DNA of 64,000 bases from Secundilactobacillus hailunensis (GTDB lineage Bacteria > Bacillota > Bacilli > Lactobacillales > Lactobacillaceae): contig NZ_BJDO01000006.1 in assembly GCF_005405185.1 (NCBI RefSeq), positions 1 to 64,000 of the forward strand, read 5' to 3'. A program made the translations under genes and the position numbers. Positions 1 through 64,000 of the stretch are shown here, in pieces. Position 1 is the stretch's first letter, and every line of letters begins with the position of its first letter. Below the pieces are notes generated by a model. That model was not told the DNA's origin and did not search any database. It worked only from the letters and a program-made list of their open reading frames with translations.

Positions 1-6
1 AAGTAT

Positions 7-37
7 AACGCCTGGGAGACTAGGTGTCCTTTTTTTG
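7..37 (+). terminator. Intrinsic terminator of a plus-strand unit left of the window
   Basis: A short stem (acgcct with aggtgt) is followed by seven T on the plus strand. It implies that a plus-strand gene ends just before the window and faces the AraC-type gene. Confidence 0.45.
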
Positions 38-40
38 CAA

Positions 41-106
41 AAAAACAGGCCTAAGTTTCTCAGTGTTGAACTTAATCAACACTAAAAAGCTTAGACCCGT
101 TTTTTA
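41..106. terminator. Bidirectional terminator after the PocR-like gene
   Basis: An outer stem (aacaggcctaag with cttagacccgtt, with wobbles) encloses an eight-pair hairpin (agtgttga/tcaacact). T-runs flank it on both strands, so it can end the minus-strand regulator and any opposing transcript. Confidence 0.7.
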
Positions 107-119
107 TTGGCTTCTCTAG

Positions 120-1223
120 TTATAGACGATTTAGATCCGTATAGATCCACTGAATCTCTGCAATACTGTCAACTTCAACTTGGTTGGCTGACTCAGTTGG
201 CTGATTGCCATCAACGGTGAATAACCAACCCCGGTTTTCGGTTGAATCGGTTAGACCATCGATACTATTGACATACAAAAAGTCGTTGGCCGTTTGGTAA
301 AAGAAATCAATCTTCTTATCTTTAAAATAGCGTTTGGAAACATCAAATACGGTATCCTCTTCGTTCCAGCTAACCACGTGGGGAATCGTAAAAATCTTAG
401 TGGTGGCTGCGTGACGCCGTCGGAATAATGAGGGCGTGGTACCAGCCATTTTTTTGAATGTCTTGGTAAAGTAACTGGTTTGAGAAAAACCAACGTCGGT
501 CGCAATGATATTAACTGGTCGCGTTGACAGCGCCAAAAGTTCCTTAGCTTTGGCGATTTTAAGATGGTTGATATAGTCGATAAACGTAATGTTGAGGTAC
601 TTTTTAAATAGTCGGCTAAGGTACGATGGGGATAAGTAAACGCGGTTAGAGACCTCGTTTAATGACAAGGGCTTGGTAATGTTTTTGACTACGTAGTCAT
701 TGGCCTTTTTTAAACTGGTAAATGACTCAGTATAATCGTTTTCCAGATGCTCTGCTACTGGATTGGAGTTGGTTTCATCAAAGTTATGGTATTGCGGTGA
801 GATTTTTAATAGGATACTGAGGTAATTAATATGGTTGAATTCCTGAGTGTTCAGCGAGTTAAGAACGCTTGTATGAACGCCGTGTTCAGATTCATTATCA
901 AAGACCTCTTCGAAAATATTGGTAATGTAATCCTTAGATAATTTGATCCGCTGCTGTGAGATCTTGGCGGAATTACACAGGATGAAACCAGAAAATTTAT
1001 AGTCTAAGATTACGGGGAAAATGGTGTAATTGATAAATTCGTGGATGTCCAATTGCAATTGAATCTGTTGTTCATCTGTATAGACGTGATCGTGGTGCAC
1101 TAATACCCCCGAAAGACTGTAGTATAGGGCATCAATCTGAGTAATATCTGAAAACGACTGTAAGTAACTGCCTAGACTTTTATATTGAGAAAGTGAAGGC
1201 TTATCCAAAAGAATCTCTTTCAT
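120..1223 (-). CDS. AraC-family regulator, PocR-like, with C-terminal DUF4430-like domain
   Basis: A 367-residue transcription factor. The first ~165 residues resemble a PocR-type ligand-sensing domain. Two helix-turn-helix units follow at about 175-270 (PLSLNEVSNRVYLSPSYLSR and the VGFSQTSYFTKTFKK region), typical of AraC/XylS. The last ~95 residues read like a DUF4430 (transcobalamin C-terminal-like) domain, with the motif GWLFTVDG. The start is preceded by GGGGGG at 6 nt. In lactobacilli, PocR controls propanediol/glycerol utilisation and cobalamin synthesis. Adjacent glycerol kinase supports a glycerol-linked role, but no pdu or cbi genes are visible here. AraC family is certain; the PocR assignment is probable. 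Confidence 0.75.
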   Translation of the reverse strand: MKEILLDKPSLSQYKSLGSYLQSFSDITQIDALYYSLSGVLVHHDHVYTDEQQIQLQLDIHEFINYTIFPVILDYKFSGFILCNSAKISQQRIKLSKDYITNIFEEVFDNESEHGVHTSVLNSLNTQEFNHINYLSILLKISPQYHNFDETNSNPVAEHLENDYTESFTSLKKANDYVVKNITKPLSLNEVSNRVYLSPSYLSRLFKKYLNITFIDYINHLKIAKAKELLALSTRPVNIIATDVGFSQTSYFTKTFKKMAGTTPSLFRRRHAATTKIFTIPHVVSWNEEDTVFDVSKRYFKDKKIDFFYQTANDFLYVNSIDGLTDSTENRGWLFTVDGNQPTESANQVEVDSIAEIQWIYTDLNRL

Positions 1224-1407
1224 TGTTTACCCCCCGTAATCTGCTTAATAAATCGCTTACATACTTAACTATAGCAGAAAAATGCACTAATAGATTGCAA
1301 AAAAATGTTATTGCAAAATTTTGCTAGTATTATTTTACAAATAATAGCATTATTTTGTAATTTAAGACGATTTGTTATATAAATCACAAGTGAAAGTAGT
1401 ACTTGGT

Positions 1408-2913
1408 CTAATCTATATCATTTGTGTATTCTCTAACGGCTCGAATCGCACGTTGCCAGCCCCGATAAAGAATGTGTCTGCGCGGCTGCGTCATTTTAGG
1501 AATAAATAGTTTACCCTGTCCTGAATGACGTTTGATCTCATCAAGATCTTCCCAAAAGCCAACTGCTAAGCCTGTTAGGAAGCCAACACCCCGTAAATCA
1601 GCGTCAGAAGTATTTTGACGATAGATATCAATACCGGAGATATCAGATTGAAATTGAATCAAGTAATTATTGGTTGAAACACCACCGTTAACGTAGAGAC
1701 TGCGCACATCAAGTTTAGTATCATTTTTCATACTGTAAATGATATCGGTAGTCTGATACGCGATTGATTCCAGCGTTGCCCGAATATAATCGTACTTGGT
1801 GGTTTTTTGAGTGATGCCAAATGACGCGCCATTAGCATTAGGATCCCAGTACGGTGCGCTGAGACCGGTAAAAGCTGGGACGACGTAGAGTTGTCCGTTA
1901 TCAGTTGACTGATCGGCCATTGTGGCAGCGTCTTCGATGTTGTCAATCATTTCAAGGCCGTTTTTCAGCCACTCCATGGCAGCACCGGCAACAAAGATAC
2001 TGCCTTCAAGCGCATAGGTCACCTTACCATCGATGCCATAAGCGATGGTCGACAGCAAATTACGATCAGATAGCTTAATGTCAGAGCCGGTGTTCATGAT
2101 AATGAAGGCACCGGTACCGTACGTGCTAACCACGTCACCGGGATTAGTACAGAAGCGGCCAAAGAGGGCGGCCTGCTGATCACCGGCAATACCGGCAATT
2201 GGAACTTTGACATTAAAAAACGTCTTTTCATCGGTGTAACCATAAACCTCCGAGTTGGATTTTACCTCAGGCAATAGCTTTCTAGGGACGTTAAGTAGGG
2301 TCAAAATATCTTGGTCCCATTTCAGCGTTTCAATGTTAAATAACATGGTTCGGCTGGCGTTGGTGTAGTCCGTAACGTGGGTATGACCGTTCGTTAATTT
2401 CCAAATGATCCAAGTATCCAAGGTGCCAAATAAAAGATCACCTTGCTCGGCTTGCCGCTGAGCCCCCTCAACGTTTGATAAGAGCCAATTAATTTTGGTG
2501 GCCGAGAAATAAGAATCAATAAAGAGACCGGTTTTTTCGTGGATCATATTGGAATAACCGCTGCTGATCAGTTTCTTAGCGATATTTTCAGTCTGCCGCG
2601 ATTCCCAAACCAGTGCACGATGAATTGGTTTACCGGTATGCCGGTTCCAAATGATGGTCGTTTCACGTTGATTTGAAATACCGATGCCTGCAATATTGAC
2701 GGGCTTGATCTTGCCCATAATTAAGATATTAGTGATGCAAGATAGCAGGTTGCGCCAGATTTCCTCAGGATCTTCCTCGGACCAGCCGGGATGAGGAGAA
2801 AAGTGCGTAATTGGCTTTTGTTCTGTGGAGACGCTGTTACAGTTGTGATCCAGCAAAGTTGCTGAAACATTCGACGTACCAACATCTAGCGACAGGATAT
2901 AACGATCAGTCAT
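1408..2913 (-). CDS. glpK: Glycerol kinase
   Basis: A 501-residue FGGY kinase that phosphorylates glycerol to glycerol-3-phosphate with ATP. The N-terminal DVGTSN phosphate loop, the GDQQAALFG motif and the YGTGAFI motif are all present, and length is typical. The ATG at 2913 is chosen over an in-frame GTG at 2940 because GGAAGGAG lies 8 nt before the ATG. The His that HPr phosphorylates in enterococcal GlpK (before FYG/FFG, upstream of VPIAG) appears to be Thr here (EKTFFNVKVPIAG), so PTS-dependent activation may be lost. It lies upstream of the PocR-like gene on the same strand, with 184 AT-rich bases between them, and may be co-transcribed with it. Confidence 0.93.
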   Translation of the reverse strand: MTDRYILSLDVGTSNVSATLLDHNCNSVSTEQKPITHFSPHPGWSEEDPEEIWRNLLSCITNILIMGKIKPVNIAGIGISNQRETTIIWNRHTGKPIHRALVWESRQTENIAKKLISSGYSNMIHEKTGLFIDSYFSATKINWLLSNVEGAQRQAEQGDLLFGTLDTWIIWKLTNGHTHVTDYTNASRTMLFNIETLKWDQDILTLLNVPRKLLPEVKSNSEVYGYTDEKTFFNVKVPIAGIAGDQQAALFGRFCTNPGDVVSTYGTGAFIIMNTGSDIKLSDRNLLSTIAYGIDGKVTYALEGSIFVAGAAMEWLKNGLEMIDNIEDAATMADQSTDNGQLYVVPAFTGLSAPYWDPNANGASFGITQKTTKYDYIRATLESIAYQTTDIIYSMKNDTKLDVRSLYVNGGVSTNNYLIQFQSDISGIDIYRQNTSDADLRGVGFLTGLAVGFWEDLDEIKRHSGQGKLFIPKMTQPRRHILYRGWQRAIRAVREYTNDID

Positions 2914-2962
2914 CGTTAAGGCTCCTTCCAGGATGTTCACTCGTTATTTAGGTATAAAAGCG

Positions 2963-3020
2963 GTGTTTTAATGAAAATAATCTATAAATAAGGATACCAT
3001 AATGCCAAAGTGTTTTAATG
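2963..3020 (-). promoter_or_regulatory. Candidate glpK promoter bracketed by an 11-bp direct repeat
   Basis: Read on the minus strand, TTTGGC (3009-3004), a 17-nt spacer and TATAGA (2986-2981) form a weak promoter. The sequence cattaaaacac occurs twice in the same orientation, next to the -35 (3020-3010) and downstream of the -10 (2973-2963). AraC-type activators often bind direct repeats, so these are candidate sites for the neighbouring regulator; this is inference. Confidence 0.4.
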
Positions 3021-3247
3021 AGCAATGTACATAAACCTGTTAAAAAAAGACTAAAATAACACCATAAAGCAAGATAGTATTGAAGCTTATTTAGATATTA
3101 GTAAATAATGTTTGTAAAGTACTAATTTAACAGCACTATTTTGCTATCAAATAAATACTAACGCATTTTTTTGCTTTGGAAATGCTTCTTTACATTCTTT
3201 TATAAAAATATCAGTCCGTTAGTGTGAGAATTGAACAGATATAAATC
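3021..3247. other. AT-rich intergenic sequence
   Basis: This is the rest of the 400-base gap upstream of glpK. It is AT-rich, with no supported ORF or strong structure. Confidence 0.5.
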
Positions 3248-3285
3248 AAAAAAGCCGAACTGCACATCAATGTAGTTCGGTCTTT
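3248..3285 (-). terminator. Intrinsic terminator of the amidohydrolase gene
   Basis: A ten-pair stem (ccgaactgca/tgtagttcgg, one G-U) is followed on the minus strand by six T. Confidence 0.8.
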
Positions 3286-3317
3286 GTATTATTGTTTGAA
3301 AAAATTAAACGGCGCGA

Positions 3318-4331
3318 TTACTTTAAATGAAGCATTTTAGCAGCATTCCCATAAGCAATCTTTTCTTGATCTTCCTTGCTTAAATTGGAGTCCGTCAAGA
3401 ACTTAACAGAACCTTCGGGATGGTTGTATGGGTAATCCAGTGAGTACATCAGGTGATCTGCACCCATTTCAGTCATAGCTAGCTGTAATTGTGCGGGGAA
3501 GAACATGCCACTTGGCGTGATGTAGAAGTTATCCCGGTAAGTTTCACTGATACTGCGGTCGAGATTGACGGACAGGCCCATCGTTTGGTCCATCCGTTCG
3601 AGGAAGTTTGGCACCATTTCGCCCCAGTGACCGGTGATGATTTTTAACTTTGGATGACGGTCAAAAACGCCAGCTAAGATCAGCCGGACCATTTGGACGC
3701 CCAGATCTTCGTGCCAGCCCCAGCCAGCGCGAGAAAACATGATGCCGGTTAACTCTGACCAACCTTGGCCTTCATAATAGTGTTCGGTGATTTCTTGGGG
3801 AATGAAAGCTGGGTGGAAATACAGGGGAACATCCAGTTCTTCTGCCTTAGCAAAAATTGGGTCATACATTGGATCATCAAAGAATTTATCATCATAGTAA
3901 CCGTGAATCATGGCACCTTGGAGACCCTTTTCTTTAACGGCACGTTCCAATTCAGTGGCAGCCGCTGCAGGATCACCAACGGGCAAAGTAGCCCAGACAC
4001 CGAAACGGTCAGGGTTAGTGGCAATAGCAGTCGCTAAATCATCGTTAGCCATCTTGCATAAATCAACGGCTACTTTAGGATCTAAGTTCTGCGGTGAATC
4101 ATCACCATAGCCCATAATTTGCATTTGAATATCGTTGTTTTCCATGAATTGCAGCCGATTTTCACCAGCGCTGGTCAGATCAGTATTGCCTTTTGGTGCA
4201 TTTGCCAGATACTGTTCGATACTATGATCGTCCGGATTCTTATGGGGATTAACAGGTGCTGGCATGTAAGGCTTCGCTGCATCGTTGACCCGTTGTGATT
4301 CCCAGTGTTCTTCTAGCGTAATAAACTTCAT
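3318..4331 (-). CDS. Amidohydrolase-2 family metal-dependent decarboxylase (ACMSD / gamma-resorcylate decarboxylase type)
   Basis: A 337-residue TIM-barrel enzyme. Metal-ligand motifs of the ACMSD-like family are visible: an N-terminal LEEHW (E-x-H), YFHPAF near residue 175, IITGHWGE near 235 and a late YSLDYPYNH with the conserved Asp. Relatives reversibly decarboxylate dihydroxybenzoates or aminocarboxymuconate semialdehyde, so an aromatic-acid substrate is likely but unproven. The ATG at 4331 is preferred to an upstream in-frame codon because GGGAGGT lies 7 nt before it. A TetR regulator lies immediately upstream on the same strand, the usual arrangement for substrate-induced detoxification genes. 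Confidence 0.85.
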   Translation of the reverse strand: MKFITLEEHWESQRVNDAAKPYMPAPVNPHKNPDDHSIEQYLANAPKGNTDLTSAGENRLQFMENNDIQMQIMGYGDDSPQNLDPKVAVDLCKMANDDLATAIATNPDRFGVWATLPVGDPAAAATELERAVKEKGLQGAMIHGYYDDKFFDDPMYDPIFAKAEELDVPLYFHPAFIPQEITEHYYEGQGWSELTGIMFSRAGWGWHEDLGVQMVRLILAGVFDRHPKLKIITGHWGEMVPNFLERMDQTMGLSVNLDRSISETYRDNFYITPSGMFFPAQLQLAMTEMGADHLMYSLDYPYNHPEGSVKFLTDSNLSKEDQEKIAYGNAAKMLHLK

Positions 4332-4435
4332 TTGAATTACCTCCCGCATTTATTGGTTCCCATTGTAGACGGTCAATTAAAAAAACAACACCCCAGTTTG
4401 TTGTCAAAATAGGGTAGTTTGTCACTAATATAGAT

Positions 4436-5008
4436 TTATTTCTCATGGAAAATGGTTTCTGGAGCTGGAATGAGGGCTTGATAGAGGTTAATGAATTCAT
4501 CGCGACTAAGCTCAGAGTGGATAATCATTAACTGGGCAAAATTGATCAGCATTCGGGCATATAATTCGATAGCAAAGATTGCTTCCGGTGTATTCGTTGA
4601 TCGAATGACATTGACGCGGCGCATGTCACGAATAAGATATTCAGTCACTGGTTGTTCTGTATGGCTCCAAAAAATCATGGCAAATGAAGTTCGGTTTTGG
4701 TCGATCAGATCTACCATTAGTCGTGGCGCATAACGCGTTGAATCATGGATCTGGTCCGTTTGTTTTAGAAAGTCGTTAGCGACCCAGGCGATGTTTAATT
4801 CGATCACTTCGCCAATAGCGGTGTAGTGGCGATAAAAGGTTTGCCGTGCAATACCAGCCAACTGGCAAAGGGTGCTCACTCGGATATTATCAAAATCTTG
4901 TTTCTCTTTAAAAACACTGCGGAGCGCAGCAAATAGTTTTGCCTGGGTTTCGCGCAGTCGTTTATCCGGTTGATGGTAGTAGGCAGCTTGCAGTTTTACC
5001 TGACTCAT
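4436..5008 (-). CDS. TetR/AcrR-family regulator
   Basis: A 190-residue protein with an N-terminal TetR helix-turn-helix at about residues 38-65 (VSTLCQLAGIARQTFYRHY) and a variable helical ligand-binding C-terminus. GAGGTGAT precedes the ATG. It lies 104 bases upstream of the decarboxylase gene and in the same direction, so it probably controls that gene. The intervening DNA contains acaacaccccagtttgttgt, a partial inverted repeat that could be an operator. The inducer is unknown. Confidence 0.88.
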   Translation of the reverse strand: MSQVKLQAAYYHQPDKRLRETQAKLFAALRSVFKEKQDFDNIRVSTLCQLAGIARQTFYRHYTAIGEVIELNIAWVANDFLKQTDQIHDSTRYAPRLMVDLIDQNRTSFAMIFWSHTEQPVTEYLIRDMRRVNVIRSTNTPEAIFAIELYARMLINFAQLMIIHSELSRDEFINLYQALIPAPETIFHEK

Positions 5009-5147
5009 AGGATCACCTCGTTGGTGGATTAAAAGAATATTATTTCCTATATTATAACGTAATAATAGTTTGCAAGAAGCGTTTCTGGTTCTGCAGCAGC
5101 ATTACCTGTATAATTTGAGATAAGACAAACGAACGGATGTGAGCTTA

Positions 5148-5558
5148 ATGAAGCGCGTATATTTTCTGTGTACCGGCAATTCCTGTCGCAGTCAAATGGC
5201 TGAGGGTTTAGCTCGAACGCTGCTTAGCCCTGAATGGGAAGTGCGCAGTGCGGGTGTTGAACGGCACGGTCTAAACCCGGTGGCAGTTCAAGTAATGGCG
5301 GAGGTCGGTATTGATATTTCACAGCAATATTCGAAGCTAATTGATCCAGACTATTTAGCTAACTGTGATGTTGTCGTGACCCTGTGCGGTGATGCGCGGG
5401 ATAGATGCCCAGTAACGCCACCACAGGTTCGCAGAGTCCACTGGCCACTGCCGGACCCGGCACAAGCTGTGGGTGATGAGGAGACTAAACTTCGGGTGTT
5501 TCGTGAGGTGAGAGACGAGATTCAAGCACGGATTGAGGAAAGCAAATGGTTGAAATGA
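5148..5558 (+). CDS. arsC: Arsenate reductase, thioredoxin-coupled LMW-phosphatase type
   Basis: A 136-residue protein of the LMW protein-tyrosine-phosphatase fold. The P-loop CTGNSCRSQ is at the N-terminus, and the redox pair [12 protein letters not shown] carries the two further cysteines of thioredoxin-dependent ArsC. The conserved HWPLPDPA segment follows. The enzyme reduces arsenate to arsenite. Either GTG (5139) or ATG (5148) could start it; ATG gives the family-typical MKRVYFLC. No arsR, arsB or acr3 is adjacent, so efflux would have to be encoded elsewhere. Confidence 0.9.
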
Positions 5559-5620
5559 TTGATGATTATTTGCGACAGCAACCAACAAGTTTGGTAGTAA
5601 TAATGGACTAATGTAAATGT

Positions 5621-5785
5621 AGTGGAGCGAAACTGGCCAACCGTGGTGCGAGTAGTTGTTGGCAAGCGTCCTTTGCTTGCCTATAACTACGGGAGACGGA
5701 GGAGATTCGCCACAAGCGAAGCGCAGGGGCTAGCTCCGGAGCGACCCCTACGACGAGTGGCCGGTTTCGCGCAACGGAGTGGGTG
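5621..5785 (+). repeat. Family A structured repeat, copy A1
   Basis: About 165 nt. The terminal stem is gcgaaactggcca with tggccggtttcgc. Inside it lie a hairpin (gtagttgttggcaagc...gcttgcctataactac), the conserved box GAGACGGAGGAGAT, a small hairpin and the conserved box TAGCTCCGGAGCGA. Copies with the same boxes and different, compensated stems lie at 15905, 18765 and 19101. Confidence 0.8.
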
Positions 5786-5810
5786 AGAGCACATGGCTCA
5801 CACAAATGTA

Positions 5811-5857
5811 AAAACGGACCCTCAAAGTTGATTTCAACTCTGGGGGTCCGCTTTTTA
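5811..5857. terminator. Bidirectional terminator between arsC and asnA
   Basis: The stem cggaccctc/ggggtccg and an inner aaagttga/tcaactct are flanked by CTTTTT on the plus strand and by four T on the minus strand. Confidence 0.75.
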
Positions 5858-5889
5858 TGGCAAATCAGTTTTTGATTCTTTTCGTTTAT

Positions 5890-6012
5890 ATAGCTTAATC
5901 GGGTTCCAGCAGGCAGAGACTTGCACCTAAGTCACTTTTAGCATAAATCCAAAACCGGGATTTTTGCTAAAAGCGTCTTAGGCTCCAGTCTCTAACCGCC
6001 TGCTTCCACACC
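5890..6012 (-). repeat. Post-stop hairpin element, copy 1 (after asnA)
   Basis: On the minus strand it begins at the base after the asnA stop: GGTGTGGAAGCAGGC, then GGTTAGAGACT, a long imperfect stem, and a terminal loop in which ATCC and GGAT enclose CGGTTTT. It closes with AGTCTCTGCCTGCT and GGAACCCG. Same plan as 28317, 28567 and 52567. Confidence 0.8.
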
Positions 6013-7023
6013 TTACAGCAGGTGAATCCCCGCTGCTTCACACTTATCGATCATATCTTGAGGCCAGAGTGAGGATTGCACTTCACCAACGTGGACCTTG
6101 CCTAATAACAGCATGCACAGCCGTGATTGACCAATGCCACCACCAATGGTGTAAGGGACTTCTTCGTTGAGGACCATTTGGTGATATGGTAATTTCAAAC
6201 GGTCTTCAGCACCAGCAATCTTGAGTTGCTTCTTCATGGATTCAGCATCGACCCGGATACCCATGCTGGAGATTTCAATCTTTTGGTTGAGTGGTTCGTA
6301 CCAGAAGATGATATCGCCGTTTAATTTCCAGTCGTCATAGTCAGGGGCCCGGCCGTCATGACGCTTGCCGCTCCGTTTTAAAGCACCGCCAATTTGCATG
6401 ATGAAGACGCAGCCAAGTTCTTTAGCAATCAAATCTTCACGTTCCATTGGTGTCTTGTCTGGCCAGCGGTCTTCAAGTTCCTGGGTGGTGACAAAGTGAA
6501 TTTCATCTGGTAAATGATAAACGGATTGTGGGAACTTGTACCAGACTTCGTGTTCCATGTGCTTGATGACTTTGAAAATCTGGCGAACAGTGGCCTTTAA
6601 CGTATCAACAGTCCGTTCATCTTTGGTAATGATCTTCTCCCAGTCCCATTGGTCGACGTAAGCGGAGTGGAAGTTATCCAATGTTTCGTCTTTACGGATG
6701 GCGTTCATGTTGGTGTAGAGGCCTTCATGAAGTTTGAAACCGTAACGCTTCAAAGCAACTCGCTTCCATTTTGCCAGTGAGTGGACAATTTCGATTGGTT
6801 CGTCGCCCATGTCTTTCATGGTAAATGAAACGGGTTTTTCAACACCGTTCAAGTTATCGTTTAAACCAGTTTTCTTTTCGACAAACATGGGGGTTGAGAC
6901 CCGTGACAAGTTTAATTGCTTACGGAATTCATCCTGAAAAGTTTCCCGAATATATCGAATAGCCGTTTGTGTTTCGCGAACCGTCAACTTTGGTTCATAA
7001 GATTTTGGAATAATTAAATGCAT
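6013..7023 (-). CDS. asnA: Aspartate-ammonia ligase (ammonia-dependent asparagine synthetase)
   Basis: A 336-residue class II aminoacyl-tRNA-synthetase-like enzyme that makes asparagine from aspartate, ammonia and ATP in the cytoplasm. The family start [13 protein letters not shown], the central [11 protein letters not shown] and DQWDWEK segments and the C-terminal [14 protein letters not shown] motif are all visible, with normal length. GAGGAG lies 7 nt before the ATG. It is monocistronic, with a T-box leader upstream and a post-stop hairpin element directly after the stop codon. Expression should rise when tRNA-Asn is uncharged. Confidence 0.97.
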
Positions 7024-7053
7024 GATACCGCTCCTCTAGATTAGATTTGGGAT

Positions 7054-7330
7054 AAAAAAAGAAGTCTTCTATCCCATAATCAAGGGACGAAAGACTTCAT
7101 TTCGCGGTACCACCCAAGTTGCCTATCCGTAGATAAGCCACCTCACACGTACAAACATACGCTCCGATGGTAACGTTTCGGTGACGGCGAAGCTTACTTC
7201 AAACTGGTTCAGCCCGCAACTGAGAAAGTGTTATTCAGAAAAGCCGAACACTGATTGGGTTCACACCATTTCCCAACTCACTGACAGGCTGACTTAACTT
7301 ACTTGTCTTTCCTACGTTTTTTAATCTCTA
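7054..7330 (-). ncRNA. T-box leader of asnA
   Basis: The T-box core (GGGTGGTACCGCG on the minus strand, + 7104-7116) is followed by a terminator (gaagtctt...aaagacttc, then seven T). Upstream hairpins form stem I. An AAC triplet (Asn) lies on the 3' side of stem I and fits asnA, but its exact position in the specifier loop is not certain. Confidence 0.9.
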
Positions 7331-7336
7331 ATCAGT

Positions 7337-7364
7337 ATCTTATCATCTTTTCATAATTTGTAAA
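7337..7364 (-). promoter_or_regulatory. Promoter of the asnA T-box transcript
   Basis: On the minus strand: TTTACA, 16-nt spacer, TAAGAT, just upstream of the T-box leader. Confidence 0.5.
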
Positions 7365-7501
7365 CTAAATTTTGAAATTTTTTTGAAGTTTTCGATATCA
7401 TAACCGTTAACATTAGTAGTAGAAAATTAACTTGTAGAATCTCAATTAAAAGTTTAAGATTAGCATTCAGATCAATCTGTGAACGAAAAGGGGCGGTTAA
7501 G

Positions 7502-7915
7502 ATGATCAGAGAAACCAAGACGGAACTGTTAGTAAAAGACGCCGCTAAATTATTGAATATTACCGCGTACACGGTGCGCTATTACACTGATCAAGGGCTA
7601 GTGCCTTCAGTGAAACGTAACGCTCAAAATCAGCGAGTATTTGATGAAGAAGCGGTTAACTGGTTAAGAATGGATCTTTGTTTTCGGAATACTGGCATGT
7701 CGATCAAGCATTTGAAAGAGTACGTCAGCATATGTCTAGAAGGCGAAAGTACGATCACTGAGCGTTACCAGATCGTTTTAACACAGCAGCAAGATGCTAA
7801 GCGCCAATTAGAAGACGCTCAGCAACGAATGAAATTTTTAAATCAAAAAGTGCAGATGTATCAAGAAGATTTAGCAAGTCATGACAGTGATCGGTTGAAT
7901 CCGGAAACGTGGTAG
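7502..7915 (+). CDS. MerR-family regulator
   Basis: A 137-residue regulator. The N-terminal winged helix (VKDAAKLLNITAYTVRYYTD) is typical of MerR. Residues ~80-130 are rich in Q, E and K and probably form the dimerising coiled coil. There is no metal-binding Cys cluster, so it is more like the small-molecule responsive MerRs that precede oxidoreductase genes. An SDR gene lies 129 bases downstream on the same strand and is the likely target. The start is assigned at 7502 after a purine-rich GGGGCGG. Confidence 0.85.
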   Translation: MIRETKTELLVKDAAKLLNITAYTVRYYTDQGLVPSVKRNAQNQRVFDEEAVNWLRMDLCFRNTGMSIKHLKEYVSICLEGESTITERYQIVLTQQQDAKRQLEDAQQRMKFLNQKVQMYQEDLASHDSDRLNPETW

Positions 7916-8044
7916 GCGACTGATCAGCATATGCAGGGCTGATTGTAGTGACTAATCATAGTTGCTGATAATGATTGTATTTCTTAAAATAAAGCTTTAA
8001 AGTAAGAATTAAAAGCGGTTTCAATTTGAAGGGAAGCGTTAGAG

Positions 8045-8875
8045 ATGTCAAAACGAGTCATTTTTATTACAGGTGCCTCAAGCGGTATGGGTTTTGCAGC
8101 AACAAAATTATTTGCTAGACATGGCTGGGAAGTTTATGCCGGTGCTCGGCGGGTTGAAAAAATTCCAACGGGTTCAGGAATTCACCCAATGCGGTTGGAT
8201 GTGACGGATGCTGATTCTCGCGAACAGTTTGTTGAAGATGCCCTGGCGGATGGCCTGCGGGTAGATGTATTGCTCAATAACGCCGGGTACGGGGAATTTG
8301 GACCACTGGAAGAAGTTGGTGTTGATAAGGTTCATAAGCAATTAGATACTAATCTAGTCGGTGCTTCTGAACTAACCAAATTAGTTTTACCGCAGATGCG
8401 GCAGCAGGGTACCGGTCGGATCATCAATAATTCTTCAATCGGTGGCGATATCTATTCACCACTGGGCGGCTGGTACTATGTCACAAAGCGTGGCTTGAAC
8501 GTTTGGTCAGATGTACTGGATACCGAAATTCGCCAGTTTGGCTTGCGCTCAGTGATTATTGAACCTGGTGGTACTGAATCGGCTTGGACGGATATTGCAA
8601 TCGATAATGCGCTTCATAATTTAACGCCTAATTCACCTTATACGGCATTAGTAGAAGGTACCCGAAAATTACTTAATGGGATGCTCACTAATTCCGAAGC
8701 GACGTCCGAAGATCTGGCAAAGGTCTTCTATCGAGCAGCTACGGATCGGCATCCGAAGCGGCGCTATTACTTCTCATTGACTGACAGAATGGTGTCGCGG
8801 TTTGCCCGAAATCATCCCGGTATCTTTCACGAAGGAATGAGTTTGATTGTGCGCCGGCTGACGCGAAATAAATAG
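8045..8875 (+). CDS. Short-chain dehydrogenase/reductase
   Basis: A 276-residue classical SDR. It shows the cofactor motif TGASSGMG at residues 9-16, LLNNAGYG near 80, a serine in NNSSIGG and the catalytic Tyr-x-x-x-Lys in WYYVTKRGL near 155-160. An arginine pair after the second beta strand (GARRVEK) suggests NADP(H). The substrate is not predictable. AAGGGAAG precedes the ATG. It is paired with the upstream MerR gene and ended by a hairpin terminator. Confidence 0.88.
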   Translation: MSKRVIFITGASSGMGFAATKLFARHGWEVYAGARRVEKIPTGSGIHPMRLDVTDADSREQFVEDALADGLRVDVLLNNAGYGEFGPLEEVGVDKVHKQLDTNLVGASELTKLVLPQMRQQGTGRIINNSSIGGDIYSPLGGWYYVTKRGLNVWSDVLDTEIRQFGLRSVIIEPGGTESAWTDIAIDNALHNLTPNSPYTALVEGTRKLLNGMLTNSEATSEDLAKVFYRAATDRHPKRRYYFSLTDRMVSRFARNHPGIFHEGMSLIVRRLTRNK

Positions 8876-8883
8876 GTTTAAGC

Positions 8884-8925
8884 GTGTGCCAATGACTGTT
8901 TTAAGTCATCGGTACACTTTTTACT
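8884..8925 (+). terminator. Terminator of the SDR gene
   Basis: Stem gtgtgcc-aatgact/agtcatc-ggtacac followed by TTTTTA. Confidence 0.75.
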
Positions 8926-9099
8926 TATAAATAATGGGTCAGTTGATGAAAACGAAACTTTTTCTTGGGTTCGAGTGGACTTTAAGTTGTATGCTTAATT
9001 CATAACGATTTTAAAGTTTATACGATAATAGTTATTAGACATCAAAGTGGTTTAAAACTAAACTATAACTATACGACAAGAATTTGGAAGGACACTATT

Positions 9100-9951
9100 G
9101 TGAAAGAAATCAACCAGCAAGTCTTTGAAGGCGAACGAGCGCTATTTAAAGCCCACGACCTCAACATTAAAAACAGTACGTTTCAAAACGGCGAATCACC
9201 GCTAAAGCACAGTAAAAATTTGAACATTGAACATAATATTTTCAAGTGGAAATATCCGCTATGGTATGCCGATAACATTAACGTGACCCAAAGTACTATC
9301 AAGTTAGAAGCTCATGCCGGTATTTGGTATACCAAGAACCTGACAATGGATAATGTGATGGTGGAAGCCACCAAAACATTCCGTCATATGAGTCACTCTC
9401 AGTTGTCAAATATCACCATTAGTAATGCGGCTGAAACGCTGTGGTGGTGTAACGATATTAAGCTAGATCACATTACGGCCACCGGCGATTATTTTGGCAA
9501 AAACTGTGAGAACATCGTCGTTGACCATCTGAAATTAAGCGGTAACTATGCCTTTGACGGCAGCAAGAATATTGAAGTTCACAATTCTACTTTTGAGACT
9601 CACGATGCCTTTTGGAATTGCGATAATGTTACCGTGTATGATTCAACGTTGGTTGGCGAATACCTCGCCTGGAACACCGAGCACATCCGGTTTGTAAACT
9701 GCTGGATTGAAAGTGACCAGGGACTGTGTTATGTGGATGATTTAACCTTGGAGAACTGTTCGCTAGTGAATACCGATTTGGCGTTTGAATATTGCACGGC
9801 TATCAACGCTGATGTGACTACCACGATCGATAGTGTGAAGAACCCGATTAGTGGTGTGATCAACGTACCTGCAATCGGTGAAGTTATCCAAGATGATCCA
9901 GACATCGATAAGTCAGCGATTAAAATTAACGTAGGGGGACAACCGGCATGA
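9100..9951 (+). CDS. DUF3737 family beta-helix protein
   Basis: A 283-residue protein of the DUF3737 family, common in lactobacilli and with no established function. The sequence is a run of ~20-residue imperfect repeats (N-hydrophobic-x-hydrophobic patterns such as SKNLNIEHN, ADNINVTQS, CNDIKLDHI), as expected for a right-handed parallel beta-helix. It is rich in Trp, Tyr and Asn. It has no signal peptide, so it is probably cytoplasmic. GTG start with GGAAGGA 7 nt upstream. Its stop overlaps the start of patB by 4 nt (ATGA), which implies translational coupling and a linked role. Confidence 0.85.
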   Translation: MKEINQQVFEGERALFKAHDLNIKNSTFQNGESPLKHSKNLNIEHNIFKWKYPLWYADNINVTQSTIKLEAHAGIWYTKNLTMDNVMVEATKTFRHMSHSQLSNITISNAAETLWWCNDIKLDHITATGDYFGKNCENIVVDHLKLSGNYAFDGSKNIEVHNSTFETHDAFWNCDNVTVYDSTLVGEYLAWNTEHIRFVNCWIESDQGLCYVDDLTLENCSLVNTDLAFEYCTAINADVTTTIDSVKNPISGVINVPAIGEVIQDDPDIDKSAIKINVGGQPA

Positions 9952-11108
9952 CAGATTTTTCAGAATTAATTGATCGGCGGCACACCAATTCCGTGAAGTG
10001 GGACGTTAAAGATAACGAACTGCCAATGTGGGTGGCCGATATGGATTTCCGGACCTTACCTGCGATCACAGCTGCGATTCAAGAACGGGCTAAAAGTGGT
10101 ATCTTCGGCTATGAAGAAGTGCCACAGAAATATTTTGATGCTGTCCAAGGTTGGTATGCCAGTGAACATAACTGGCGGCCGGATACTGATTGGATGATTT
10201 TTTCAACCGGCGTGGTGCCCACGATTTCATCGTCAGTGAGACGACTGACCAACGTTGGTGACAATGTGTTAATTCAAGCCCCCGTGTACAATATTTTCTA
10301 CAATTCCATTTTGAATAACGGACGTCACGTCCTTTCTAGTGACCTCGTTTTGGATGATCAAGAAACTTATCATATTGACTGGGATGATCTGGAAGCCAAA
10401 ATGGCCGAACCGCTGACGACTTTGATGATCCTATGCAATCCGCATAATCCGGTTGGGATGATCTGGTCTGCAGAAACCCTAGCACGGATCGGTGAACTAG
10501 CTGCTAAGCATCATGTGGTGGTCTTATCAGATGAAATTCACGGTGATATTACGGCACCGGATAAGGGGTATACACCATTTGCGTCAGTAAATAAAACCAA
10601 TGAACAAAATAGTGTGACTGCGGTGTCGCCCAGCAAGACCTTTAATGTGGCAGCCTTGCACGCCGCTACGGTGATTGTTCCCAACGCAGTGTTACACGCA
10701 ATTGTGGAGCGCGGCCTTAATACGGATGAACTGGCGGAACCCAATTCGTTTGCGATTCCCGCATCGATTGCGGCCTATACGCAGGGGCATCAGTGGGTTC
10801 ATGACATGCGTGCTTATATTGAGAGCAATAAACAGACCGTTGCCAAATTTGTGGCTGAAAATGTGCCGGGCGTGAAGACTGTTGCCGGCAATGCCACTTA
10901 TCTGGTCTGGCTGGATACCAGGGAGATTGATATGGCTTCTGATAAACTCGAACAGTTTATTCGGCAGGAGACTGGACTGTACTTATCAGAAGGTACGGTG
11001 TATGGTGGAGATGGTCAAGAGTTCTTAAGAATGAACGTTGCCTGTCCTAAAGAACGGCTGATGGATGGTTTAAATCGTCTAAAGCAAGGTATCTTAGCAG
11101 TTAAATAG
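9948..11108 (+). CDS. patB: PatB/MalY-type PLP-dependent C-S lyase (cystathionine beta-lyase)
   Basis: A 386-residue fold-type I aminotransferase of the MalY/PatB subgroup. It has the N-terminal signature WVADMDF, CNPHNPVG in the cofactor site, SDEIHGDI with the PLP-contacting Asp, and SPSKTFNVA with the Schiff-base lysine. Members cleave cystathionine or cysteine to pyruvate, ammonia and a thiol; some only act as aminotransferases. It is translationally coupled to the DUF3737 gene upstream and followed by a strong terminator. Confidence 0.9.
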   Translation: MTDFSELIDRRHTNSVKWDVKDNELPMWVADMDFRTLPAITAAIQERAKSGIFGYEEVPQKYFDAVQGWYASEHNWRPDTDWMIFSTGVVPTISSSVRRLTNVGDNVLIQAPVYNIFYNSILNNGRHVLSSDLVLDDQETYHIDWDDLEAKMAEPLTTLMILCNPHNPVGMIWSAETLARIGELAAKHHVVVLSDEIHGDITAPDKGYTPFASVNKTNEQNSVTAVSPSKTFNVAALHAATVIVPNAVLHAIVERGLNTDELAEPNSFAIPASIAAYTQGHQWVHDMRAYIESNKQTVAKFVAENVPGVKTVAGNATYLVWLDTREIDMASDKLEQFIRQETGLYLSEGTVYGGDGQEFLRMNVACPKERLMDGLNRLKQGILAVK

Positions 11109-11119
11109 ATTCGGCTAAT

Positions 11120-11166
11120 AAAAGCCCATAGAACAAGCATGCTGATGCTTGCTCTATGGGCTTTTG
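11120..11166. terminator. Bidirectional terminator after patB
   Basis: A near-perfect hairpin (aaagcccatag...caagcatgctgatgcttg...ctatgggcttt) with T/A tracts on both sides, between convergent genes. Confidence 0.9.
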
Positions 11167-11190
11167 GTGTTTATTTAGTTAAAATTCAAG

Positions 11191-11586
11191 TTAGCAATTA
11201 CCACTATTCGCAAAAATACCTTGCTTGAAGGCCGCTAAAATTTCTTTACCATCAGCAATTTGGACGTTGTTATCCAGTAATTGACCGTTGTTAGTGAGGT
11301 TCAGCATGGCCTTTTGATAATCTAACTTCAACCCCTGACCTAAGAAGTAGATATCGTAATCAGAGGTGTAAAGTGACAGATCAGCATTATTTTTGAGTGT
11401 AACGTGATATTCAGCATCCGGTTGATCTAGAACTACAATGGTGAACTTAGTGCCGATACTGCAGGCACCGCCTTGAAGTGAATACTTACCACCGGCATCA
11501 TCAGTGATCAATAACAGTGTTTTGGATAGCAGTTGTTTTTGTTTTAACAGGTCAACAGCAGCTGGTGTAATTGTAATTTCATTCAT
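11191..11586 (-). CDS. HesB/YadR-like iron-sulfur biosynthesis family protein
   Basis: A 131-residue protein with the fold signature of the FeS_biosyn (HesB-like) family: an N-terminal MNEITITPAAVDLLKQK, the GGACSIG turn and a C-terminal LGQGLKLDY segment. The three-cysteine pattern of true A-type carriers is absent; only two Cys are visible (GACS and the penultimate NC), so scaffold function is doubtful. The ATG at 11586 has GGAAG 8 nt upstream, and an in-frame GTG at 11595 overlaps that site. It is single, between convergent patB and uppP. Confidence 0.75.
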   Translation of the reverse strand: MNEITITPAAVDLLKQKQLLSKTLLLITDDAGGKYSLQGGACSIGTKFTIVVLDQPDAEYHVTLKNNADLSLYTSDYDIYFLGQGLKLDYQKAMLNLTNNGQLLDNNVQIADGKEILAAFKQGIFANSGNC

Positions 11587-11672
11587 CGGGAACACTTCCT
11601 TTTAGCTAGCAGTGTACGCTGATGGGGGAATAAAATCAATTGTGCACGGCCAAGTCTTGCAGCAATAAACGA

Positions 11673-12500
11673 TTAGTTAACCAGTCCAAAATAAGCAACT
11701 ACGATGATGCCCAAAATAATTCGGTACCATCCAAATACTTTAAAGTCGTTTTGTTTGATATAATTAAGGAGGAGCTTAATTGACAGATAGGCCACAATAA
11801 AAGAGACCAGTACGCCAGTTAGCAGCACCGCTGACTGCATACTGGAAAAGGTGTTACCATGCATGAAATATTTGATGATTTTTAGAGCTGAGGCGCCAAA
11901 CATGGTTGGAATGGCCAAAAAGAATGAAAATTCCGTGGCTACATATCTCGACGTGCCAATTAGAATCGCACCGAGGATCGTTGCGCCAGACCGAGAAGTA
12001 CCGGGAATCAGCGACAGGATTTGGAAAATACCAATTAAAAGAGCGGTCTTCATGGGTAAATGGGATAGCTCTGAATACCGCGGTAGTCGATGCCGGTTAA
12101 AGTTTTCGATGAGGATAAATAATACGCCGTAAGTAATCAGTGTCACCGAAATTACCGGCCAATTCGTTAAGTGGGCATCCATCCAGTCGTTCAGTGGCAG
12201 CCCAATAATCACGGATGGGAGTACCGCAACGATTACTTTAGCCCATAATACCCAAACTTGATGACGTTCAAAGATGGTCTTGCTGCGAGATAAAGGGTTC
12301 AATTTATTGAAATAAATGACAACAACTGCCATAATAGCCCCGAGTTGTATGACGACCATAAACATATTGATAAACGCGGTGGGTTCCTTGAGTTTGACAA
12401 ATTCATTGGCTAAATAAAGGTGACCAGTGGAGCTAATTGGTAAAAATTCCGTGACACCTTCGATGATTCCTAAAATGATGGCTCGAATAATCTCAATCAC
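11673..12500 (-). CDS. uppP: Undecaprenyl-diphosphate phosphatase
   Basis: A 275-residue polytopic membrane protein (about 7-8 hydrophobic segments) of the BacA/UppP family. It recycles the undecaprenyl lipid carrier for cell-wall synthesis and confers bacitracin tolerance when abundant. The two conserved active-site motifs are present: [14 protein letters not shown] at residues ~14-27 and PGTSRSGAT near 165. GTG start; GGAGG lies 12 nt upstream, which is rather far. It is monocistronic. Confidence 0.95.
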
Positions 12501-12588
12501 GATGACAGATTTCCTCCGTTGTAACTTTCTGTTTTTACTAAGTTTACGGGGTTGCTGTAAAGCCCATATTTGAAATAAGTAAAGTTTG

Positions 12589-12600
12589 TGTAAACGTTAC
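12589..12600. promoter_or_regulatory. cre-like half of a divergent site pair
   Basis: TGTAAACGTTAC lies between uppP and the TetR gene. It shares ten bases with an inverted copy at 12716 and approximates the CcpA operator. Confidence 0.3.
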
Positions 12601-12715
12601 AAAAACCTGTGTTATCCACGTTTATATTTTTTGAATAAAAGATACATAAATTATTTGTTGTTCATACTGATTGCAGATAATGATGAGTGTACCAATATAA
12701 TGGTGATTTTGGAGA

Positions 12716-12729
12716 CGTTAACGTTTACA
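12716..12729 (-). promoter_or_regulatory. cre-like site upstream of the TetR gene
   Basis: On the minus strand TGTAAACGTTAACG matches 13 of 14 positions of the CcpA cre consensus TGTAANCGNTNNCA. It also contains the palindrome ACGTTAACGT, so it could instead be the TetR operator. Confidence 0.35.
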
Positions 12730-12796
12730 GCTGTACATAGCTTGTTATAAAATTTAACTAACAAAGTTTGAGGATAAAATTACCCAAGGGGGTCAA

Positions 12797-13345
12797 ATGA
12801 TGGTCTCATATGCACGCTTGCGAACTCGTAATCAAATAACGATGGCAATGCTGACCTTATTAAAAACTCACCGGATTGAAAACATCGAAGTTACTCAAAT
12901 CTGTGAAGCAGCATTTATAAAGCGCAGTACCTTTTACCGTTATTTTCACGACAAAATTGACCTGACTGAGGCCGTTCTTGATAAGATTTTAGAAGAGTGG
13001 CAAAACGATGGTCAGACAGAACATACTGCTGCTGAAATTGCTGACTTTTTCATGAATAACTATGATGTGTTATCTCATTTGATGGTCAATCCGAATAACC
13101 ACCACTATGCTGAAAATCAGCGACTTTTACAAAATTGGCTGATGACTCAGATTACGCAGGTCGATAAGTCTGCGCCGCCGCTTGTTGATAAGATTAGAAA
13201 GTCTCACGATCCCATGCTGATCAGTTCATTTTTGCTTCAAGGCACTTTTGGTGTCTTGTCGCAGATTGACCTAACTAACCAGAGTGATCGTTTGAGAATG
13301 AAAGCCTTTCTAATTGAAGTTGTTGATAAAATTACGCAGTCTTAG
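12797..13345 (+). CDS. TetR/AcrR-family regulator
   Basis: A 182-residue regulator. The TetR DNA-binding domain occupies residues ~8-58 (IENIEVTQICEAAFIKRSTF then YRYFHDKIDL). The C-terminus resembles the TetR_C group found in DhaS-like proteins. GGGGG precedes the ATG. No gene follows on the same strand, and the nearest divergent gene is uppP, 296 bases away. The target is therefore unknown and may be itself or uppP. Two cre-like/palindromic sites lie in that gap. Confidence 0.85.
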   Translation: MMVSYARLRTRNQITMAMLTLLKTHRIENIEVTQICEAAFIKRSTFYRYFHDKIDLTEAVLDKILEEWQNDGQTEHTAAEIADFFMNNYDVLSHLMVNPNNHHYAENQRLLQNWLMTQITQVDKSAPPLVDKIRKSHDPMLISSFLLQGTFGVLSQIDLTNQSDRLRMKAFLIEVVDKITQS

Positions 13346-13376
13346 CTTTAGTGATGAAAATAAGGATCTTATAGTA

Positions 13377-13418
13377 GAAAACGCGATTACTCCGGGTATT
13401 AGAGTAATCGCGTTTTTT
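13377..13418. terminator. Terminator between the TetR and isochorismatase-like genes
   Basis: Perfect 13-bp stem (aaacgcgattact/agtaatcgcgttt) with T6 on the plus strand, between convergent genes. Confidence 0.9.
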
Positions 13419-13510
13419 GTGTTGCACTTGGAACTGATAGCAGTAAGCGTTAAGGGCACATCGGTACAGTGATCCAGTTTACCGGTACATATCGTAGTTT
13501 GGCGTTTAAA

Positions 13511-14095
13511 TTAAGCCGGTAGATTTGCTAGTAACGTTTCACTATCAGTCACCCAGCCAACCCGTGGGAAAATTTTCGAGAAGAAGAATTGGTGACTTTC
13601 CGGATCACGGTCAGCACAGGCGTCCGATACTATGATCAGCCGATAATGTTGCTGATAGGCGTCCAACGCAGTCGCGTAGACCCCGTTTGAACTGGAGACA
13701 CCAGTAAGAATGATGGTGTCGATGCCGCGGCGTCGGAGCTGTAAGTCTAAATCGGTACCAAAGAAAGCGCCAGGATTTTGTTTGTTAATAATCAACACGT
13801 TCTTCGCAAATGGATCGTGGGCGATCGGCATCATTAATTGAGCAGTATTCGGTGTGGTTGAGCCGTTTTGATCATTTTCTTTAAAAGGAAACAGGGTTTG
13901 AACTGAGTGGACATTGACCGTAACTTGAACGATGAGCGCAGCGGTGTTTTCCAACCGGTCAGCTAACTGATTGTTCACTTTGAGAACCTGATCGGGTGTA
14001 CTGGGACCAATGGTTTTGGCTGCAAGAATATTATTTTGTAGATCGATTGCGACAAAGGCGGTGTGCGCAAGATCAATTTGTGGTAAATCTGACAT
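13511..14095 (-). CDS. Isochorismatase-fold hydrolase lacking the catalytic cysteine
   Basis: A 194-residue alpha/beta protein of the isochorismatase-like superfamily. The catalytic Asp (AFVAIDLQN) and Lys (INKQNPGAFFGTDL) are present. At the nucleophile position, where nicotinamidases and YcaC-like enzymes have Cys (TNxCVE), the sequence is GVSSSNGVYATALDA, with Gly. True isochorismatases such as EntB and PhzD also have Gly there, so it may be a non-thiol hydrolase. No siderophore or menaquinone genes are adjacent. It is monocistronic, 36 nt downstream of the ABC-F gene on the same strand. Confidence 0.8.
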   Translation of the reverse strand: MSDLPQIDLAHTAFVAIDLQNNILAAKTIGPSTPDQVLKVNNQLADRLENTAALIVQVTVNVHSVQTLFPFKENDQNGSTTPNTAQLMMPIAHDPFAKNVLIINKQNPGAFFGTDLDLQLRRRGIDTIILTGVSSSNGVYATALDAYQQHYRLIIVSDACADRDPESHQFFFSKIFPRVGWVTDSETLLANLPA

Positions 14096-14131
14096 TTTAA
14101 GACCTGACTTTCTGTGTACTTATACTGCTAA

Positions 14132-15622
14132 TTATAACGCAACTACTTTAGTACTGATGGCATCGATAAAATTGCGGTCGTGCTCCGTGACCAGCATGGT
14201 GGGCTGAACGTTTTGAATAACGGTGACTAATTGATCCTGATTGAAGACGTCCAGGTAGTTCAGCGGTTCATCCCAGAGGTAAAGACCGGTGGGGGTGGCT
14301 AAACTAGCTGCCAGTTCCACCTTTTTTTGCTGACCGGCAGAGAGCTGTTGAATCGGTGTTTTAAAGGCTGAACGCGGCATCCCTAATTTTTTGAGGTTAC
14401 TTAAAAGATCCTGGTAGCTTAACTGGCGTTTTTCGGCAAATTTAGTTAGGGTGCCGACGTTATCGGGATAGTGCTGGCGCACAATGCTGCGAGCAGCCGT
14501 TTGTGCCAGTTGGATTTCACCGGTGATGGTACCTTTGAAGTGCCCCAAGATGGCGGCAATCAAGGAGCTTTTGCCGCTACCATTAGGACCAATCAAAGCG
14601 ACGCGGTCACCTCGATTTAATTCAAAACTGACTGGTTTAGCGAAAAGTGGCGAACCGTCGTAGCTTAACTGGACGTTGTGAACCCGTAATAATGTTGCGT
14701 GGTGATCTGGTTGGTAGTTCATTTTCAGCGGGTCGATAAATTCGACGTTTTGTAGCAGGGCTTCCTTATCCGTAATAGCTTTATCCATCCGGTGCTCCAG
14801 GTTCTTAGCCTTTTGCATAACGCGAGCGGAGCGAGCACCGATAAAACCAGTATCGTAGACGGAACCGCTGCCTTTTTTATGCGGATTACCGTATTTGTCG
14901 CCTTCGCGATTTTGACTCCACTGCCGTTTGTTGGCAGCCGTTTCTTTTAGGCGACCGATATCGTGACGTAACTTGGATTGTTCTGCATATTCAGTTTGAT
15001 CCTTCAATTTTTTAGTCTGTTCATAAGCCGAATAGTTACCTTGGGTCAAGACCAGTTGCTGTTTTTCGATGGTTAACGTGTGATCAGTAGCCACGTCTAA
15101 AAAGTGCCGGTCATGTGAAATGACGATGAAACCTTGCTGCTTTTGGTGCAGGTAGGCAGCGATTTGATCCCGCCCAGCAATGTCCAAATGATTAGTGGGC
15201 TCATCTAGCAATGGAAAGCCAGTGTCGCTGGCAAAAGTAGCTGCCAGCAAAACTTTGGTCTGCTCACCACCGGATAGACTGTCAAAGGCGCGGTAGAGAA
15301 TACCGTCATCAGTGTGCATCAGGCTCAGTTCGCGCTGGACTTCCCACAGTTCAGCAGTGGTAGCCTTTTCCGCGATGACCCAAGTATCCTGAGTGGGGCC
15401 TTTAACGGGTTGGGGAAAATACAGCGGTTCTAGTGGCATGGAAATGCGGCCCGAACCGCTGAGCACGCCGCGGATCAGATTCAGCAGGGTGGTTTTGCCG
15501 CGGCCGTTACGACCGGTCAGGCCTAATTTCCAACTGCTGTCAAAAGTTAAATTTTGTTTGGTAAATAAGTTTGTTTGTCCTGGATAGGCAAAGGATAGAT
15601 TGGTGATTTGAATGGTCGACAT
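14132..15622 (-). CDS. ABC-F ribosome-protection ATPase (Lsa/Vga-like)
   Basis: A 496-residue soluble protein with two ABC domains and no membrane segments. Walker A motifs are TGRNGRGKTT and GPNGSGKSS, signatures SGGEQTKV and SAGQQKKVEL, Walker B regions LLDEPTNHLDI and YLWDEPLNYLDV. Between them is a Lys/Arg-rich linker at about residues 190-290. Size and motif divergence fit antibiotic-resistance ABC-F proteins, which remove lincosamides, streptogramins A or pleuromutilins from the ribosome. The ATG at 15622 follows GGAGGT. It is preceded by a leader with a three-codon upstream ORF and a terminator, as in drug-inducible members. Confidence 0.88.
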   Translation of the reverse strand: MSTIQITNLSFAYPGQTNLFTKQNLTFDSSWKLGLTGRNGRGKTTLLNLIRGVLSGSGRISMPLEPLYFPQPVKGPTQDTWVIAEKATTAELWEVQRELSLMHTDDGILYRAFDSLSGGEQTKVLLAATFASDTGFPLLDEPTNHLDIAGRDQIAAYLHQKQQGFIVISHDRHFLDVATDHTLTIEKQQLVLTQGNYSAYEQTKKLKDQTEYAEQSKLRHDIGRLKETAANKRQWSQNREGDKYGNPHKKGSGSVYDTGFIGARSARVMQKAKNLEHRMDKAITDKEALLQNVEFIDPLKMNYQPDHHATLLRVHNVQLSYDGSPLFAKPVSFELNRGDRVALIGPNGSGKSSLIAAILGHFKGTITGEIQLAQTAARSIVRQHYPDNVGTLTKFAEKRQLSYQDLLSNLKKLGMPRSAFKTPIQQLSAGQQKKVELAASLATPTGLYLWDEPLNYLDVFNQDQLVTVIQNVQPTMLVTEHDRNFIDAISTKVVAL

Positions 15623-15671
15623 AAGTGGGTACCTCCAATTTCTGGACGGGCATCGCGGCAATTTAGACATC

Positions 15672-15705
15672 AAAAAAGCACCTGAGAACGATTCTCCAGG
15701 TGCTT
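15672..15705 (-). terminator. Attenuator terminator in the ABC-F leader
   Basis: On the minus strand AGCACCTGGAGAA pairs with TTCTCAGGTGCT and is followed by six T, 50 nt before the ABC-F start. Because it sits between promoter and gene, it is expected to be conditional. Confidence 0.8.
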
Positions 15706-15816
15706 ACTCGCATAATCATATGCGTTTAGGCTCGCTAGAGAAGGTCTAGGTCAATGCCAGAACTGCGCAGTATTCCCCTGTAACAGGAATCACGGTGCTA
15801 GGTTCTAACGGTTGAC

Positions 15817-15828
15817 TTAGATCTTCAA
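15817..15828 (-). CDS. Three-codon upstream ORF of the ABC-F leader
   Basis: TTG AAG ATC TAA (fMet-Lys-Ile) with a perfect GGAGG (+ 15842-15838) 9 nt upstream, near the 5' end of the leader. A strong ribosome site in front of a tiny ORF, followed by a terminator, is the arrangement reported for antibiotic-responsive leaders of other ABC-F genes. The peptide itself would have no function. Confidence 0.55.
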   Translation of the reverse strand: MKI

Positions 15829-15862
15829 TGGGCGATACCTCCTCTTGTTTTGTATAGCATTA

Positions 15863-15891
15863 AAATAACATGGTTTTTATGAAGATGTCAA
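15863..15891 (-). promoter_or_regulatory. Promoter of the ABC-F leader
   Basis: On the minus strand TTGACA, 17-nt spacer, TTATTT; the transcript would start about 20-25 nt before the leader ribosome binding site. Confidence 0.6.
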
Positions 15892-15904
15892 ATGAGAGTT
15901 GTAA

Positions 15905-16090
15905 AGTGCGCTGCACTCCGGGCGCTTTGGGGCTGGAACGTGGTGGCTCGCTCCGGAGCTAAGTTAAGGCTATTCGCCTTAACTGGATCTCCTCCGTCTC
16001 GCGTGAAACTAAGAAGTAGCCAGTGCTTCGCACCGCCAACTTCCAAGTTTCACTTTCACCACTTAGTCCCAGCGCCCTCCGTTTCGCTCA
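15905..16090 (-). repeat. Family A structured repeat, copy A4
   Basis: On the minus strand: outer stem GGGCGCTGGG/CCCAAAGCGCCC, a long hairpin (GTGAAACT...AGTTTCAC), the box GCGAGACGGAGGAGATCC, a hairpin (AGTTAAGGC...GCCTTAACT), and TAGCTCCGGAGCGA. It is the most diverged copy but keeps both boxes. It begins about 36 nt after the stop of the UvrA-like gene, in the same orientation. Confidence 0.75.
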
Positions 16091-16125
16091 CAAAACATCA
16101 ATTATTATAAATTGTAAATAATGAA

Positions 16126-18651
16126 TTACTTACTGCTAGGCTCACCAAATTTCTCCCAGTGTTTTGCCAAATACTTCACCGTCAAACTACTTTGTTGTTT
16201 GACTAAGTCTAATGGCTTGCCAGCTGCCACGATTTTACCGCCGGCAGAACCACCACGCGGACCCATGTCGATGAGGTAATCGGCATTGAGCGTCAAATCA
16301 ACATCGTGCGTAATAATAAGGATTGTAGCACCATTGATCCGTAGTCGGTCGATGATCTGCAGCAAGGTTTGAACGTCTAGCGGATGCAGGCCGATTGAGG
16401 GTTCATCGAAAACGAAGAGCGTACCAGCCTCTTTTTTAGTCAAGTGACTGACTAGTTTTAGTCGTTGGGCTTCGCCACCAGACAGAGCTGGCGTACTTTC
16501 GCCCAGATGCAGATAAGCCAGACCGACTTCTTTAAGCTGTTTTAACTGATGTTCAATTTTTGGCACATCTTTGAAAACCGGAATAGCGTCTTCAACCGAT
16601 AAGTTTAAGAGGTCAACGATTGAATAGCCGTGCCACTTGATCTGCTGAATTGCATCCTTATAGCGGGCACCGTGGCATACCGGGCAGACTTCTTCCATGT
16701 CAGGCAGGTACTGAATATCAAGTGTGATATTGCCGAGGCCACCACAATTAGGGCAAGCCCCCTGTTTGTTATTGTAGGAGAAGTAGGCGATGCCATAACC
16801 CTTCGCCTTGGACTCCGGTAAATTAGCGAACATGTGGCGTAAAGCATTCATGATGCTGGTGTAAGTGGCCAAGGTTGAGCGGGCATTTTTACCCACTGGG
16901 CTGGCATCCACGCTAACCACGTCTTGCAAGTCAGTAGTGAGTTCCGTCACGTGTTTGGGTAATTTTTGCTGCTGCTTACGGGCTTGGATGGCCGGTACCA
17001 GCGAATCGATGATCAGGCTGGTTTTACCGGCACCAGAGAAGCCAGTGATGGCCGTGACCTGATTATCTGGGAAGACAGTCTCCACGTTATGCAGGTTGAA
17101 ATGGTCACTGATTTTGAGATGGGTCATTTTGCCAGTCGGCTTTTTAGCAGTGTGCTTTTGCTGCAGAATATCCGCGTGACCTGAAATAAATGGCCCAATC
17201 AATGATTGAGAGTTGTTCACTAAATCTTTAGGCGCGCCTTGTGCAATGATCTGACCGCCTTCGTCACCAGAACCGGGGCCGATTTCAATCACCCAGTCAG
17301 CAGCAGAGATAATGCCCACTTCATGATCCACGACCACCAGTGAATTGCCTTGTGCAATTAATTGGCGAAACACGTTGATCAGACCACGGATGTTATCCGG
17401 GTGCAGGCCAATCGAGGGCTCGTCCAAGACGTACAGTACACCGGTGGTTTCAGTTCGGAGAGTCCGGGCGAGCTGAATCCGTTGCAGTTCACCGGTTGAT
17501 AAGGTGTTGCCACTGCGAGAAAGGCTGAGATAGTCTAGACCTAATTCCAGTAATGGCCGTAAGTTATCATCTAATTCGGTGAACAGAATTTTTGCCAGTG
17601 ATGCCATGTCATCGGGAAGTGCCTGCTTGGTATCCGCCTCCCATTTTGCCAGATCATTGAGCTGCATATCGGCCACTTCGGCAATGTTTTTACCGCCGAC
17701 TAACTGCTTTAAGCGCACTGGATTTAGCCGCGAGCCGTGGCAAGTCGGGCAGGTTGAAAAATGGTAAAACTGGTTGATGCGTGCAATCGACCGCTCACTG
17801 GTGTTGGACTTGATTGAGTCTTCAACAGCAGCATACGCGTTTTCGTACAGTGCGTTATCCATGTGGAAGACCCGGCCAGTCCCAGAACTGATGTTTACCG
17901 GATGAGTTGTTCTTTTTCCATGCAAGACGATATCGCGTTCATGGTCGGTGAGGTCTTTGTAAGGTACGTCGGTTCGAACGCCTAAAGTGGCGACGACTTT
18001 CGGCATAAAATTACGGCCGGGTAGATGCCAAGACGCGACCACGCCTTGATCAATGGTCAAGTTTTCGTCACCAATCAGTTTATCTTCATCGAGTTTGCGA
18101 ACAACCCCTAAACCGTGGCAAGTGGGGCAGGCACCAGTGGAATTAAACGAGAAGTCTTCGGCACTGGTTGCCATGAACCGCACGCCACAAGTGGGACAGG
18201 TGATCATACCCATTTCATCACCATTAACATCCATTGTTTGAGCAATTTTAATGGTGGGCGGAATTCGATGACCATTGGGACAGACAATTGAGCCTAACCG
18301 TGAAAAGATCAAACGAATCACGTTAAAGGCTTCGGTGAGGGATCCCACTGTGGACCGCTCTGACGGAATATTCGGCCGTTGGCGCAGGGCCAAAGCAGAT
18401 GGAATATGTTTAACGGACTGTACCTGAGACTTTTTATTTTGCGCAATTCGCCGGCGAGTATAGGTTGAGAGGGCATCTAAATACCGTCTGGAACCCTCCG
18501 CGTACAGAATTCCCATGGCCAGGGAACTTTTCCCTGATCCGGAGGGGCCAGAAATAGCGACAAACTTATTTAACGGAATATCAACATCGATATTTTTCAG
18601 GTTATTGACGTTACCGCCACGAACTTCAATATGATCAATTGGTTGAACCAC
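16126..18651 (-). CDS. Short UvrA-like ATPase (UvrA2 / drug-resistance type)
   Basis: An 841-residue tandem ABC ATPase of the excinuclease UvrA family, about 100 residues shorter than housekeeping UvrA. Walker A motifs are GPSGSGKSS and GFSGAGKTS. Zinc-binding CPTC/CHGLG and CPNCGG/CPVCHG clusters and LSTGELQR/LSGGEAQR signatures are present. The missing length matches loss of the UvrB-interaction region, as in UvrA2 and DrrC-like proteins linked to tolerance of DNA-binding compounds. GTG start with AGGTG 6 nt upstream. It is monocistronic, flanked by family A repeats on both sides. Confidence 0.88.
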   Translation of the reverse strand: MVQPIDHIEVRGGNVNNLKNIDVDIPLNKFVAISGPSGSGKSSLAMGILYAEGSRRYLDALSTYTRRRIAQNKKSQVQSVKHIPSALALRQRPNIPSERSTVGSLTEAFNVIRLIFSRLGSIVCPNGHRIPPTIKIAQTMDVNGDEMGMITCPTCGVRFMATSAEDFSFNSTGACPTCHGLGVVRKLDEDKLIGDENLTIDQGVVASWHLPGRNFMPKVVATLGVRTDVPYKDLTDHERDIVLHGKRTTHPVNISSGTGRVFHMDNALYENAYAAVEDSIKSNTSERSIARINQFYHFSTCPTCHGSRLNPVRLKQLVGGKNIAEVADMQLNDLAKWEADTKQALPDDMASLAKILFTELDDNLRPLLELGLDYLSLSRSGNTLSTGELQRIQLARTLRTETTGVLYVLDEPSIGLHPDNIRGLINVFRQLIAQGNSLVVVDHEVGIISAADWVIEIGPGSGDEGGQIIAQGAPKDLVNNSQSLIGPFISGHADILQQKHTAKKPTGKMTHLKISDHFNLHNVETVFPDNQVTAITGFSGAGKTSLIIDSLVPAIQARKQQQKLPKHVTELTTDLQDVVSVDASPVGKNARSTLATYTSIMNALRHMFANLPESKAKGYGIAYFSYNNKQGACPNCGGLGNITLDIQYLPDMEEVCPVCHGARYKDAIQQIKWHGYSIVDLLNLSVEDAIPVFKDVPKIEHQLKQLKEVGLAYLHLGESTPALSGGEAQRLKLVSHLTKKEAGTLFVFDEPSIGLHPLDVQTLLQIIDRLRINGATILIITHDVDLTLNADYLIDMGPRGGSAGGKIVAAGKPLDLVKQQSSLTVKYLAKHWEKFGEPSSK

Positions 18652-18764
18652 ATGAGCACCTGACTTTCTGTAATTTGAATAGTTCCATTTTAACGTAAAT
18701 TTGGTGATGGTGAAAATACGTTTAATGCAGTAGTGTGGAACAGGGGGAGAAATTTGCTAAGGGT

Positions 18765-18930
18765 TCATTCCGTTGCGTGAAACCGGCCACTCGTCGTGGG
18801 GTCGCTCCGGAGCTAGCCCTGAGCAAGCTCAGAGCGGATTTCCTCCGTCTCCCGTAGTTATAAGCGAGCTGAAAAACACTCGCTAACAACTACTCGCACC
18901 ACGATTGGCCAGTTTCACTTCACTTCATTC
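18765..18930 (-). repeat. Family A structured repeat, copy A2
   Basis: On the minus strand it closely follows A1: GTGAAACTGGCCA and TGGCCGGTTTCAC close the element. The first hairpin has a different but still paired arm (AGCGAGTG/CTCGCT). The boxes GGAGACGGAGGAAAT and TAGCTCCGGAGCGA are retained. It is upstream of the UvrA-like gene, on the same strand as that gene. Confidence 0.8.
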
Positions 18931-18943
18931 TAATTAATCCATC

Positions 18944-19079
18944 ATTGTTACCAAACTGAATGGTTGCTGTCGCAAATGATTATAAATTCTGGGGATTTCA
19001 GTATCTTGTTCTATGTATTGATTTTGGTAATTCACAATATGACTATCATTTGCGCTTGCGCAACCAAACGGTAATTGTT
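18944..19079. repeat. Long imperfect inverted repeat between family A copies
   Basis: The segment from ttacc...ggttgc-tcgcaaatgat pairs with atcatttgcgc...gcaacc...ggtaa, enclosing about 70 AT-rich bases. It is unlike families A or the post-stop hairpins and lies exactly between A2 and A3. Confidence 0.5.
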
Positions 19080-19100
19080 GATAGAGTGAGTAATTTGAAT

Positions 19101-19263
19101 GGAACGGAGCGGGGGCGGGCAAATCGTGGTGTCGATAGCAGTTGGCTACCGTTTTTGGGTAGCTTACTGCTATGCGAGACGGAGGAGATCCGCCCCAAGC
19201 GAAGCGCAGGTGCTAGCTCCGTAGCGAGCCACTGCGAGTTGCCCGCCCCCGCGAAGTGGAATG
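19101..19263 (+). repeat. Family A structured repeat, copy A3
   Basis: Outer stem gcgggggcgggcaa/ttgcccgcccccgc is perfect. The hairpin atagcagttggctacc...gggtagcttactgctat follows, then GCGAGACGGAGGAGATCC, a short hairpin, TAGCTCCGTAGCGA and the closing arm. It lies upstream of ahpC. Stem sequences differ entirely from A1/A2, while the boxes are kept. Confidence 0.8.
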
Positions 19264-19456
19264 AACTCTACTCTAATCTTTTCGGTTCTGACACAGTGTC
19301 ATGCATTGGAACGAATCCCAAAAGAGAACTACAATTAATATAAATGATACAAATTCAGTAAATTGAAGCTAATATAGAAAAATTCTAATTTACCCTTTAA
19401 TTTAGAAAAATTACATTGTACAATGAACTTGTAGCAAATTCTAAGGAGGTTTTCAC

Positions 19457-20020
19457 ATGAGTTTAGTAGGAAAACAGATTGAGGAATTTAAGGCACAGGC
19501 ATATCAAAAGGGCGAGTTTATTGACGTTACCGATGCAGATATTAAGGGACATTGGAGCGTCATTATGTTTTACCCGGCTGACTTTTCATTTGTCTGCCCA
19601 ACTGAATTGGAAGATTTACAAGATCAATATCAAACCCTACAAAGTTTAGGCGTTGAAGTTTATTCCGTTTCTGAAGATACCCACTTTGTCCACAAGGCAT
19701 GGCATGATGAATCAGATGCTGTTGGTAAACTTCAATACGCGATGATCGGTGATCCATCGCATCAACTGGCTAAGATGTTCGATGTCTTTGATGAAGATGC
19801 TGGCCTTGCTCAACGGGGAACGTTCATCTTGGATAAGGATGGCGTTGTTCAATCAATGGAAGTCAACGCTGATGGTATTGGCCGGAACGCTTCTGAATAC
19901 ATTGACCGCATTAAAGCTGGTCAATACGTTGCCTCTCACCCAGGTGAAGTATGTCCTGCTAAGTGGAAGGAAGGTTCCGAAACCTTAACTCCAGGCCTCG
20001 ATCTTGTAGGTAAGATTTAA
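19457..20020 (+). CDS. ahpC: Alkyl hydroperoxide reductase subunit C (peroxiredoxin)
   Basis: A 187-residue typical 2-Cys peroxiredoxin (AhpC/Prx1). The peroxidatic Cys is in FSFVCPTE near residue 47, and the resolving Cys in GEVCPAKW near 166. It reduces H2O2, organic peroxides and peroxynitrite in the cytoplasm and is re-reduced by AhpF. AAGGAGG precedes the ATG. The gene starts a two-gene operon. The 800 bases upstream contain two structured repeats; I could not find a convincing PerR box. Confidence 0.97.
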
Positions 20021-20021
20021 G

Positions 20022-21575
20022 ATGTTAGATGATAAGTTAAAACAGCAGCTGAGTAGTTACTTACAGTTGCTTCAGCAACCAGTGGTCTTTACGTTAGACG
20101 CTGGTGATTCGGCAAATGGCACCAAGGTGCGCGACTTCTTAAATGAAGTAGTGGCCTTGTCACCGAAATTGTCGATTGCTGAAGGGCAACTGAAACGTCA
20201 GCCCAGCTTCACGGTGGACGCCAAGGGCGCGGCACCTTCTGGTATTACCTTTGCGGGAATCCCACTAGGTCACGAATTTGAGTCCTTCGTTTTGGCACTC
20301 TTACAGGTTTCCGGTCACGCACCGAAGATTTCAGCAAAAGTTCGTCAACAAATCGAGGCAATTGATCAGGACTTGCACTTTGAAACCTTTGCCAGTTTGA
20401 GCTGTCATAATTGTCCAGACGTAGTTCAAGCATTAGATATCATGAGTCTGTTAAATCCGCACATTACCCACACCATGATCGAAGGTGGCATGTTCCAAGA
20501 CGAAGCGGAAGCCAACAATATTATGGCCGTACCAACCGTTTTCTTGAACGGAAAAGAATGGCATAATGGTCGCGCAACGCTGGAACAACTGGTTAATAAA
20601 GCTCACGGTAAAGCTGCCGTGGCAGCCGTTGACGATGATGTTTCCGATAAGACCTACGATGTTTTGATCATTGGTGGCGGCCCTGCCGCCGGTTCCGCTG
20701 CAGTGTACGCTGGTCGTAAAGGTCTATCCACTGCGGTAGTTGCTGATCATATGGGTGGTCAGCCCCTTGAAACCGTTGGTATTGAGAATCTGATCGGTAC
20801 TGACTACATCGAGGGTGAACAGCTGATGCAAAACATTCAAGCGCAGATGACCAAGTACAATGTTACGTTGATCGATGGTCAAACGGTCACTGGGTTGACT
20901 GCAGGATCACCGGTTCAAGTTAGCTTAAAAGGCGATACAACGCTGAAGGGCCGGACGGTAATTATTGCGACTGGTGCGCACTGGCGTAACGTCAACGTGC
21001 CAGGAGAAGCTGAATTCCGTAACAAGGGTGTGGCTTACTGCCCACATTGCGACGGTCCGCTGTATAAGGGTAAAAACGTTGCCGTTATCGGTGGCGGGAA
21101 CTCTGGTGTTGAAGCGGCAATTGATCTAGCTGGTATTGCCAAGCACGTTTCCGTACTGGAATTCGTTCCTAAAATTTCAGCCGATGCCGTTTTGGTCAGC
21201 AAAGCGCAATCGTTAGCTAACGTTGATTTAATTACTAACGCGCAAACGACTGCAATTACGGGCGATGGCCGAGTTACCGGCATGACGTATACTGATCGTG
21301 CTACCGGTGATTCTAAGTCATTAGCTGTCGACGGCGTTTTCGTTCAGATTGGGCTGGTACCAAATACCGACTGGTTAGCGGAATGCGTTGATATGAATAA
21401 ACATGGTGAAATTGTAGTTGATGAAAAGGGTGCAACCAGCATGGCAAACGTCTTTGCTGCTGGTGACTGCACGAATTCGTCTTATAAACAGATCATCATT
21501 TCCATGGGATCTGGTGCCACTGCTGCCTTAGGCGCCTTTGATACCCTAGCACGACAGGTGACCGTTAACAATTGA
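20022..21575 (+). CDS. ahpF: Alkyl hydroperoxide reductase subunit F
   Basis: A 517-residue flavoprotein disulfide reductase that passes electrons from NADH to AhpC. The N-terminal tandem thioredoxin-like domain carries SCHNCPD near residue 128. The FAD site GGGPAAGSAAVYAGRKG follows near 217. The redox-active CPHCDG lies near 343, the NAD site GGGNSGVEAA near 358, and a C-terminal FAAGDCTN. It starts 1 nt after the ahpC stop and is ended by a strong terminator. Confidence 0.97.
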   Translation: MLDDKLKQQLSSYLQLLQQPVVFTLDAGDSANGTKVRDFLNEVVALSPKLSIAEGQLKRQPSFTVDAKGAAPSGITFAGIPLGHEFESFVLALLQVSGHAPKISAKVRQQIEAIDQDLHFETFASLSCHNCPDVVQALDIMSLLNPHITHTMIEGGMFQDEAEANNIMAVPTVFLNGKEWHNGRATLEQLVNKAHGKAAVAAVDDDVSDKTYDVLIIGGGPAAGSAAVYAGRKGLSTAVVADHMGGQPLETVGIENLIGTDYIEGEQLMQNIQAQMTKYNVTLIDGQTVTGLTAGSPVQVSLKGDTTLKGRTVIIATGAHWRNVNVPGEAEFRNKGVAYCPHCDGPLYKGKNVAVIGGGNSGVEAAIDLAGIAKHVSVLEFVPKISADAVLVSKAQSLANVDLITNAQTTAITGDGRVTGMTYTDRATGDSKSLAVDGVFVQIGLVPNTDWLAECVDMNKHGEIVVDEKGATSMANVFAAGDCTNSSYKQIIISMGSGATAALGAFDTLARQVTVNN

Positions 21576-21595
21576 GCGCATCATAATGAAATGAC

Positions 21596-21643
21596 AAAAA
21601 CGTGTTAGAAATCATTGCGAAATGATTCCTAACACGTTTTTTT
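21596..21643. terminator. Terminator after ahpCF
   Basis: Stem aaaaacgtgttag-aatcatt/aatgatt-cctaacacgttttt with T7 on the plus strand; also serves the convergent GDPD gene. Confidence 0.9.
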
Positions 21644-21658
21644 ATGATTAGGATAGCG

Positions 21659-23443
21659 TTAATTCAACGGTAAGTTGGTTGAGGGCAGATCAATAATGTA
21701 ATCGGATAATCGCTTGCTGTATGTGGGATGATTAAGATTGTTATTTACCGTTGATTTTAGCAGCGATAGTTTATCAGTAATGATGCCGTTCACGCCCTGA
21801 AATAAGGCGGCTTGCATGGCGCTGTTAGTGTTCACCGTCCAGGCGTAGACCTTTTGGTGGTGCGCATCAGCATCATCGACGAAAGCGTCGGTTAACGTGG
21901 TGTACTCCATGGTATAGGCGTTAGCTTTGGTGTTTGGAAATGACAGGTTATACGGCAAGATGAAACTGACAAATTGTTTGGGATCCTGCTGTTTCAAGCC
22001 CTTAACCACCGAGTAATTGAGTGAATGAATTTCATCATGGTCACGTTGTAAGCGAACGGCGTAGCGCTTGACGAACAGGTTTAACATGTCTGGTGAATCG
22101 TGAGAAGTGGTTTTAATTTCCACTAACAATCTTTGATGGGCTTGTTCGGCAGCGGTCAGGTATTGCGAAAAGCTGGGAATCCTAGCTGCATAACCATTTT
22201 CACGGGCCTTTAGCGCTGTGATTTGTTTGAGGGTCATCTGATAGGGTGCTAGATTGACGCCAGTGAGTTGCTTTAAATTTTCATCATGCATCACGACAAA
22301 GCGGTGATCTTTGGTCTCATGAATATCCATTTCGATGTAGTCGGGACGTTCTTTACTGGTCTTTTGAAGCGCCGGAATGGTGTTTTGTACACCATTACCG
22401 TTATCAACTCCCCGATGAGAAATTTCTAGCGGCCTAGTGACGGTCAGTCCCTTGAGGTAGACAACGTTAAAGCTCACTACCCCAACTGCGACTAGTAAAA
22501 CAGCGCTAATGATCAATAGTTTTGGCCGGCGTCGTTGCGAGACAAGGCGAGGCTGTTCAATCCGTGGGACGATCACATCCGCCATTAAGATCCGCATGAG
22601 ACCAAAAGTCGAGAAGATCACCACAAACTGTGAAACAATCTCAATTAAAGCCATGTTGATGATCGCCGTAACAAAGGCGATCTGATTGGCTCTTTGATCG
22701 ATGAAAGTTTGACCAGCCAGAATCAAGGCATAACAAATCGCAGCGAAAATGGTGATTGCTAGAGACAGCACTAAAATGTTTAAAAAGTAATCGCCAGTAC
22801 GATGCCGAGTTTTGTTCCAGCTGTCCGCTATGGCTTGATGAACGGAGTGTTGTTCGATGACGAGGTTAGGTAAAACGAATAGTAACCGCAGACCAAGGTA
22901 CAGCACGATCAGGTAGGCGATGACTAAGCCGACCGTCACCCAGATATTAGTTAATAAGAAAGTTAAAATAAAACCGGGAATCTTCACCTTGGCTAACAGG
23001 GCCGTTTTAAAACCAATACCAGCAAATGGCAGAATCAAGACAAAATAACCTAAGAAAAAGCCAAAGGAGGAGAGTGACAGCTTAGGTGTCAGTGACAGGG
23101 TATCACGTAAAATGGTCCGAAAAGAAAAGCCCCGTTTAGCTTTAATATCGTAAATGCCAAGCATTGAAAATGAGAATTGCCAATAAACTAAAAACAGTGT
23201 CAAAATTAAGATCAGTATTAGGAACAGTGAGGTAAACGGATGATGCAGCATGATGGTAGCGGCATTGGTATACGAAACGTAGTCGATACCGCCAAGTTTT
23301 AGCGCCGTCGAGGTCAGCCAGCTTAACAAGGGGATGAACAGCATACTGATCACCAGATTGATGCCTAAAATCAAAGCCGTGTAGGAGACCCAGTTTTGAA
23401 AAAAGTCACGGCGAATGCTATTGACTAATCTAAGATGTGTCAT
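21659..23443 (-). CDS. Membrane-anchored glycerophosphodiester phosphodiesterase
   Basis: A 594-residue protein. The first ~330 residues hold about eight membrane-spanning segments of the GDPD-associated membrane domain. The C-terminal ~250 residues form a GDPD TIM barrel with the catalytic motifs ISHRGVDN, YIEMDIHETKD and VMHDENL (His, Glu/Asp, His). It hydrolyses glycerophosphodiesters or polyglycerolphosphate (lipoteichoic acid-type) at the membrane, releasing glycerol-3-phosphate. The ATG at 23443 is chosen because GGGG lies upstream; a TTG at 23458 is possible. It is monocistronic. Confidence 0.88.
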   Translation of the reverse strand: MTHLRLVNSIRRDFFQNWVSYTALILGINLVISMLFIPLLSWLTSTALKLGGIDYVSYTNAATIMLHHPFTSLFLILILILTLFLVYWQFSFSMLGIYDIKAKRGFSFRTILRDTLSLTPKLSLSSFGFFLGYFVLILPFAGIGFKTALLAKVKIPGFILTFLLTNIWVTVGLVIAYLIVLYLGLRLLFVLPNLVIEQHSVHQAIADSWNKTRHRTGDYFLNILVLSLAITIFAAICYALILAGQTFIDQRANQIAFVTAIINMALIEIVSQFVVIFSTFGLMRILMADVIVPRIEQPRLVSQRRRPKLLIISAVLLVAVGVVSFNVVYLKGLTVTRPLEISHRGVDNGNGVQNTIPALQKTSKERPDYIEMDIHETKDHRFVVMHDENLKQLTGVNLAPYQMTLKQITALKARENGYAARIPSFSQYLTAAEQAHQRLLVEIKTTSHDSPDMLNLFVKRYAVRLQRDHDEIHSLNYSVVKGLKQQDPKQFVSFILPYNLSFPNTKANAYTMEYTTLTDAFVDDADAHHQKVYAWTVNTNSAMQAALFQGVNGIITDKLSLLKSTVNNNLNHPTYSKRLSDYIIDLPSTNLPLN

Positions 23444-23607
23444 ATGAAATAACCCCAATCATTACGATATTTAAGACCCACTAATGCCATCATACCAATC
23501 TAGAGACTTACCAGTCCTTAATTTATTGATAAAATGTCGGTAATCAAACGGGTTTTTCTAAAAATAAAAGCTGTTTTAAAACCCAGTTTATGGGGAGTTA
23601 ACCAAAT

Positions 23608-23642
23608 GATGCCTATTCCGACAAGTTTGCGGAATAGGCATC
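23608..23642. terminator. Strong hairpin after the aldo/keto reductase operon
   Basis: Perfect 13-bp stem gatgcctattccg/cggaataggcatc with a 9-nt loop but only a poor T-tract; terminator-like or mRNA 3'-end stabiliser. Confidence 0.55.
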
Positions 23643-23705
23643 AATTAGTTTGAATTCAGGAGACTCTCAAGTTGCAGTTACTTGCCATAGTTTTCTGATC
23701 AACGA

Positions 23706-24674
23706 TTAATTTAAATCTTTAAGCGCGCTCAACACACCTTGTGGGAGCTTTAAGCTAGCAGCTTTGATTGCATCGTCAATGTAACTGGCTTTGCTGGCAC
23801 CTAATAAAGCGGTTGTGATTCCCGGGATCGATAAGACGCCAGCGAAGGCCAGTTGTGACATTGAAATCCCGGATTCGTCAGAAATGGTTTTTAACTTGCT
23901 GACGGCCTTTTCATCGGCATCGTTGAAGTATTCTTTGATCAGCGGTTCACCTTGCGCAGCACGGCTATTAGCTGGCATGGCACCATTCAGGTACTTGCCA
24001 GTCAGCACGCCGCGCGCTAATGGGCTGTAAGCTAAGAAGCCCACGTGGGAGCGCTGGGCTAGCTTGAGAACCGCTGAATCATCATGGTTGCTCAAGATGT
24101 TATAGCGGTTTTGCAGTGAGGTCAGCGGATTTAGCCGGCGATCTTTAATAATGCCCAGTGCCAGTTTTAACTGGTATTCACTGTAATTGGAAACCCCGTA
24201 ATACCGAATCTTACCCTCATCAACTAAAGCACTCAGTGTAGTTAACGTTTCAGCCAGTGGGGTGCCATCGTCAAATAGATGGGCCTGGTACAGGTCAATA
24301 TAATTAGTTTGCAGGCGTTCCAGTGATGAATCGATCTGCTGGCGGATGTGTTCACGCGACAACGTTGGGTTGCTCATCACGGGATTAGTATTAGAGCCGA
24401 CTTTGGTGGCCAGCACGATCTTTGAGCGGACTCCTGGATGATGACTAAGCCAGTTGCCAATGATGGTTTCAGAAGTCCCGTCACCATAGGCAGGCTTTTC
24501 ATCTTGTCCTGGACCGTAATAGTCAGCAGTATCAATCAAATTAATACCGGAATTAACGGCATGATCCAAAATCGCATCCGAATCTGCTTCGTTGATCCAG
24601 CGACCAAAGGCCATGGTGCCTAAGCCGATTTGAGAAACGTTTAAGTTACTAGTTCCTAATTTTACTGTTTGCAT
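23706..24674 (-). CDS. Aldo/keto reductase
   Basis: A 322-residue (beta/alpha)8 NADPH-dependent oxidoreductase. The catalytic tetrad can be read: DTADYYG (Asp, Tyr), ATKVGS (Lys) and YQAHLFD (His). A C-terminal cofactor region reads LGASKASYIDDAIKA. The start at 24674 has AGAAGGGA 7 nt before ATG. It is the last gene of a three-gene operon with the SDR and the flavodoxin-fold reductase. The set suggests reduction of reactive carbonyls or quinones; the true substrate is unknown. Confidence 0.9.
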   Translation of the reverse strand: MQTVKLGTSNLNVSQIGLGTMAFGRWINEADSDAILDHAVNSGINLIDTADYYGPGQDEKPAYGDGTSETIIGNWLSHHPGVRSKIVLATKVGSNTNPVMSNPTLSREHIRQQIDSSLERLQTNYIDLYQAHLFDDGTPLAETLTTLSALVDEGKIRYYGVSNYSEYQLKLALGIIKDRRLNPLTSLQNRYNILSNHDDSAVLKLAQRSHVGFLAYSPLARGVLTGKYLNGAMPANSRAAQGEPLIKEYFNDADEKAVSKLKTISDESGISMSQLAFAGVLSIPGITTALLGASKASYIDDAIKAASLKLPQGVLSALKDLN

Positions 24675-24678
24675 GTAT

Positions 24679-25530
24679 TTATCCCTTCTTTTCAGGCTGA
24701 TCAGCTGAAACGGAAATATCACGCAGCTGCTTGAAGTCAGCTAAAGACTTGGTGTATTTGTCAATGGCCATATCTGATGCGAACTTACCTAATGGCAAGC
24801 GTAATGGCAGTTGGTCATAATTGTTCGTGACTTGATCGTAAATAATTTCAGCGGCTGCGTTTGGATCGCCGGCTTCGTGGTGAGCAGCAGCGCTGGATTG
24901 GTCAATGGACTCAGCAAATTGCTGATAGTCCGGTGTTTTTGGCAGTGTCTTTTGTGAAGAACGGCCAGCCCAATCGGTCCTAAAGCCACTGGGTTCGATC
25001 AGTAAGACTTTAATGTTTAGATCCTTAACTTCTTGCGCCAGTGATTCGCTCATCCCTTCAACAGCATACTTGGTGCCGTTATAGAAGGACAGCGTTGGAA
25101 ATGAATGCAGCCCGGCAATGGATGAAAAGTTGACGACGACACCGCTGCGTTGCTTACGCATGGTGGGTAATACCGCACGGGTCATATCAGCTAAGCCCCA
25201 AACGTTCACGTTGAACATGTATTGAACAGCATCCCGGTCACTTTCTTCAAAGGTACCAAAATAACCTAGGCCAGCGTTATTGATCAGTACGTCAATGCCG
25301 CCAAAACGGTCGTTAACTTGCTTAACTACTTGGTTAATTTCATCGCGGTTAGTGACGTCTAGGGGCAGTTTTTGAATCTGGCCGTGATCATACTGATCGA
25401 GGTAGTCCAGTTGATCAGTGTGACGAGCCGTTGCCACTAAGTTTAAATCCGCTTTTTGTGCCAACAAGGTAGCTAATGAGCGGCCAAAGCCAGTCGATGT
25501 TCCAGTAATGAGCCATGTTTTATTTGCCAT
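24679..25530 (-). CDS. Short-chain dehydrogenase/reductase
   Basis: A 283-residue classical SDR with TGTSTGFGRS near residue 8, LINNAGLGYFG near 84 and the catalytic NFSSIAG...SFYNGTKYAVEG (Ser, Tyr-x-x-x-Lys). It is probably NADP-dependent. The ATG at 25530 follows AAGGAG; upstream codons extend the frame but lack a ribosome site. The gap to the following aldo/keto reductase gene is 4 nt, so the two are co-transcribed. Confidence 0.9.
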   Translation of the reverse strand: MANKTWLITGTSTGFGRSLATLLAQKADLNLVATARHTDQLDYLDQYDHGQIQKLPLDVTNRDEINQVVKQVNDRFGGIDVLINNAGLGYFGTFEESDRDAVQYMFNVNVWGLADMTRAVLPTMRKQRSGVVVNFSSIAGLHSFPTLSFYNGTKYAVEGMSESLAQEVKDLNIKVLLIEPSGFRTDWAGRSSQKTLPKTPDYQQFAESIDQSSAAAHHEAGDPNAAAEIIYDQVTNNYDQLPLRLPLGKFASDMAIDKYTKSLADFKQLRDISVSADQPEKKG

Positions 25531-25589
25531 ATTACAAACTCCTTTTTTATGCAATAACTCCATTTTAGTTCTTTTTATGCAAAATGAGT

Positions 25590-26144
25590 TTATTCGCGAT
25601 TCAATTTTGAAAGTTCAGCTAGTAACGCAGTCTTGATTGGCTGAATCGTTGCCGGATTGTAGACGTCATAGAAGACACAGTTATGAAAGTGGGCTGCGGG
25701 TTGAATACCCACGTAGCGAAAGGTGACGTCTAACGGTTTTAAGAGGTCGCTGACGCTTAACCCTTCCGTTAGCGAATTGCCGGGAGCGTAAGTGTCAGCA
25801 ACCGCGGCCAGTGTTGTGACGTAACCAAATTGCTTGCCGGTCATTAGCGCCACCGGCTGACCATTGTCATCGGTATCGTAAAATTGATGCAGCGCAAACA
25901 CGTCATCAATGTAGCGCTTTAATCCCCACGGCACCGCGTACCAATATAAGGGGAAGTACAGTAAAATTAAGTCAGCCCACTGAAACTTGGCGTATTCTTG
26001 AGTTGCCTCGTAAGCTGTTACTGCAGTCGTTTTAACTTCATTGTGCTGCGATAGTGTTTGGATGCTGATATCTACCAGTGTTTGGGTTAGTTTACCGCCA
26101 GCATCGGGGTGCGGCGTGTAACCATTGATCAGTAAAATGCGCAT
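25590..26144 (-). CDS. NAD(P)H-dependent quinone/flavin reductase (flavodoxin-like fold)
   Basis: A 184-residue member of the NQO/MdaB flavodoxin_2 family. The phosphate-binding start LLINGYTPHPDAGGKLTQTL, the LLYFPLYWYAVPWGLKRYID active-site segment and the flavin-contacting GYVTT are visible. These FMN/FAD enzymes reduce quinones or azo/nitro compounds by two electrons. AAAGGAG precedes the ATG. It is the first gene of the operon with the SDR (59 nt gap) and aldo/keto reductase. Confidence 0.88.
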   Translation of the reverse strand: MRILLINGYTPHPDAGGKLTQTLVDISIQTLSQHNEVKTTAVTAYEATQEYAKFQWADLILLYFPLYWYAVPWGLKRYIDDVFALHQFYDTDDNGQPVALMTGKQFGYVTTLAAVADTYAPGNSLTEGLSVSDLLKPLDVTFRYVGIQPAAHFHNCVFYDVYNPATIQPIKTALLAELSKLNRE

Positions 26145-26239
26145 AAAATTAGGCTCCTTTCAAAATTATCATAGCATGATCATCCCGCCAATTGGCAGCG
26201 AAAGTTCAGTTAATAATAGACTCATTTAAACCAGCAACT

Positions 26240-26267
26240 TGCATTTTCCAAAAATGGGGTTATAATT
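26240..26267 (+). promoter_or_regulatory. Promoter of the nhaC T-box transcript
   Basis: TTGCAT, 16-nt spacer, TATAAT, ending 15 nt before the first T-box stem. Confidence 0.65.
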
Positions 26268-26282
26268 CTAATTAATATTTAA

Positions 26283-26508
26283 TGTCGGACTTACAATTAA
26301 GTAGCGTCTTATCTGGGTGTCAGAAAGTTGGCGGTTGCTGCGAGCCAATCAGGGTAAGAAAAGCGAAATACGTAGACGTCGACAATGGTTACCGCTAGAA
26401 TCCATTATCTTCTGGTGAGTGGTGTACAGAAGTGTACACAATTTGGGTGGTACCACGGTAGAGTCTGATCGTCCCTGTTGCAGTTAATGCAATGGGGGCG
26501 ATTTTTTT
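26283..26508 (+). ncRNA. T-box leader of nhaC, probable tyrosine specifier
   Basis: The T-box core TTTGGGTGGTACCACGG (26442-26458) is followed by a terminator (gatcgtccc-tgttgca/tgcaatg-ggggcgat, T7). Stem I closes with tgtcg/cgaca (26283, 26380) and has an apical ttggc/gccaa hairpin. On its 3' side, GAAATACGTAG places TAC (26369-26371) in the specifier position, that is Tyr. Confidence 0.88.
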
Positions 26509-26617
26509 GTTGGGAGGAGTAATCAAAATGAGAACAACTTGCGGTGGCATTACACGATATTGATTGACCGAATTCTTTGCGGGTGAAAAGGATACATAAA
26601 AAGGGAGATTGATCGAT

Positions 26618-28024
26618 ATGCAAAAAATCAAATTAAGTTTACGAGAAGCAATTATTATGTTAGTCATTATTCTGGCCATTATGGGCTTAGGGGTGATTGG
26701 TTTAGGGCTATCACCACAAGTTCCCGTTCTTTTAGCAATCACAGTCACCATCTTCTGGGCCAAATTCAAGGGGCTTTCCTGGGACGATATTAATCATGGC
26801 ATCAAAGATGGAATCGATAAAGGCATTATTCCCATCGTCATTTTTATCTTGATTGGGGCCATGATCAGTACCTGGATTGCTGCTGGTACCATTCCCACGT
26901 TGATGGTGATTGGCTTTAAAGCCATCAGCGCGCAGTGGTTCTTGCCAACAGTCTTCTTGGTCTGCACGTTAGTTGGGGCAGCGGTTGGTAGCTGCTTTAC
27001 GGTGGTCTCGACAGTTGGTATCGCCTTCTTCGGGATCGGTGTTACCATGAGCTTCAACCCAGCCTTAGTTGCTGGTGCGGTGATCTCCGGCGGTGTGTTT
27101 GGTGATAAGTGTTCGCCACTGTCTGAAACCAATAATTTAGCCGCAGTCGTTGTGGATACGGATCTCTTTGATCACATGAAGACGATTCTTTGGTCAACGG
27201 TGCCAGCAGGGGTTATCTCAACTGTGATTTTTGCCCTGCTGGGGTTTGGTCACAACCACGCCGATTTTGCGAAGATCAATACGACTGTAGCTGCGTTAAC
27301 ACAAGACTTCCATATTTCCTGGGTCGCTTTGATTCCAATCGTGCTCGTGTTTGTCTGTGCCGGTTTTAAGATGGCAGCGATTCCCACCATGCTATTAAAC
27401 GTGCTGGTATCAGGCGTGATGATGTTTATTAATAATCCCCAACTCAGTGTGGTTAAAGCCAGCAACATCATCACCAACGGGTTCGTTGCCAAAACGTCCA
27501 ACGCTGAAGTTAATTTACTATTGTCACGAGGGGGTATCGTCAGCATGATGCCAACGGTGGCCTTGATCGTCTTAACGCTGTCACTGGGTGGCTTGTTAGT
27601 GAACTTCGGGCTAGTCAGTGCGGTCATGACACCGTTAGCTAACCACTTAAACTCCCATGCCAAATTAGTAACGGCTGCTTTATGTGCCTGCATTGGGATT
27701 AACATCTTTGTTGGTGAACAATTCCTATCCATTATTTTGCCAGGCCGGTCATTTAAGCAAACCTTCGAGAATGGCGGTCTTGAGAGTTCAGCGTTAGGTC
27801 GAGTATTGGAAGATGGCGGGACTGTTTTGAACTACTTAGTACCATGGGGTGTTGGCGGGGTCTTCTTAGCCAACACGCTGGGCGTACCCACTATGTCATA
27901 CCTGCCATTCGTCTTCTTCAGCCTGCTTTGCCCAGTGATGTCTCTGATCAGCGGTTTAACTGGAATCGGGCTACACGTGAAGGCACAGCCGGTAGAGACC
28001 AGTGTCAAGCAGCCATCACTTTAA
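26618..28024 (+). CDS. nhaC: NhaC-family Na+/H+ antiporter-like transporter, possible tyrosine transporter
   Basis: A 468-residue integral membrane protein with about 11-12 hydrophobic segments and NhaC-family motifs (GGVFGDKCSPLSETN near 165). NhaC proteins exchange Na+ and H+, but members under T-box control have been proposed to move amino acids, and nhaC accompanies tyrosine decarboxylase clusters in lactobacilli. The Tyr T-box upstream favours tyrosine uptake or exchange. ATG at 26618 after AAGGGAG; a TTG at 26609 is too close to it. It is monocistronic. Confidence 0.85.
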   Translation: MQKIKLSLREAIIMLVIILAIMGLGVIGLGLSPQVPVLLAITVTIFWAKFKGLSWDDINHGIKDGIDKGIIPIVIFILIGAMISTWIAAGTIPTLMVIGFKAISAQWFLPTVFLVCTLVGAAVGSCFTVVSTVGIAFFGIGVTMSFNPALVAGAVISGGVFGDKCSPLSETNNLAAVVVDTDLFDHMKTILWSTVPAGVISTVIFALLGFGHNHADFAKINTTVAALTQDFHISWVALIPIVLVFVCAGFKMAAIPTMLLNVLVSGVMMFINNPQLSVVKASNIITNGFVAKTSNAEVNLLLSRGGIVSMMPTVALIVLTLSLGGLLVNFGLVSAVMTPLANHLNSHAKLVTAALCACIGINIFVGEQFLSIILPGRSFKQTFENGGLESSALGRVLEDGGTVLNYLVPWGVGGVFLANTLGVPTMSYLPFVFFSLLCPVMSLISGLTGIGLHVKAQPVETSVKQPSL

Positions 28025-28085
28025 CTGACTTTTCAGGTGATCAATGATAGACTGATAGGTAGATAACAGAAAGGAAGGATGACTC

Positions 28086-28316
28086 ATGGCAGTGAACTTA
28101 ACCCAAGAAGAACTGAAACAATATGATGGTAAGAATGGTCGTAAGGCGTACGTTGCAATCGATGGAACGATCTACGATGTGACGGATGTTGACGCATGGA
28201 AGAACGGTGAGCATCACGGTAACGTCGCTGGTAAGGACCTGTCAGAGGTCATCCTAAAAGCGCCACACAAGAAGTCGGTACTGCCAAAGTTACCGGTGGT
28301 GGGAAAATTAGTCTAG
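28086..28316 (+). CDS. Cytochrome b5-like heme/steroid-binding domain protein
   Basis: A 76-residue single-domain protein. The cytochrome b5 fold pattern is clear: LTQEELKQYDGKNGRKAYVA, then IYDVTD, then GEHHGNVAGKDLSEVI and a C-terminal APHKK. Two His (in EHHG and PH) could bind heme, although the canonical HPGG is HHGN here. Such small proteins are widespread in lactobacilli with unknown function. There is no signal peptide. GGAAGGATGACTC precedes ATG. A post-stop hairpin element begins 1 nt after the stop codon. Confidence 0.85.
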   Translation: MAVNLTQEELKQYDGKNGRKAYVAIDGTIYDVTDVDAWKNGEHHGNVAGKDLSEVILKAPHKKSVLPKLPVVGKLV

Positions 28317-28440
28317 TGTGTAGAGCGTGAAACCACTCGGGTTGACGCCAGAGCGTAACGCAAATAAGGTGGGTTCCCTGGTTTTGGGAACTCACCTTAT
28401 TTGCGTTACACGGCCGGAGTCAGAGTGGTTGAACACGTTT
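28317..28440 (+). repeat. Post-stop hairpin element, copy 2 (after the cytochrome b5-like gene)
   Basis: It starts at the stop codon with tgtgtagagcGTGAA. Outer stem accactc/gagtggt, then GGGTTGACGCCAGA, a perfect 23-bp inner stem (gtaacgcaaataag...), terminal TTCCC/GGGAA with loop TGGTTTT, then GGCCGG and GAACACGTTTTT. Confidence 0.85.
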
Positions 28441-28566
28441 TTACTAGATAACAGTAAAGCAGTGTCGCAATTTTGAAAGGTATAGAAGGTTATATTGGTA
28501 AGGATGCTACCCGTTTTCTTAACTGGAATTCAGTGAATGATTGCTCTGTTCGCTCGATACTTTTAT

Positions 28567-28688
28567 CTAGCCCAATCGTGTTCAACAAAGCAGAGACTTG
28601 CATGGAAGGTCCACAGGCATAAATCCAAGTTCGGGATTTTTGCCTGTGGACCTTCCATGCAAGTCTCTAACCGCTTTGTTTCACACAC
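28567..28688 (-). repeat. Post-stop hairpin element, copy 3 (after the response regulator)
   Basis: On the minus strand it follows the TGA of the response regulator directly: GTGTGTGAA, outer stem ACAAAGC/GCTTTGT, GGTTAGAGACTT, a perfect long stem (GCATGGAAGGTCCACAGGCA...), terminal ATCC/GGAT, and closing GAACACG. It faces copy 2 across 126 featureless bases. Confidence 0.85.
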
Positions 28689-29312
28689 TCACAATTCAAT
28701 TAAATTAAGTTGCAATGCCTTAGCCACTGCCTCAGCCCTAGAAAAAACGCCTAACTTATTATAGATGCTGGTGAGATGGGACTTTACCGTTCGTTCGCTG
28801 ACACCAATATCGGTGGCTATTTCTTTGCTGTGATACCCCTCGGCCACTTCCGTTAAAATTTGGTGTTCGCGCGTTGACAGTTCAATATCAGAGGTTGGTG
28901 CCGGTTGGGCAAAAGCCTTGCCAGCAATCCGCGGTTCAATAAACGTTTCTCCTTTGATGGCACCGCGGATGACATTTAAGATGGTATCTTTATCAGCGTC
29001 TTTCAGCAAGAAGCCCTTGGCGCCTAACTGCATGGCTTGTTGAATTGGCTTTTGATCATCAAAAGTAGTCAGGACCACAACGGGCAGATCAGGGTCGGTC
29101 ACATGAAGCTGTTCGATCAAAGCAATCCCATCTAATTTTGGCATGCGAATATCAGTCAGTACGAGGTCAGGGTGTAATTCTTTAACCTTATCCAGTCCCT
29201 CTTGACCATCATCAGCCGTGCCAATGACTTCAATATCCGAAGCCGTTTCAAAAATCAGTTCCAGACCCGCGCGTAATAGCTCGTGGTCATCAACTATTAA
29301 TACTTTGATCAT
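28689..29312 (-). CDS. NarL/LuxR-type response regulator (LiaR-like)
   Basis: A 207-residue two-component response regulator. The receiver domain has the phospho-acceptor in LVLTDIRMPKLDG near residue 54 and LLKDA with the conserved Lys. The C-terminal LuxR helix-turn-helix (STREHQILTEVAEGYHSKEI) lies at ~140-200. Its ATG overlaps the kinase stop by 1 nt (TAATG), so the two are translationally coupled. Relatives (LiaR, VraR) respond to cell-envelope stress. A MacB-like transporter upstream may be a target. Confidence 0.92.
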   Translation of the reverse strand: MIKVLIVDDHELLRAGLELIFETASDIEVIGTADDGQEGLDKVKELHPDLVLTDIRMPKLDGIALIEQLHVTDPDLPVVVLTTFDDQKPIQQAMQLGAKGFLLKDADKDTILNVIRGAIKGETFIEPRIAGKAFAQPAPTSDIELSTREHQILTEVAEGYHSKEIATDIGVSERTVKSHLTSIYNKLGVFSRAEAVAKALQLNLIEL

Positions 29313-30568
29313 TAGTTATCCAGTTCCTTTCGACTTGTTGGCATGGTTAACGTAACGGTGGTGCCTTCACCCAGTGAACTAATGACGGTAACGACACCGT
29401 CGAGGCGGGCTGCCCGTTCTTGCAGACCACTGAGACCGTAATGGCCAGCTTTAGGCTTATTTTGGGTATTAAAGCCTTCACCAAAATCAATTACTTTTAA
29501 TTTGAAAATATCATTTTTTAACTGGCTACTGATCAACGCTTGATTAGTCTTAGCGTGTTTGGCAACGTTAGTCAGTGCTTCAGTAACGATCCGGGTGATC
29601 TCGGTGAGCTGACTCGGAGAATAGTCTGGAATATCACCTAATTTAATCGTGGTGTTAATGTGGTAATTTTTTTGAATGGCTTCGGTTGTAAGCTGCAGTC
29701 TGGCCGGTAAACTTTCCTCAGTTGTTGACCGCAGATCAGTCAGTGTGATCCGAGATTCCTGCAGTGCTTTACGAGAGGCTGCCACGCTGTCCTTGATGAT
29801 TTCTTTTGCTCGTTTGGTATTACCCTGGTCCAGAAAACTGTCAGCCGCTTCCAGCTGCATAACGACGGCAGCTAATCCTTGAGTTAACGTATCATGCAAT
29901 TCGCGAGCAACCCGCTGGCGTTCTGAACGGATGGCAGAAGCTTCAACTTGTTTATAGGCCAGCTGCAGTTCACTGTAAAGGTCTTCTACCCGTTGTCGTT
30001 CACTTAATTGCTGCTGATAAAGGCGCCAGTAGTAAAGGACGATCAGGATGACAAAAATAAACGACTGGAGGGTGATGAGGGCTAAGCGCCAGCCAACGAT
30101 GAGTAGCCAAGCTACCCAGAAAATAGAATAGATGGCCGTTAATCCAATCAGCAGGATCTGTGGCCGGCGATAGGCAATGATCGATTCAATCAATAAAACG
30201 GGGTAAGTACCCACCATGATGATAGGGGCACTCATCGGCAACACGGTGACAAAAATGATCGATAGAATAATCGGAACACAAACCATTTCCCATGGCCGTT
30301 TTTGATACAGCCAGGGACCGATCCAAATCGAAAGGATGAGACCTGTGATCCAAAAAAGGACGAATATCGAGATTGCAGCATGGTTGAATGGTATGGTGTA
30401 AGTTGGAATTTGCCGATGAATAAATATTTGGGCTCGCTCCCTGATGGCAAGGGTACTCGTTGACAGAATGTACAAGGCCACAAAGCCAATCATGATCATC
30501 CAAACAATCAGCGGTACTCGCGCCTTCTTCAATGTCTGGATTTTTCGTTCCTCAGTTTGTTTTGGCAT
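29312..30568 (-). CDS. Sensor histidine kinase, HisKA_3 type (LiaS-like)
   Basis: A 418-residue membrane kinase. About six transmembrane segments occupy the first ~190 residues, with short outside loops, so sensing is probably intramembrane. A coiled-coil linker leads to the HisKA_3 phospho-acceptor RVARELHDTLTQG near 218. The HATPase_c boxes (TNVAKHAK, DFGEGFN, GLSGLQERA) follow. It phosphorylates the adjacent response regulator. The start at 30568 has GAAGTGA upstream. It is separated from the upstream ABC gene by a terminator. Confidence 0.9.
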   Translation of the reverse strand: MPKQTEERKIQTLKKARVPLIVWMIMIGFVALYILSTSTLAIRERAQIFIHRQIPTYTIPFNHAAISIFVLFWITGLILSIWIGPWLYQKRPWEMVCVPIILSIIFVTVLPMSAPIIMVGTYPVLLIESIIAYRRPQILLIGLTAIYSIFWVAWLLIVGWRLALITLQSFIFVILIVLYYWRLYQQQLSERQRVEDLYSELQLAYKQVEASAIRSERQRVARELHDTLTQGLAAVVMQLEAADSFLDQGNTKRAKEIIKDSVAASRKALQESRITLTDLRSTTEESLPARLQLTTEAIQKNYHINTTIKLGDIPDYSPSQLTEITRIVTEALTNVAKHAKTNQALISSQLKNDIFKLKVIDFGEGFNTQNKPKAGHYGLSGLQERAARLDGVVTVISSLGEGTTVTLTMPTSRKELDN

Positions 30569-30615
30569 GGTTTCACTTCACTTTCGCGGTTGAGCTATTA
30601 ACTGTATTTTACACT

Positions 30616-30652
30616 AAAAGACCACTTCGAAACGATTTCGGAGTGGCCTTTT
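30616..30652 (-). terminator. Terminator between the MacB-like gene and the kinase gene
   Basis: Stem aaaagaccactt-cga/tcg-gagtggcctttt, with four T on the minus-strand side; may allow some read-through into the kinase gene. Confidence 0.65.
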
Positions 30653-30702
30653 AGGCTGACTTGATTGTAATCTGGAGAAATCGAACCTACTTCATTAACG
30701 CG

Positions 30703-32805
30703 TTAATCTGCTGACAAGGCATCAATCGGGTTCAAACGGGCTGCACTTCGAGCTGGTAGCAATGAAGCTAACAGGGAAATGATCAGCGCAATCGCGAAGA
30801 CGACCACGACATTGCTGAGCGAAATTTGAACAAACGCAAAGTGGGCAATGCTTGAAAGGGCTTGGTTAGCAACCGTTTGACCCACGAAGGCAACCACGGT
30901 AGCCAAAGCGGCACTTAACACACCGATAATCAGTGATTCACTGATGAATAGGCGGCGAATATCACGTTTAGATTCACCAAGGGCCCGGAGAATCCCAATT
31001 TCCTTAGTTCGAGCACTGACTGACATATACATCGTGACGATGATCATTAAAGCAGAAACCAGTAATGAAATGGCGGCAATTGCGGCCAGCACATTTGTGG
31101 CTAGGCTAATATAGGTTTGAACAGTGCTGATGATTGAGCTAACTGAGGTTGCAGAGAATTGACGCTTGTTGTTGGACTTCAGCTTGTTCATTTGAGCAGT
31201 CGTCGATTTAACGTTATTAAGCTTATCAACGTTAACGGCAACCATTGGCGACTTAGTTTCGACATTAGCAGCCTGCATGGCGTTCTTCATGGTCTTGGTG
31301 TTGACGTAGTTATCTGAACGCATGCTGCTGCCCATACCACTTGAGCTGGAGACAATCCCAGAAACCTTGACCTTCATATTAACGGTGGCCATCTTATGGT
31401 GCTTGTTTAACGTCTGGTACTTCATGGTGATCGTCTTACCGATCATTGATTTATAATGATTCTTGTTGAACTTCTTGGCAACGTCGTTAGAACCAATCAG
31501 GACTTCACCAGTCTTAGGTGCATGACCATATTTGATACTGTTCTTAGTCGCACTGGTGTTCCAGTTCTGTAGCTGTGAAATGACGGCTGATTTGTCATTA
31601 TATTTGGAAGTCACGTTGCTTGCAATATAGACGTTATCAACCTTAGTGACGTGCTTTAAGGACTTCAGTTGGTTAACATTTTTGTCTGAAATGCTTGGCA
31701 TAGCAGCGGTTGGAGTAGCAGTGGCAGCACTTAAACCGGCGCCGCTTTGACTGCCGCTACTGCTGCCACCTTGTGGACTGCTGGATTGGGGAGCAGAACT
31801 TTGCTGAGCACTTGGGGTACTGCCAGTCTGAGCAGAACTCCCCGAGGCTGCGGATGCTGCGCTGCTTGGAGATTTTTGATAGCGACTCACGACAACGACT
31901 TGGGGATTGACTAGGTCATTCACCTGTTTATTGATGTAGCCGTTGATCCCGTTGCCTAAGCCAGAGAAGAGCATGACGGCAAACAGCCCAATGGCAGTTC
32001 CCAAAACGATCAGTGAATTCCGCCAGAAGTTGTATTTGAAATGCTTATAGGCGGTTCGATAAGCAACGTTTGCTGGCAGTAATCTAGATTTCAGCCGTTC
32101 AGTGTCTTTAAGTGGGTAAGCGTTGTGTAAGCGGGTATCCGCATTAATCTTACCGTCTTCCAAGTGAACGATTCGGGTTCCGGAGTTGGCCACTGATTGA
32201 GAGTGGGTCACGGCAATCACTAGCCGACCTTCTTGGGCGATACTGTCCAAGATTTCTAGCACTTCAGCAGTGTTTTGTGAGTCCAGAGCACCAGTTGGTT
32301 CATCAGCAATGATCACTTTTGGATCACTGGCTAATGCCCGGGCAATGGCGACTCGTTGCTTTTGCCCACCAGAAAGTTGGTTAGGGTACTTCTTTGCTTG
32401 ATCTTCCAAACCGACCCGTTTTAATAGAGACATGGCCCGGTCTTCTCGTTGGGCATGGTTTAAGGTGGTCATATCCAGCGGAATTAGAACGTTATCTAAG
32501 ACTGTTAAGTGGCTGATCAGGTTATAAGCTTGGTAAATGTAGCCAATGGTATCACGTCGGTACGTATCCATGGCTTTTTCGTTTTTATGGTCTAAACGCT
32601 TGCCATCAACGGTGACGCTGCCTTGAAATTGACGGTCCAAGCCGCCAATGATGTTCATCAGCGTTGACTTACCACCACCGGATTCCCCTAAAATAGAAAC
32701 AAATTCACCAAGGTCAAAGTTGAGATCGATTCCCTTTAAGACGGGGAATTCTTCTTTGCCTAGATAGTAGGACTTATGAATGTCCCTTAATTCTAAATAG
32801 CTCAT
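30703..32805 (-). CDS. MacB-like ABC transporter, fused ATPase and FtsX permease
   Basis: A 700-residue fusion. The ATPase (residues ~1-230) has Walker [10 protein letters not shown], signature LSGGQKQR and Walker [12 protein letters not shown] first membrane helix near 275 precedes a MacB-type extracytoplasmic domain, and three helices at ~580-690 form the FtsX permease. The extracytoplasmic domain contains a ~60-residue Ser/Gln/Ala/Gly-rich low-complexity stretch. The ATG at 32805 follows AGGAGG. Such transporters export peptides or counter antimicrobial peptides, often under an adjacent two-component system, as here. Confidence 0.92.
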
Positions 32806-33043
32806 GTTTTCCTCCTGCAATAATTTAAGTGTCTCTATCATAATCAGAATTGCTGCAGTCGACATCGTTCGAACGGACAGTTAATTTTTGCCCAAATGGG
32901 CAGTTGGCGCTAAAAGGTTCATTTGCAGGACTAAATCAGGTCATTTAATAGTGGTTTGAACACTACTCAGGCAAGAAAACTTGGTATCGTTTGCATAAAT
33001 ACGGTAAACTGAAAGTAGCATATTTTATTCGTGGAGGTGCCGT

Positions 33044-34177
33044 ATGACCATATCCAAAAAGACATTAATTAAAACGAGCGTTGTACTCGTTATTCTGCTT
33101 GCTTGCCTAGTGTATCCAGGACCGATTTTTGGTGCAATTGGTAAACTGATTTCAGTGCTGAACCCGTTGATCTTGGGGGCAGTACTGGCCTATGTCGTTA
33201 ACTTGCTGTCCCGTCAGGTGGAAAAATGGTTGTGGCCTCATGCGAGAAAAAAATGGGTCAAAGGCTTTCGTCGTCCATTGGCAATTCTGCTGGCCTTAGT
33301 CATCATCGTGCTGGTCATTGTCGGTGTCATGCGATTAGTGATCCCTCAATTCATTGATGCTATTAATAGTTTCTTCAAAACGGCGCCCAGCACCATCAAT
33401 GATCTGACCCACTGGTTCAATCAAGTTGACCAGAATCATACCATTAGTAAGCGGGTGGCGGATGCAACAGCTTCCTTTAATTGGAAATCAATTCAGTCAA
33501 AAGCGATGAGATACTTAACCGTTGGTGCTTCTGGCGTCTTTTCTTCAACTGTATCCATCTTCAGCAATATTTTCTCTGGTGTCATTAATTTTGTTTTATC
33601 CTTTGTTTTTGCCATCTATTTGATTAGCGGTAAGGAGAAGATTGGTGGCTGGTTAAACCGGCTAATGGATGATTTTTTGCCGGCCAAATTCGTTGCTAAG
33701 ACCCGTTACGTTTTGCGGGTGACTGATAAAATGTTTTCTAGTTTCATCGCCGGGCAAGTGCTGGAAGGTTTCATCTTGGGGACGTTGTGTACATTAGGGA
33801 TGATGATCTTCCGGTTCCCAGACGCGCTATCAATTGGGGCGTTAGTCGGTATCAGTGCCTTGATTCCGATGATTGGTGCCTGGATTGGTGGGGTCGTTGG
33901 CTTTGTGCTCATTGCGGTCACATCACCGATTCAAGCAATCTTATTCGTTGTTTTCATTATTGTGCTTCAGCAAGTTGAGGGTAACCTGATCTATCCTAGA
34001 GTGGTGGGCGGTACCATTGGCCTGCCGGGATTACTGGTGCTGGCAGCGATAACGATTGGCAGTGGCTTAGCTGGTATTGTAGGTATGATGTTAGGAGTGC
34101 CAATTACAGCGACACTGTACAAATTGATGCGCAACGCGACCTTTAAAAAAGAGGGGCTTCTAAAAGAAGACCAGTAA
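33044..34177 (+). CDS. AI-2E family transporter (PerM/YdbI-like)
   Basis: A 377-residue polytopic membrane protein with about eight hydrophobic segments and the family GxxLGxxxxLxxGxxxL-like and PRVVGGTIGLPGLLVLAAI motifs near the C-terminus. The family includes the AI-2 exporter TqsA and Na+/H+ antiporters; substrate cannot be read from sequence. GGAGGT lies 5 nt before the ATG. It is monocistronic and ended by a strong terminator. Confidence 0.9.
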   Translation: MTISKKTLIKTSVVLVILLACLVYPGPIFGAIGKLISVLNPLILGAVLAYVVNLLSRQVEKWLWPHARKKWVKGFRRPLAILLALVIIVLVIVGVMRLVIPQFIDAINSFFKTAPSTINDLTHWFNQVDQNHTISKRVADATASFNWKSIQSKAMRYLTVGASGVFSSTVSIFSNIFSGVINFVLSFVFAIYLISGKEKIGGWLNRLMDDFLPAKFVAKTRYVLRVTDKMFSSFIAGQVLEGFILGTLCTLGMMIFRFPDALSIGALVGISALIPMIGAWIGGVVGFVLIAVTSPIQAILFVVFIIVLQQVEGNLIYPRVVGGTIGLPGLLVLAAITIGSGLAGIVGMMLGVPITATLYKLMRNATFKKEGLLKEDQ

Positions 34178-34179
34178 AC

Positions 34180-34225
34180 AAAAAGTGCTCGAAAATGATC
34201 ATAAAATCATTTTCGAGCACTTTTT
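34180..34225. terminator. Terminator between the AI-2E and ThrE genes
   Basis: Perfect stem aaaaagtgctcgaaaatgat/atcattttcgagcacttttt between convergent genes. Confidence 0.92.
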
Positions 34226-34253
34226 CTACTATATTATTATAGCTAAATAATTG

Positions 34254-35603
34254 TCAGCCAAAATGACGCCATTCTTTGTCCAACAGATATCTGGCAACAA
34301 ACAGGCCCAGAGGTAAGAATAAAATAATTAGGGCTGCTCGAGTCAGCCACAGCGCACCATTACCAATTTGATTCAAACCAATATCGTAAATACCACGATA
34401 GATATAAAGACCCGGAATCATAATTACAATGGAAGGAACTGTCAAAGAAATTCGGGGATAACCATTAGTCCGGTTGACGATCGAAGCTAGCAGCCCAGCG
34501 ACCAATGCACCGCAGAACGCCGCAGCGGGGGCTGGAATAGTGTGGAAATCAACTAATTCTAGCCGGAGGGTGTTGGCAACTGCCCCGATTAATCCAGAGG
34601 TGATGGCGAGTCGCTGTGAGCTATTAAACATCATGGAGAAACCGTAGACGCCGAAAAAACTAGCAGGTAGTCGTAATAACAGGAGGACTAATGGGCTTAA
34701 TCCCAGTGGCACAAAGTTTTCTGGTTGGAAATTAACGATCAAAGCAATCAGCCAACCGCAAAGTGTTGCCACAATGGTGATCATCAGCGCGTAGGCTAAT
34801 CGTTCCAGTCCCGAACGCATATCGAGCTTGGATAAATCCAAGAAACTAGTAATGAAGGGGAAACCAGGAATCACGAATAGCATGGCGCCAATATAGCCAG
34901 CTTCATGGTTACCTGAAATGGGATAAACTAGCTGTAAACTTTTAAAAACTAGCAGGTAAGTAATTTCGGCGACAGCCACACTGACGGCAATTGCGGAAAT
35001 CATCGTGAGCTTATGTTTTCCCATTTCACCGCGGACCCAGTTACCAAGGCCGGCACCGATAAAACTGCAAAACATTTCGATCCAGCCACCACCCAGTAAA
35101 AAAATAAATGAAGCACAGGCAATGGCAGCCGCTAACCCCTTTATGGCTGGTGAATAATGGCCGGGAGTTTGTTGGATCTTATCTAATTTTTGATGGATCT
35201 CTTTAATACTTAAGTGGGAGTATTTTTTTTCAAATTGTTTGACGAAAGTCTCTAATACGAAGAGTTTGTCCGTGTTGACACCAGTGTTTGGTAACGACAA
35301 GATCTGTGAGTAACTGTGACCTTCATCAAAACAGGTGTAATTGATCGTAGTTAAGCCAATATCTGCGGAACAGATCAAGTTAAGTACCCGTGCAACAGTG
35401 TTCATTGCATCACGGACACGCCAGGCTCCAGTACCGCAGGAAAGCATCATGATACCGACACGACCAACGACAGAGGATCTTGCTTTGACCCGCGCATGCT
35501 TGATCTGCGCGTCTTGATCAACGGCAAAGTCCTGCCATGGAATCGTCATATGATGCATTCCTGACGGCGTATTATGTTCAGGTTCTTTTGCTTCTTCAGT
35601 CAC
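34254..35603 (-). CDS. Threonine/serine exporter family protein, fused ThrE
   Basis: A 449-residue protein combining the DUF1212 domain (soluble ~130 residues plus five membrane helices) with the second ThrE module (four or five helices) in one chain. Family motifs such as MMLSCGTGAWRVRDAMN and GAGLGNWVRGEMG can be read. ThrE exports threonine and serine by proton-motive force in actinobacteria; in lactobacilli the role is inferred. GTG start with GGAGG 6 nt upstream. It is divergent from a TetR gene 117 bases away that could regulate it. Confidence 0.88.
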   Translation of the reverse strand: MTEEAKEPEHNTPSGMHHMTIPWQDFAVDQDAQIKHARVKARSSVVGRVGIMMLSCGTGAWRVRDAMNTVARVLNLICSADIGLTTINYTCFDEGHSYSQILSLPNTGVNTDKLFVLETFVKQFEKKYSHLSIKEIHQKLDKIQQTPGHYSPAIKGLAAAIACASFIFLLGGGWIEMFCSFIGAGLGNWVRGEMGKHKLTMISAIAVSVAVAEITYLLVFKSLQLVYPISGNHEAGYIGAMLFVIPGFPFITSFLDLSKLDMRSGLERLAYALMITIVATLCGWLIALIVNFQPENFVPLGLSPLVLLLLRLPASFFGVYGFSMMFNSSQRLAITSGLIGAVANTLRLELVDFHTIPAPAAAFCGALVAGLLASIVNRTNGYPRISLTVPSIVIMIPGLYIYRGIYDIGLNQIGNGALWLTRAALIILFLPLGLFVARYLLDKEWRHFG

Positions 35604-35720
35604 TTTTTGCCTCCAATAAATGTGTTCTCTACATTATAAACTCGAATCACTAATTTTCACAAGACTTCTATATTATGGTATCGTTATCATGTGTTTTTTA
35701 ATTTGAAAGGGGCAAATGGC

Positions 35721-36308
35721 ATGACGGTAAAAGAAAAAATAATGGCAGCAACGAAGCAATTAGTCGTCTCACAGCCATTTGATAAAATCACTGTGACAAC
35801 AATCATGGCAATCACCAGCATGCGCCGGCAATCTTTTTATGACCATTTTCGGGATAAGTATGATGTGCTGGCTGAAATTTATTCAACTGAGGTTAAGGCA
35901 GCGGTTCACTATTGCGGTAATTATCGTTTTTGGCCGCAGACTTTACTGGCAATGCTGACGTACTTCGACAGTAACTGGGCGTTCTACCAAAACGTCTTAA
36001 AGCTAGACGTTCAAAACGCCCCTGAAGAAGTGATCATCGACCATTTAAAAACCATGGTTGGCCAAATTTTTACGAGTTTAGGCGACGTTGAAAAAATCAG
36101 TATTGATACCAGCTACTGCGTATTCCTCCAAAAAACACTTGGTGGAACGCTTTTTCTTTCATTAAAGGAGTGGCTTTATCAACCAGACGGACTTGAGCTG
36201 CAACAGGAGTACCGTTATTTAAAGGCTTATCTGGAAGATGGGATCAATGGGTACCTATTACGAACAAAGCGAATCAACACCTATCAGAAGCATTCTGAGA
36301 TTGCCTAG
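35721..36308 (+). CDS. TetR/AcrR-family regulator, DhaS-like
   Basis: A 195-residue regulator with the N-terminal TetR helix-turn-helix (ITVTTIMAITSMRRQSFYDH) at residues ~24-45 and a DhaS/TetR_C_8-like C-terminal domain. In lactococci DhaS activates dihydroxyacetone kinase genes, but none are here. The divergent ThrE-like gene is a possible target. The ATG at 35721 follows AAAGGGG; an upstream in-frame codon lacks a ribosome site. Its last four bases overlap the convergent yaaA gene. Confidence 0.85.
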   Translation: MTVKEKIMAATKQLVVSQPFDKITVTTIMAITSMRRQSFYDHFRDKYDVLAEIYSTEVKAAVHYCGNYRFWPQTLLAMLTYFDSNWAFYQNVLKLDVQNAPEEVIIDHLKTMVGQIFTSLGDVEKISIDTSYCVFLQKTLGGTLFLSLKEWLYQPDGLELQQEYRYLKAYLEDGINGYLLRTKRINTYQKHSEIA

Positions 36309-37060
36309 TGTTTACGCTCATTATTAACGAAAACCAGCTGATTTTGAGTTGAACGCTGGGCGTCAAAGTGCCAGTCTGGATGATCAAAATGAGTAACACC
36401 GGCGATATCTTGAATGTTGTGCTCGGCTAAATAACGGACCATTTCGCCGCGGGCCATCTTGGCTAACGTAGCCTTGGTTTTTAATTTGCCAGCGACTTCT
36501 GACCCGAAGACAACGTTGATTAACTGGTCGTTGGGCTGTAAGTACCGTGTAATGGTCTTAGCATATTCCTGCGAGGCCAGGTTAAGCACGGGACCTTGAT
36601 CAAATGAAAGTGCCTGATAGAGTCGCTGCCCCCAAAATTGGTATAAGTTGCGGGTGCCCGCTACTTGGATGACTGACTGCATTTCAAGCCGGTAGGGAGT
36701 AACGCCATCGAAGGGCCGTAAAATGCCGTAGAAGCCGGATAGAATACGTAGCTTGGCTTGGACATACGCCAGTGCAGGGGCAGTGAAGAGGTCTGGTGCC
36801 ATATATTGATATTGGATGCCGGTGTAACTTAAAATTGCGGGCGTTAACTGATCAGACAGGTTCATTTTTTGCAGCCAAGTGTAATTTGGTCGGGCTAATT
36901 TATCGCTGCACCGCCACATCGTTTGGGCTGCTTCATAACTGAAAGTTTGCATTTTCTGAAGTATTTGACGGGTTTCTTCTATATATATGGGTAAACCTTG
37001 AATCTCAAAGTCGTTGGTATTAACAACCATTTTTTTGGCTGGTGCGATAATGATCTGCAT
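36305..37060 (-). CDS. yaaA: Peroxide stress protein YaaA (UPF0246)
   Basis: A 251-residue protein of the YaaA/DUF328 family, normal length. The signature start MQIIIAPAKKM, LSGFYGILRPFDGVTPYRLEM in the middle and NLASQEYAK later are visible. E. coli YaaA lowers intracellular free iron during peroxide stress and binds DNA. Its 3' end overlaps the convergent TetR gene by 4 nt, with no terminator between them. Confidence 0.92.
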   Translation of the reverse strand: MQIIIAPAKKMVVNTNDFEIQGLPIYIEETRQILQKMQTFSYEAAQTMWRCSDKLARPNYTWLQKMNLSDQLTPAILSYTGIQYQYMAPDLFTAPALAYVQAKLRILSGFYGILRPFDGVTPYRLEMQSVIQVAGTRNLYQFWGQRLYQALSFDQGPVLNLASQEYAKTITRYLQPNDQLINVVFGSEVAGKLKTKATLAKMARGEMVRYLAEHNIQDIAGVTHFDHPDWHFDAQRSTQNQLVFVNNERKH

Positions 37061-37195
37061 AGTATCTTCCTATCTAGGTGTTTAAAACATCGTTATAATG
37101 AGCAGTTAGTTTAGTTTAATTGAGTTTTGTAGAAGATGCAATATCCATTAGGCTATCTATTTTTTACGGAAAAGTAAAAAGATTGGCAAAAGGAC

Positions 37196-37224
37196 TTGCA
37201 TAATGGCTGTTCTCCATGTATAAT
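37196..37224 (+). promoter_or_regulatory. Promoter of small-RNA unit 1
   Basis: TTGCAT, 17-nt spacer, TATAAT. Confidence 0.75.
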
Positions 37225-37230
37225 GTGATT

Positions 37231-37615
37231 TGTATTAAGAAATGTGAAATTAATTAAATAAAAATTGCTCAGCACTAAAGTTCATTTTAGTGACACGACC
37301 CGGACAGGAGAAAGACCTGCTCGGGTCGTTGTTGTCTCATGAGGATTATTTAATTGATTAGTTTTACGTGAATCATCCTTTTGATTTGAAGTAGTTCAAA
37401 TTCCTGTTGAGTTACCCCCCCAATTAACTCATTCTGACTTATCCCCCAGCGGTTTAAACGATTGCTGGTAAGGTTAAGTTAGTATAGTCGAACAATAACA
37501 GGTAGTGTCCTATCATTGCAAGTAGTTGAAGAATTGTCGATGTCTCCTTCGATTCTTTGATAAAAGCTAATATATGGTAAGGCAATGAAAAGGTTAGGAT
37601 ATTTCATTTCTGATT
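37231..37615 (+). ncRNA. Candidate small RNA, unit 1
   Basis: The RNA would start near 37231. It contains hairpins cactaaa/tttagtg, cgacccg-cagg/cctg-cgggtcg, tttgaa/ttcaaa, and gagtta/taactc with a loop of seven C (37415-37421). A free ATCCCCC precedes a CCAGC/GCTGG hairpin. There is no ORF with a ribosome site. The 3' end is uncertain; there is no good terminator before unit 2. Confidence 0.6.
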
Positions 37616-37706
37616 TTAGTTTAACTTAGTTGAGGTCTCTAGAAGCTACAATCATAGTTGAGTTTGTCTATTTTTTGGAGAAAAACGAAAAAATAGACGA
37701 AAGGAC

Positions 37707-37735
37707 TTGTAAAATGATTGTGCACTATGTATAAT
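37707..37735 (+). promoter_or_regulatory. Promoter of small-RNA unit 2
   Basis: TTGTAA, 17-nt spacer, TATAAT; an 11-bp stem gtctatttttt/aaaaaatagac lies immediately upstream. Confidence 0.75.
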
Positions 37736-37741
37736 GTGTCT

Positions 37742-38181
37742 TGTATTCAAGAACAGTGAAACGAATTAAATAAATAAATTGCTCAGCACTAAAACTCTTT
37801 TTTAGTGACACGACCCGGACAGGAGAGAGACCTGTTCGGGTCGTTGTCGTCTGATGGGATTGTTTAATTAATTGGTTTCACGTGAGTTGCCCTTTTGGTT
37901 TGGAGTATTTCAAATTCCTGTCGAGTTGATCCCCCCCAATTAACTCATTCTGATTGTTAATCAGAAATCCCCCCAGCAATTTAAATAATTGCTAGTGAGA
38001 TTATATAATTAGTATAATCGAACATTAACAGGTAGGGTCTTATCATGGCAAGTAGTTGAAGAGTTGTTGATGTCTCCTTCGATTCTTCGATAAAAGCTGA
38101 TACATGGTAAGACAATGAAAAGGTTAGGATATTTCATTTCTAATTTAAAACGTCTAACGATAATCGTTAGGCGTTTTTTTT
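37742..38181 (+). ncRNA. Candidate small RNA, unit 2
   Basis: Homologue of unit 1. The C-loop hairpin is longer (GAGTTGAT, loop CCCCCCCA, ATTAACTC; 37923-37946). A second C6 run precedes AGCAATT/AATTGCT. It ends at a terminator (38147-38181). A second promoter-like TTGCTA-18-TATAAT lies inside at ~37990-38019, so the 3' domain may also be made as a separate RNA. Confidence 0.6.
38147..38181 (+). terminator. Terminator of the small-RNA locus
   Basis: Stem acg(t/c)ctaacgat/atcgttaggcgt followed by T8. Confidence 0.88.
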
Positions 38182-38305
38182 GTGGAAAATTGTGGTTGGC
38201 CGGTGAATAATAAATGGAGCATTTACATATATATGTCCTAAATATCAGCTATTTCGTGATTTTTTCTGAAAAGTCGACAAATATTTTAAAAAAATTGTAT
38301 GCAAA

Positions 38306-38319
38306 TGAAACTGTTTACA
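38306..38319 (-). promoter_or_regulatory. cre-like site upstream of protease 1
   Basis: On the minus strand TGTAAACAGTTTCA, one mismatch from the cre consensus. The same site is conserved upstream of protease 2 (39524-39537) and nearly so upstream of protease 3 (40631-40644). Confidence 0.35.
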
Positions 38320-38429
38320 TTTGTAGAATTTTATTCTGATTTAGGGGCCGAAAAGCCTGTTAAACTAATGTTTATCCTCTAAACAGTTAAAAATATAATG
38401 GTTTCACAATCTCCACTTTGCTTTAACTT

Positions 38430-38474
38430 TGTAACATGTTTGTAATAGTAATCCTGAATTCCTAGTGCTATAGT
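38430..38474 (+). promoter_or_regulatory. WalR-type box and promoter of protease 1
   Basis: TGTAAC-ATGTT-TGTAAT (38430-38446) fits the WalR consensus TGTWAH-N5-TGTWAH exactly. The -10 TATAGT is 22 nt downstream (38469-38474), and no good -35 exists, as expected for an activated promoter. Confidence 0.55.
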
Positions 38475-38489
38475 CATTCTCGTTGCTTC

Positions 38490-38509
38490 GTTATTGGGGG
38501 GTCAATAAC
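38490..38509 (+). promoter_or_regulatory. G-rich-loop hairpin in the 5' UTR of protease 1
   Basis: GTTATTG and CAATAAC enclose the loop GGGGGT, about 10 nt into the mRNA. Homologous hairpins precede proteases 2 (39706-39731) and 3 (40811-40834). Confidence 0.75.
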
Positions 38510-38597
38510 CAAGCAGCCTAAAAGTAAATTGATTTTCACAAATTTATTTTTAGTAAGTAAGCTTTTGAAGGAACACCGAATTTAAGGAGACAATTTA

Positions 38598-39254
38598 TTG
38601 AATTTCAACAATCGTTTTATGGGTAGTATGTTAGCTGTCGTTGCCGTTGCCGCAGGTTTGATTTTCGCTGCACCAAGTCACGCGGATGCAAAGGTAGTTA
38701 CAGATGCCGATGCCACCAGTGCAATTACTAAAACACAAGCACAGAATGGTACTGCTAAAGCTGATGGTGGCGCTGCTACTGGTTCAGCTCGTTTGACACC
38801 CGCTACTAAGCGCTGGCAATCAGCTACTATCACTTACAAGATCTCCAGCAAATCCGGTTATTACAAGACCGTTTGGCAGTCAGCCGTTAAGAGCTGGAAC
38901 AAGAGCGGCGTGGTTAAGCTGGTCGCTACTTCTGGTAAAGCTGACATTACTTTAGCCGATAAGAACTCTACTATGAAGAACGCTACAGTCGGCATTACTT
39001 ATTCTTCATACTATAATGATAAGGATATGAACGGTTTAAAGGTTATGGCTAACGCCCAATCATACGTCTTCAAAAACGTGGCCAACCGTTATCACTATTC
39101 CAAGTCAGAAAAAACGAACGTTGCCGAACATGAATTAGGTCACGCCTTAGGTTTGGAACATAACGTTGGTAAAGCCAGTGTGATGTATTACGCTACTCGT
39201 GATCAATCCGTTTCAAAACCAGATGTTAATGGCTTGGAAGCTAGTTACCGTTAA
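38598..39254 (+). CDS. Secreted matrixin-type zinc metalloprotease, copy 1
   Basis: A 218-residue preprotein. A signal peptide (hydrophobic core LAVVAVAAGLIFAA, cleavage around SHA/DA) precedes a ~185-residue domain. Near the C-terminus lie the metzincin zinc motif HELGHALGLEH and a Met-turn SVMYY, defining a matrixin (M10A-like) fold without a typical cysteine-switch propeptide. The TTG start is supported by AAGGAG 8 nt upstream, identical in copy 2 and equivalent to the GTG of copy 3. It is the first of three tandem paralogues and has its own promoter and terminator. Targets are unknown; cell-surface or extracellular proteins are likely. Confidence 0.9.
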   Translation: MNFNNRFMGSMLAVVAVAAGLIFAAPSHADAKVVTDADATSAITKTQAQNGTAKADGGAATGSARLTPATKRWQSATITYKISSKSGYYKTVWQSAVKSWNKSGVVKLVATSGKADITLADKNSTMKNATVGITYSSYYNDKDMNGLKVMANAQSYVFKNVANRYHYSKSEKTNVAEHELGHALGLEHNVGKASVMYYATRDQSVSKPDVNGLEASYR

Positions 39255-39278
39255 AATCAAAAAATTAAATTAGAATTG

Positions 39279-39312
39279 AAATATCCATTCCAGGGGGGAA
39301 TGGATATTTTTG
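39279..39312 (+). terminator. Terminator of protease 1
   Basis: Stem atatccattcc/ggaatggatat with a G-rich loop and T5; the same terminator follows copies 2 and 3. Confidence 0.9.
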
Positions 39313-39647
39313 ATTGGTTTGATATATTGGCGCTGATCTTTTTAGCTAAATGCTGGACTGTTAAAGATAGTCGATTTACTAATTAAAAAAAGTTAATTTG
39401 CAAAAAGGATTGGGTTTTTCGAGGTATAATAAATGGGACACTTATAGTTATATGTCCTAAAAATCACGTATTTTTTGATATTTTTTAAAAAATAAAAAAC
39501 TTTTTTAATATTTAAAGTGTAAATGAAACTGTTTACATTTGCATAGTTTTATCTTGATTTAAGGGTTAAGAAGCCTGCTAAGCTAGGCTTTAGCCTCTGA
39601 ATAGTTAGAGATATAATTATTTCACAAGCTAGATTTCTCAAAACTTT

Positions 39648-39692
39648 TGTAACATTCCTGTAATAGTATTCTTGAATCCCTGATGTTATAGT
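39648..39692 (+). promoter_or_regulatory. WalR-type box and promoter of protease 2
   Basis: TGTAAC-ATTCC-TGTAAT (39648-39664), 22 nt, TATAGT (39687-39692); same geometry as copy 1 with a different N5. Confidence 0.55.
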
Positions 39693-39705
39693 CATTCTCG
39701 TTGCG

Positions 39706-39731
39706 TTGGTTATTGGGGGGTCAATAACCAA
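39706..39731 (+). promoter_or_regulatory. G-rich-loop hairpin in the 5' UTR of protease 2
   Basis: A perfect 10-bp stem TTGGTTATTG/CAATAACCAA encloses GGGGGT. Confidence 0.78.
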
Positions 39732-39816
39732 GCGGCCTAAAAGTAAATTGATTTTCACAAATTTATTTTTAGTAAGTAAGCTTTTGAAGGAACACCGAAT
39801 TTAAGGAGACTATTTA

Positions 39817-40473
39817 TTGAATTTCAACAATCGTTTCATGGGTAGTATGTTAGCTGTCGTTGCCGTTGCCGCAGGTTTGATTTTCGCTGCACCAAGTCAT
39901 GCAGATGCAAAGGTAGTTACAGACGCCGATGCTACGAGTGCTGTTACTAAGACACAGGTTATGAATGGAACCGCTAAAGCCGATGGCGGTGAAGCCACTG
40001 GCTCCGCTAAATTAACACCAGCTACTAAACGCTGGCAGTCAAGCACCATCACCTATAAGATCGATAGTGGTTCAAGTTACTACAAGTCCGTTTGGAAATC
40101 CGCTGTTAAAAGCTGGAACAAGAGCGGCGTGGTTAAGTTGGTTGCTACTTCAGGTAAAGCTGATATCAACTTGTCCGATAAGAACTCTACTATGAAAAAC
40201 GCGACAGTCGGTATTACTTATTCTTCATACTATAATGATAAGGATATGAATGGTTTAAAGGTTATGGCTAACGCCCAATCATACGTCTTCAAAAACGTGG
40301 CCAACCGTTATCACTATTCCAAGTCAGAAAAAACGAACGTTGCTGAACATGAATTAGGCCACGCCTTAGGCTTAGAACATAATGTTGGTAAAACTAGTGT
40401 CATGTATTACGCCACTCGTGATCAATCCGTTTCAAAGCCAGATGTTAATGGCTTGGAAGCTAGCTACCGTTAA
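39817..40473 (+). CDS. Secreted matrixin-type zinc metalloprotease, copy 2
   Basis: A 218-residue paralogue nearly identical to copy 1 in signal peptide and the C-terminal half. Most differences fall in residues ~45-110 (for example MNGTAKADGGEATGSA and IDSGSSYYKSVWKS). The zinc motif HELGHALGLEH and Met-turn SVMYY are intact. TTG start with AAGGAG 8 nt upstream. The gene, its ~110-nt leader and its terminator are duplicated as one unit with a 1219-bp period. Confidence 0.9.
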   Translation: MNFNNRFMGSMLAVVAVAAGLIFAAPSHADAKVVTDADATSAVTKTQVMNGTAKADGGEATGSAKLTPATKRWQSSTITYKIDSGSSYYKSVWKSAVKSWNKSGVVKLVATSGKADINLSDKNSTMKNATVGITYSSYYNDKDMNGLKVMANAQSYVFKNVANRYHYSKSEKTNVAEHELGHALGLEHNVGKTSVMYYATRDQSVSKPDVNGLEASYR

Positions 40474-40496
40474 AATTAAAATCTAAATTAGAAATG

Positions 40497-40528
40497 AAAT
40501 ATCCATTCCGGGGGAATGGATATTTTTT
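40497..40528 (+). terminator. Terminator of protease 2
   Basis: Stem atatccattcc/ggaatggatat with T6. Confidence 0.88.
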
Positions 40529-40792
40529 AACCACTTTTAATGGCACACATATTTAAAAATGTATCAAAAATAAACAAAACATTAGCTTTATTGGTAGAAT
40601 CATTCTATTCTGGAATCTCTAACGTGCAAATGAAACTGTTTACGTTTTCATATTATAGTTTTTAATTTATGAGCTGAGAAGCCTATCGTACTAGGTTTTT
40701 AATTGAATGGTCAAAGTTATAACGAATTCACAAAGTTGTTTTTTAGTAAATATTTACATTTTTTTCATCTGGCATTTCAAAGGACCTGATGT

Positions 40793-40834
40793 TATAGTCA
40801 TGACGTTGAGTTATTTATTGGGGGCAATAAGTAA
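40793..40834 (+). promoter_or_regulatory. Promoter -10 and 5' hairpin of protease 3
   Basis: TATAGT (40793-40798) is conserved, but the WalR-like box upstream has decayed to TTACAT-N5-TCATCT. The hairpin TTATTTATTG/CAATAAGTAA keeps a shorter GGGG loop (40811-40834). Confidence 0.5.
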
Positions 40835-40988
40835 TAAACGGGGAAAAGATTTAGTTCTTTTACTAATTGTGAATTAGGAATTCTGCATTTTGGAAGGGTA
40901 TGCTTTCTCGTATTACGCTTTTTGGAGAAAGTATTTAGAAAAAGCTGATAGTCAATATAATTAAATTTTCATTTAAGGAGACTAATCA

Positions 40989-41663
40989 GTGAATATGAAT
41001 AAACGAATAGTGTATCGCTTATTGGCTGTTGTTGCTGTTGTTGCAGGCGTTAGTTGCGTTTCGCCCAGTCATGCTGATGCTAAGCTGATTACTGGAGCCG
41101 ATGCTACGGGTGCTCAGATCAAGACAGACGTGTATTTTGGCTCTGCAAAGGCCCATTCTGATAATTGGATGGATACTGCTACTGGTTCAGCCAGAGTCAC
41201 GCCCGCTGCTAAGCGTTGGCAATCGACTACCATTACCTATAAGGTAGCCAGTGGGTCAAAGTATTATGATTCTGTTTGGCGGACTGCCGTTAAAAGCTGG
41301 AATCGTGGTGGCGTTGTTCATCTAGTTGCTACTTCTGGTAAACCTGATATTTCACTAGGTACTAGTAATTCACCGCAGGGTAAAAACGGTTCGTCAGTTG
41401 GAATTACCTATTCATCGTATTATGATCACACCACGTTGAATCATTTGGACGTTTTGGCTGGTGCCAAGTCCTATATTTATCGCAATGTTGCTGATCATTT
41501 TCATTATTCAAAGCAGGAACGAACTAACGTTGCCGAACATGAACTGGGTCACGCTTTAGGTTTGGAACATAATGTTGGTAGAAGTAGCGTCATGTATTAC
41601 GCAACACGCGATCAATCCGTCGCTAAACCTGATTTTAATGGGCTGAAGCAGAGTTATCGTTAA
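40989..41663 (+). CDS. Secreted matrixin-type zinc metalloprotease, copy 3 (diverged)
   Basis: A 224-residue paralogue, clearly diverged from copies 1 and 2 but with the same layout: signal peptide, a region with two short insertions (around SDNWMDTATG and NSPQGKNG), HELGHALGLEH and SVMYY. The GTG start has AAGGAG 8 nt upstream, so all three copies use weak start codons at the same position. The WalR-like box is lost upstream, which suggests different expression. Confidence 0.9.
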   Translation: MNMNKRIVYRLLAVVAVVAGVSCVSPSHADAKLITGADATGAQIKTDVYFGSAKAHSDNWMDTATGSARVTPAAKRWQSTTITYKVASGSKYYDSVWRTAVKSWNRGGVVHLVATSGKPDISLGTSNSPQGKNGSSVGITYSSYYDHTTLNHLDVLAGAKSYIYRNVADHFHYSKQERTNVAEHELGHALGLEHNVGRSSVMYYATRDQSVAKPDFNGLKQSYR

Positions 41664-41684
41664 AGCAAAACAAAATTAGAAATG

Positions 41685-41717
41685 AAATATCCATTCCGGG
41701 GGGAATGGATATTTTTT
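41685..41717 (+). terminator. Terminator of protease 3
   Basis: The same atatccattcc/ggaatggatat stem, G-rich loop and T6. Confidence 0.88.
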
Positions 41718-41761
41718 ACGTTATTTTTACTTGTTAGTTTACTAATAAGAAAAGCATGATT

Positions 41762-43522
41762 TTAGCCCTTATATTGAGCGGTTAACCAATCTGCTAATTC
41801 AGTCAAACTGTCGATGGTATTAGTGAGTAGCTCTTCAGCTGTAAATGAGTTTGTTTTCCAAGCCGAAACCGTCAATGACAGTTTCGTTTTTAAAACACCG
41901 TAATAAATGCCGTAACCATCAGCGCTGGTGGGAACAGTTGCTAAACTATCGATAACTTCAAAAGGTAAATTGATGGTTGAAAAGAAGTCAGTCGCTAAAT
42001 GCTGTAAAAATGCTGAATGAAAGAAGACAGCGGCATCAGGAAAGGCCTCGTTACCGCCAGTTTGGGTCATCGTGGTCTGCAGCCCCAGTAAGTGGTGTGC
42101 AATGCCAAAACCGTCGTCAGTTAAAATCACGCGGTCGTTGTGAGCAGCCATGGCCTGATCAAATAGCTGTTTAGTAGCCGCATCCCGTTGACCAGCGGCA
42201 AAGGCAGTGATAAAACGCTGCTCTTCAAGCGTAATTGAAGCCATACTGGCGGTTCGTCCCTGGTAAAAGTGACGCATTGAAACGGGTTCTGAGATGTTTC
42301 GCCAGCCACCAGTTGCCCGGTATTCGGCGAGTGCCAGTCCAATTTGGCTAAAGGCATCGGAGTCGATGTTCAGTTCCTTTAGTGGTTCGTTGCCAAGGTC
42401 TTGAATGGTGGTCGATGCACATACCAACTCGTTAGCAATTAACGCGTTCTTATTTGCAGCTTCACTTAGCGCTTCTTTGGTATAGTGATCTAACTGCCAG
42501 GTGAGCTGCTGAAAGTGCGGTTTGCCCTTGCTGTCCCATTGATCGGCCGGTTGGCTTAATTGATTTACGACTGCCGTAATTAATTTTAAAGTTGGATACG
42601 GATCAGTTTGACTGCGTTCAAAGGCGAAACCAACGTGGCCGTCAGCACTGACGATCACTTGGACCGTTTTATCGAAGATTCGGTCTTGAGGACCTAGCAA
42701 GGTGGACTGAGCAGTTAGCGGCTGATTGGAATCTTGCAGTGTCAGCACCAATAAACTAGTGCTAATGCGTTGTAAATTTTCGTAATTGCCCTGATTGGTG
42801 GCTAAATGCTGCTGTAACCGTGCTGCGTCATCTCGTGGCAAACCAGTATAAGCACCGATAAAGAAGGCATCAGTAGCGGTATTTTCCATGATCTGAGCCA
42901 ATGCTTCAGTAAGTGAGTGCAAAGTTGAGACGCGTCCGGCGTGGTCAATCAATCGAACTTGATAGACAGTTTGGTGATAAATGACAGTTACTTCGACGTT
43001 TTTTGACGTGTTACGGGTCTTTTGCAGAATATCCTGGCCAAGTTCTGGCTGTCGTTGTGTTCGGAAAAGCTGCTGGTAGGTACTCATATCGACCGGCTGG
43101 CCATCTGGGGTAGCTTCAACTGGCGCTTCTTCTGACGCGTAGGCTAGGTATTGATCAGCGAAATTCTGGAGCAGTTTGGCAGCCATCGTGACTTGATCCA
43201 AATCTAGTAGGTCAGCTGAAGAAACGGTAAAAGCGAAATTAGAAGATGCCTGAAGTGGGTGGCGGCTTTTAAGCGCGTGCTGACGTGAAATAGGTGCAAA
43301 CCAATTCGCATTGGTTTCGGCCCAGCGTTGTTTGAGCAATGCCTGTAGTTCAGGTGCATCATTGGCTTTGAAAGCAGCGATTTGGTCAGCAAATTTGGTG
43401 CGTTGTAATTCACCTAATAGTGGCCGACTCCATTCTTCGAGTCGTGAGAGTGTTACGTCAATATCCGGTAGTGGCAGTTTAGCTAATTGCGGTAATAGTT
43501 GCGTTGAATATTTTGCGGTCAT
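41762..43522 (-). CDS. Choline/carnitine O-acyltransferase family protein with catalytic His replaced
   Basis: A 586-residue member of the carnitine acyltransferase family (PF00755), which moves acyl groups between CoA and carnitine or choline. Family landmarks in order: STYQQLFRTQRQPE near 150, RIFDKTVQVIVSADG near 287, FYQGRTASMAS near 410, and ADGYGIYYGVL near 535. The catalytic motif normally reads FEHS-x-x-D; here it is GFAFERSQTDPYP, with Arg (codon CGC) for His. The family is rare in bacteria. It may be a pseudoenzyme or use another mechanism. AAAGGAG precedes the ATG. It is monocistronic and convergent with protease 3. Confidence 0.85.
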   Translation of the reverse strand: MTAKYSTQLLPQLAKLPLPDIDVTLSRLEEWSRPLLGELQRTKFADQIAAFKANDAPELQALLKQRWAETNANWFAPISRQHALKSRHPLQASSNFAFTVSSADLLDLDQVTMAAKLLQNFADQYLAYASEEAPVEATPDGQPVDMSTYQQLFRTQRQPELGQDILQKTRNTSKNVEVTVIYHQTVYQVRLIDHAGRVSTLHSLTEALAQIMENTATDAFFIGAYTGLPRDDAARLQQHLATNQGNYENLQRISTSLLVLTLQDSNQPLTAQSTLLGPQDRIFDKTVQVIVSADGHVGFAFERSQTDPYPTLKLITAVVNQLSQPADQWDSKGKPHFQQLTWQLDHYTKEALSEAANKNALIANELVCASTTIQDLGNEPLKELNIDSDAFSQIGLALAEYRATGGWRNISEPVSMRHFYQGRTASMASITLEEQRFITAFAAGQRDAATKQLFDQAMAAHNDRVILTDDGFGIAHHLLGLQTTMTQTGGNEAFPDAAVFFHSAFLQHLATDFFSTINLPFEVIDSLATVPTSADGYGIYYGVLKTKLSLTVSAWKTNSFTAEELLTNTIDSLTELADWLTAQYKG

Positions 43523-43698
43523 TTTAAAGCTCCTTTTGAATATTTACTTATAATAGGAAGAAAAAAATCTGAAATACGGTGTCTTTGAGCCATATTATGG
43601 CATATTATTCAAATTCCGTCATGACTAACGGCTCGTCAAACTACCGACTTCACGGTTATTCAATCAGGTGGTATGCTGTTTTCAAGGAGGGATGAATA

Positions 43699-44349
43699 GT
43701 GACACTAACAACTGCAGAAAAATATTTACTCATAACGGAACGCATTGGTAAGAAGCCAATGCTACGGACGCGATTTACGAGTCAATCCTACTTTGTGCTA
43801 GCCGTTTTTTTAGATTTGGTGGCGGATAACGTTATCCAAATACAAGGTAACAAAGTGGTATTTGATAACGATCGCCAATTGCCGGACTATCTCACGATCT
43901 TTGTTAAAGAGCTGACTGATTGTCTCGCAAAGGATGATCAGTTAACGAGCGCGTTAAAGCCAATTACCAGTTGGGACATTGCGAATCAAACCTATGATGG
44001 TATTGGGGCGCAATTACGTGCAGCTAAACAGGTCCAGCGGGTGATCTTTCAGAATAATCTCAAACCGCACGTGATCTATGAACCCACTGATTCAGCGCGT
44101 GCAGCCGTTAAATCGTGGCTACTTGATAATTTCAACGCGAGTGTCCCAGATACGGCAGCACTAAATCTATTTGAAATCCTAGCCCAGATGGATGCGTTAA
44201 AATGGGTGATCACCGATGAACAGGAGCGGACAAGACTGTTAGAAAAAGTAGATCGCCAGTCAGCGCTAAAACAGATCAAAAGCATTAGTGAGACGGCTGC
44301 AGAAGTGATCACGCAAAAGCGGTTTTGGCTGGATTCCTGGTTGAGCTAA
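43699..44349 (+). CDS. Hypothetical protein, possibly GPP34-like
   Basis: A 216-residue cytoplasmic, mostly helical protein that I do not firmly recognise. The pattern EKYLLITERIGKKP followed by YFVLAVFLDLVADNVIQIQGNKVV resembles the start of the GPP34/GOLPH3-like domain, which in bacteria is uncharacterised; this is a weak suggestion. GTG start with AAGGAGG 10 nt upstream. No membrane segment, no metal motif. It is single, divergent from the acyltransferase gene. Confidence 0.6.
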   Translation: MTLTTAEKYLLITERIGKKPMLRTRFTSQSYFVLAVFLDLVADNVIQIQGNKVVFDNDRQLPDYLTIFVKELTDCLAKDDQLTSALKPITSWDIANQTYDGIGAQLRAAKQVQRVIFQNNLKPHVIYEPTDSARAAVKSWLLDNFNASVPDTAALNLFEILAQMDALKWVITDEQERTRLLEKVDRQSALKQIKSISETAAEVITQKRFWLDSWLS

Positions 44350-44590
44350 TTATAGTAATAACGAACCATAAATTTTTGGCATTTTTAGCATATAAAAATA
44401 CTATTTTTTATAAAAATATTTAATATATTCAAAAAATACTGCATATAATGTACGTCATATTAGTGTCGTTACACATAATCACGTAGTTGCCCCTCTTGTC
44501 ATTTTTTATAAGAATTTAAGTAGAAATGTTTGACTCAGGCAATCAATGTCGCTATATTTGTCCATAAGCTAGACGGATTCAATGAGATCT
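44350..44590. other. AT-rich gene-free sequence
   Basis: This is the start of a 1.8-kb gap with no long ORF. It is very AT-rich, with a TATAAT near 44453 that could be a promoter for the downstream small ORF. Nothing else is supported. Confidence 0.4.
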
Positions 44591-44614
44591 TCAGGTAAGG
44601 GGGAATTTACCTGA
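44591..44614 (+). promoter_or_regulatory. G-rich-loop hairpin upstream of a small ORF
   Basis: Perfect 8-bp stem TCAGGTAA/TTACCTGA with loop GGGGGAAT, and another GGGGGG at ~44638. It resembles the 5' hairpins of the protease genes. Confidence 0.5.
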
Positions 44615-44751
44615 TCAAAGTTAGTCTGGTGATGTGAGGGGGGATTGCTTTTAGGCTAAGAAAGTTAATAGACATTGTTATCTGGCATAATTTGAATGCA
44701 CATGATGAATTTTTCGTTAGCTTAGATGGTTTGATTATGGAGGAAGTAAAA

Positions 44752-44856
44752 TTGAAAAATCCGGGTGTACCCCAACACATAATGGTTGAGCGTACGTGTA
44801 GTTTAGTCTGCTTTCACCCTTACACTATAGGCAAGAATTGGGTTAAACGACATTAG
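44752..44856 (+). CDS. Candidate 34-residue peptide gene
   Basis: A TTG-initiated frame with GGAGG 8 nt upstream, encoding a basic peptide that starts MKNPGVPQHIMVERTC and ends IGKNWVKRH. It has two Cys separated by three residues (TCSLVCF) and is preceded by a G-loop hairpin and followed by a terminator. There is no double-glycine leader and no modification or export gene adjacent. It may be a signalling or toxin-like peptide, or a chance ORF. The ribosome site and start context resemble those of the five-codon frame at 45793. Confidence 0.4.
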   Translation: MKNPGVPQHIMVERTCSLVCFHPYTIGKNWVKRH

Positions 44857-44933
44857 TTTGTTCATACCTTAACAATTATGACACCCACTTATTTCAGTAG
44901 CGGCATAATCATCATGGACAATTGAATTGATTA

Positions 44934-44966
44934 GAAGCAGTTGCCGAATGGGGTGGCTGCTTTTTT
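44934..44966 (+). terminator. Terminator after the small ORF
   Basis: Stem agcagttgcc/ggtggctgct (wobbles) followed by T6. Confidence 0.7.
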
Positions 44967-45120
44967 GATTTAAAAAGAGTGTTATAAGTTGATCTATCAC
45001 GATTAGTTTAACGTTTTACTAACGAGAATTGACAGTTTATTAACTTTGCAGGATAGGGTTACAATTAAGTAAATTTGATTACTTAGTTAACTTACAGGTA
45101 ATAATAATGTTGTAAAAGGC

Positions 45121-45149
45121 TTGATATTATCCAAACTATGTGATAGATT
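45121..45149 (+). promoter_or_regulatory. Promoter of a third small-RNA copy
   Basis: TTGATA, 17-nt spacer, TAGATT. Confidence 0.6.
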
Positions 45150-45155
45150 ATATAT

Positions 45156-45262
45156 ATACTTAAGAACGAAAGAGTTAATTTAAATGCTCAGTTCTAACGT
45201 TGGTTAGGACACGACCCGTTCTCGGAGGCTTAAAAGCCGGCCGAATGAATGGGTCTTTTTGT
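45156..45262 (+). ncRNA. Candidate small RNA related to the 5' domain of the tandem RNAs
   Basis: It shares TGCTCAGttCTAA...TTAGgACACGACCCG with both tandem units: hairpin ctaac/gttag, then gaccc/gggtc with inner cgg-aggctt/aagcc-ccg. Here the second stem runs into T5, so it is a complete terminator-ended RNA of about 100 nt. Loops differ, while the pairing is kept. Confidence 0.6.
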
Positions 45263-45289
45263 TCTTATCTTCGATTTATTGATTTCGGG

Positions 45290-45690
45290 GGACTCGTGAA
45301 TTAATAGGTCTAGTGAGAAAAATGAAGAAGCTTGCTAAGATGTTGCAGATACTGTGTTGTGGTGATTGATTCGGTGAATGTGTCACTAGTCATCAGCACG
45401 AGATCATGATGTGGAGATTATGATCGAGGTATTGGACGCCTTGTGAGCAGTACCGTCCTAATGTGGTTGGAGGCCACAGTGGAGTAATTAGCAGTATGAA
45501 CCCAGGGAATTCATATTGCTTGAATCGCATTGATAAAACACGTTCAATGCACAGTCAGGTGGCTGTGCGCTCTCTGTTGGGTGTGTTATGGATGAGGTCC
45601 GAGTTACTCTAAGATGTGTATAGCGTCAAATAAAAGATTCGCTTTACTAGTCTGAAGAAGACAGCCAAGCGAATCTTTTATTTTGTCTAA
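45290..45690 (+). ncRNA. Candidate structured RNA ended by a strong terminator
   Basis: No supported ORF. Serial hairpins can be read: gatcatgat/attatgatc, gtgg/ccac, gtatgaa/ttcatat, gcattga/ttcaatgc and gcacag/ctgtgc. It ends in a perfect 17-bp stem aaataaaagattcgctt (45628-45644) with its complement (45667-45683). I do not recognise it as tmRNA, 6S, RNase P or SRP RNA. Confidence 0.45.
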
Positions 45691-45792
45691 AAGGGCAAAA
45701 AAAAGATCACCCGGGGGAGGGTGGTCTTTGTAGGAGTAGGCATTTTCGTGATGGGGTTCACGGAAATATAAATTTTACTTTGGAGGAGTAAA

Positions 45793-45810
45793 ATGAAAAA
45801 GCTCACTTAA
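45793..45810 (+). CDS. Five-codon ORF followed by a hairpin
   Basis: ATG AAA AAG CTC ACT TAA with GGAGG 7 nt upstream, followed at once by aatatctt/aagatatt. It may be a leader peptide or the remnant of a small-peptide gene. The rest of the sequence to 46140 shows nothing I can name. Confidence 0.3.
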   Translation: MKKLT

Positions 45811-46139
45811 TATCTTCCTTTAAGATATTAGGCTATGGTCATAATATAGTCTCTAAATGTGAAGAAAGTGTGAAGATGACATAACAAATCGCGACCTATC
45901 CCTGAAATCTTGATAGTTAATGCCACCAACGGTTTGAACCAATATGGTTTGATTGATTTTCGGTGATTATCTTGGTATGGCTATAATTGCTGACAACATA
46001 GGGATACCAACACTTATACCTAATTAATTAAGCGACTAATAGCGTATCCGTCGAAAACTTTTTTAGCGTGATTTTATTGGCGCTTTAAATGTTACATTTA
46101 TATTACAAAAATATTTTTGCCTAATTTGAGTCCCTAATA

Positions 46140-46189
46140 TTGAAATCCCATGTATTAGTGATATAGTGTAATAGAAAACTAGTACACTA
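46140..46189 (+). promoter_or_regulatory. Promoter and YtrA-type operator of the GntR-ABC operon
   Basis: TTGAAA, 16-nt spacer, TATAGT (46162-46167). The inverted repeat TAGTGTA-N12-TACACTA (46164-46189) overlaps the -10 and matches operators of YtrA-subfamily repressors, implying autoregulation. Confidence 0.75.
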
Positions 46190-46208
46190 ACTAAGGAGGA
46201 TAGCTAAA

Positions 46209-46598
46209 ATGGAATTTGATGACAAGGTGCCTATTTATTACCAGATTAAAACGGCTATCTATGATCAAATCATTTCTGGCCAATTAGCACCCGGTGATAA
46301 GCTTCCTGCAATCCGGCAACTGGCAGTGTCCATGACGGTCAATGTAAACACCGTGCAGCGGGCTTTAAGCGAGATGATTACTGAAGGTGTGATCATTTCG
46401 AGACGTGGTCGCGGGAACTTTGTGACTGATAACGCGCAGGTCGTCGAACAGCTGAAGCAGCAGCTAATAACCAGTTATTTAAAGCAACTTTATGATCGGC
46501 TTCATCGGCTGAACATTAGCGATGAACAGATGATTGCCGAATTAACGGTATATATTGAAAGGCAGGGGGATTCAAATGGCAACGACATTGAAGATTGA
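46209..46598 (+). CDS. GntR-family regulator, YtrA subfamily
   Basis: A 129-residue repressor: a GntR winged helix (VPIYYQIKTAIYDQIISGQL, then AIRQLAVSMTVNVNTVQRAL) and only a short ~50-residue helical tail for dimerisation, as in YtrA. AAGGAGGA precedes the ATG. It heads an operon with an ATPase and a permease, and overlaps the ATPase gene by 23 nt. In bacilli such operons respond to cell-wall antibiotics. Confidence 0.92.
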   Translation: MEFDDKVPIYYQIKTAIYDQIISGQLAPGDKLPAIRQLAVSMTVNVNTVQRALSEMITEGVIISRRGRGNFVTDNAQVVEQLKQQLITSYLKQLYDRLHRLNISDEQMIAELTVYIERQGDSNGNDIED

Positions 46599-47289
46599 AC
46601 AGTTGAATTATCGTAAGAACCTCAAGAAAATCTTAACGGATGTGTCCTTATCATTATCGGGGAATAAAATCGTTGGTCTATTAGGTGAGAACGGTGCGGG
46701 TAAAACGACCTTAATGCGCCTGATTGCCGGGCTGGCGAAGAACGCTCGTGGCACGGTCACGATCAACGGTGATAGTAACTTGGCTAACCGCAAAAGTTTG
46801 ATCAGTTACAGTGATCCGTTAGGCGGGATCGCAACTAACAAGCGAATCAGTGACGTTAAACAGTTTTATAGCAGGGTCTATCCTGATTTTGATGAACAGA
46901 AATATACGCAAATGGCGTCGTTTTTAAAACTAGACGAATCGCAGCGCCTATCAGCCTTATCAAAAGGAACCCGGGAAAAATTAGTGATCAGCCTGACGCT
47001 TGCTCGGCAAACGAGTGTGTATTTACTGGATGAACCGTTTAGCGGGATTGACAGCATGAGCCGCAAAAAGATCATTAATAGTATTATTCAGTGGAAACCA
47101 GCTGATTCACTGATGCTCATCAGTGACCACTACGTTTCTGAAATTGCCCCAATCCTAGACGAGATCGTGATTATTAAAGACGATAAGGTTGCCGTACATA
47201 AGGCGGCCGATGAGATTCGTGAAGAAAGCGGTCAGAGTATCGAAGATTATTACGAAAGTTTATATGGGGAGGCTGATATCAATGACTAA
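46576..47289 (+). CDS. ABC transporter ATP-binding protein
   Basis: A 237-residue ATPase with Walker A GENGAGKTT near residue 37, a Q-loop-like SYSDPLG, a variant signature LSKGTREKL and Walker B VYLLDEPFSGID. The SKGT signature is typical of the YtrB/BcrA-like exporters linked to GntR repressors. The ATG at 46576 follows AGGGGG and overlaps the regulator gene. Its 3' end overlaps the permease gene by 8 nt, so all three genes are translationally coupled. Confidence 0.92.
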   Translation: MATTLKIEQLNYRKNLKKILTDVSLSLSGNKIVGLLGENGAGKTTLMRLIAGLAKNARGTVTINGDSNLANRKSLISYSDPLGGIATNKRISDVKQFYSRVYPDFDEQKYTQMASFLKLDESQRLSALSKGTREKLVISLTLARQTSVYLLDEPFSGIDSMSRKKIINSIIQWKPADSLMLISDHYVSEIAPILDEIVIIKDDKVAVHKAADEIREESGQSIEDYYESLYGEADIND

Positions 47290-48040
47290 GTTTACGGCAC
47301 TAGTACCCGCTTTACTGCGGGACAGATTTAAATCAATCAACCGGATCATTGTTTTGTTCCTGGTAGTCGTTGTAGTGAATGGTGTCATGCTGGCCATTCA
47401 AAACGGGGTGGCTAATCTTGGCACCGGGTTAATGGGTGCTATTGGCTTTTGGAGTTCATTAGCCTTCTTGATTGTCTTCATTCGAATGGCCATGTACAAC
47501 GAAAGCGTTTATCAGAGTGATGCCATTCGATTAATTCCGACTAGTGATACTAAAATCTATCTGGGTAGTTTAAGCGCCACGGTTATTGGCATGCTGTATT
47601 TTGGCGTCGTCCAGGCTGTGATCAACGCAATTGTCGCGTTTGCAAGTGGTAACTGGAGTAATTATTTTATGTCTTCAGATGGCGGTCTCAGTACAATGAA
47701 AATCATTGAAATTGTGCTTATGACGCTGTTGATCTTTGTGGCTTCCATCGTGATGGTTTGGACCACGATTTCATTGATTCATTTGATCATTCTAAGTATT
47801 GGCGCATTTCTGCCAATTGGCCGTCAACGGCTAATTCGCGGGATCTTATACATTGTCGTCAGTTTAGCGATTATCCGGACTGCTGTCGGCGTCTTTCATA
47901 TCTACGGCATGGTAATGAGTGGACTTTCAGTTGGCTGGGGGACAGCCTTTGCCAGCCTAGGTGCTATCGTGTTAGTGGCTGTGCTGGAATCAGTTGCTAA
48001 CGTTTTATTAATGAATAAATTCGTTGAAACGGCACAGTAA
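47282..48040 (+). CDS. ABC transporter permease
   Basis: A 252-residue membrane protein with about six hydrophobic segments, an ABC-2-type permease partner of the preceding ATPase. The true start is the ATG at 47282 (GGGGAGG upstream), which overlaps the ATPase stop; longer in-frame extensions have no ribosome site. The substrate is unknown; relatives expel or sense peptide antibiotics acting on the envelope. Confidence 0.88.
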   Translation: MTKFTALVPALLRDRFKSINRIIVLFLVVVVVNGVMLAIQNGVANLGTGLMGAIGFWSSLAFLIVFIRMAMYNESVYQSDAIRLIPTSDTKIYLGSLSATVIGMLYFGVVQAVINAIVAFASGNWSNYFMSSDGGLSTMKIIEIVLMTLLIFVASIVMVWTTISLIHLIILSIGAFLPIGRQRLIRGILYIVVSLAIIRTAVGVFHIYGMVMSGLSVGWGTAFASLGAIVLVAVLESVANVLLMNKFVETAQ

Positions 48041-48049
48041 TTTTGCAGC

Positions 48050-48078
48050 TTGCTTTCTTCTCATTAAATTGTTAAAAT
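48050..48078 (+). promoter_or_regulatory. Promoter of the Phe leader and permease
   Basis: TTGCTT, 17-nt spacer, TAAAAT; transcript start expected near 48085. Confidence 0.7.
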
Positions 48079-48110
48079 ACTCTCATACACAACGAAGGGG
48101 GTGCCACAAT

Positions 48111-48191
48111 ATGCTAATGAATCGGGATCAATTAACGACACAACGATTTTTCTTCTTCTTTAACCAGCCTGGTTATCTACCAGTAAGTTAG
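48111..48191 (+). CDS. Phenylalanine-rich leader peptide
   Basis: A 26-codon ORF with AAGGGGGTG upstream. Codons 13-17 are TTT TTC TTC TTC TTT, five Phe in a row (48147-48161), followed by AACCAGCC and a stop at 48191. The bases 48159-48169, which begin within the last Phe codon, are exactly complementary to 48259-48269. This is the structure of an attenuation leader peptide; translation speed over the Phe codons would set the RNA fold and hence read-through into the permease gene. Confidence 0.8.
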   Translation: MLMNRDQLTTQRFFFFFNQPGYLPVS

Positions 48192-48304
48192 AGAAGTTGC
48201 TATTGGCATGGCACTTACACTTACGGTCAGACGGCTAGGCGAAACGCTTGGGCTGTCTGGCTGGTTAAAAACACCAGCGGACAACGTGGTCCCTGGTGTT
48301 TTTT
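48159..48304 (+). promoter_or_regulatory. Attenuator with competing stems and terminator
   Basis: Three exclusive pairings: TTTAACCAGCC (48159-48169) with GGCTGGTTAAA (48259-48269); GCTGGT (48260-48265) with ACCAGC (48273-48278), an antiterminator; and ACACCAG (48271-48277) with CTGGTGT (48293-48299) plus T6, the terminator. A hairpin of GACGGCTAGGCG with CGCTTGGGCTGTC lies between. Confidence 0.8.
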
Positions 48305-48360
48305 GTTTGGCTGATCGTTGGTGTTCACGGTTTGATTGAAAGTCATGAGGAGGAACAGGT

Positions 48361-49770
48361 ATGGAGAACACAACGGTCTCAAAAATATTTGGTCGACTAA
48401 CTAAAAAAGAGTCACTCGACCGGTATCTAGATAAGGATAGTTTATTAGAAAAGTCGATGGACGCTAAGGATCTGTTATTACTGGGAGTTGGTACCGTGAT
48501 TGGAACGGGGATCTTTATTCTTCCCGGTACGGTTGCGGCTTTATATAGCGGGCCCGGGATCGTTTTATCATTTGTTTTAGCAGCCTTAGTCTGTGCCACC
48601 GCTGCCATGTGTTACGCGGAATTTTCATCCGCGTTACCCGTTGCCGGCAGTGCCTATTCATACGGGAACATTGTGTTCGGTGAATTTATTGGCTGGGTGA
48701 TTGGCTGGGCGCTGGTCCTGGAGTACATGTTATCCGTGGCGGCCGTTTCTACTGGCTGGTCGGCTTATTTGGTGTCATTTTTAAAGGGTGTTGGTATTAC
48801 GGTACCTAAGGCGATTACCGGCAGCTTCGATCCAGCTCACGGCACTTATTTCAATTTATTTGCAATTCTGATCGTGCTGGCTATTAGTTTATTGCTGACC
48901 CAGGGCGTTAAAACGACTACCCGAATCAATAACATTATTGTGGTGGCTAAAATCTTCATTATTCTATTGTTTGTGGTTGTTGGTATTTTCTACGTCAAAC
49001 CAAGTAACTGGCATCCATTTGCGCCATATGGTGCTCATGGAATCATGCGGGGCGCTTCATTAGTGTTCTATGCCTATCTAGGGTTTGACTGTGTTTCGGC
49101 TTCCGCAGCGGAAGTGAAGAATCCGCGGCGCAACATGCCAATCGGTATTTTGGGGACCCTGATCATCTGTACGATACTCTACATGGCAGTTGCCGCTGTC
49201 TTAACTGGGATGGTCTCTTATACAAAATTAAACGTGGCTGCACCAGTTTCCTTTGCACTGCAAATCGTGAACCAAAACTGGGTTGCTGGCGTCGTTTCAA
49301 TTGGGGCTTTAGCCGGAATGTTCACGATGATGCTCTCGATGATCTATAGTTCGTCACGGCTGATCTATTCCATTGGCCGGGACGGTCTATTACCTAAGGG
49401 TTTAGGGAAAATCAGTATGAAACACCAAGTGCCTAGTCATGGTTTGCTGGCGGTCACCATCGTGATTGCCATCATGGGTGGCTTGGTCTCATTAGACCGG
49501 TTAACTCAGTTAGTTAACATTGGAACCTTAATTGCCTTCACCATGATGTCCTTGGGTGTGTTGCCATTACGGAAACGTAAAGACATTGCCAATACGGGCT
49601 TCAAGGTCCCGTTATATCCATATCTGCCGATCATTTCTGCTGGGCTATGCATCTGGATGCTACTCCAGTTGCCTTTAGAGACCTGGGTCGTTTCCGGTAT
49701 CTGGTTTGCTATTGGCGTCATTATTTACGCAACCTATGGCGTTTGGCACAGTCAATTACGTAAAAATTAA
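48361..49770 (+). CDS. APC-family amino-acid permease (YfnA/CAT-like)
   Basis: A 469-residue permease with about 12 membrane helices. The conserved GVGTVIGTGIFILPG is in helix 1, and the family pattern FYAYLGFDCVSASAAEVKNPRRNMPIGI in the middle is characteristic of the cationic amino acid transporter group (YfnA, BcaP), whose members move branched-chain, aromatic or basic amino acids. GAGGAGG precedes the ATG. The Phe-rich attenuator upstream suggests phenylalanine is a substrate. It is monocistronic. Confidence 0.9.
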   Translation: MENTTVSKIFGRLTKKESLDRYLDKDSLLEKSMDAKDLLLLGVGTVIGTGIFILPGTVAALYSGPGIVLSFVLAALVCATAAMCYAEFSSALPVAGSAYSYGNIVFGEFIGWVIGWALVLEYMLSVAAVSTGWSAYLVSFLKGVGITVPKAITGSFDPAHGTYFNLFAILIVLAISLLLTQGVKTTTRINNIIVVAKIFIILLFVVVGIFYVKPSNWHPFAPYGAHGIMRGASLVFYAYLGFDCVSASAAEVKNPRRNMPIGILGTLIICTILYMAVAAVLTGMVSYTKLNVAAPVSFALQIVNQNWVAGVVSIGALAGMFTMMLSMIYSSSRLIYSIGRDGLLPKGLGKISMKHQVPSHGLLAVTIVIAIMGGLVSLDRLTQLVNIGTLIAFTMMSLGVLPLRKRKDIANTGFKVPLYPYLPIISAGLCIWMLLQLPLETWVVSGIWFAIGVIIYATYGVWHSQLRKN

Positions 49771-49777
49771 ATTCAAC

Positions 49778-49829
49778 TAAAAATGGCTGACTCGGTAATC
49801 TTTCAAGATTACTGAGTCAGTCATTTTTT
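49778..49829. terminator. Terminator between the permease and LCP genes
   Basis: Stem aaaaatggctgactcggtaatctt/aagattactgagtcagtcattttt, bidirectional. Confidence 0.92.
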
Positions 49830-49838
49830 GGCTACTGC

Positions 49839-50927
49839 TTAATTATTGGTTTGGATAGTGTTAGCGTTATTGGAAGCAGAATTGTTATCGTAAACCGTAT
49901 AAACTGGGTTATTACCGGAATTCCAATCGAAACCGTTCTTCGTGTTGAGTTTATTTTGCTGTACGTTGAAGTTATTTAACGGTTTCTTCGATTCACCAAG
50001 GGAAGTTCGCAAGAGGTCTGAAGTGTTCTGGAGCGTCTTGGTAGCAGGGACTTGGTAAGCAGCATCGTTAATGTAGGCGCCAATCCCCTGTAAGCTTGAT
50101 TTCTTCACGTGCTTGACAGAGTCTTTATCGTGTTCGGCCAGGCTGATCATATCGTTAAAGGATAAGTTCGTTTTCATGTTGCTGGACAGTAAGCTGAGTA
50201 ACTTCTGGTACATGGCGACGTTACCGGATTTAGTCACTTTCTTAACAACTTGCTGAATGACTTGTTGCTGACGTTGTTGACGGCCATAATCACCCTTAGG
50301 ATCTTCATAACGCATCCGTGAAAATGCCAAAGCCTGTTTACCGTTTAAATGTGCTTTACCCTTTGTAAAGGACATATGGGTATGTGAATCGCTCCACGAG
50401 AAGGGCACGTTGACCTCGATGCCACCGATTGCGTTAACCACTTTTTCCAGACCGCCCATATTGATCAAGACGTAATAGTTCATTGGAACGCCCACCAGTT
50501 TTTCAACCGTCTTCATGGAAGTCGAAGCACCGCCAACCGTATAGGCCGCGTTAATTTTTTCAGTGTCATTAGTGCCGTCGATCTTAACCAGCGTGTCGCG
50601 TGGAATGCTGACCATCGTGGCTTTCTTAGTTTTGGGATTGATAGTGACCACCATGATCGTATCGGTCCGGCCCTTATCAGTCCGACCAAGAGCACCGGTA
50701 TCAGTCCCCATCAGTAAAATGCTGACAGGCTTAGAATTCGAAACCTTCGCACGATTGGCACCGTGAGCGGCAGAATAGGTGTGATCAATGCTGGATTTAG
50801 TCTGATAGGCAACATAGGCGCCCCCAAGACCAATGATGGCAACGAGTGCGACCAGTGTCCAGACGATGATCCGCCGTATTCTTGAATGTTGTTTTGGTGC
50901 CGAGTGTTTCGGGCTTTGATTCTGCAT
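49839..50927 (-). CDS. LytR-CpsA-Psr family cell-wall glycopolymer ligase
   Basis: A 362-residue protein with a short basic cytoplasmic tail, one membrane helix (residues ~22-45) and an extracytoplasmic LCP domain. The core motifs MGTDTGALGRTDKGRTDTI, VSIPRDTLV and LAFSRMRYEDPKGDYGRQQR include the Arg and Asp residues that bind the lipid pyrophosphate. LCP enzymes attach teichoic acids or polysaccharide to peptidoglycan. The C-terminus is Asn-rich and disordered. AAGGAG precedes the ATG. It is monocistronic. Confidence 0.93.
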   Translation of the reverse strand: MQNQSPKHSAPKQHSRIRRIIVWTLVALVAIIGLGGAYVAYQTKSSIDHTYSAAHGANRAKVSNSKPVSILLMGTDTGALGRTDKGRTDTIMVVTINPKTKKATMVSIPRDTLVKIDGTNDTEKINAAYTVGGASTSMKTVEKLVGVPMNYYVLINMGGLEKVVNAIGGIEVNVPFSWSDSHTHMSFTKGKAHLNGKQALAFSRMRYEDPKGDYGRQQRQQQVIQQVVKKVTKSGNVAMYQKLLSLLSSNMKTNLSFNDMISLAEHDKDSVKHVKKSSLQGIGAYINDAAYQVPATKTLQNTSDLLRTSLGESKKPLNNFNVQQNKLNTKNGFDWNSGNNPVYTVYDNNSASNNANTIQTNN

Positions 50928-51165
50928 ATTTAACTCCTTAATGTTAATCAGATTAGTAAAACATATCGTGTTTAGAAATATAGTTATAACACACGTAAGA
51001 CTTAAGAATAAAGTATAAACGTTATCTTTTGAAGTTCAAATAAATTTTCATAAATAAAACTTAAAGGATTTAGCAATCATGCAGTAAATCATAGGTGTAA
51101 TTAATGTTAACTGCGTAATGGTTGCATTATACTAAATTTTGAAGTATTTGTTTAGAAAGGATCTG

Positions 51166-52566
51166 ATGTTATTGACTGTTTTTAGTGCTTTTAGTAACGA
51201 ACAAATCATTGAATTTTTAAAACAGCAAGTCACTGATGGTAACGTGTTTACTGCACCTATCATCCTGAAGAAGCAATCCTTTAGTTCAAGGATGACCAGT
51301 GATGAGAGTGGGTTAGCCTTAGCTTATATTGAAGCTAACTCCACTAGAGATGTCCAAGGTGTCATGAGGGCTGCCCGCAAATTCCACGTGCCGGTGGTGC
51401 CGCAAAATCAATTTACCAGTACGGTGGTTGGGGCTGATAGTGTGGCCGGCAGCTTTGTGCTGTCGACCAAGAAGATGAATCGCATTAAAGAAATCAGCCG
51501 GGCCGATTCACTAGCCGTTGTTGAACCAGGTGTGATCAACGGTGACCTGGATAAAGCGGCTCGTGAACAGGGCATGTTTTATGCACCGGATCCAGGTTCC
51601 AAGCCAATCTCTGGTATTGGCGGCAACGTTGCCACTAACGCTGGTGGGATGAGTACCGTGAAGTACGGTGCCACGAAAGATAACGTGCTGGGATTAAAGG
51701 TCGTCTTGGCGGATGGCCGCGAGATCAAAGTCGGTGGCCGGACGCTGAAGCAAGCCTTTGGTTATAATCTGACGCAGTTATTTGTCGGGTCTGAAGGGAC
51801 GTTAGGCGTTATTACTGAAGTGACGGTAAAATTAATGCCGATCCCAATTAGTAAGCCGACGATGGGCATTGCGTTCTTTGACGATATGACTAAGCTGGCC
51901 GAAGCCGTTGCTGAGATTCGAATCTCTGGGGTTTACCCAACGATGCTGGAAGCCTTGGATAACGCTACGATTGAGGCACTGGATAAATATGAAGGTACGC
52001 ATTATAGCAATAATAGCGGTGCGATGCTGATCTTTAAAGTGGATAACAGTATTCCGGAAGTCGTTGATAAGCTAAAAGAACTGATGGCTAAGCACAGTGC
52101 GGTTAATGTGACTGTCACCACTGATCCAAAAGAGCAGGCTGATTTGGAAAAGCTACGTCGGGATATGTTGCCGGCCGTATTTGCTGGTCAGAATCATATC
52201 ATGGAAGATATGGCAATGCCACTATCTAAGCTGGCACCAATGATGGATTATATCCACGAGGTGGGTGTTCAAAAGCATCTGAAGATTTACGTGGCCGGCC
52301 ATGCTGGTGATGGTAACGTCCATCCGACGATTGTTTGGCCAAAGGAACAAAAAGAGGCGCCGCAAGATGTTGTTGAAGCGTTGCAGTTAATGTTCCATAA
52401 AACGTTGGAACTGGGCGGGACAATTTCGGGCGAACACGCCGTTGGCACTATGAAGAACCAGTGGAACAACGAAGAACTGGGTGAAGATGTTGACCAGATT
52501 CAACACCAAATCAAGGCATTGTTTGATCCGATGCAGTTGTTGAATCCGAAGAGGAAGATTAATTAG
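51166..52566 (+). CDS. FAD-linked oxidase, GlcD / D-lactate dehydrogenase type
   Basis: A 466-residue flavoprotein: FAD_binding_4 domain (PVVPQNQFTSTVVG, GGNVATNAGGMSTVKYGATK, GSEGTLGVITEVT) then a FAD-oxidase C domain (HAGDGNVHP, SGEHAVGTMKN). Such enzymes oxidise D-2-hydroxyacids (lactate, glycolate, 2-hydroxyglutarate). No GlcE/GlcF or electron-transfer partner is adjacent. ATG at 51166 with AAAGG 5 nt upstream; a TTG seven bases later is an alternative. A post-stop hairpin element follows its stop. Confidence 0.9.
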   Translation: MLLTVFSAFSNEQIIEFLKQQVTDGNVFTAPIILKKQSFSSRMTSDESGLALAYIEANSTRDVQGVMRAARKFHVPVVPQNQFTSTVVGADSVAGSFVLSTKKMNRIKEISRADSLAVVEPGVINGDLDKAAREQGMFYAPDPGSKPISGIGGNVATNAGGMSTVKYGATKDNVLGLKVVLADGREIKVGGRTLKQAFGYNLTQLFVGSEGTLGVITEVTVKLMPIPISKPTMGIAFFDDMTKLAEAVAEIRISGVYPTMLEALDNATIEALDKYEGTHYSNNSGAMLIFKVDNSIPEVVDKLKELMAKHSAVNVTVTTDPKEQADLEKLRRDMLPAVFAGQNHIMEDMAMPLSKLAPMMDYIHEVGVQKHLKIYVAGHAGDGNVHPTIVWPKEQKEAPQDVVEALQLMFHKTLELGGTISGEHAVGTMKNQWNNEELGEDVDQIQHQIKALFDPMQLLNPKRKIN

Positions 52567-52685
52567 AGAGTGTGAAGAAAGCCGGGTTGCCCCCAGAACA
52601 TAACGCGACTAATCGGAAAATTCCGGTTTTGAATTTTTGGATTAGTCGCGTTATGTGGCCGGGGGCAGGCTTTCTGAACACGTTT
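52567..52685 (+). repeat. Post-stop hairpin element, copy 4 (after the GlcD-type oxidase)
   Basis: GTGTGAA begins 3 nt after the stop. Outer stem agaaagcc/ggctttct, then GGGTTGCCCCCAGA paired partly with GGCCGGGGGCA, a perfect 17-bp stem (acataacgcgactaatc), terminal aaaATTC/GAATttt around CGGTTTT, and closing GAACACGTTTA. Confidence 0.85.
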
Positions 52686-52700
52686 AGTCAATGTAAAAGA

Positions 52701-52743
52701 AAAGAGCGCCAGGAAAATCACAACGATTTTTCTGGCGCTCTTT
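52701..52743. terminator. Terminator between the oxidase and deformylase genes
   Basis: Stem aaagagcgccag-aaaatc/gattttt-ctggcgctcttt, bidirectional. Confidence 0.9.
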
Positions 52744-52746
52744 AAG

Positions 52747-53157
52747 TTAAATCAAAATCCCATTCGTATGATCCACTTCATGTTGAATAATCTCAGCAGT
52801 AAAATCATTAAAAGTCTGGGTATGCGATTTAAAGTTCTGATCTTGATACGTAACTTCAATCGTCTTATAACGGGTTGTTGTTCGCTGACCTTCCAAAGAC
52901 AGGCAACCTTCAGTAGCTTCGTAAGGGCCACTTTTCTTAGTGATCTCTGGATTGACCATGGGAATGGATAACATTCCAAGCTGAATCGCAATGATCCGTT
53001 TTTTAACGCCAATCATGTTAGCTGCTAAGCCAACGGCGCGACTAGTGTTAGCTTTAAGGGTATCCACGAGGTCAGTCACAGCGGCGGCATCCGCTTTAGT
53101 TGCTCGAGTGGCTTTTTGGGAGAGAAATCCTTGGTCGTGGTTAATTTGTTTGATCAT
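52747..53157 (-). CDS. Short peptide deformylase-like protein
   Basis: A 136-residue member of the peptide deformylase family. Motif 2 EGCLS (metal Cys) and motif 3 QHEVDH (metal His, catalytic Glu) are intact. Motif 1, normally G-x-G-L-A-A-x-Q, is VGLAANMIG, with Met in place of the catalytic Gln. It is shorter than the main deformylase (~185 residues in Gram-positives), so it is a second, atypical paralogue that may be weak or inactive. AAGGAG precedes the ATG. It lies 30 nt after the NMO-like gene on the same strand. Confidence 0.85.
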   Translation of the reverse strand: MIKQINHDQGFLSQKATRATKADAAAVTDLVDTLKANTSRAVGLAANMIGVKKRIIAIQLGMLSIPMVNPEITKKSGPYEATEGCLSLEGQRTTTRYKTIEVTYQDQNFKSHTQTFNDFTAEIIQHEVDHTNGILI

Positions 53158-53187
53158 AAAAAACTCCTTCTTAAAATAAATCTTCTA

Positions 53188-54075
53188 CTATTGTGGGACG
53201 CCTTGGTTTAAATCAGCAACGATTTCCTTAGCTGAGCGAATCTTGGTCATGGCACCGGCAATTTGACCAGCCATGAAGCTACCATGGTCCACATCACCAG
53301 CAATGGCGCGTTTTAAAGAACCGCTGGATAGCTGACTGAACGTTGTTGAATCAGTGGTAACAAGTAATTTCGTCGTTAACGGTGTTTTCAAACTACGAAC
53401 GCGATCGCCACCAGTTCCGGTAACTACTGTACCATTATCGTCGGCTTTAATCACCAGTTGTTTGTAAATCTCGTCAATGGGGGTCTCTTTGGCAACTAAA
53501 AAGGCAGTTCCGACTTGGACTCCAACGGCGCCTAAAGCGAAGGCGGCCTTAACGCCGGCACTGGTGCCAATACCGCCAGCAGCAACCACGGGGATGTTCA
53601 CGGCTGCTACAACTTGCGGCACCAATGACATGGTAGTTTCGGTGCCGATGTGACCACCGGATTCTAAACCTTCGGCAACTACTGCGGATGCGCCCAGATT
53701 AGCCATTTTCTTAGCAATCTTAACGTTAGGAATGACTGGAATAATCCTACTACCGGCATTGATTAAGTTCTGCATAAATGGCGCAGGATTACCTGCACTA
53801 GTGAAGACAACTGGAACTGGGTCAGCCAATAGGACGGGTAACAGACTGTCAATGTTATCTTGCTGCAGCATTAAGTTGACCCCAAATGGCTGCTTAGTTG
53901 CGGCGCGAATAGTCTTCAGATCTGCTTGCAGCGACTCGGCAGTTGAATCAGCAGTGGTTAAAACGCCTAAACCACCAGCATTGCTAACGGCAATCACCAA
54001 CTCTGGCCGTGAGATTTGCGCCATGGCACCTTGAATGATGGGCTTTTGAATGTGCAGTAATTTAGTGAGTTGCAT
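53188..54075 (-). CDS. Nitronate monooxygenase / FabK-like flavoprotein
   Basis: A 295-residue FMN TIM-barrel. It shows the family start IQKPIIQGAMAQIS, the FMN-binding NAGGLGVL, LESGGHIG with the conserved His, and VVAAGGIGTSAGVKAAFALG. The group includes nitronate monooxygenases and the enoyl-ACP reductase FabK; without fatty-acid genes nearby, NMO is slightly favoured. AAAGGAGG precedes the ATG. It probably forms an operon with the downstream deformylase-like gene. Confidence 0.85.
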   Translation of the reverse strand: MQLTKLLHIQKPIIQGAMAQISRPELVIAVSNAGGLGVLTTADSTAESLQADLKTIRAATKQPFGVNLMLQQDNIDSLLPVLLADPVPVVFTSAGNPAPFMQNLINAGSRIIPVIPNVKIAKKMANLGASAVVAEGLESGGHIGTETTMSLVPQVVAAVNIPVVAAGGIGTSAGVKAAFALGAVGVQVGTAFLVAKETPIDEIYKQLVIKADDNGTVVTGTGGDRVRSLKTPLTTKLLVTTDSTTFSQLSSGSLKRAIAGDVDHGSFMAGQIAGAMTKIRSAKEIVADLNQGVPQ

Positions 54076-54189
54076 TTTGAAACCTCCTTTGGATTAAAAA
54101 ACACGATTAAATGAATCCTAATTTACCTAACAGAATAACATGAAATCGCTGAAGATTGGGGTTGACCATGACAATTCAAATTAAGACAC

Positions 54190-54230
54190 AAAAAAACAAT
54201 GAATCGCATTAGATGTGATTCATTGTTTTT
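54190..54230 (-). terminator. Terminator after the PanE-like gene
   Basis: Stem aaaaacaatgaatc/gattcattgttttt around gcattagatgt, with A/T tracts on both sides. Confidence 0.88.
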
Positions 54231-54240
54231 GAATTAAAGG

Positions 54241-55257
54241 CTATCTGCCAGCAACTTGCTGGTGTTCAACAACCGTTTCTGGTGCTGTTTCTTCTTCACG
54301 CATCCGCTTCAGTTCACGCTGTTTGTTGCGTTCTGCTAAGTGGACTTCATGGGTCAAGAAGGAATGGGTTTTAGCAAAGTAGTCATGTTTTTTACCTAAC
54401 TTAACCAGGTAGCCGTTGATGTAATCAACTTCGGTTGGCCGGTAGTTATGCATATCCTGATACATTGAAGGGTAGTGGAGTGGGTTAGCCACTTTAGAAA
54501 CGTAATTGACACTGGCCAGTTCTTCTTCACGAGTATTGAGCATCTTGACGCCATCGCGTTCGCAGACGTCATAGGCTTCGTCGATCAGTTGACGGCTCAT
54601 TTCATCAGCGCCTTCATAGTCAGCGTATTCACCCATGGTCACTTCAAACATGGTGCAAAGGGTGTTAACCACTGAGTTGAAGACCACCTTGGCCATCAAT
54701 GTGCCACGGAAGTTTCTGGTGAGGTTGGGGTTGAACTGGGCTTTTTTAAGCTGTTCAACCAACTTGTGCGTGAAGTCGTCTGGCTTTTCAGTGTAGTTAG
54801 CGAGGTTCATGGAACCGGCACCGCGCTTACCGATGAAGTCAACGTCGCCAGGGCCGTTTAAGACGGTGGCAACTAGGGCAGTCCCTGCGACCAGCTTTTC
54901 AGGCTTGAAGTACTTCAACAATTTTTCGATGTGGCCCATCCCGTTCATGCAGGTAAAGGCGTATTGGTTAGGCTTGAAGAAGTGGGCGCAGCGTTTCAGC
55001 ATATCGGACAGCTGCATTTGCTTCAAAAAGAAGATGTAGCAGTCTGGGTTACCATCGTATTCTTCTGGGTAGTAAACGTTAACGGGGACCAGATGGGTAT
55101 CTTCATGATCCCGAGAAACCTTAACACCGCCTTGCTTGCGGATGGTTTCGACTTGGGGTTTCCAGCCATCAACAAAGTCAACTTCATTACCAGCATCCTG
55201 TAGCAAAACACCATACCGCAAACCCATTGCACCTGTTCCAACAACTGTGAATTTCAT
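54241..55257 (-). CDS. panE: Ketopantoate reductase-like protein (PanE/ApbA), possible D-2-hydroxyacid dehydrogenase
   Basis: A 338-residue NADPH-dependent reductase. The Rossmann motif GTGAMGLRYG is at the N-terminus, and the conserved Lys/Asn of the active site in AKVVFNSVVN at ~185-193. PanE reduces 2-dehydropantoate; in lactococci a PanE homologue acts as D-2-hydroxyacid dehydrogenase on branched-chain 2-oxoacids. The Ile-type T-box upstream favours a role in branched-chain amino-acid metabolism rather than pantothenate. A charged ~20-residue tail extends the C-terminus. AAAGGGG precedes the ATG. Confidence 0.85.
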   Translation of the reverse strand: MKFTVVGTGAMGLRYGVLLQDAGNEVDFVDGWKPQVETIRKQGGVKVSRDHEDTHLVPVNVYYPEEYDGNPDCYIFFLKQMQLSDMLKRCAHFFKPNQYAFTCMNGMGHIEKLLKYFKPEKLVAGTALVATVLNGPGDVDFIGKRGAGSMNLANYTEKPDDFTHKLVEQLKKAQFNPNLTRNFRGTLMAKVVFNSVVNTLCTMFEVTMGEYADYEGADEMSRQLIDEAYDVCERDGVKMLNTREEELASVNYVSKVANPLHYPSMYQDMHNYRPTEVDYINGYLVKLGKKHDYFAKTHSFLTHEVHLAERNKQRELKRMREEETAPETVVEHQQVAGR

Positions 55258-55296
55258 ATGTATTACCCCTTTAAATAAGTATTGTAATTTGAAAGC

Positions 55297-55565
55297 AAAA
55301 ATACCCTTTAAGCCATCTCTGACTTAAAGGGCACGTGTGCGTTACCACCTTTATGTTTTCCACTCGTCACCAAGTGGAACTTACGATCTGCAAACACAGA
55401 TCCAAGTTGATAACGGAGATTGACTCCGTTTTTAATTACTAGTTACCGTTCATCAAAAATGCTTCGAGGTGATTGGCTGGTACGATTGTCCGCTTACACC
55501 AAACCGAACTCGCTTATGGTGTACCAACGCTGTCCTCGTTAACGCAATTGCTTATCGAATTGACA
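55297..55565 (-). ncRNA. T-box leader of panE, probable isoleucine specifier
   Basis: On the minus strand the T-box core is AAGGTGGTAACGC (+ 55351-55339), followed by the terminator CCCTTTAAG/CTTAAAGGG with T-rich tail (55332-55297). Stem I has CGAGG/CCTCG at its base and GTTGGTAC/GTACCAGC above it. The 3' internal loop between them is CAATCA, placing ATC (Ile; + 55473-55471) as specifier. Confidence 0.88.
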
Positions 55566-55839
55566 TCATAATAACACTTAAATGTGGGATGTCAAATCTA
55601 ATTTTAATGTTTATCTCATTGTAATCCAATGCTACGTTGCAAATATTCAAATAAATATACATTTATAAGCTAACAACCTGCTCATTAAAATGGCCTGAAA
55701 TACATTATTTAAGAGAATGACGTAAGAATGAGATTATTAATTATCTTTCATAGTTATTGAATACTTATACAGTAACAATTAAAATTAATCGTGACATATA
55801 CAAGTATTGCAATTATTTGAGATTGGATGAGGTTATTTT
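55566..55839. other. AT-rich divergent promoter region
   Basis: About 270 AT-rich bases between the T-box leader and yjeM. It should hold both promoters, but no element is clear enough to call. Confidence 0.4.
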
Positions 55840-57327
55840 ATGGCAAAGAAGAAAAGTATTACGTTAGTAAATCTGGTTTTAATGACGTTTACGACGATCT
55901 ATGGATTTGCAAATACGACCATCGCATACGACCAGATGGGGTATGCTAGTATTATTTGGTATATTTTAGCGGCCTTATTATTCCTATTACCAAGTTCATT
56001 AATGTTTGCTGAATATGGGGCCGCCTTTAAGGACGCTCACGGTGGCATTTATTCCTGGATGGCCGGATCGATTGGTGAACGGTGGGCTTTTATCGGAACC
56101 TTTATTTGGTTATCGTCTTGGATTATTTGGATGGTATCGACGGCGTCTAAGGTCTGGATTCCACTAGCCACGTTGATTTTTGGTCACGACAGTACACCGC
56201 AGTGGCAACTGTTCGGTCTGGGGTCGACCCAGCTGATTGGCCTCTTAGGCATTTTGTGGATCTTAGCTGTAACGTGGTGCGACGTTCACGGAATCGATGC
56301 GATAGCGAAGATCTCATCGTTGGGCGGCGTCTTTGTGAGTTTGCTGACGGTGATCTTTGTGCTGGCCAGCTTTGTGGTGCTGTTCGCAAACGGCGGTCAT
56401 TTAGCTGAACCAATTCACGGGTTAAGCAGCTTCGTTAATTCACCTAACAGTCAGTTCCAGTCGCCAATTGCCTTTATTTCCTTTGTGGTCTACGCGGTGT
56501 TTGCTTACGCTGGGGCCGAGTCTTTAGGCGGTGTGACTGACAGTATGGATAAGCCTGAGAAAACTTTTCCGCGAGGGTTGATCATTGCCACTGTCATAAT
56601 TACCATTGCTTATTCATCATCGATCTTTCTGTGGGGAATCAGTACGAACTGGCAGCACGTTTTAGGTGGTAATCAGGTGAACCTGGGGAACATCACCTAT
56701 GTTTTGATGAATAATTTAGGGGTAGTTTTGGGGCAGAGTTTGAATTTGTCGGCAGCTACTGCGACTTTACTGGGCACTTTGTTTGCCCGGTTTGCGGGAT
56801 TAAGTATGTTTGTTGCTTACTTAGGCTCATTCTTTGTCCTGGTCTATTCACCGTTGAAATCCTTCATTATGGGTTCTAACCCGAAGTTTTGGCCGAAAAA
56901 GATGACGACTTTAAACAAGCATCACATGCCGGCCTACGCAATGTGGATCCAAGCAATCATCGTTGCCGTTATGATCTTCTTGGTCGCATTCGGTGGCAGT
57001 ACAGCGGCTAAATTCTACACGATTTTGACTGATATGGGGAACGTTTCCACCTCGTTTCCGTACATTTTTCTGATTGGTGCTTTTCCGTTCTTTAAGAAGC
57101 GTCAAGACCTAGAACGGCCATTTGAAATCTATACCAATCGCGGCTGGACTAACCTGATCGTAGCCATCGTCTTGATCGTGATTAGTGGTGGCATTATCTT
57201 CACCGCGGCCTATCCAATTATGACGCACGATTACTATACGGCGTTTTGGACCATCATCGGACCAGTCTTCTTCGGTGCGGTCGCATGGGCGTTTCTGGTC
57301 TTTCGCACCCGTAAGGCTAAGGCTTAA
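55840..57327 (+). CDS. yjeM: Glutamate/GABA-family antiporter YjeM
   Basis: A 495-residue APC-superfamily permease with about 12 membrane helices. The N-terminus (KKKSITLVNLVLMTFTTIYG) and the YAVFAYAGAESLGGVTDSMD segment are typical of the YjeM subgroup of the glutamate:GABA antiporter family. The substrate is uncharacterised. GAGG lies 7-8 nt before the ATG. It is followed after 132 bases by a hypothetical gene on the same strand that could share its transcript. Confidence 0.9.
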   Translation: MAKKKSITLVNLVLMTFTTIYGFANTTIAYDQMGYASIIWYILAALLFLLPSSLMFAEYGAAFKDAHGGIYSWMAGSIGERWAFIGTFIWLSSWIIWMVSTASKVWIPLATLIFGHDSTPQWQLFGLGSTQLIGLLGILWILAVTWCDVHGIDAIAKISSLGGVFVSLLTVIFVLASFVVLFANGGHLAEPIHGLSSFVNSPNSQFQSPIAFISFVVYAVFAYAGAESLGGVTDSMDKPEKTFPRGLIIATVIITIAYSSSIFLWGISTNWQHVLGGNQVNLGNITYVLMNNLGVVLGQSLNLSAATATLLGTLFARFAGLSMFVAYLGSFFVLVYSPLKSFIMGSNPKFWPKKMTTLNKHHMPAYAMWIQAIIVAVMIFLVAFGGSTAAKFYTILTDMGNVSTSFPYIFLIGAFPFFKKRQDLERPFEIYTNRGWTNLIVAIVLIVISGGIIFTAAYPIMTHDYYTAFWTIIGPVFFGAVAWAFLVFRTRKAKA

Positions 57328-57459
57328 ATGAGTAAGCTGCCCAGTTGAAATTAATCCTGAAAGAGTGTTAATTCTGGTGATGCTGTGCTAGGCTTAATGA
57401 GGAAACCTTTAGTTAAATTACAGCAACTAACAACCATGACATTTTAAGAAGGATGAGCT

Positions 57460-58176
57460 ATGACAAGTAATGTTGAAACGTTAACGATCCCAATTATTAA
57501 GCATCGAAAGGGTTATAAGTTTGCAAAAATTATTGATTCAAATGAACCGTCTGAGACCACGTTAGCTAAGCGATTGAGCGATGTTCAAAACATCGATCTA
57601 GACGGTACTTTCAGGGCGCCGTTTGATGACAGTGAAATCTTTGTGGCCCATGATAAGCACGAGGCAACGAGTGTGTCCATCGATTTTGACGCGGGTTCAG
57701 GGTTTTCGGCCGACTTTTATAACGGTCAAATTAATCTGTCAACGGGCTCTTACGAAGCACTGCGTAATTTTACGCTGCATGATGGTGACGTGCTCAAGAC
57801 CAAAGCTGGTAAAAGCGAGTATGTGTTTATTTATAAGGGCGATCAGTTTGAAGGCTTTCAACGGACAAAGCGGGAACTATACCATTTCATTCTGTGGCAA
57901 AATGGTATTTACAATTTTTCCAGAATGAGAATCGTTAAGAATAAGTTGAAGTTCGAAACTCTTAAGTACAATGCGATTAAGGAAAAGAAACTGGCAACCG
58001 GGATGACCACTAGTGAGGATGCTCTGCAGGTCATGCAACAGCTGTTAGCTCAGGTGACTACATTTACTAAAACCAGTGTCCGTGATCGGTTTGTAACGAC
58101 TGGCCGGGCCAAACTGGTGAAAAAAGGCATTAAGGTTGAGCTGGTTGACAGTGAAAATGAACCGGAGAGCAATTAA
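57460..58176 (+). CDS. Hypothetical protein
   Basis: A 238-residue protein I do not recognise. It is soluble and lacks a signal peptide or membrane segment. The N-terminal ~150 residues alternate short beta-rich stretches with Asp/Gly turns (DLDGTFRAPFDDSEIF, SIDFDAGSGFSADFYNG). The last ~85 residues are Lys-rich and helical (ALQVMQQLLAQVTTFTKTSV, then RDRFVTTGRAKLVKKG). AAGAAGGAT precedes the ATG. It sits between yjeM and acnA with its own terminator. No function can be assigned. Confidence 0.75.
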   Translation: MTSNVETLTIPIIKHRKGYKFAKIIDSNEPSETTLAKRLSDVQNIDLDGTFRAPFDDSEIFVAHDKHEATSVSIDFDAGSGFSADFYNGQINLSTGSYEALRNFTLHDGDVLKTKAGKSEYVFIYKGDQFEGFQRTKRELYHFILWQNGIYNFSRMRIVKNKLKFETLKYNAIKEKKLATGMTTSEDALQVMQQLLAQVTTFTKTSVRDRFVTTGRAKLVKKGIKVELVDSENEPESN

Positions 58177-58243
58177 ACTGGTGATCAGAGTCAACTGGAT
58201 ATTGTAATTACTGTGAGAAATCAAGTGAACCATAATCAAATTA

Positions 58244-58279
58244 GGCATCTGGATCGTTTATTGATCTGGATGCTTTTTT
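58244..58279 (+). terminator. Terminator after the hypothetical gene
   Basis: Stem gcatctggatc/gatctggatgc (two G-U pairs) with T7. Confidence 0.8.
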
Positions 58280-58332
58280 TATTTGGTGTTAAATTTTTAG
58301 TCGTTAGTGTAAATAAATATTCAGAAAAGTCT

Positions 58333-58361
58333 TGACAAAATAACTGATTACATCTAGATTA
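58333..58361 (+). promoter_or_regulatory. Promoter of the acnA-gltA-icd operon
   Basis: TTGACA, 17-nt spacer, TAGATT, about 130 nt before the acnA start. Confidence 0.7.
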
Positions 58362-58488
58362 AACGTAAATGAGAATATCATTAGAACAAAGTGAAATTAT
58401 TAACGATTTAATTTTAAAAGTTAAGATTGTTCGACTTTTCTAATTAAAGTATTAGTGGTTTCTGGCACATACAAAGGCGGTGGGTTTT

Positions 58489-61113
58489 ATGAATAAATCG
58501 TACCGGCAACAACTCAATTTAAAGGGCGGTTCATACCGGTTTTACAGTATTGACGCGTATTTGAAGGATCATGGACAAAGTGTTGATCAGCTTCCGTACA
58601 CCATTCGAATTTTACTGGAAGAAGCTTTGCGCCGTGCAGATCAGAAACCTGATCAAGGACGGGTCCCTTCCGCATTTAATGATTGGAATCAGCATCATGA
58701 TCAAAACATTGCGCATCAACCGGAACGGGTCATTTTGCAGGACCTAACGGGTGTTCCAGCGTTGGTTGATCTGGCAGCGATGCGTGATGTGGTGGCTAAA
58801 CGGGGCGGCGACGTCAATTCAATCAATCCGGAGATTCCGGTTCATTTAGTCATTGATCACTCAGTTCAGGTTGATCACGCTGGCAACAAACAGGCTTTTG
58901 CTTACAATATCCAGCAAGAATTCAAACGTAACCGTGAACGGTATACCTTTTTAAAATGGGCGCAAAACAGCTTTAAAAATCTGACGGTTATTCCACCTGA
59001 CACGGGGATCATTCACCAAGTTAATTTGGAGTATCTGGCTGACGTTATCCACCCCAAGCAATTGGCGGATGGCAGTTACGAAGCTTTCCCGGATACGCTG
59101 GTCGGGACTGATTCCCACACCACCATGATCAACGGTCTGGGCGTCCTCGGCTGGGGTGTCGGCGGCATTGAAGCGGAGTCCAGTATGCTGGGCGAACCCA
59201 CGTATATGCCTATGCCTAAAGTAGTGGGCGTCAAGCTGACGGGGAAGTTAGGCGAGGGCATTACGGCAACCGACCTTGCACTGACGTTGACCCATCTGCT
59301 GCGTGAACACAACGTAGTCGGAAAGTTCGTTGAATTTTATGGTGAAGGCGCGCAAAGTCTGCCACTTGCTTACCGGGCAACAATTGGCAACATGGCCCCC
59401 GAATACGGTGCTACGTGTGGGTTCTTCCCCATTGATCAGCAAACTATCGATTATTTGAAATTAACGAACCGGTCGGCTGCTCAAATTGATCTAGTGGAAA
59501 ATTATGCAAAAACGAATAGTCTGTTCTATGACGAAAAGGCCATTCCGCAATACAGTGAAACCGTCTCGCTTGATTTGGCCAGCGTTCAAAGCAGCTTAGC
59601 TGGACCCAACCGGCCACAGGATACGGTTGCTCTAAAAGACATGCCCAAACAATTTGATGATCGGCGTCAGCTGCCGGATTATCCAGTCGCAGTTAACGGT
59701 AAGAAATTTAAGATTCGGGTCGGTTCCATCGGCATCGCAGCCATTACCAGTTGCACGAATACCTCTAACCCGAAAGTTCTTTTGGCAGCTGGATTAGTTG
59801 CCAAAAGGGCCGTCGAGTTAGGCTTAAAAGTGCCCGCTTACGTGAAAACATCGTTAGCACCAGGTTCTCGAGTCGTGACCCAGTATTTGGAGGCGGCAGG
59901 TCTGCAACCCTATTTGGATCAACTCGGTTTTAACCTAGTTGGGTATGGCTGTATGACTTGTATTGGTAATTCAGGTCAGTTAAAAGAAGACCTGCAAACC
60001 AGACTTACTGAGCATCCTTATCCAATTGCGGCAGTTGAAAGTGCTAACCGTAATTTTGCGGGCCGAGTTAATCCACTGGTCAAAGATACCTACTTAGCTT
60101 CACCGCCACTCGTTGTGATCTACGCGTTAGCCGGGACTTGTGATATTGACCTGACGACCCAGCCGGTGGGAACCTCTAAATCGGGCACATCAGTTTACTT
60201 AAAGGATCTGTGGCCAAAAGATAGTGAAGTCGCACAGCTTGAACAGCAGTATCTAAAGCCCAAAGAATTTCAAAAGAACTACCAGTCCATTTTGAGCCAA
60301 AACATGACTTGGGATGAACTGCCAGCACCGCAATCAGCAATTTATCAGTGGGACGTTCACTCAACGTACATCGCGGCACCGCCATTCTTTGATGGTGCAG
60401 CCGGTAGCAAGCAGTTATCCGGTCTACGCGTACTGGCTAAGTTAGGTGATTCCATCACCACGGACCACATTTCGCCAGCCGGTTTTATTGGCGCAGAAAC
60501 GCCAGCTGGCCGTTACTTGAAGTCTAAGGGAATCGCAACTCGGGACTTTAATTCTTATGGTTCCCGTCGTGGTAATCACGAGGTCATGATGCGTGGCACA
60601 CTGGCGAATATTCGGTTAAAGAACCAGCTAACGCCCGATAAGACCGGTGGTTTTACCCGGTACTTACCAACTAATAAAGAAACGACCATTTTTGAAGCCG
60701 CCCAGCAGTACCAAGCTGACCATACTGGATTAGTCGTATTGGCTGGTAAGGATTACGGCATGGGTTCTTCTCGTGATTGGGCTGCTAAGGGTGTCAAACT
60801 CTTAGGTGTCAAAGCCATCATCGCTGAAAGCTTTGAACGGATTCACCGGGCCAATCTAGCCATGATGGGCGTTGTGCCACTTCAATATCAGCCGGGACAA
60901 ACCGCCGAGTCGTTAGGCTTAGACGGGACCGAAACGTTCTCAATTGAACTGGATGGTCAAGTCGCACACGTTACGGCACAGAAGGCGAATCAGCAAATTA
61001 AATTTGATGCAATCGTGCGCTTTGATACCCCCGTTGATTGGAAGTATTACAGAAACGGCGGCATTATGCCAATGATCGTTGCCAATAAGGTAGCTGCTAA
61101 AGAGAATCAATAA
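58489..61113 (+). CDS. acnA: Aconitate hydratase
   Basis: An 874-residue aconitase of the AcnA/IRP type that isomerises citrate to isocitrate. The [4Fe-4S] ligands are in AITSCTNTSNP and YGCMTCIGNSG. The swivelling C-terminal domain carries NSYGSRRGNHEVMMRG and DYGMGSSRDWAAKG. The ATG at 58489 is preferred to a GTG at 58480, since AAAGGCGG lies before it. It is the first gene of a three-gene operon making 2-oxoglutarate. Many lactobacilli lack this branch and need glutamate. Confidence 0.97.
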   Translation: MNKSYRQQLNLKGGSYRFYSIDAYLKDHGQSVDQLPYTIRILLEEALRRADQKPDQGRVPSAFNDWNQHHDQNIAHQPERVILQDLTGVPALVDLAAMRDVVAKRGGDVNSINPEIPVHLVIDHSVQVDHAGNKQAFAYNIQQEFKRNRERYTFLKWAQNSFKNLTVIPPDTGIIHQVNLEYLADVIHPKQLADGSYEAFPDTLVGTDSHTTMINGLGVLGWGVGGIEAESSMLGEPTYMPMPKVVGVKLTGKLGEGITATDLALTLTHLLREHNVVGKFVEFYGEGAQSLPLAYRATIGNMAPEYGATCGFFPIDQQTIDYLKLTNRSAAQIDLVENYAKTNSLFYDEKAIPQYSETVSLDLASVQSSLAGPNRPQDTVALKDMPKQFDDRRQLPDYPVAVNGKKFKIRVGSIGIAAITSCTNTSNPKVLLAAGLVAKRAVELGLKVPAYVKTSLAPGSRVVTQYLEAAGLQPYLDQLGFNLVGYGCMTCIGNSGQLKEDLQTRLTEHPYPIAAVESANRNFAGRVNPLVKDTYLASPPLVVIYALAGTCDIDLTTQPVGTSKSGTSVYLKDLWPKDSEVAQLEQQYLKPKEFQKNYQSILSQNMTWDELPAPQSAIYQWDVHSTYIAAPPFFDGAAGSKQLSGLRVLAKLGDSITTDHISPAGFIGAETPAGRYLKSKGIATRDFNSYGSRRGNHEVMMRGTLANIRLKNQLTPDKTGGFTRYLPTNKETTIFEAAQQYQADHTGLVVLAGKDYGMGSSRDWAAKGVKLLGVKAIIAESFERIHRANLAMMGVVPLQYQPGQTAESLGLDGTETFSIELDGQVAHVTAQKANQQIKFDAIVRFDTPVDWKYYRNGGIMPMIVANKVAAKENQ

Positions 61114-61136
61114 GGTTTAACGTCAGAGGTGACTAA

Positions 61137-62219
61137 ATGGAATTACCAAAGGGGTTAGCTGGGGTTGTGGTTGATCAGACCAAAGTCAGTTCAACGAAGA
61201 ACGCGGTGTTAACGTATGCAGGATATCCCATTAAGGAGCTAAAGGATGCCCCGTTTGAAGAAGTGGTGTTCCTGCTGTGGCATACGCGGCTTCCAAGTGC
61301 CGATGAATTAAGTGAATTTAGAAAACGGCTGGTTTCAGAAATGGTATTACCTGAAAAAACCGTTCAATTGATCACCAGAATTACTTATGAACCGCAGCAT
61401 CCAATGAGTATTTTAAGAACGACGGTGTCGCTTCTTGGCACCACTAACGATGTTAAGCGAGATGATCCGCCGCGGATATTGGCGAAGCTGTTAACGGCTA
61501 TTGCGGCGATCATTCGTATTCGGGACGGTCAGCCCATTAAACACGCGCAAAAGGGCTGGGGCGTGGTTGAAAATTTTATCTATCTATTTTCCGGGCAGCG
61601 GCCAACTCCAGAACGGGTCGCCATGTTTAACACCGTCATGGTGCTGCATGCCGACCATGAATTTAACGCGTCAACGTTTACCGTCCGAGTGGTGGCATCG
61701 ACGCAGGCCGATTACTATTCGTGCTTGACCGCGGCCGTCTGTGCCTTAAAGGGACCGCTGCACGGCGGAGCTAATGAACGGGTCTTTAATATGCTGGAAA
61801 CCATCCGTGACACGGGTCAAGATCCCGTGCAATACGTCAAAAACCAGATGGCTAGCGGCCACAAGATTATGGGCTTTGGTCACCGCATCTATAAAAATGG
61901 CGATCCAAGAGCCGTTATCCTGAGGGAAGTCGCCCGTAAAATTGCGCACGAAACGGGTAACGATTCATACTTTGTGTTGCAAGAGCAAATTAAAGATTAT
62001 ATGTTTAAAGCGACCCATCTGCATCCCAATGTGGATTACTATACCGCGTTGATCTATCACTGCTTTGACCTTGATAAACAAACGTTCACCATGATGTTTG
62101 CGGCTTGTCGAACGGCAGGGTGGTTAGCACACATTGTTGAACAGCAAGCTGAAGGCTGTCTGATCAGACCATCGTCGGAATACGTGGGTGAAACTAACCG
62201 GCATTATCCGAGCCGATAA
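61137..62219 (+). CDS. gltA: Citrate synthase
   Basis: A 360-residue type I, Gram-positive style (CitZ-like) citrate synthase that condenses oxaloacetate and acetyl-CoA. Catalytic residues can be read: LHADHEFNAST (His), MGFGHRIYKNGDPRA (His) and VDYYTALIYHC (Asp). It starts MELPKGLAGVVVDQTKVS, family typical. GAGGTG lies 6 nt before ATG. The gap to acnA is 23 nt. Confidence 0.96.
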   Translation: MELPKGLAGVVVDQTKVSSTKNAVLTYAGYPIKELKDAPFEEVVFLLWHTRLPSADELSEFRKRLVSEMVLPEKTVQLITRITYEPQHPMSILRTTVSLLGTTNDVKRDDPPRILAKLLTAIAAIIRIRDGQPIKHAQKGWGVVENFIYLFSGQRPTPERVAMFNTVMVLHADHEFNASTFTVRVVASTQADYYSCLTAAVCALKGPLHGGANERVFNMLETIRDTGQDPVQYVKNQMASGHKIMGFGHRIYKNGDPRAVILREVARKIAHETGNDSYFVLQEQIKDYMFKATHLHPNVDYYTALIYHCFDLDKQTFTMMFAACRTAGWLAHIVEQQAEGCLIRPSSEYVGETNRHYPSR

Positions 62220-62233
62220 GGAGGGAATTTTAA

Positions 62234-63511
62234 GTGACTAAAGAAAAAATAACCATGAACAACGGCCGGCTTCAAGTACCGGATCAGCCAACCATTCCTT
62301 TTATTAAAGGGGATGGTATTGGTCCTGAAATTTGGGGAGCAGCTCAAACGGTTTTTGATTCAGCGGTTAAGAAAGCCTACGCTGGTCAAAAGAAAATTAA
62401 CTGGTTGCCATTATTAGCTGGTGAGAAGGCTTATCAAGAAACCGGCCAATGGCTGCCGGATAAGACGCTGTCAACTCTGCGTGAATACCTAGTTGGCATT
62501 AAGGGTCCGTTAACGACCCCCATAGGTGTTGGCCACCGGTCCATTAACGTGACTTTACGTCAGAAATTGGACTTGTACGCCTGCTTTCGGCCGGTAACGT
62601 ATTATCCAGGAACACCCTCACCAGTCGTCCATCCCGAAAACGTGAATATTGACGTGTTTCGAGAGAATACGGAAGACATTTACGCTGGAATCGAAAGCGA
62701 CGTTGGCACGGCGGATGCTGAAGCCTGGAAAGATTTACTGACCAAGCAGAATAAAATAAGTAAGGTCCGCTTCCCCGATACGTCCGCTTTTGGCATTAAA
62801 CCGATTTCAAAACAGGGCTCGACCCGACTGGTGAAAGCGGCCATTGATTACGCCCTTGCTAACAACCGGCACACCCTAACGTTGGTCCATAAGGGCAATA
62901 TTATGAAAAAGACTGAAGGTAACTTTAAAAAATGGGGCTATGAGGCAGCTGAAAAGTATGGTGACCAAGTCTTTACTTGGAATCAATACGATAAAATCAA
63001 AGCCGACCAGGGAGCTCAAGCAGCTGATCAGGCCTATCAAGCCGCCCGTGATGCACAAAAACTGGTCGTGAACGATGTGATCACCGATAACTTCTTCCAG
63101 CAGTCCTTACTCTACCCAGAGCATTTTGAAGTGGTGGCGACCATGAACCTAAACGGTGATTACATTTCGGATGCTTTAGCTGCCCAGGTTGGCGGGATTG
63201 GGATCGCGCCTGGTGGCAACATTAACTATCAAACGGGTCACGCGATTTTTGAAGCGACGCATGGGACCGCACCGCAATTTGCCGGCCAAAATAAATTGAA
63301 TCCAACTTCAATTATTCTATCCGGCGCCATGATGTTTGATTATCTGGGTTGGACCGAAGTTGCCCAGTTGATTCGAAGCAGCATCAAGCAGGCCATTCAA
63401 TCGCACCATGTAACCGTTGATTTTGCTAAAACAGCGGCTGCGACAGTGCTGAGTACCAGTGAATTTGGCGATTATGTAGCGCAGTTAATTGCACAATCTG
63501 ATCAAGGATAA
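62234..63511 (+). CDS. icd: Isocitrate dehydrogenase (NADP type)
   Basis: A 425-residue dimeric isocitrate dehydrogenase that oxidatively decarboxylates isocitrate to 2-oxoglutarate. Seen are FIKGDGIGPEIW, the isocitrate-binding serine loop GHRSINVTLRQ with Arg residues, VFRENTEDIYAGIE, VHKGNIMKKTEG and the metal site NGDYISDALAAQVGGIGIAPGGN. GTG start with AAGGAGGG upstream. Last gene of the operon, 14 nt after gltA. With transamination this pathway supplies glutamate. Confidence 0.97.
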   Translation: MTKEKITMNNGRLQVPDQPTIPFIKGDGIGPEIWGAAQTVFDSAVKKAYAGQKKINWLPLLAGEKAYQETGQWLPDKTLSTLREYLVGIKGPLTTPIGVGHRSINVTLRQKLDLYACFRPVTYYPGTPSPVVHPENVNIDVFRENTEDIYAGIESDVGTADAEAWKDLLTKQNKISKVRFPDTSAFGIKPISKQGSTRLVKAAIDYALANNRHTLTLVHKGNIMKKTEGNFKKWGYEAAEKYGDQVFTWNQYDKIKADQGAQAADQAYQAARDAQKLVVNDVITDNFFQQSLLYPEHFEVVATMNLNGDYISDALAAQVGGIGIAPGGNINYQTGHAIFEATHGTAPQFAGQNKLNPTSIILSGAMMFDYLGWTEVAQLIRSSIKQAIQSHHVTVDFAKTAAATVLSTSEFGDYVAQLIAQSDQG

Positions 63512-63514
63512 AAG

Positions 63515-63567
63515 ACAAATACAAACAAGGCCTATTCCAATTACACGGAGTAGGCCTTGTTTGTATC
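63515..63567. terminator. Terminator after icd
   Basis: Stem acaaacaaggccta-tcc/gg-taggccttgtttgt, bidirectional. Confidence 0.9.
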
Positions 63568-63582
63568 TTATTCTGGCAGCTT

Positions 63583-64000
63583 TTATAATTCTAAAAATTT
63601 GCCCGTTTCAAACATTCCCTCTAAGAAAGCAGGAACAGTGTCCGTTCGGTTCCAGTCACGCTGCAGCTCGCAAGCTAACTGGGCGTAAGAAGTGGGATGA
63701 GCACCAGCTTGTTCTACCCGGCGCAACGCTGCTTCGTGGGCATCAAGGCTGGTGCCGCCAACAGCATCAACCACCGGATAAACGTCGTAGCCCTCGGCCA
63801 TGGCATCAATAGCAGGGAAGGTCAGGCACGCTTCAGTCCACAGCGCTGCAATAATAATATTATGCCGGTGAGTTGCCGTAACGGCCTCATTGAATTCCTG
63901 ATCTTCCCAGGCGTTGATCGTGGTACGGTCATACGATGGCGTATCACCTAAAACGGTCTTTAAGTCACTAATGGTATCTTTGTTGCGACCAGTGGCAACG
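63583..64000 (-). CDS. Isochorismatase-family hydrolase, YcaC-like (partial)
   Basis: The C-terminal ~138 residues of a cysteine hydrolase whose 5' end lies right of the window. The nucleophile segment IIAALWTEACLTFPAIDAMA carries the catalytic Cys. It is followed by GYDVYPVVDAVGGTSLDAHE and a C-terminal CELQRDWNRTD typical of the YcaC group. Unlike the isochorismatase-fold protein at 13511, the Cys is present. The substrate is unknown. Confidence 0.85.
   Translation of the reverse strand, partial: VATGRNKDTISDLKTVLGDTPSYDRTTINAWEDQEFNEAVTATHRHNIIIAALWTEACLTFPAIDAMAEGYDVYPVVDAVGGTSLDAHEAALRRVEQAGAHPTSYAQLACELQRDWNRTDTVPAFLEGMFETGKFLEL

Follow-up and report, generated by a model that had tools for sequence, protein, structure and literature searches.

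What does a short open reading frame (ORF) with five consecutive phenylalanine codons do ahead of a gene for an amino-acid permease? The question is raised by a region of about 310 nucleotides (48050-48360) in the window, the stretch of 64,000 nucleotides of Secundilactobacillus hailunensis DNA analysed here, where it is flanked by a GntR/ABC-type gene set and by the permease gene (48361-49770). The host permease is 99% identical to that of S. silagei, as befits a Secundilactobacillus close to that species. Attenuation by leader peptides is well known from enterobacteria and, to our knowledge, has rarely been reported in lactobacilli. Taking all the evidence together, we consider it highly probable that the region acts as a transcription attenuator coupled to translation and sensing the supply of Phe-tRNA. 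An earlier note on this DNA had proposed ribosome-mediated attenuation by a Phe leader peptide; our results support this class of mechanism, which is very probably right, and the sequence places the leader ORF, its ribosome-binding site, the five Phe codons and the terminator where that note had put them. These basic elements are:

48050-48078, forward strand: promoter of the leader transcript (TTGCTT, 17 nucleotides, TAAAAT, with TG preceding TAAAAT), the best-matching site when the sequence ahead of the leader ORF was scanned
48096-48101, forward strand: ribosome-binding site of the leader ORF, AGGGGG, read from the sequence
48111-48191, forward strand: leader ORF of 26 codons, MLMNRDQLTTQRFFFFFNQPGYLPVS, with orthologous ORFs in 19 leaders
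48147-48161, forward strand: the five (regulatory) Phe codons, counted over 19 leaders
48267-48304, forward strand: intrinsic terminator 5:6 with its T run (hairpin 48267-48303, T at 48299-48304), from folding
48361-49770, forward strand: the regulated gene, a BcaP-like amino-acid permease of the APC superfamily (PF13520; NF053761)

The comparison was made on 19 leaders, from which a covariance model was also built. Two further leaders (L115 and L116) were excluded from this set as identical to L044 and L050, while G038 was held outside it and used only as a check. Genus labels were inferred, for g1 by matching Secundilactobacillus records and for g25 by two leaders identical to Latilactobacillus records. 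The covariance model matched 20 of 397 Lactobacillaceae genomes and two of 40 genera, namely Secundilactobacillus (14/15) and Latilactobacillus (6/6), with no match in the other 38 genera sampled under strict filters by which weak relatives may be lost. An order-wide search of 395 genomes from 80 genera, under filters strict enough to lose weak relatives, returned five matches in the same two genera. By motif search, matches were found in 22 of the 397 family genomes, three of them (genus g24) by chance; the pattern matches in these three genomes and in G010:C5 lie in unrelated sequence and were dropped. The sole Secundilactobacillus without the leader, G004, is also without a close permease, its best copy falling in a leaderless paralogue clade, and the downstream gene was the same permease in those leaders for which it was read. 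In S. silagincola, an IS605-type element is found between leader and permease.

A scan of the region with 4227 Rfam families gave no family match, T-box included, and the leader families Phe_leader and His_leader gave none at E up to 5, where only isrJ appeared, far below its gathering score. At the Rfam gathering score the only match in the window is a T-box located elsewhere than the leader; the three T-boxes which the earlier note had counted in the window correspond to three matches listed there, one of which passes that score. The Phe leader has no detected relation to the known families and, as none of the 4227 covers it, is ready to become an RNA family.

The ORF is predicted to be translated in all compared species, with start codon, SD-like site and Phe run conserved in 19 of 19 leaders. 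Taking as start the in-frame ATG with the best SD-like site, every leader carries such a site ahead of the ATG (4-6 of 6 matches to AGGAGG). The second promoter hexamer ends 31-32 nucleotides ahead of the ATG in 15 of the 19 and 29 nucleotides ahead in one, the scan having chosen a different best site in the remaining three. At least three consecutive Phe codons are present in each leader. Sixteen leaders have FFFFF or F-x-FFF, two (S. yichangensis and S. oryzae) have FFFF, and S. malefermentans has FFF; in the nine leaders with Ser, Tyr or Asn as second codon, the preceding Phe is still retained. Across the 19 leaders the N- and C-terminal ends of the peptide vary and the Phe run is kept, with variable peptide ahead of the run and beyond a conserved motif FFF-[NK]-x-P. 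In S. collinoides, one inserted base shifts the frame through segment 2 (defined below), so that the peptide ends in QTSKLEKMS rather than QPVS, with the RNA unaltered. Such a shift with the RNA intact would place selection on codons in the Phe run and on RNA pairing behind it. Counted for each codon position, the variable sites of seven close species (8, 6 and 11) are too few to add much.

Five consecutive TTY codons occur at five sites in the 2.7-Mb genome, against three for the control (the pattern read backwards), and the other four sites lie opposite open stretches of 115, 507, 501 and 697 codons. Given these TTY runs in the genome, and a Phe run, antiterminator and terminator recurring together in two genera, the Phe-run leader at this locus exceeds chance.

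Comparison of the sequences supports a leader composed of alternating helices, 1:2, 2:3, 3:4, 4:5 (the antiterminator) and 5:6 (the terminator), with the Phe codons as segment 1, and a further helix, P1, over the ribosome-binding site. Besides the terminator given above, the predicted strands in the window are:

48099-48117, forward strand: 5' strand of P1 (the last part of the ribosome-binding site and the region of the start codon), pairing with 48203-48216
48155-48164, forward strand: segment 1, the last Phe codons and the next three bases, pairing with 48187-48196 (helix 1:2)
48167-48196, forward strand: segment 2, from the codons behind the Phe run to beyond the stop codon, in parts 48167-48174, 48179-48188 and 48187-48196
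48203-48216, forward strand: 3' strand of P1, able to sequester the leader's ribosome-binding site (strand swap and shuffled strands)
48219-48240, forward strand: segment 3, a strand of helix 2:3 and the 5' arm of hairpin 3:4
48252-48265, forward strand: segment 4, the 3' arm of hairpin 3:4 (48252-48263) and the antiterminator 5' strand (48255-48258, 48260-48265)
48273-48282, forward strand: segment 5, the antiterminator 3' strand (ACCAGC, GGAC), also the terminator 5' arm

Segment 2 has either segment 1 or segment 3 as its partner. The first part of helix 2:3 joins 48219-48227 to 48179-48188 and the second part joins 48233-48240 to 48167-48174, while hairpin 3:4 is made of 48224-48235 and 48252-48263. 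The collinearity of both 2:3 parts makes a single composite helix of segment 2 (48167-48188) and segment 3 (48219-48240), with which neither 1:2 nor 3:4 can coexist. A separate pseudoknot between the NxP codons and the loop of hairpin 3:4 was ruled out by folding with a masked ribosome, this pairing being collinear with the other 2:3 part in one nested helix. In the antiterminator core, GCTGGT (48260-48265) pairs with ACCAGC (48273-48278) in competition with the terminator, into which the 3' part folds in 19 of 19 leaders (-17.8 to -28.2 kcal/mol).

The helices were assessed by a strand-swap test, in which the pairing of each leader's own strands was compared with that of strands swapped among 14 representative leaders (5000 permutations, relatedness ignored). 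None of the 5000 permutations was as good for P1, the first part of 2:3, 3:4, 4:5 or 5:6, and the second part of 2:3 gave p=0.0026. Covariation of 1:2 is weak (p=0.081 on the 14 leaders, 0.024 on ten divergent ones), and the base of hairpin 3:4 taken alone (C-base:D) was not significant (p=0.21 on 14, 0.30 on 10). The controls A:C, A:D, B:Dt, N:C, B:E and d:E were likewise not significant, with a lowest p of 0.066. One control, a:C, was significant (0/5000), which is explained by its second window overlapping the 3' strand of P1; it is not a clean control. When set against shuffled strands, helices 1:2 and 3:4 gave p<=0.05 in all 19 leaders, P1 and the second part of 2:3 in 18 each, and the first part of 2:3 in 15. 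The P1 failure concerns S. oryzae, owing to the upstream ATG taken as its start; the fold of this leader does contain P1-type pairing.

Pair counts on the 19-sequence alignment point the same way, covering for 2:3 the second part, since bulges shift the register of the first part between species. The second part of 2:3 is 98.5% paired with three pairs changed on both sides, and the antiterminator 92.1% paired with two such pairs; combined, they are 95.5% paired, with a covariation score matched by 0/500 shuffles. Helix 1:2 is paired in 97.4% of cells and 3:4 in 95.2% (96.2% combined, again 0/500 shuffles). Compensation is evident between genera, where GCCTRGC:GCTAGGC in Secundilactobacillus becomes ACCCAG:CTGGGT in Latilactobacillus, and between species, where CCAGTAAGT:ACTTACGG becomes CCAGTTAGT:ACTAATGG in S. 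mixtipabuli and CTGGTTGATTAAGG:CCTTAATGAATTGG in L. graminis. In most leaders the antiterminator is also extended by complementarity of the 3' arm of hairpin 3:4 to the inner terminator (GTCT:GGAC, in Latilactobacillus CTTC:GAAG), and for this extended form no permutation out of 5000 was as good in the strand swap; pairing differs at the extension in S. silagei, S. malefermentans and S. oryzae. Such an extension agrees with hairpin 3:4 being open in the ON state.

The antiterminator GCTGGT/ACCAGC and the terminator are thus conserved and covarying, as the earlier note had drawn them. Its OFF-state partner fared differently. The note had pointed to an 11-nucleotide complement, TTTAACCAGCC (48159-48169) with GGCTGGTTAAA (48259-48269), and an alternative account follows from it: this helix would form in the OFF state, and a stalled ribosome masking 48159-48169 would free the antiterminator. 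The complement is exact in the window, whose minimum-energy fold for a ribosome on the first Phe codon also contains this helix; eight of the 19 leaders have it intact, at -17.8 kcal/mol or better, and in nine it reaches p<=0.01 against shuffled strands. Across species, however, it is not conserved. Ten leaders have nothing comparable, and already S. silagei, the closest relative by its 99% identical permease, breaks the helix twice through differences at positions 48165 and 48260. Its paired cells (70.1%) equal the shuffled mean (70.1%), its covariation score is matched by 135/500 shuffles, and a strand-swap p of 0.011 on the 14 representatives rises to 0.13 on the ten divergent leaders. Moreover, if the ribosome is taken to cover 13 nucleotides beyond the first A-site base, one that sits at the first Phe codon would expose 48161-48169. 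Strand swap, shuffling, pair counts and the S. silagei sequence together led us to reject this helix as the general OFF partner, and the account built on it is very unlikely; the helix may be an extra OFF element of one subclade. The conserved partners are others: hairpin 3:4 (48224-48235:48252-48263) takes up the antiterminator strand, and 48187-48196 is the partner of the Phe strand, while helix 2:3 and the helix over the ribosome-binding site have no counterpart in the earlier account. An alignment of related leaders for conserved Phe codons and compensatory changes, which that note had recommended, upholds the Phe codons and most stems but not the 11-bp helix. Stronger than the swap tests is the observation that the conserved helices hold across the compared clades and the 11-bp helix does not. 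The held-out leader G038, checked for 1:2, 2:3, 3:4, 4:5, 5:6 and the 11-bp helix, also retains the first five without the last.

We propose the following mechanism for the attenuator, the Phe codons pointing to tRNA-Phe as its signal. When Phe is plentiful, or no ribosome is present, segment 2 would be either under a ribosome that has reached the stop codon or bound to the Phe codons in helix 1:2; hairpin 3:4 would then hold segment 4, the terminator 5:6 would form, and transcription would end ahead of the permease. When Phe-tRNA is short, a ribosome waiting at the first Phe codons would mask segment 1, allowing segment 2 to pair with segment 3 in one long composite helix that opens hairpin 3:4. 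The freed segment 4 would form the antiterminator with segment 5, and polymerase would read through to the permease. P1, in turn, would pair the leader's ribosome-binding site with the stretch between segments 2 and 3; as it topologically excludes 2:3, it would hold the untranslated leader OFF and limit repeated translation.

Folding ensembles were calculated with the ribosome masked and before the 3' terminator arm exists, as means over the 19 leaders. With the 5' end occupied, the antiterminator (4:5) has 6.0 pairs when the ribosome is on the first Phe codon and 2.6 when it is at the stop codon (3.3 without a ribosome). For the regions of segments 2 and 3, whose windows overlap by 0-3 bases, mutual pairs number 20.8 on the first Phe codon and 1.1 at the stop codon (5' end occupied), against 0.6 without a ribosome. 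From stop to first Phe codon, with the 5' end occupied, rounded antiterminator pairs increase in 14 of the 19 leaders, are equal in two (S. silagincola, S. fuchuensis) and decrease in three (S. mixtipabuli and two Latilactobacillus); in the window's own leader they rise only from 0 to 2. On the last Phe codon the rounded counts are 16 up, one equal and two down. With the 5' end free the contrast of the means is weak (4.4 versus 3.4) because P1 competes with 2:3, so that the model requires P1 to be held open, either by a second ribosome or by the bulk of the stalled one. In the full-length RNA the terminator wins in all states except in S. malefermentans and S. oryzae under stall, and control must therefore be kinetic. 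The five Latilactobacillus leaders have a probable antiterminator (0.57-0.96) in every state before the terminator arm exists. Globally, the anatomy of the leader is strong, and the folding energetics agree with it only broadly.

Two other explanations bear on the role of the ORF. The leader could be an RNA-only switch responding to the binding of a metabolite, tRNA or protein, with the ORF incidental, an idea favoured by its dense structure and by the pairing of the later Phe codons themselves in 1:2, which could make their conservation partly an RNA-level effect. However, 16 of the 19 leaders conserve the first codon of the five-Phe run, which lies outside helix 1:2, all 19 conserve the ORF with its start codon and SD-like site, and the Rfam scan matched no family here, T-box included; such a switch seems hardly probable. 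Alternatively, in an antibiotic-inducible or arrest-peptide leader the nascent peptide or a drug-bound stalled ribosome, not a shortage of tRNA-Phe, would drive the switch. Leaders of this type are known in Firmicutes (PMC2965389, which mentions ermC; PMC6310831), and FFF-[NK]-x-P is indeed conserved at the peptide level. Helix 2:3, however, accounts for the conservation of the NxP codons; the peptide behind the motif is not conserved, ending in PVS, KVS, QVS, KMS, KRS, LAY or LVD, and S. collinoides reads its end in another frame. With an amino-acid permease and no resistance gene downstream, we give arrest only a slight chance.

The proposed Phe-tRNA attenuator leads to the question of what the permease carries. 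Against the NF053761 BcaP model the protein scores 613.6 bits, under the NCBI cut-off of 690, which makes it a relative and not a named member of that family; its best sequence match among solved structures is 5oqt. In a tree of 86 permeases, from which that of G009 was left out as broken up in its contig, the 18 leader-bearing rows form one clade (support 100/98) adjoining leaderless Liquorilactobacillus and Ligilactobacillus copies. The Secundilactobacillus paralogue (about 67% identity), at which no such leader was seen, is placed elsewhere in the tree. Among positions that separate the leader-bearing clade, as possible substrate determinants, we found one weak site, F167. With this single weak position, the leader codons are what suggests Phe transport, and import of Phe by the permease is plausible. 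According to PMC7058034, BcaP of Lactococcus transports branched-chain amino acids together with methionine and some cysteine, and is under the control of CodY.

Branched-chain substrates are what the permease family is known for, a point against the proposed reading. A prephenate dehydratase is found in 15 of 15 Secundilactobacillus genomes searched.

The leader adds a well-supported amino-acid leader-peptide attenuator to a group where T-boxes are common, and gives the permease a testable substrate. It is of interest for being complete, linked to a single permease subfamily and sharply testable. Among the titles and abstract openings listed from an open-access library, none describes a Phe leader peptide in Lactobacillaceae, although reports may exist.

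Among known systems, the enterobacterial his attenuator has six segments (A-F) forming alternating helices, with the regulatory codons in segment 1, and its untranslated RNA defaults to termination. The Phe leader resembles it in its six alternating-helix segments, in the regulatory codons of segment 1 and, as proposed above, in an untranslated leader that would be OFF by default. It differs in having Phe rather than His codons, in preceding a transporter rather than a biosynthetic operon, in matching no Rfam leader family and in the added helix over its own ribosome-binding site. In E. coli, the leaders of pheA and pheST encode short Phe-rich peptides and are represented in Rfam by Phe_leader. 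They share with our leader such a peptide and, presumably, Phe-tRNA as the signal, whereas the latter has no Rfam match, a longer cascade, another gene and another phylum.

Closer in phylogeny, leader peptides have been described in Firmicutes for hisZ/hisS* of bacilli (PMC2965389) and for ilv-leu of Staphylococcus aureus (PMC5794164); the latter source also cites predicted branched-chain leaders in Lactococcus and Streptococcus, so that leader peptides were already predicted in other Lactobacillales. Going by these descriptions, hisZ/hisS*, ilv-leu and, as proposed, the Phe leader represent translation-coupled attenuation in a T-box-rich phylum, although the former use His, Leu or Ile codons and precede synthetase or biosynthetic genes.

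Finally, the same genome contains 40 T-box (RF00230) matches, none at the Phe leader, including a Phe T-box before pheS (G000:C47:11477-11701). This T-box carries UUC at what we take to be the specifier. T-boxes bind uncharged tRNA directly. The pheS T-box and the Phe leader are alike in presumably sensing tRNA-Phe supply and in controlling a terminator, but the T-box needs no leader ORF; the cell therefore seems to read tRNA-Phe in two ways. Overall, we lean modestly towards a his-type six-segment attenuator with a single origin in Lactobacillaceae, separate from that in enterobacteria, which came along with one permease subfamily and is common to two genera. Its coding sequence would be at once sensor and two alternative helix partners, its ribosome-binding-site helix would make translation of the idle leader rare, the same genome would sense tRNA-Phe by T-box at pheS and by translation at the permease, and the permease, within a BcaP-like family, would accordingly transport Phe. 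A cell with two presumed tRNA-Phe sensors offers a natural comparison.

In S. silagincola (locus L033), an IS605/TnpB-type element (L033:1138-2348; domain matches PF12323, and PF01385 together with PF07282) lies between the leader (652-860), which looks intact upstream of it, and the permease (2501); this insertion is a natural uncoupling of attenuator and permease gene. Latilactobacillus loci L114, L118 and L050 carry additional bases in the terminator-permease spacer, including repeated-looking stretches (AGTGCG..., TTTGA...), in contrast to L. fuchuensis.

Within the leader ORF, S. collinoides (L040) and genome G009 (L015) have a frame after the Phe run unlike that of their relatives and a stop codon further downstream. 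The frame change in S. collinoides leaves the base-pairing RNA as it was.

Other elements in the same genome are:

Window 7080-7323, - strand: T-box match, 96.6 bits, above the Rfam gathering score
Window 26292-26479, + strand: T-box match, 70.4 bits, below that score
Window 55324-55551, - strand: T-box match, 66.5 bits, below that score
L141:1501-1725 (source genome, G000:C47:11477-11701): T-box 5' of pheS, UUC at the presumed specifier position
Window 49782-49825: terminator-like hairpin, 20 bp, directly 3' of the permease

The whole genome holds 40 T-box matches, three of them inside the window. The pheS T-box is presumably a second tRNA-Phe sensor in a genome that also carries the Phe leader. 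Because the hairpin directly follows the permease, this may be the only gene under the attenuator's control.

Window 46209-48040 encodes a GntR-family regulator and an ABC ATPase, then a 253-aa protein for which the profile search returned no family match. These genes resemble the PmtR/PmtA arrangement, through below-cut-off profile matches only.
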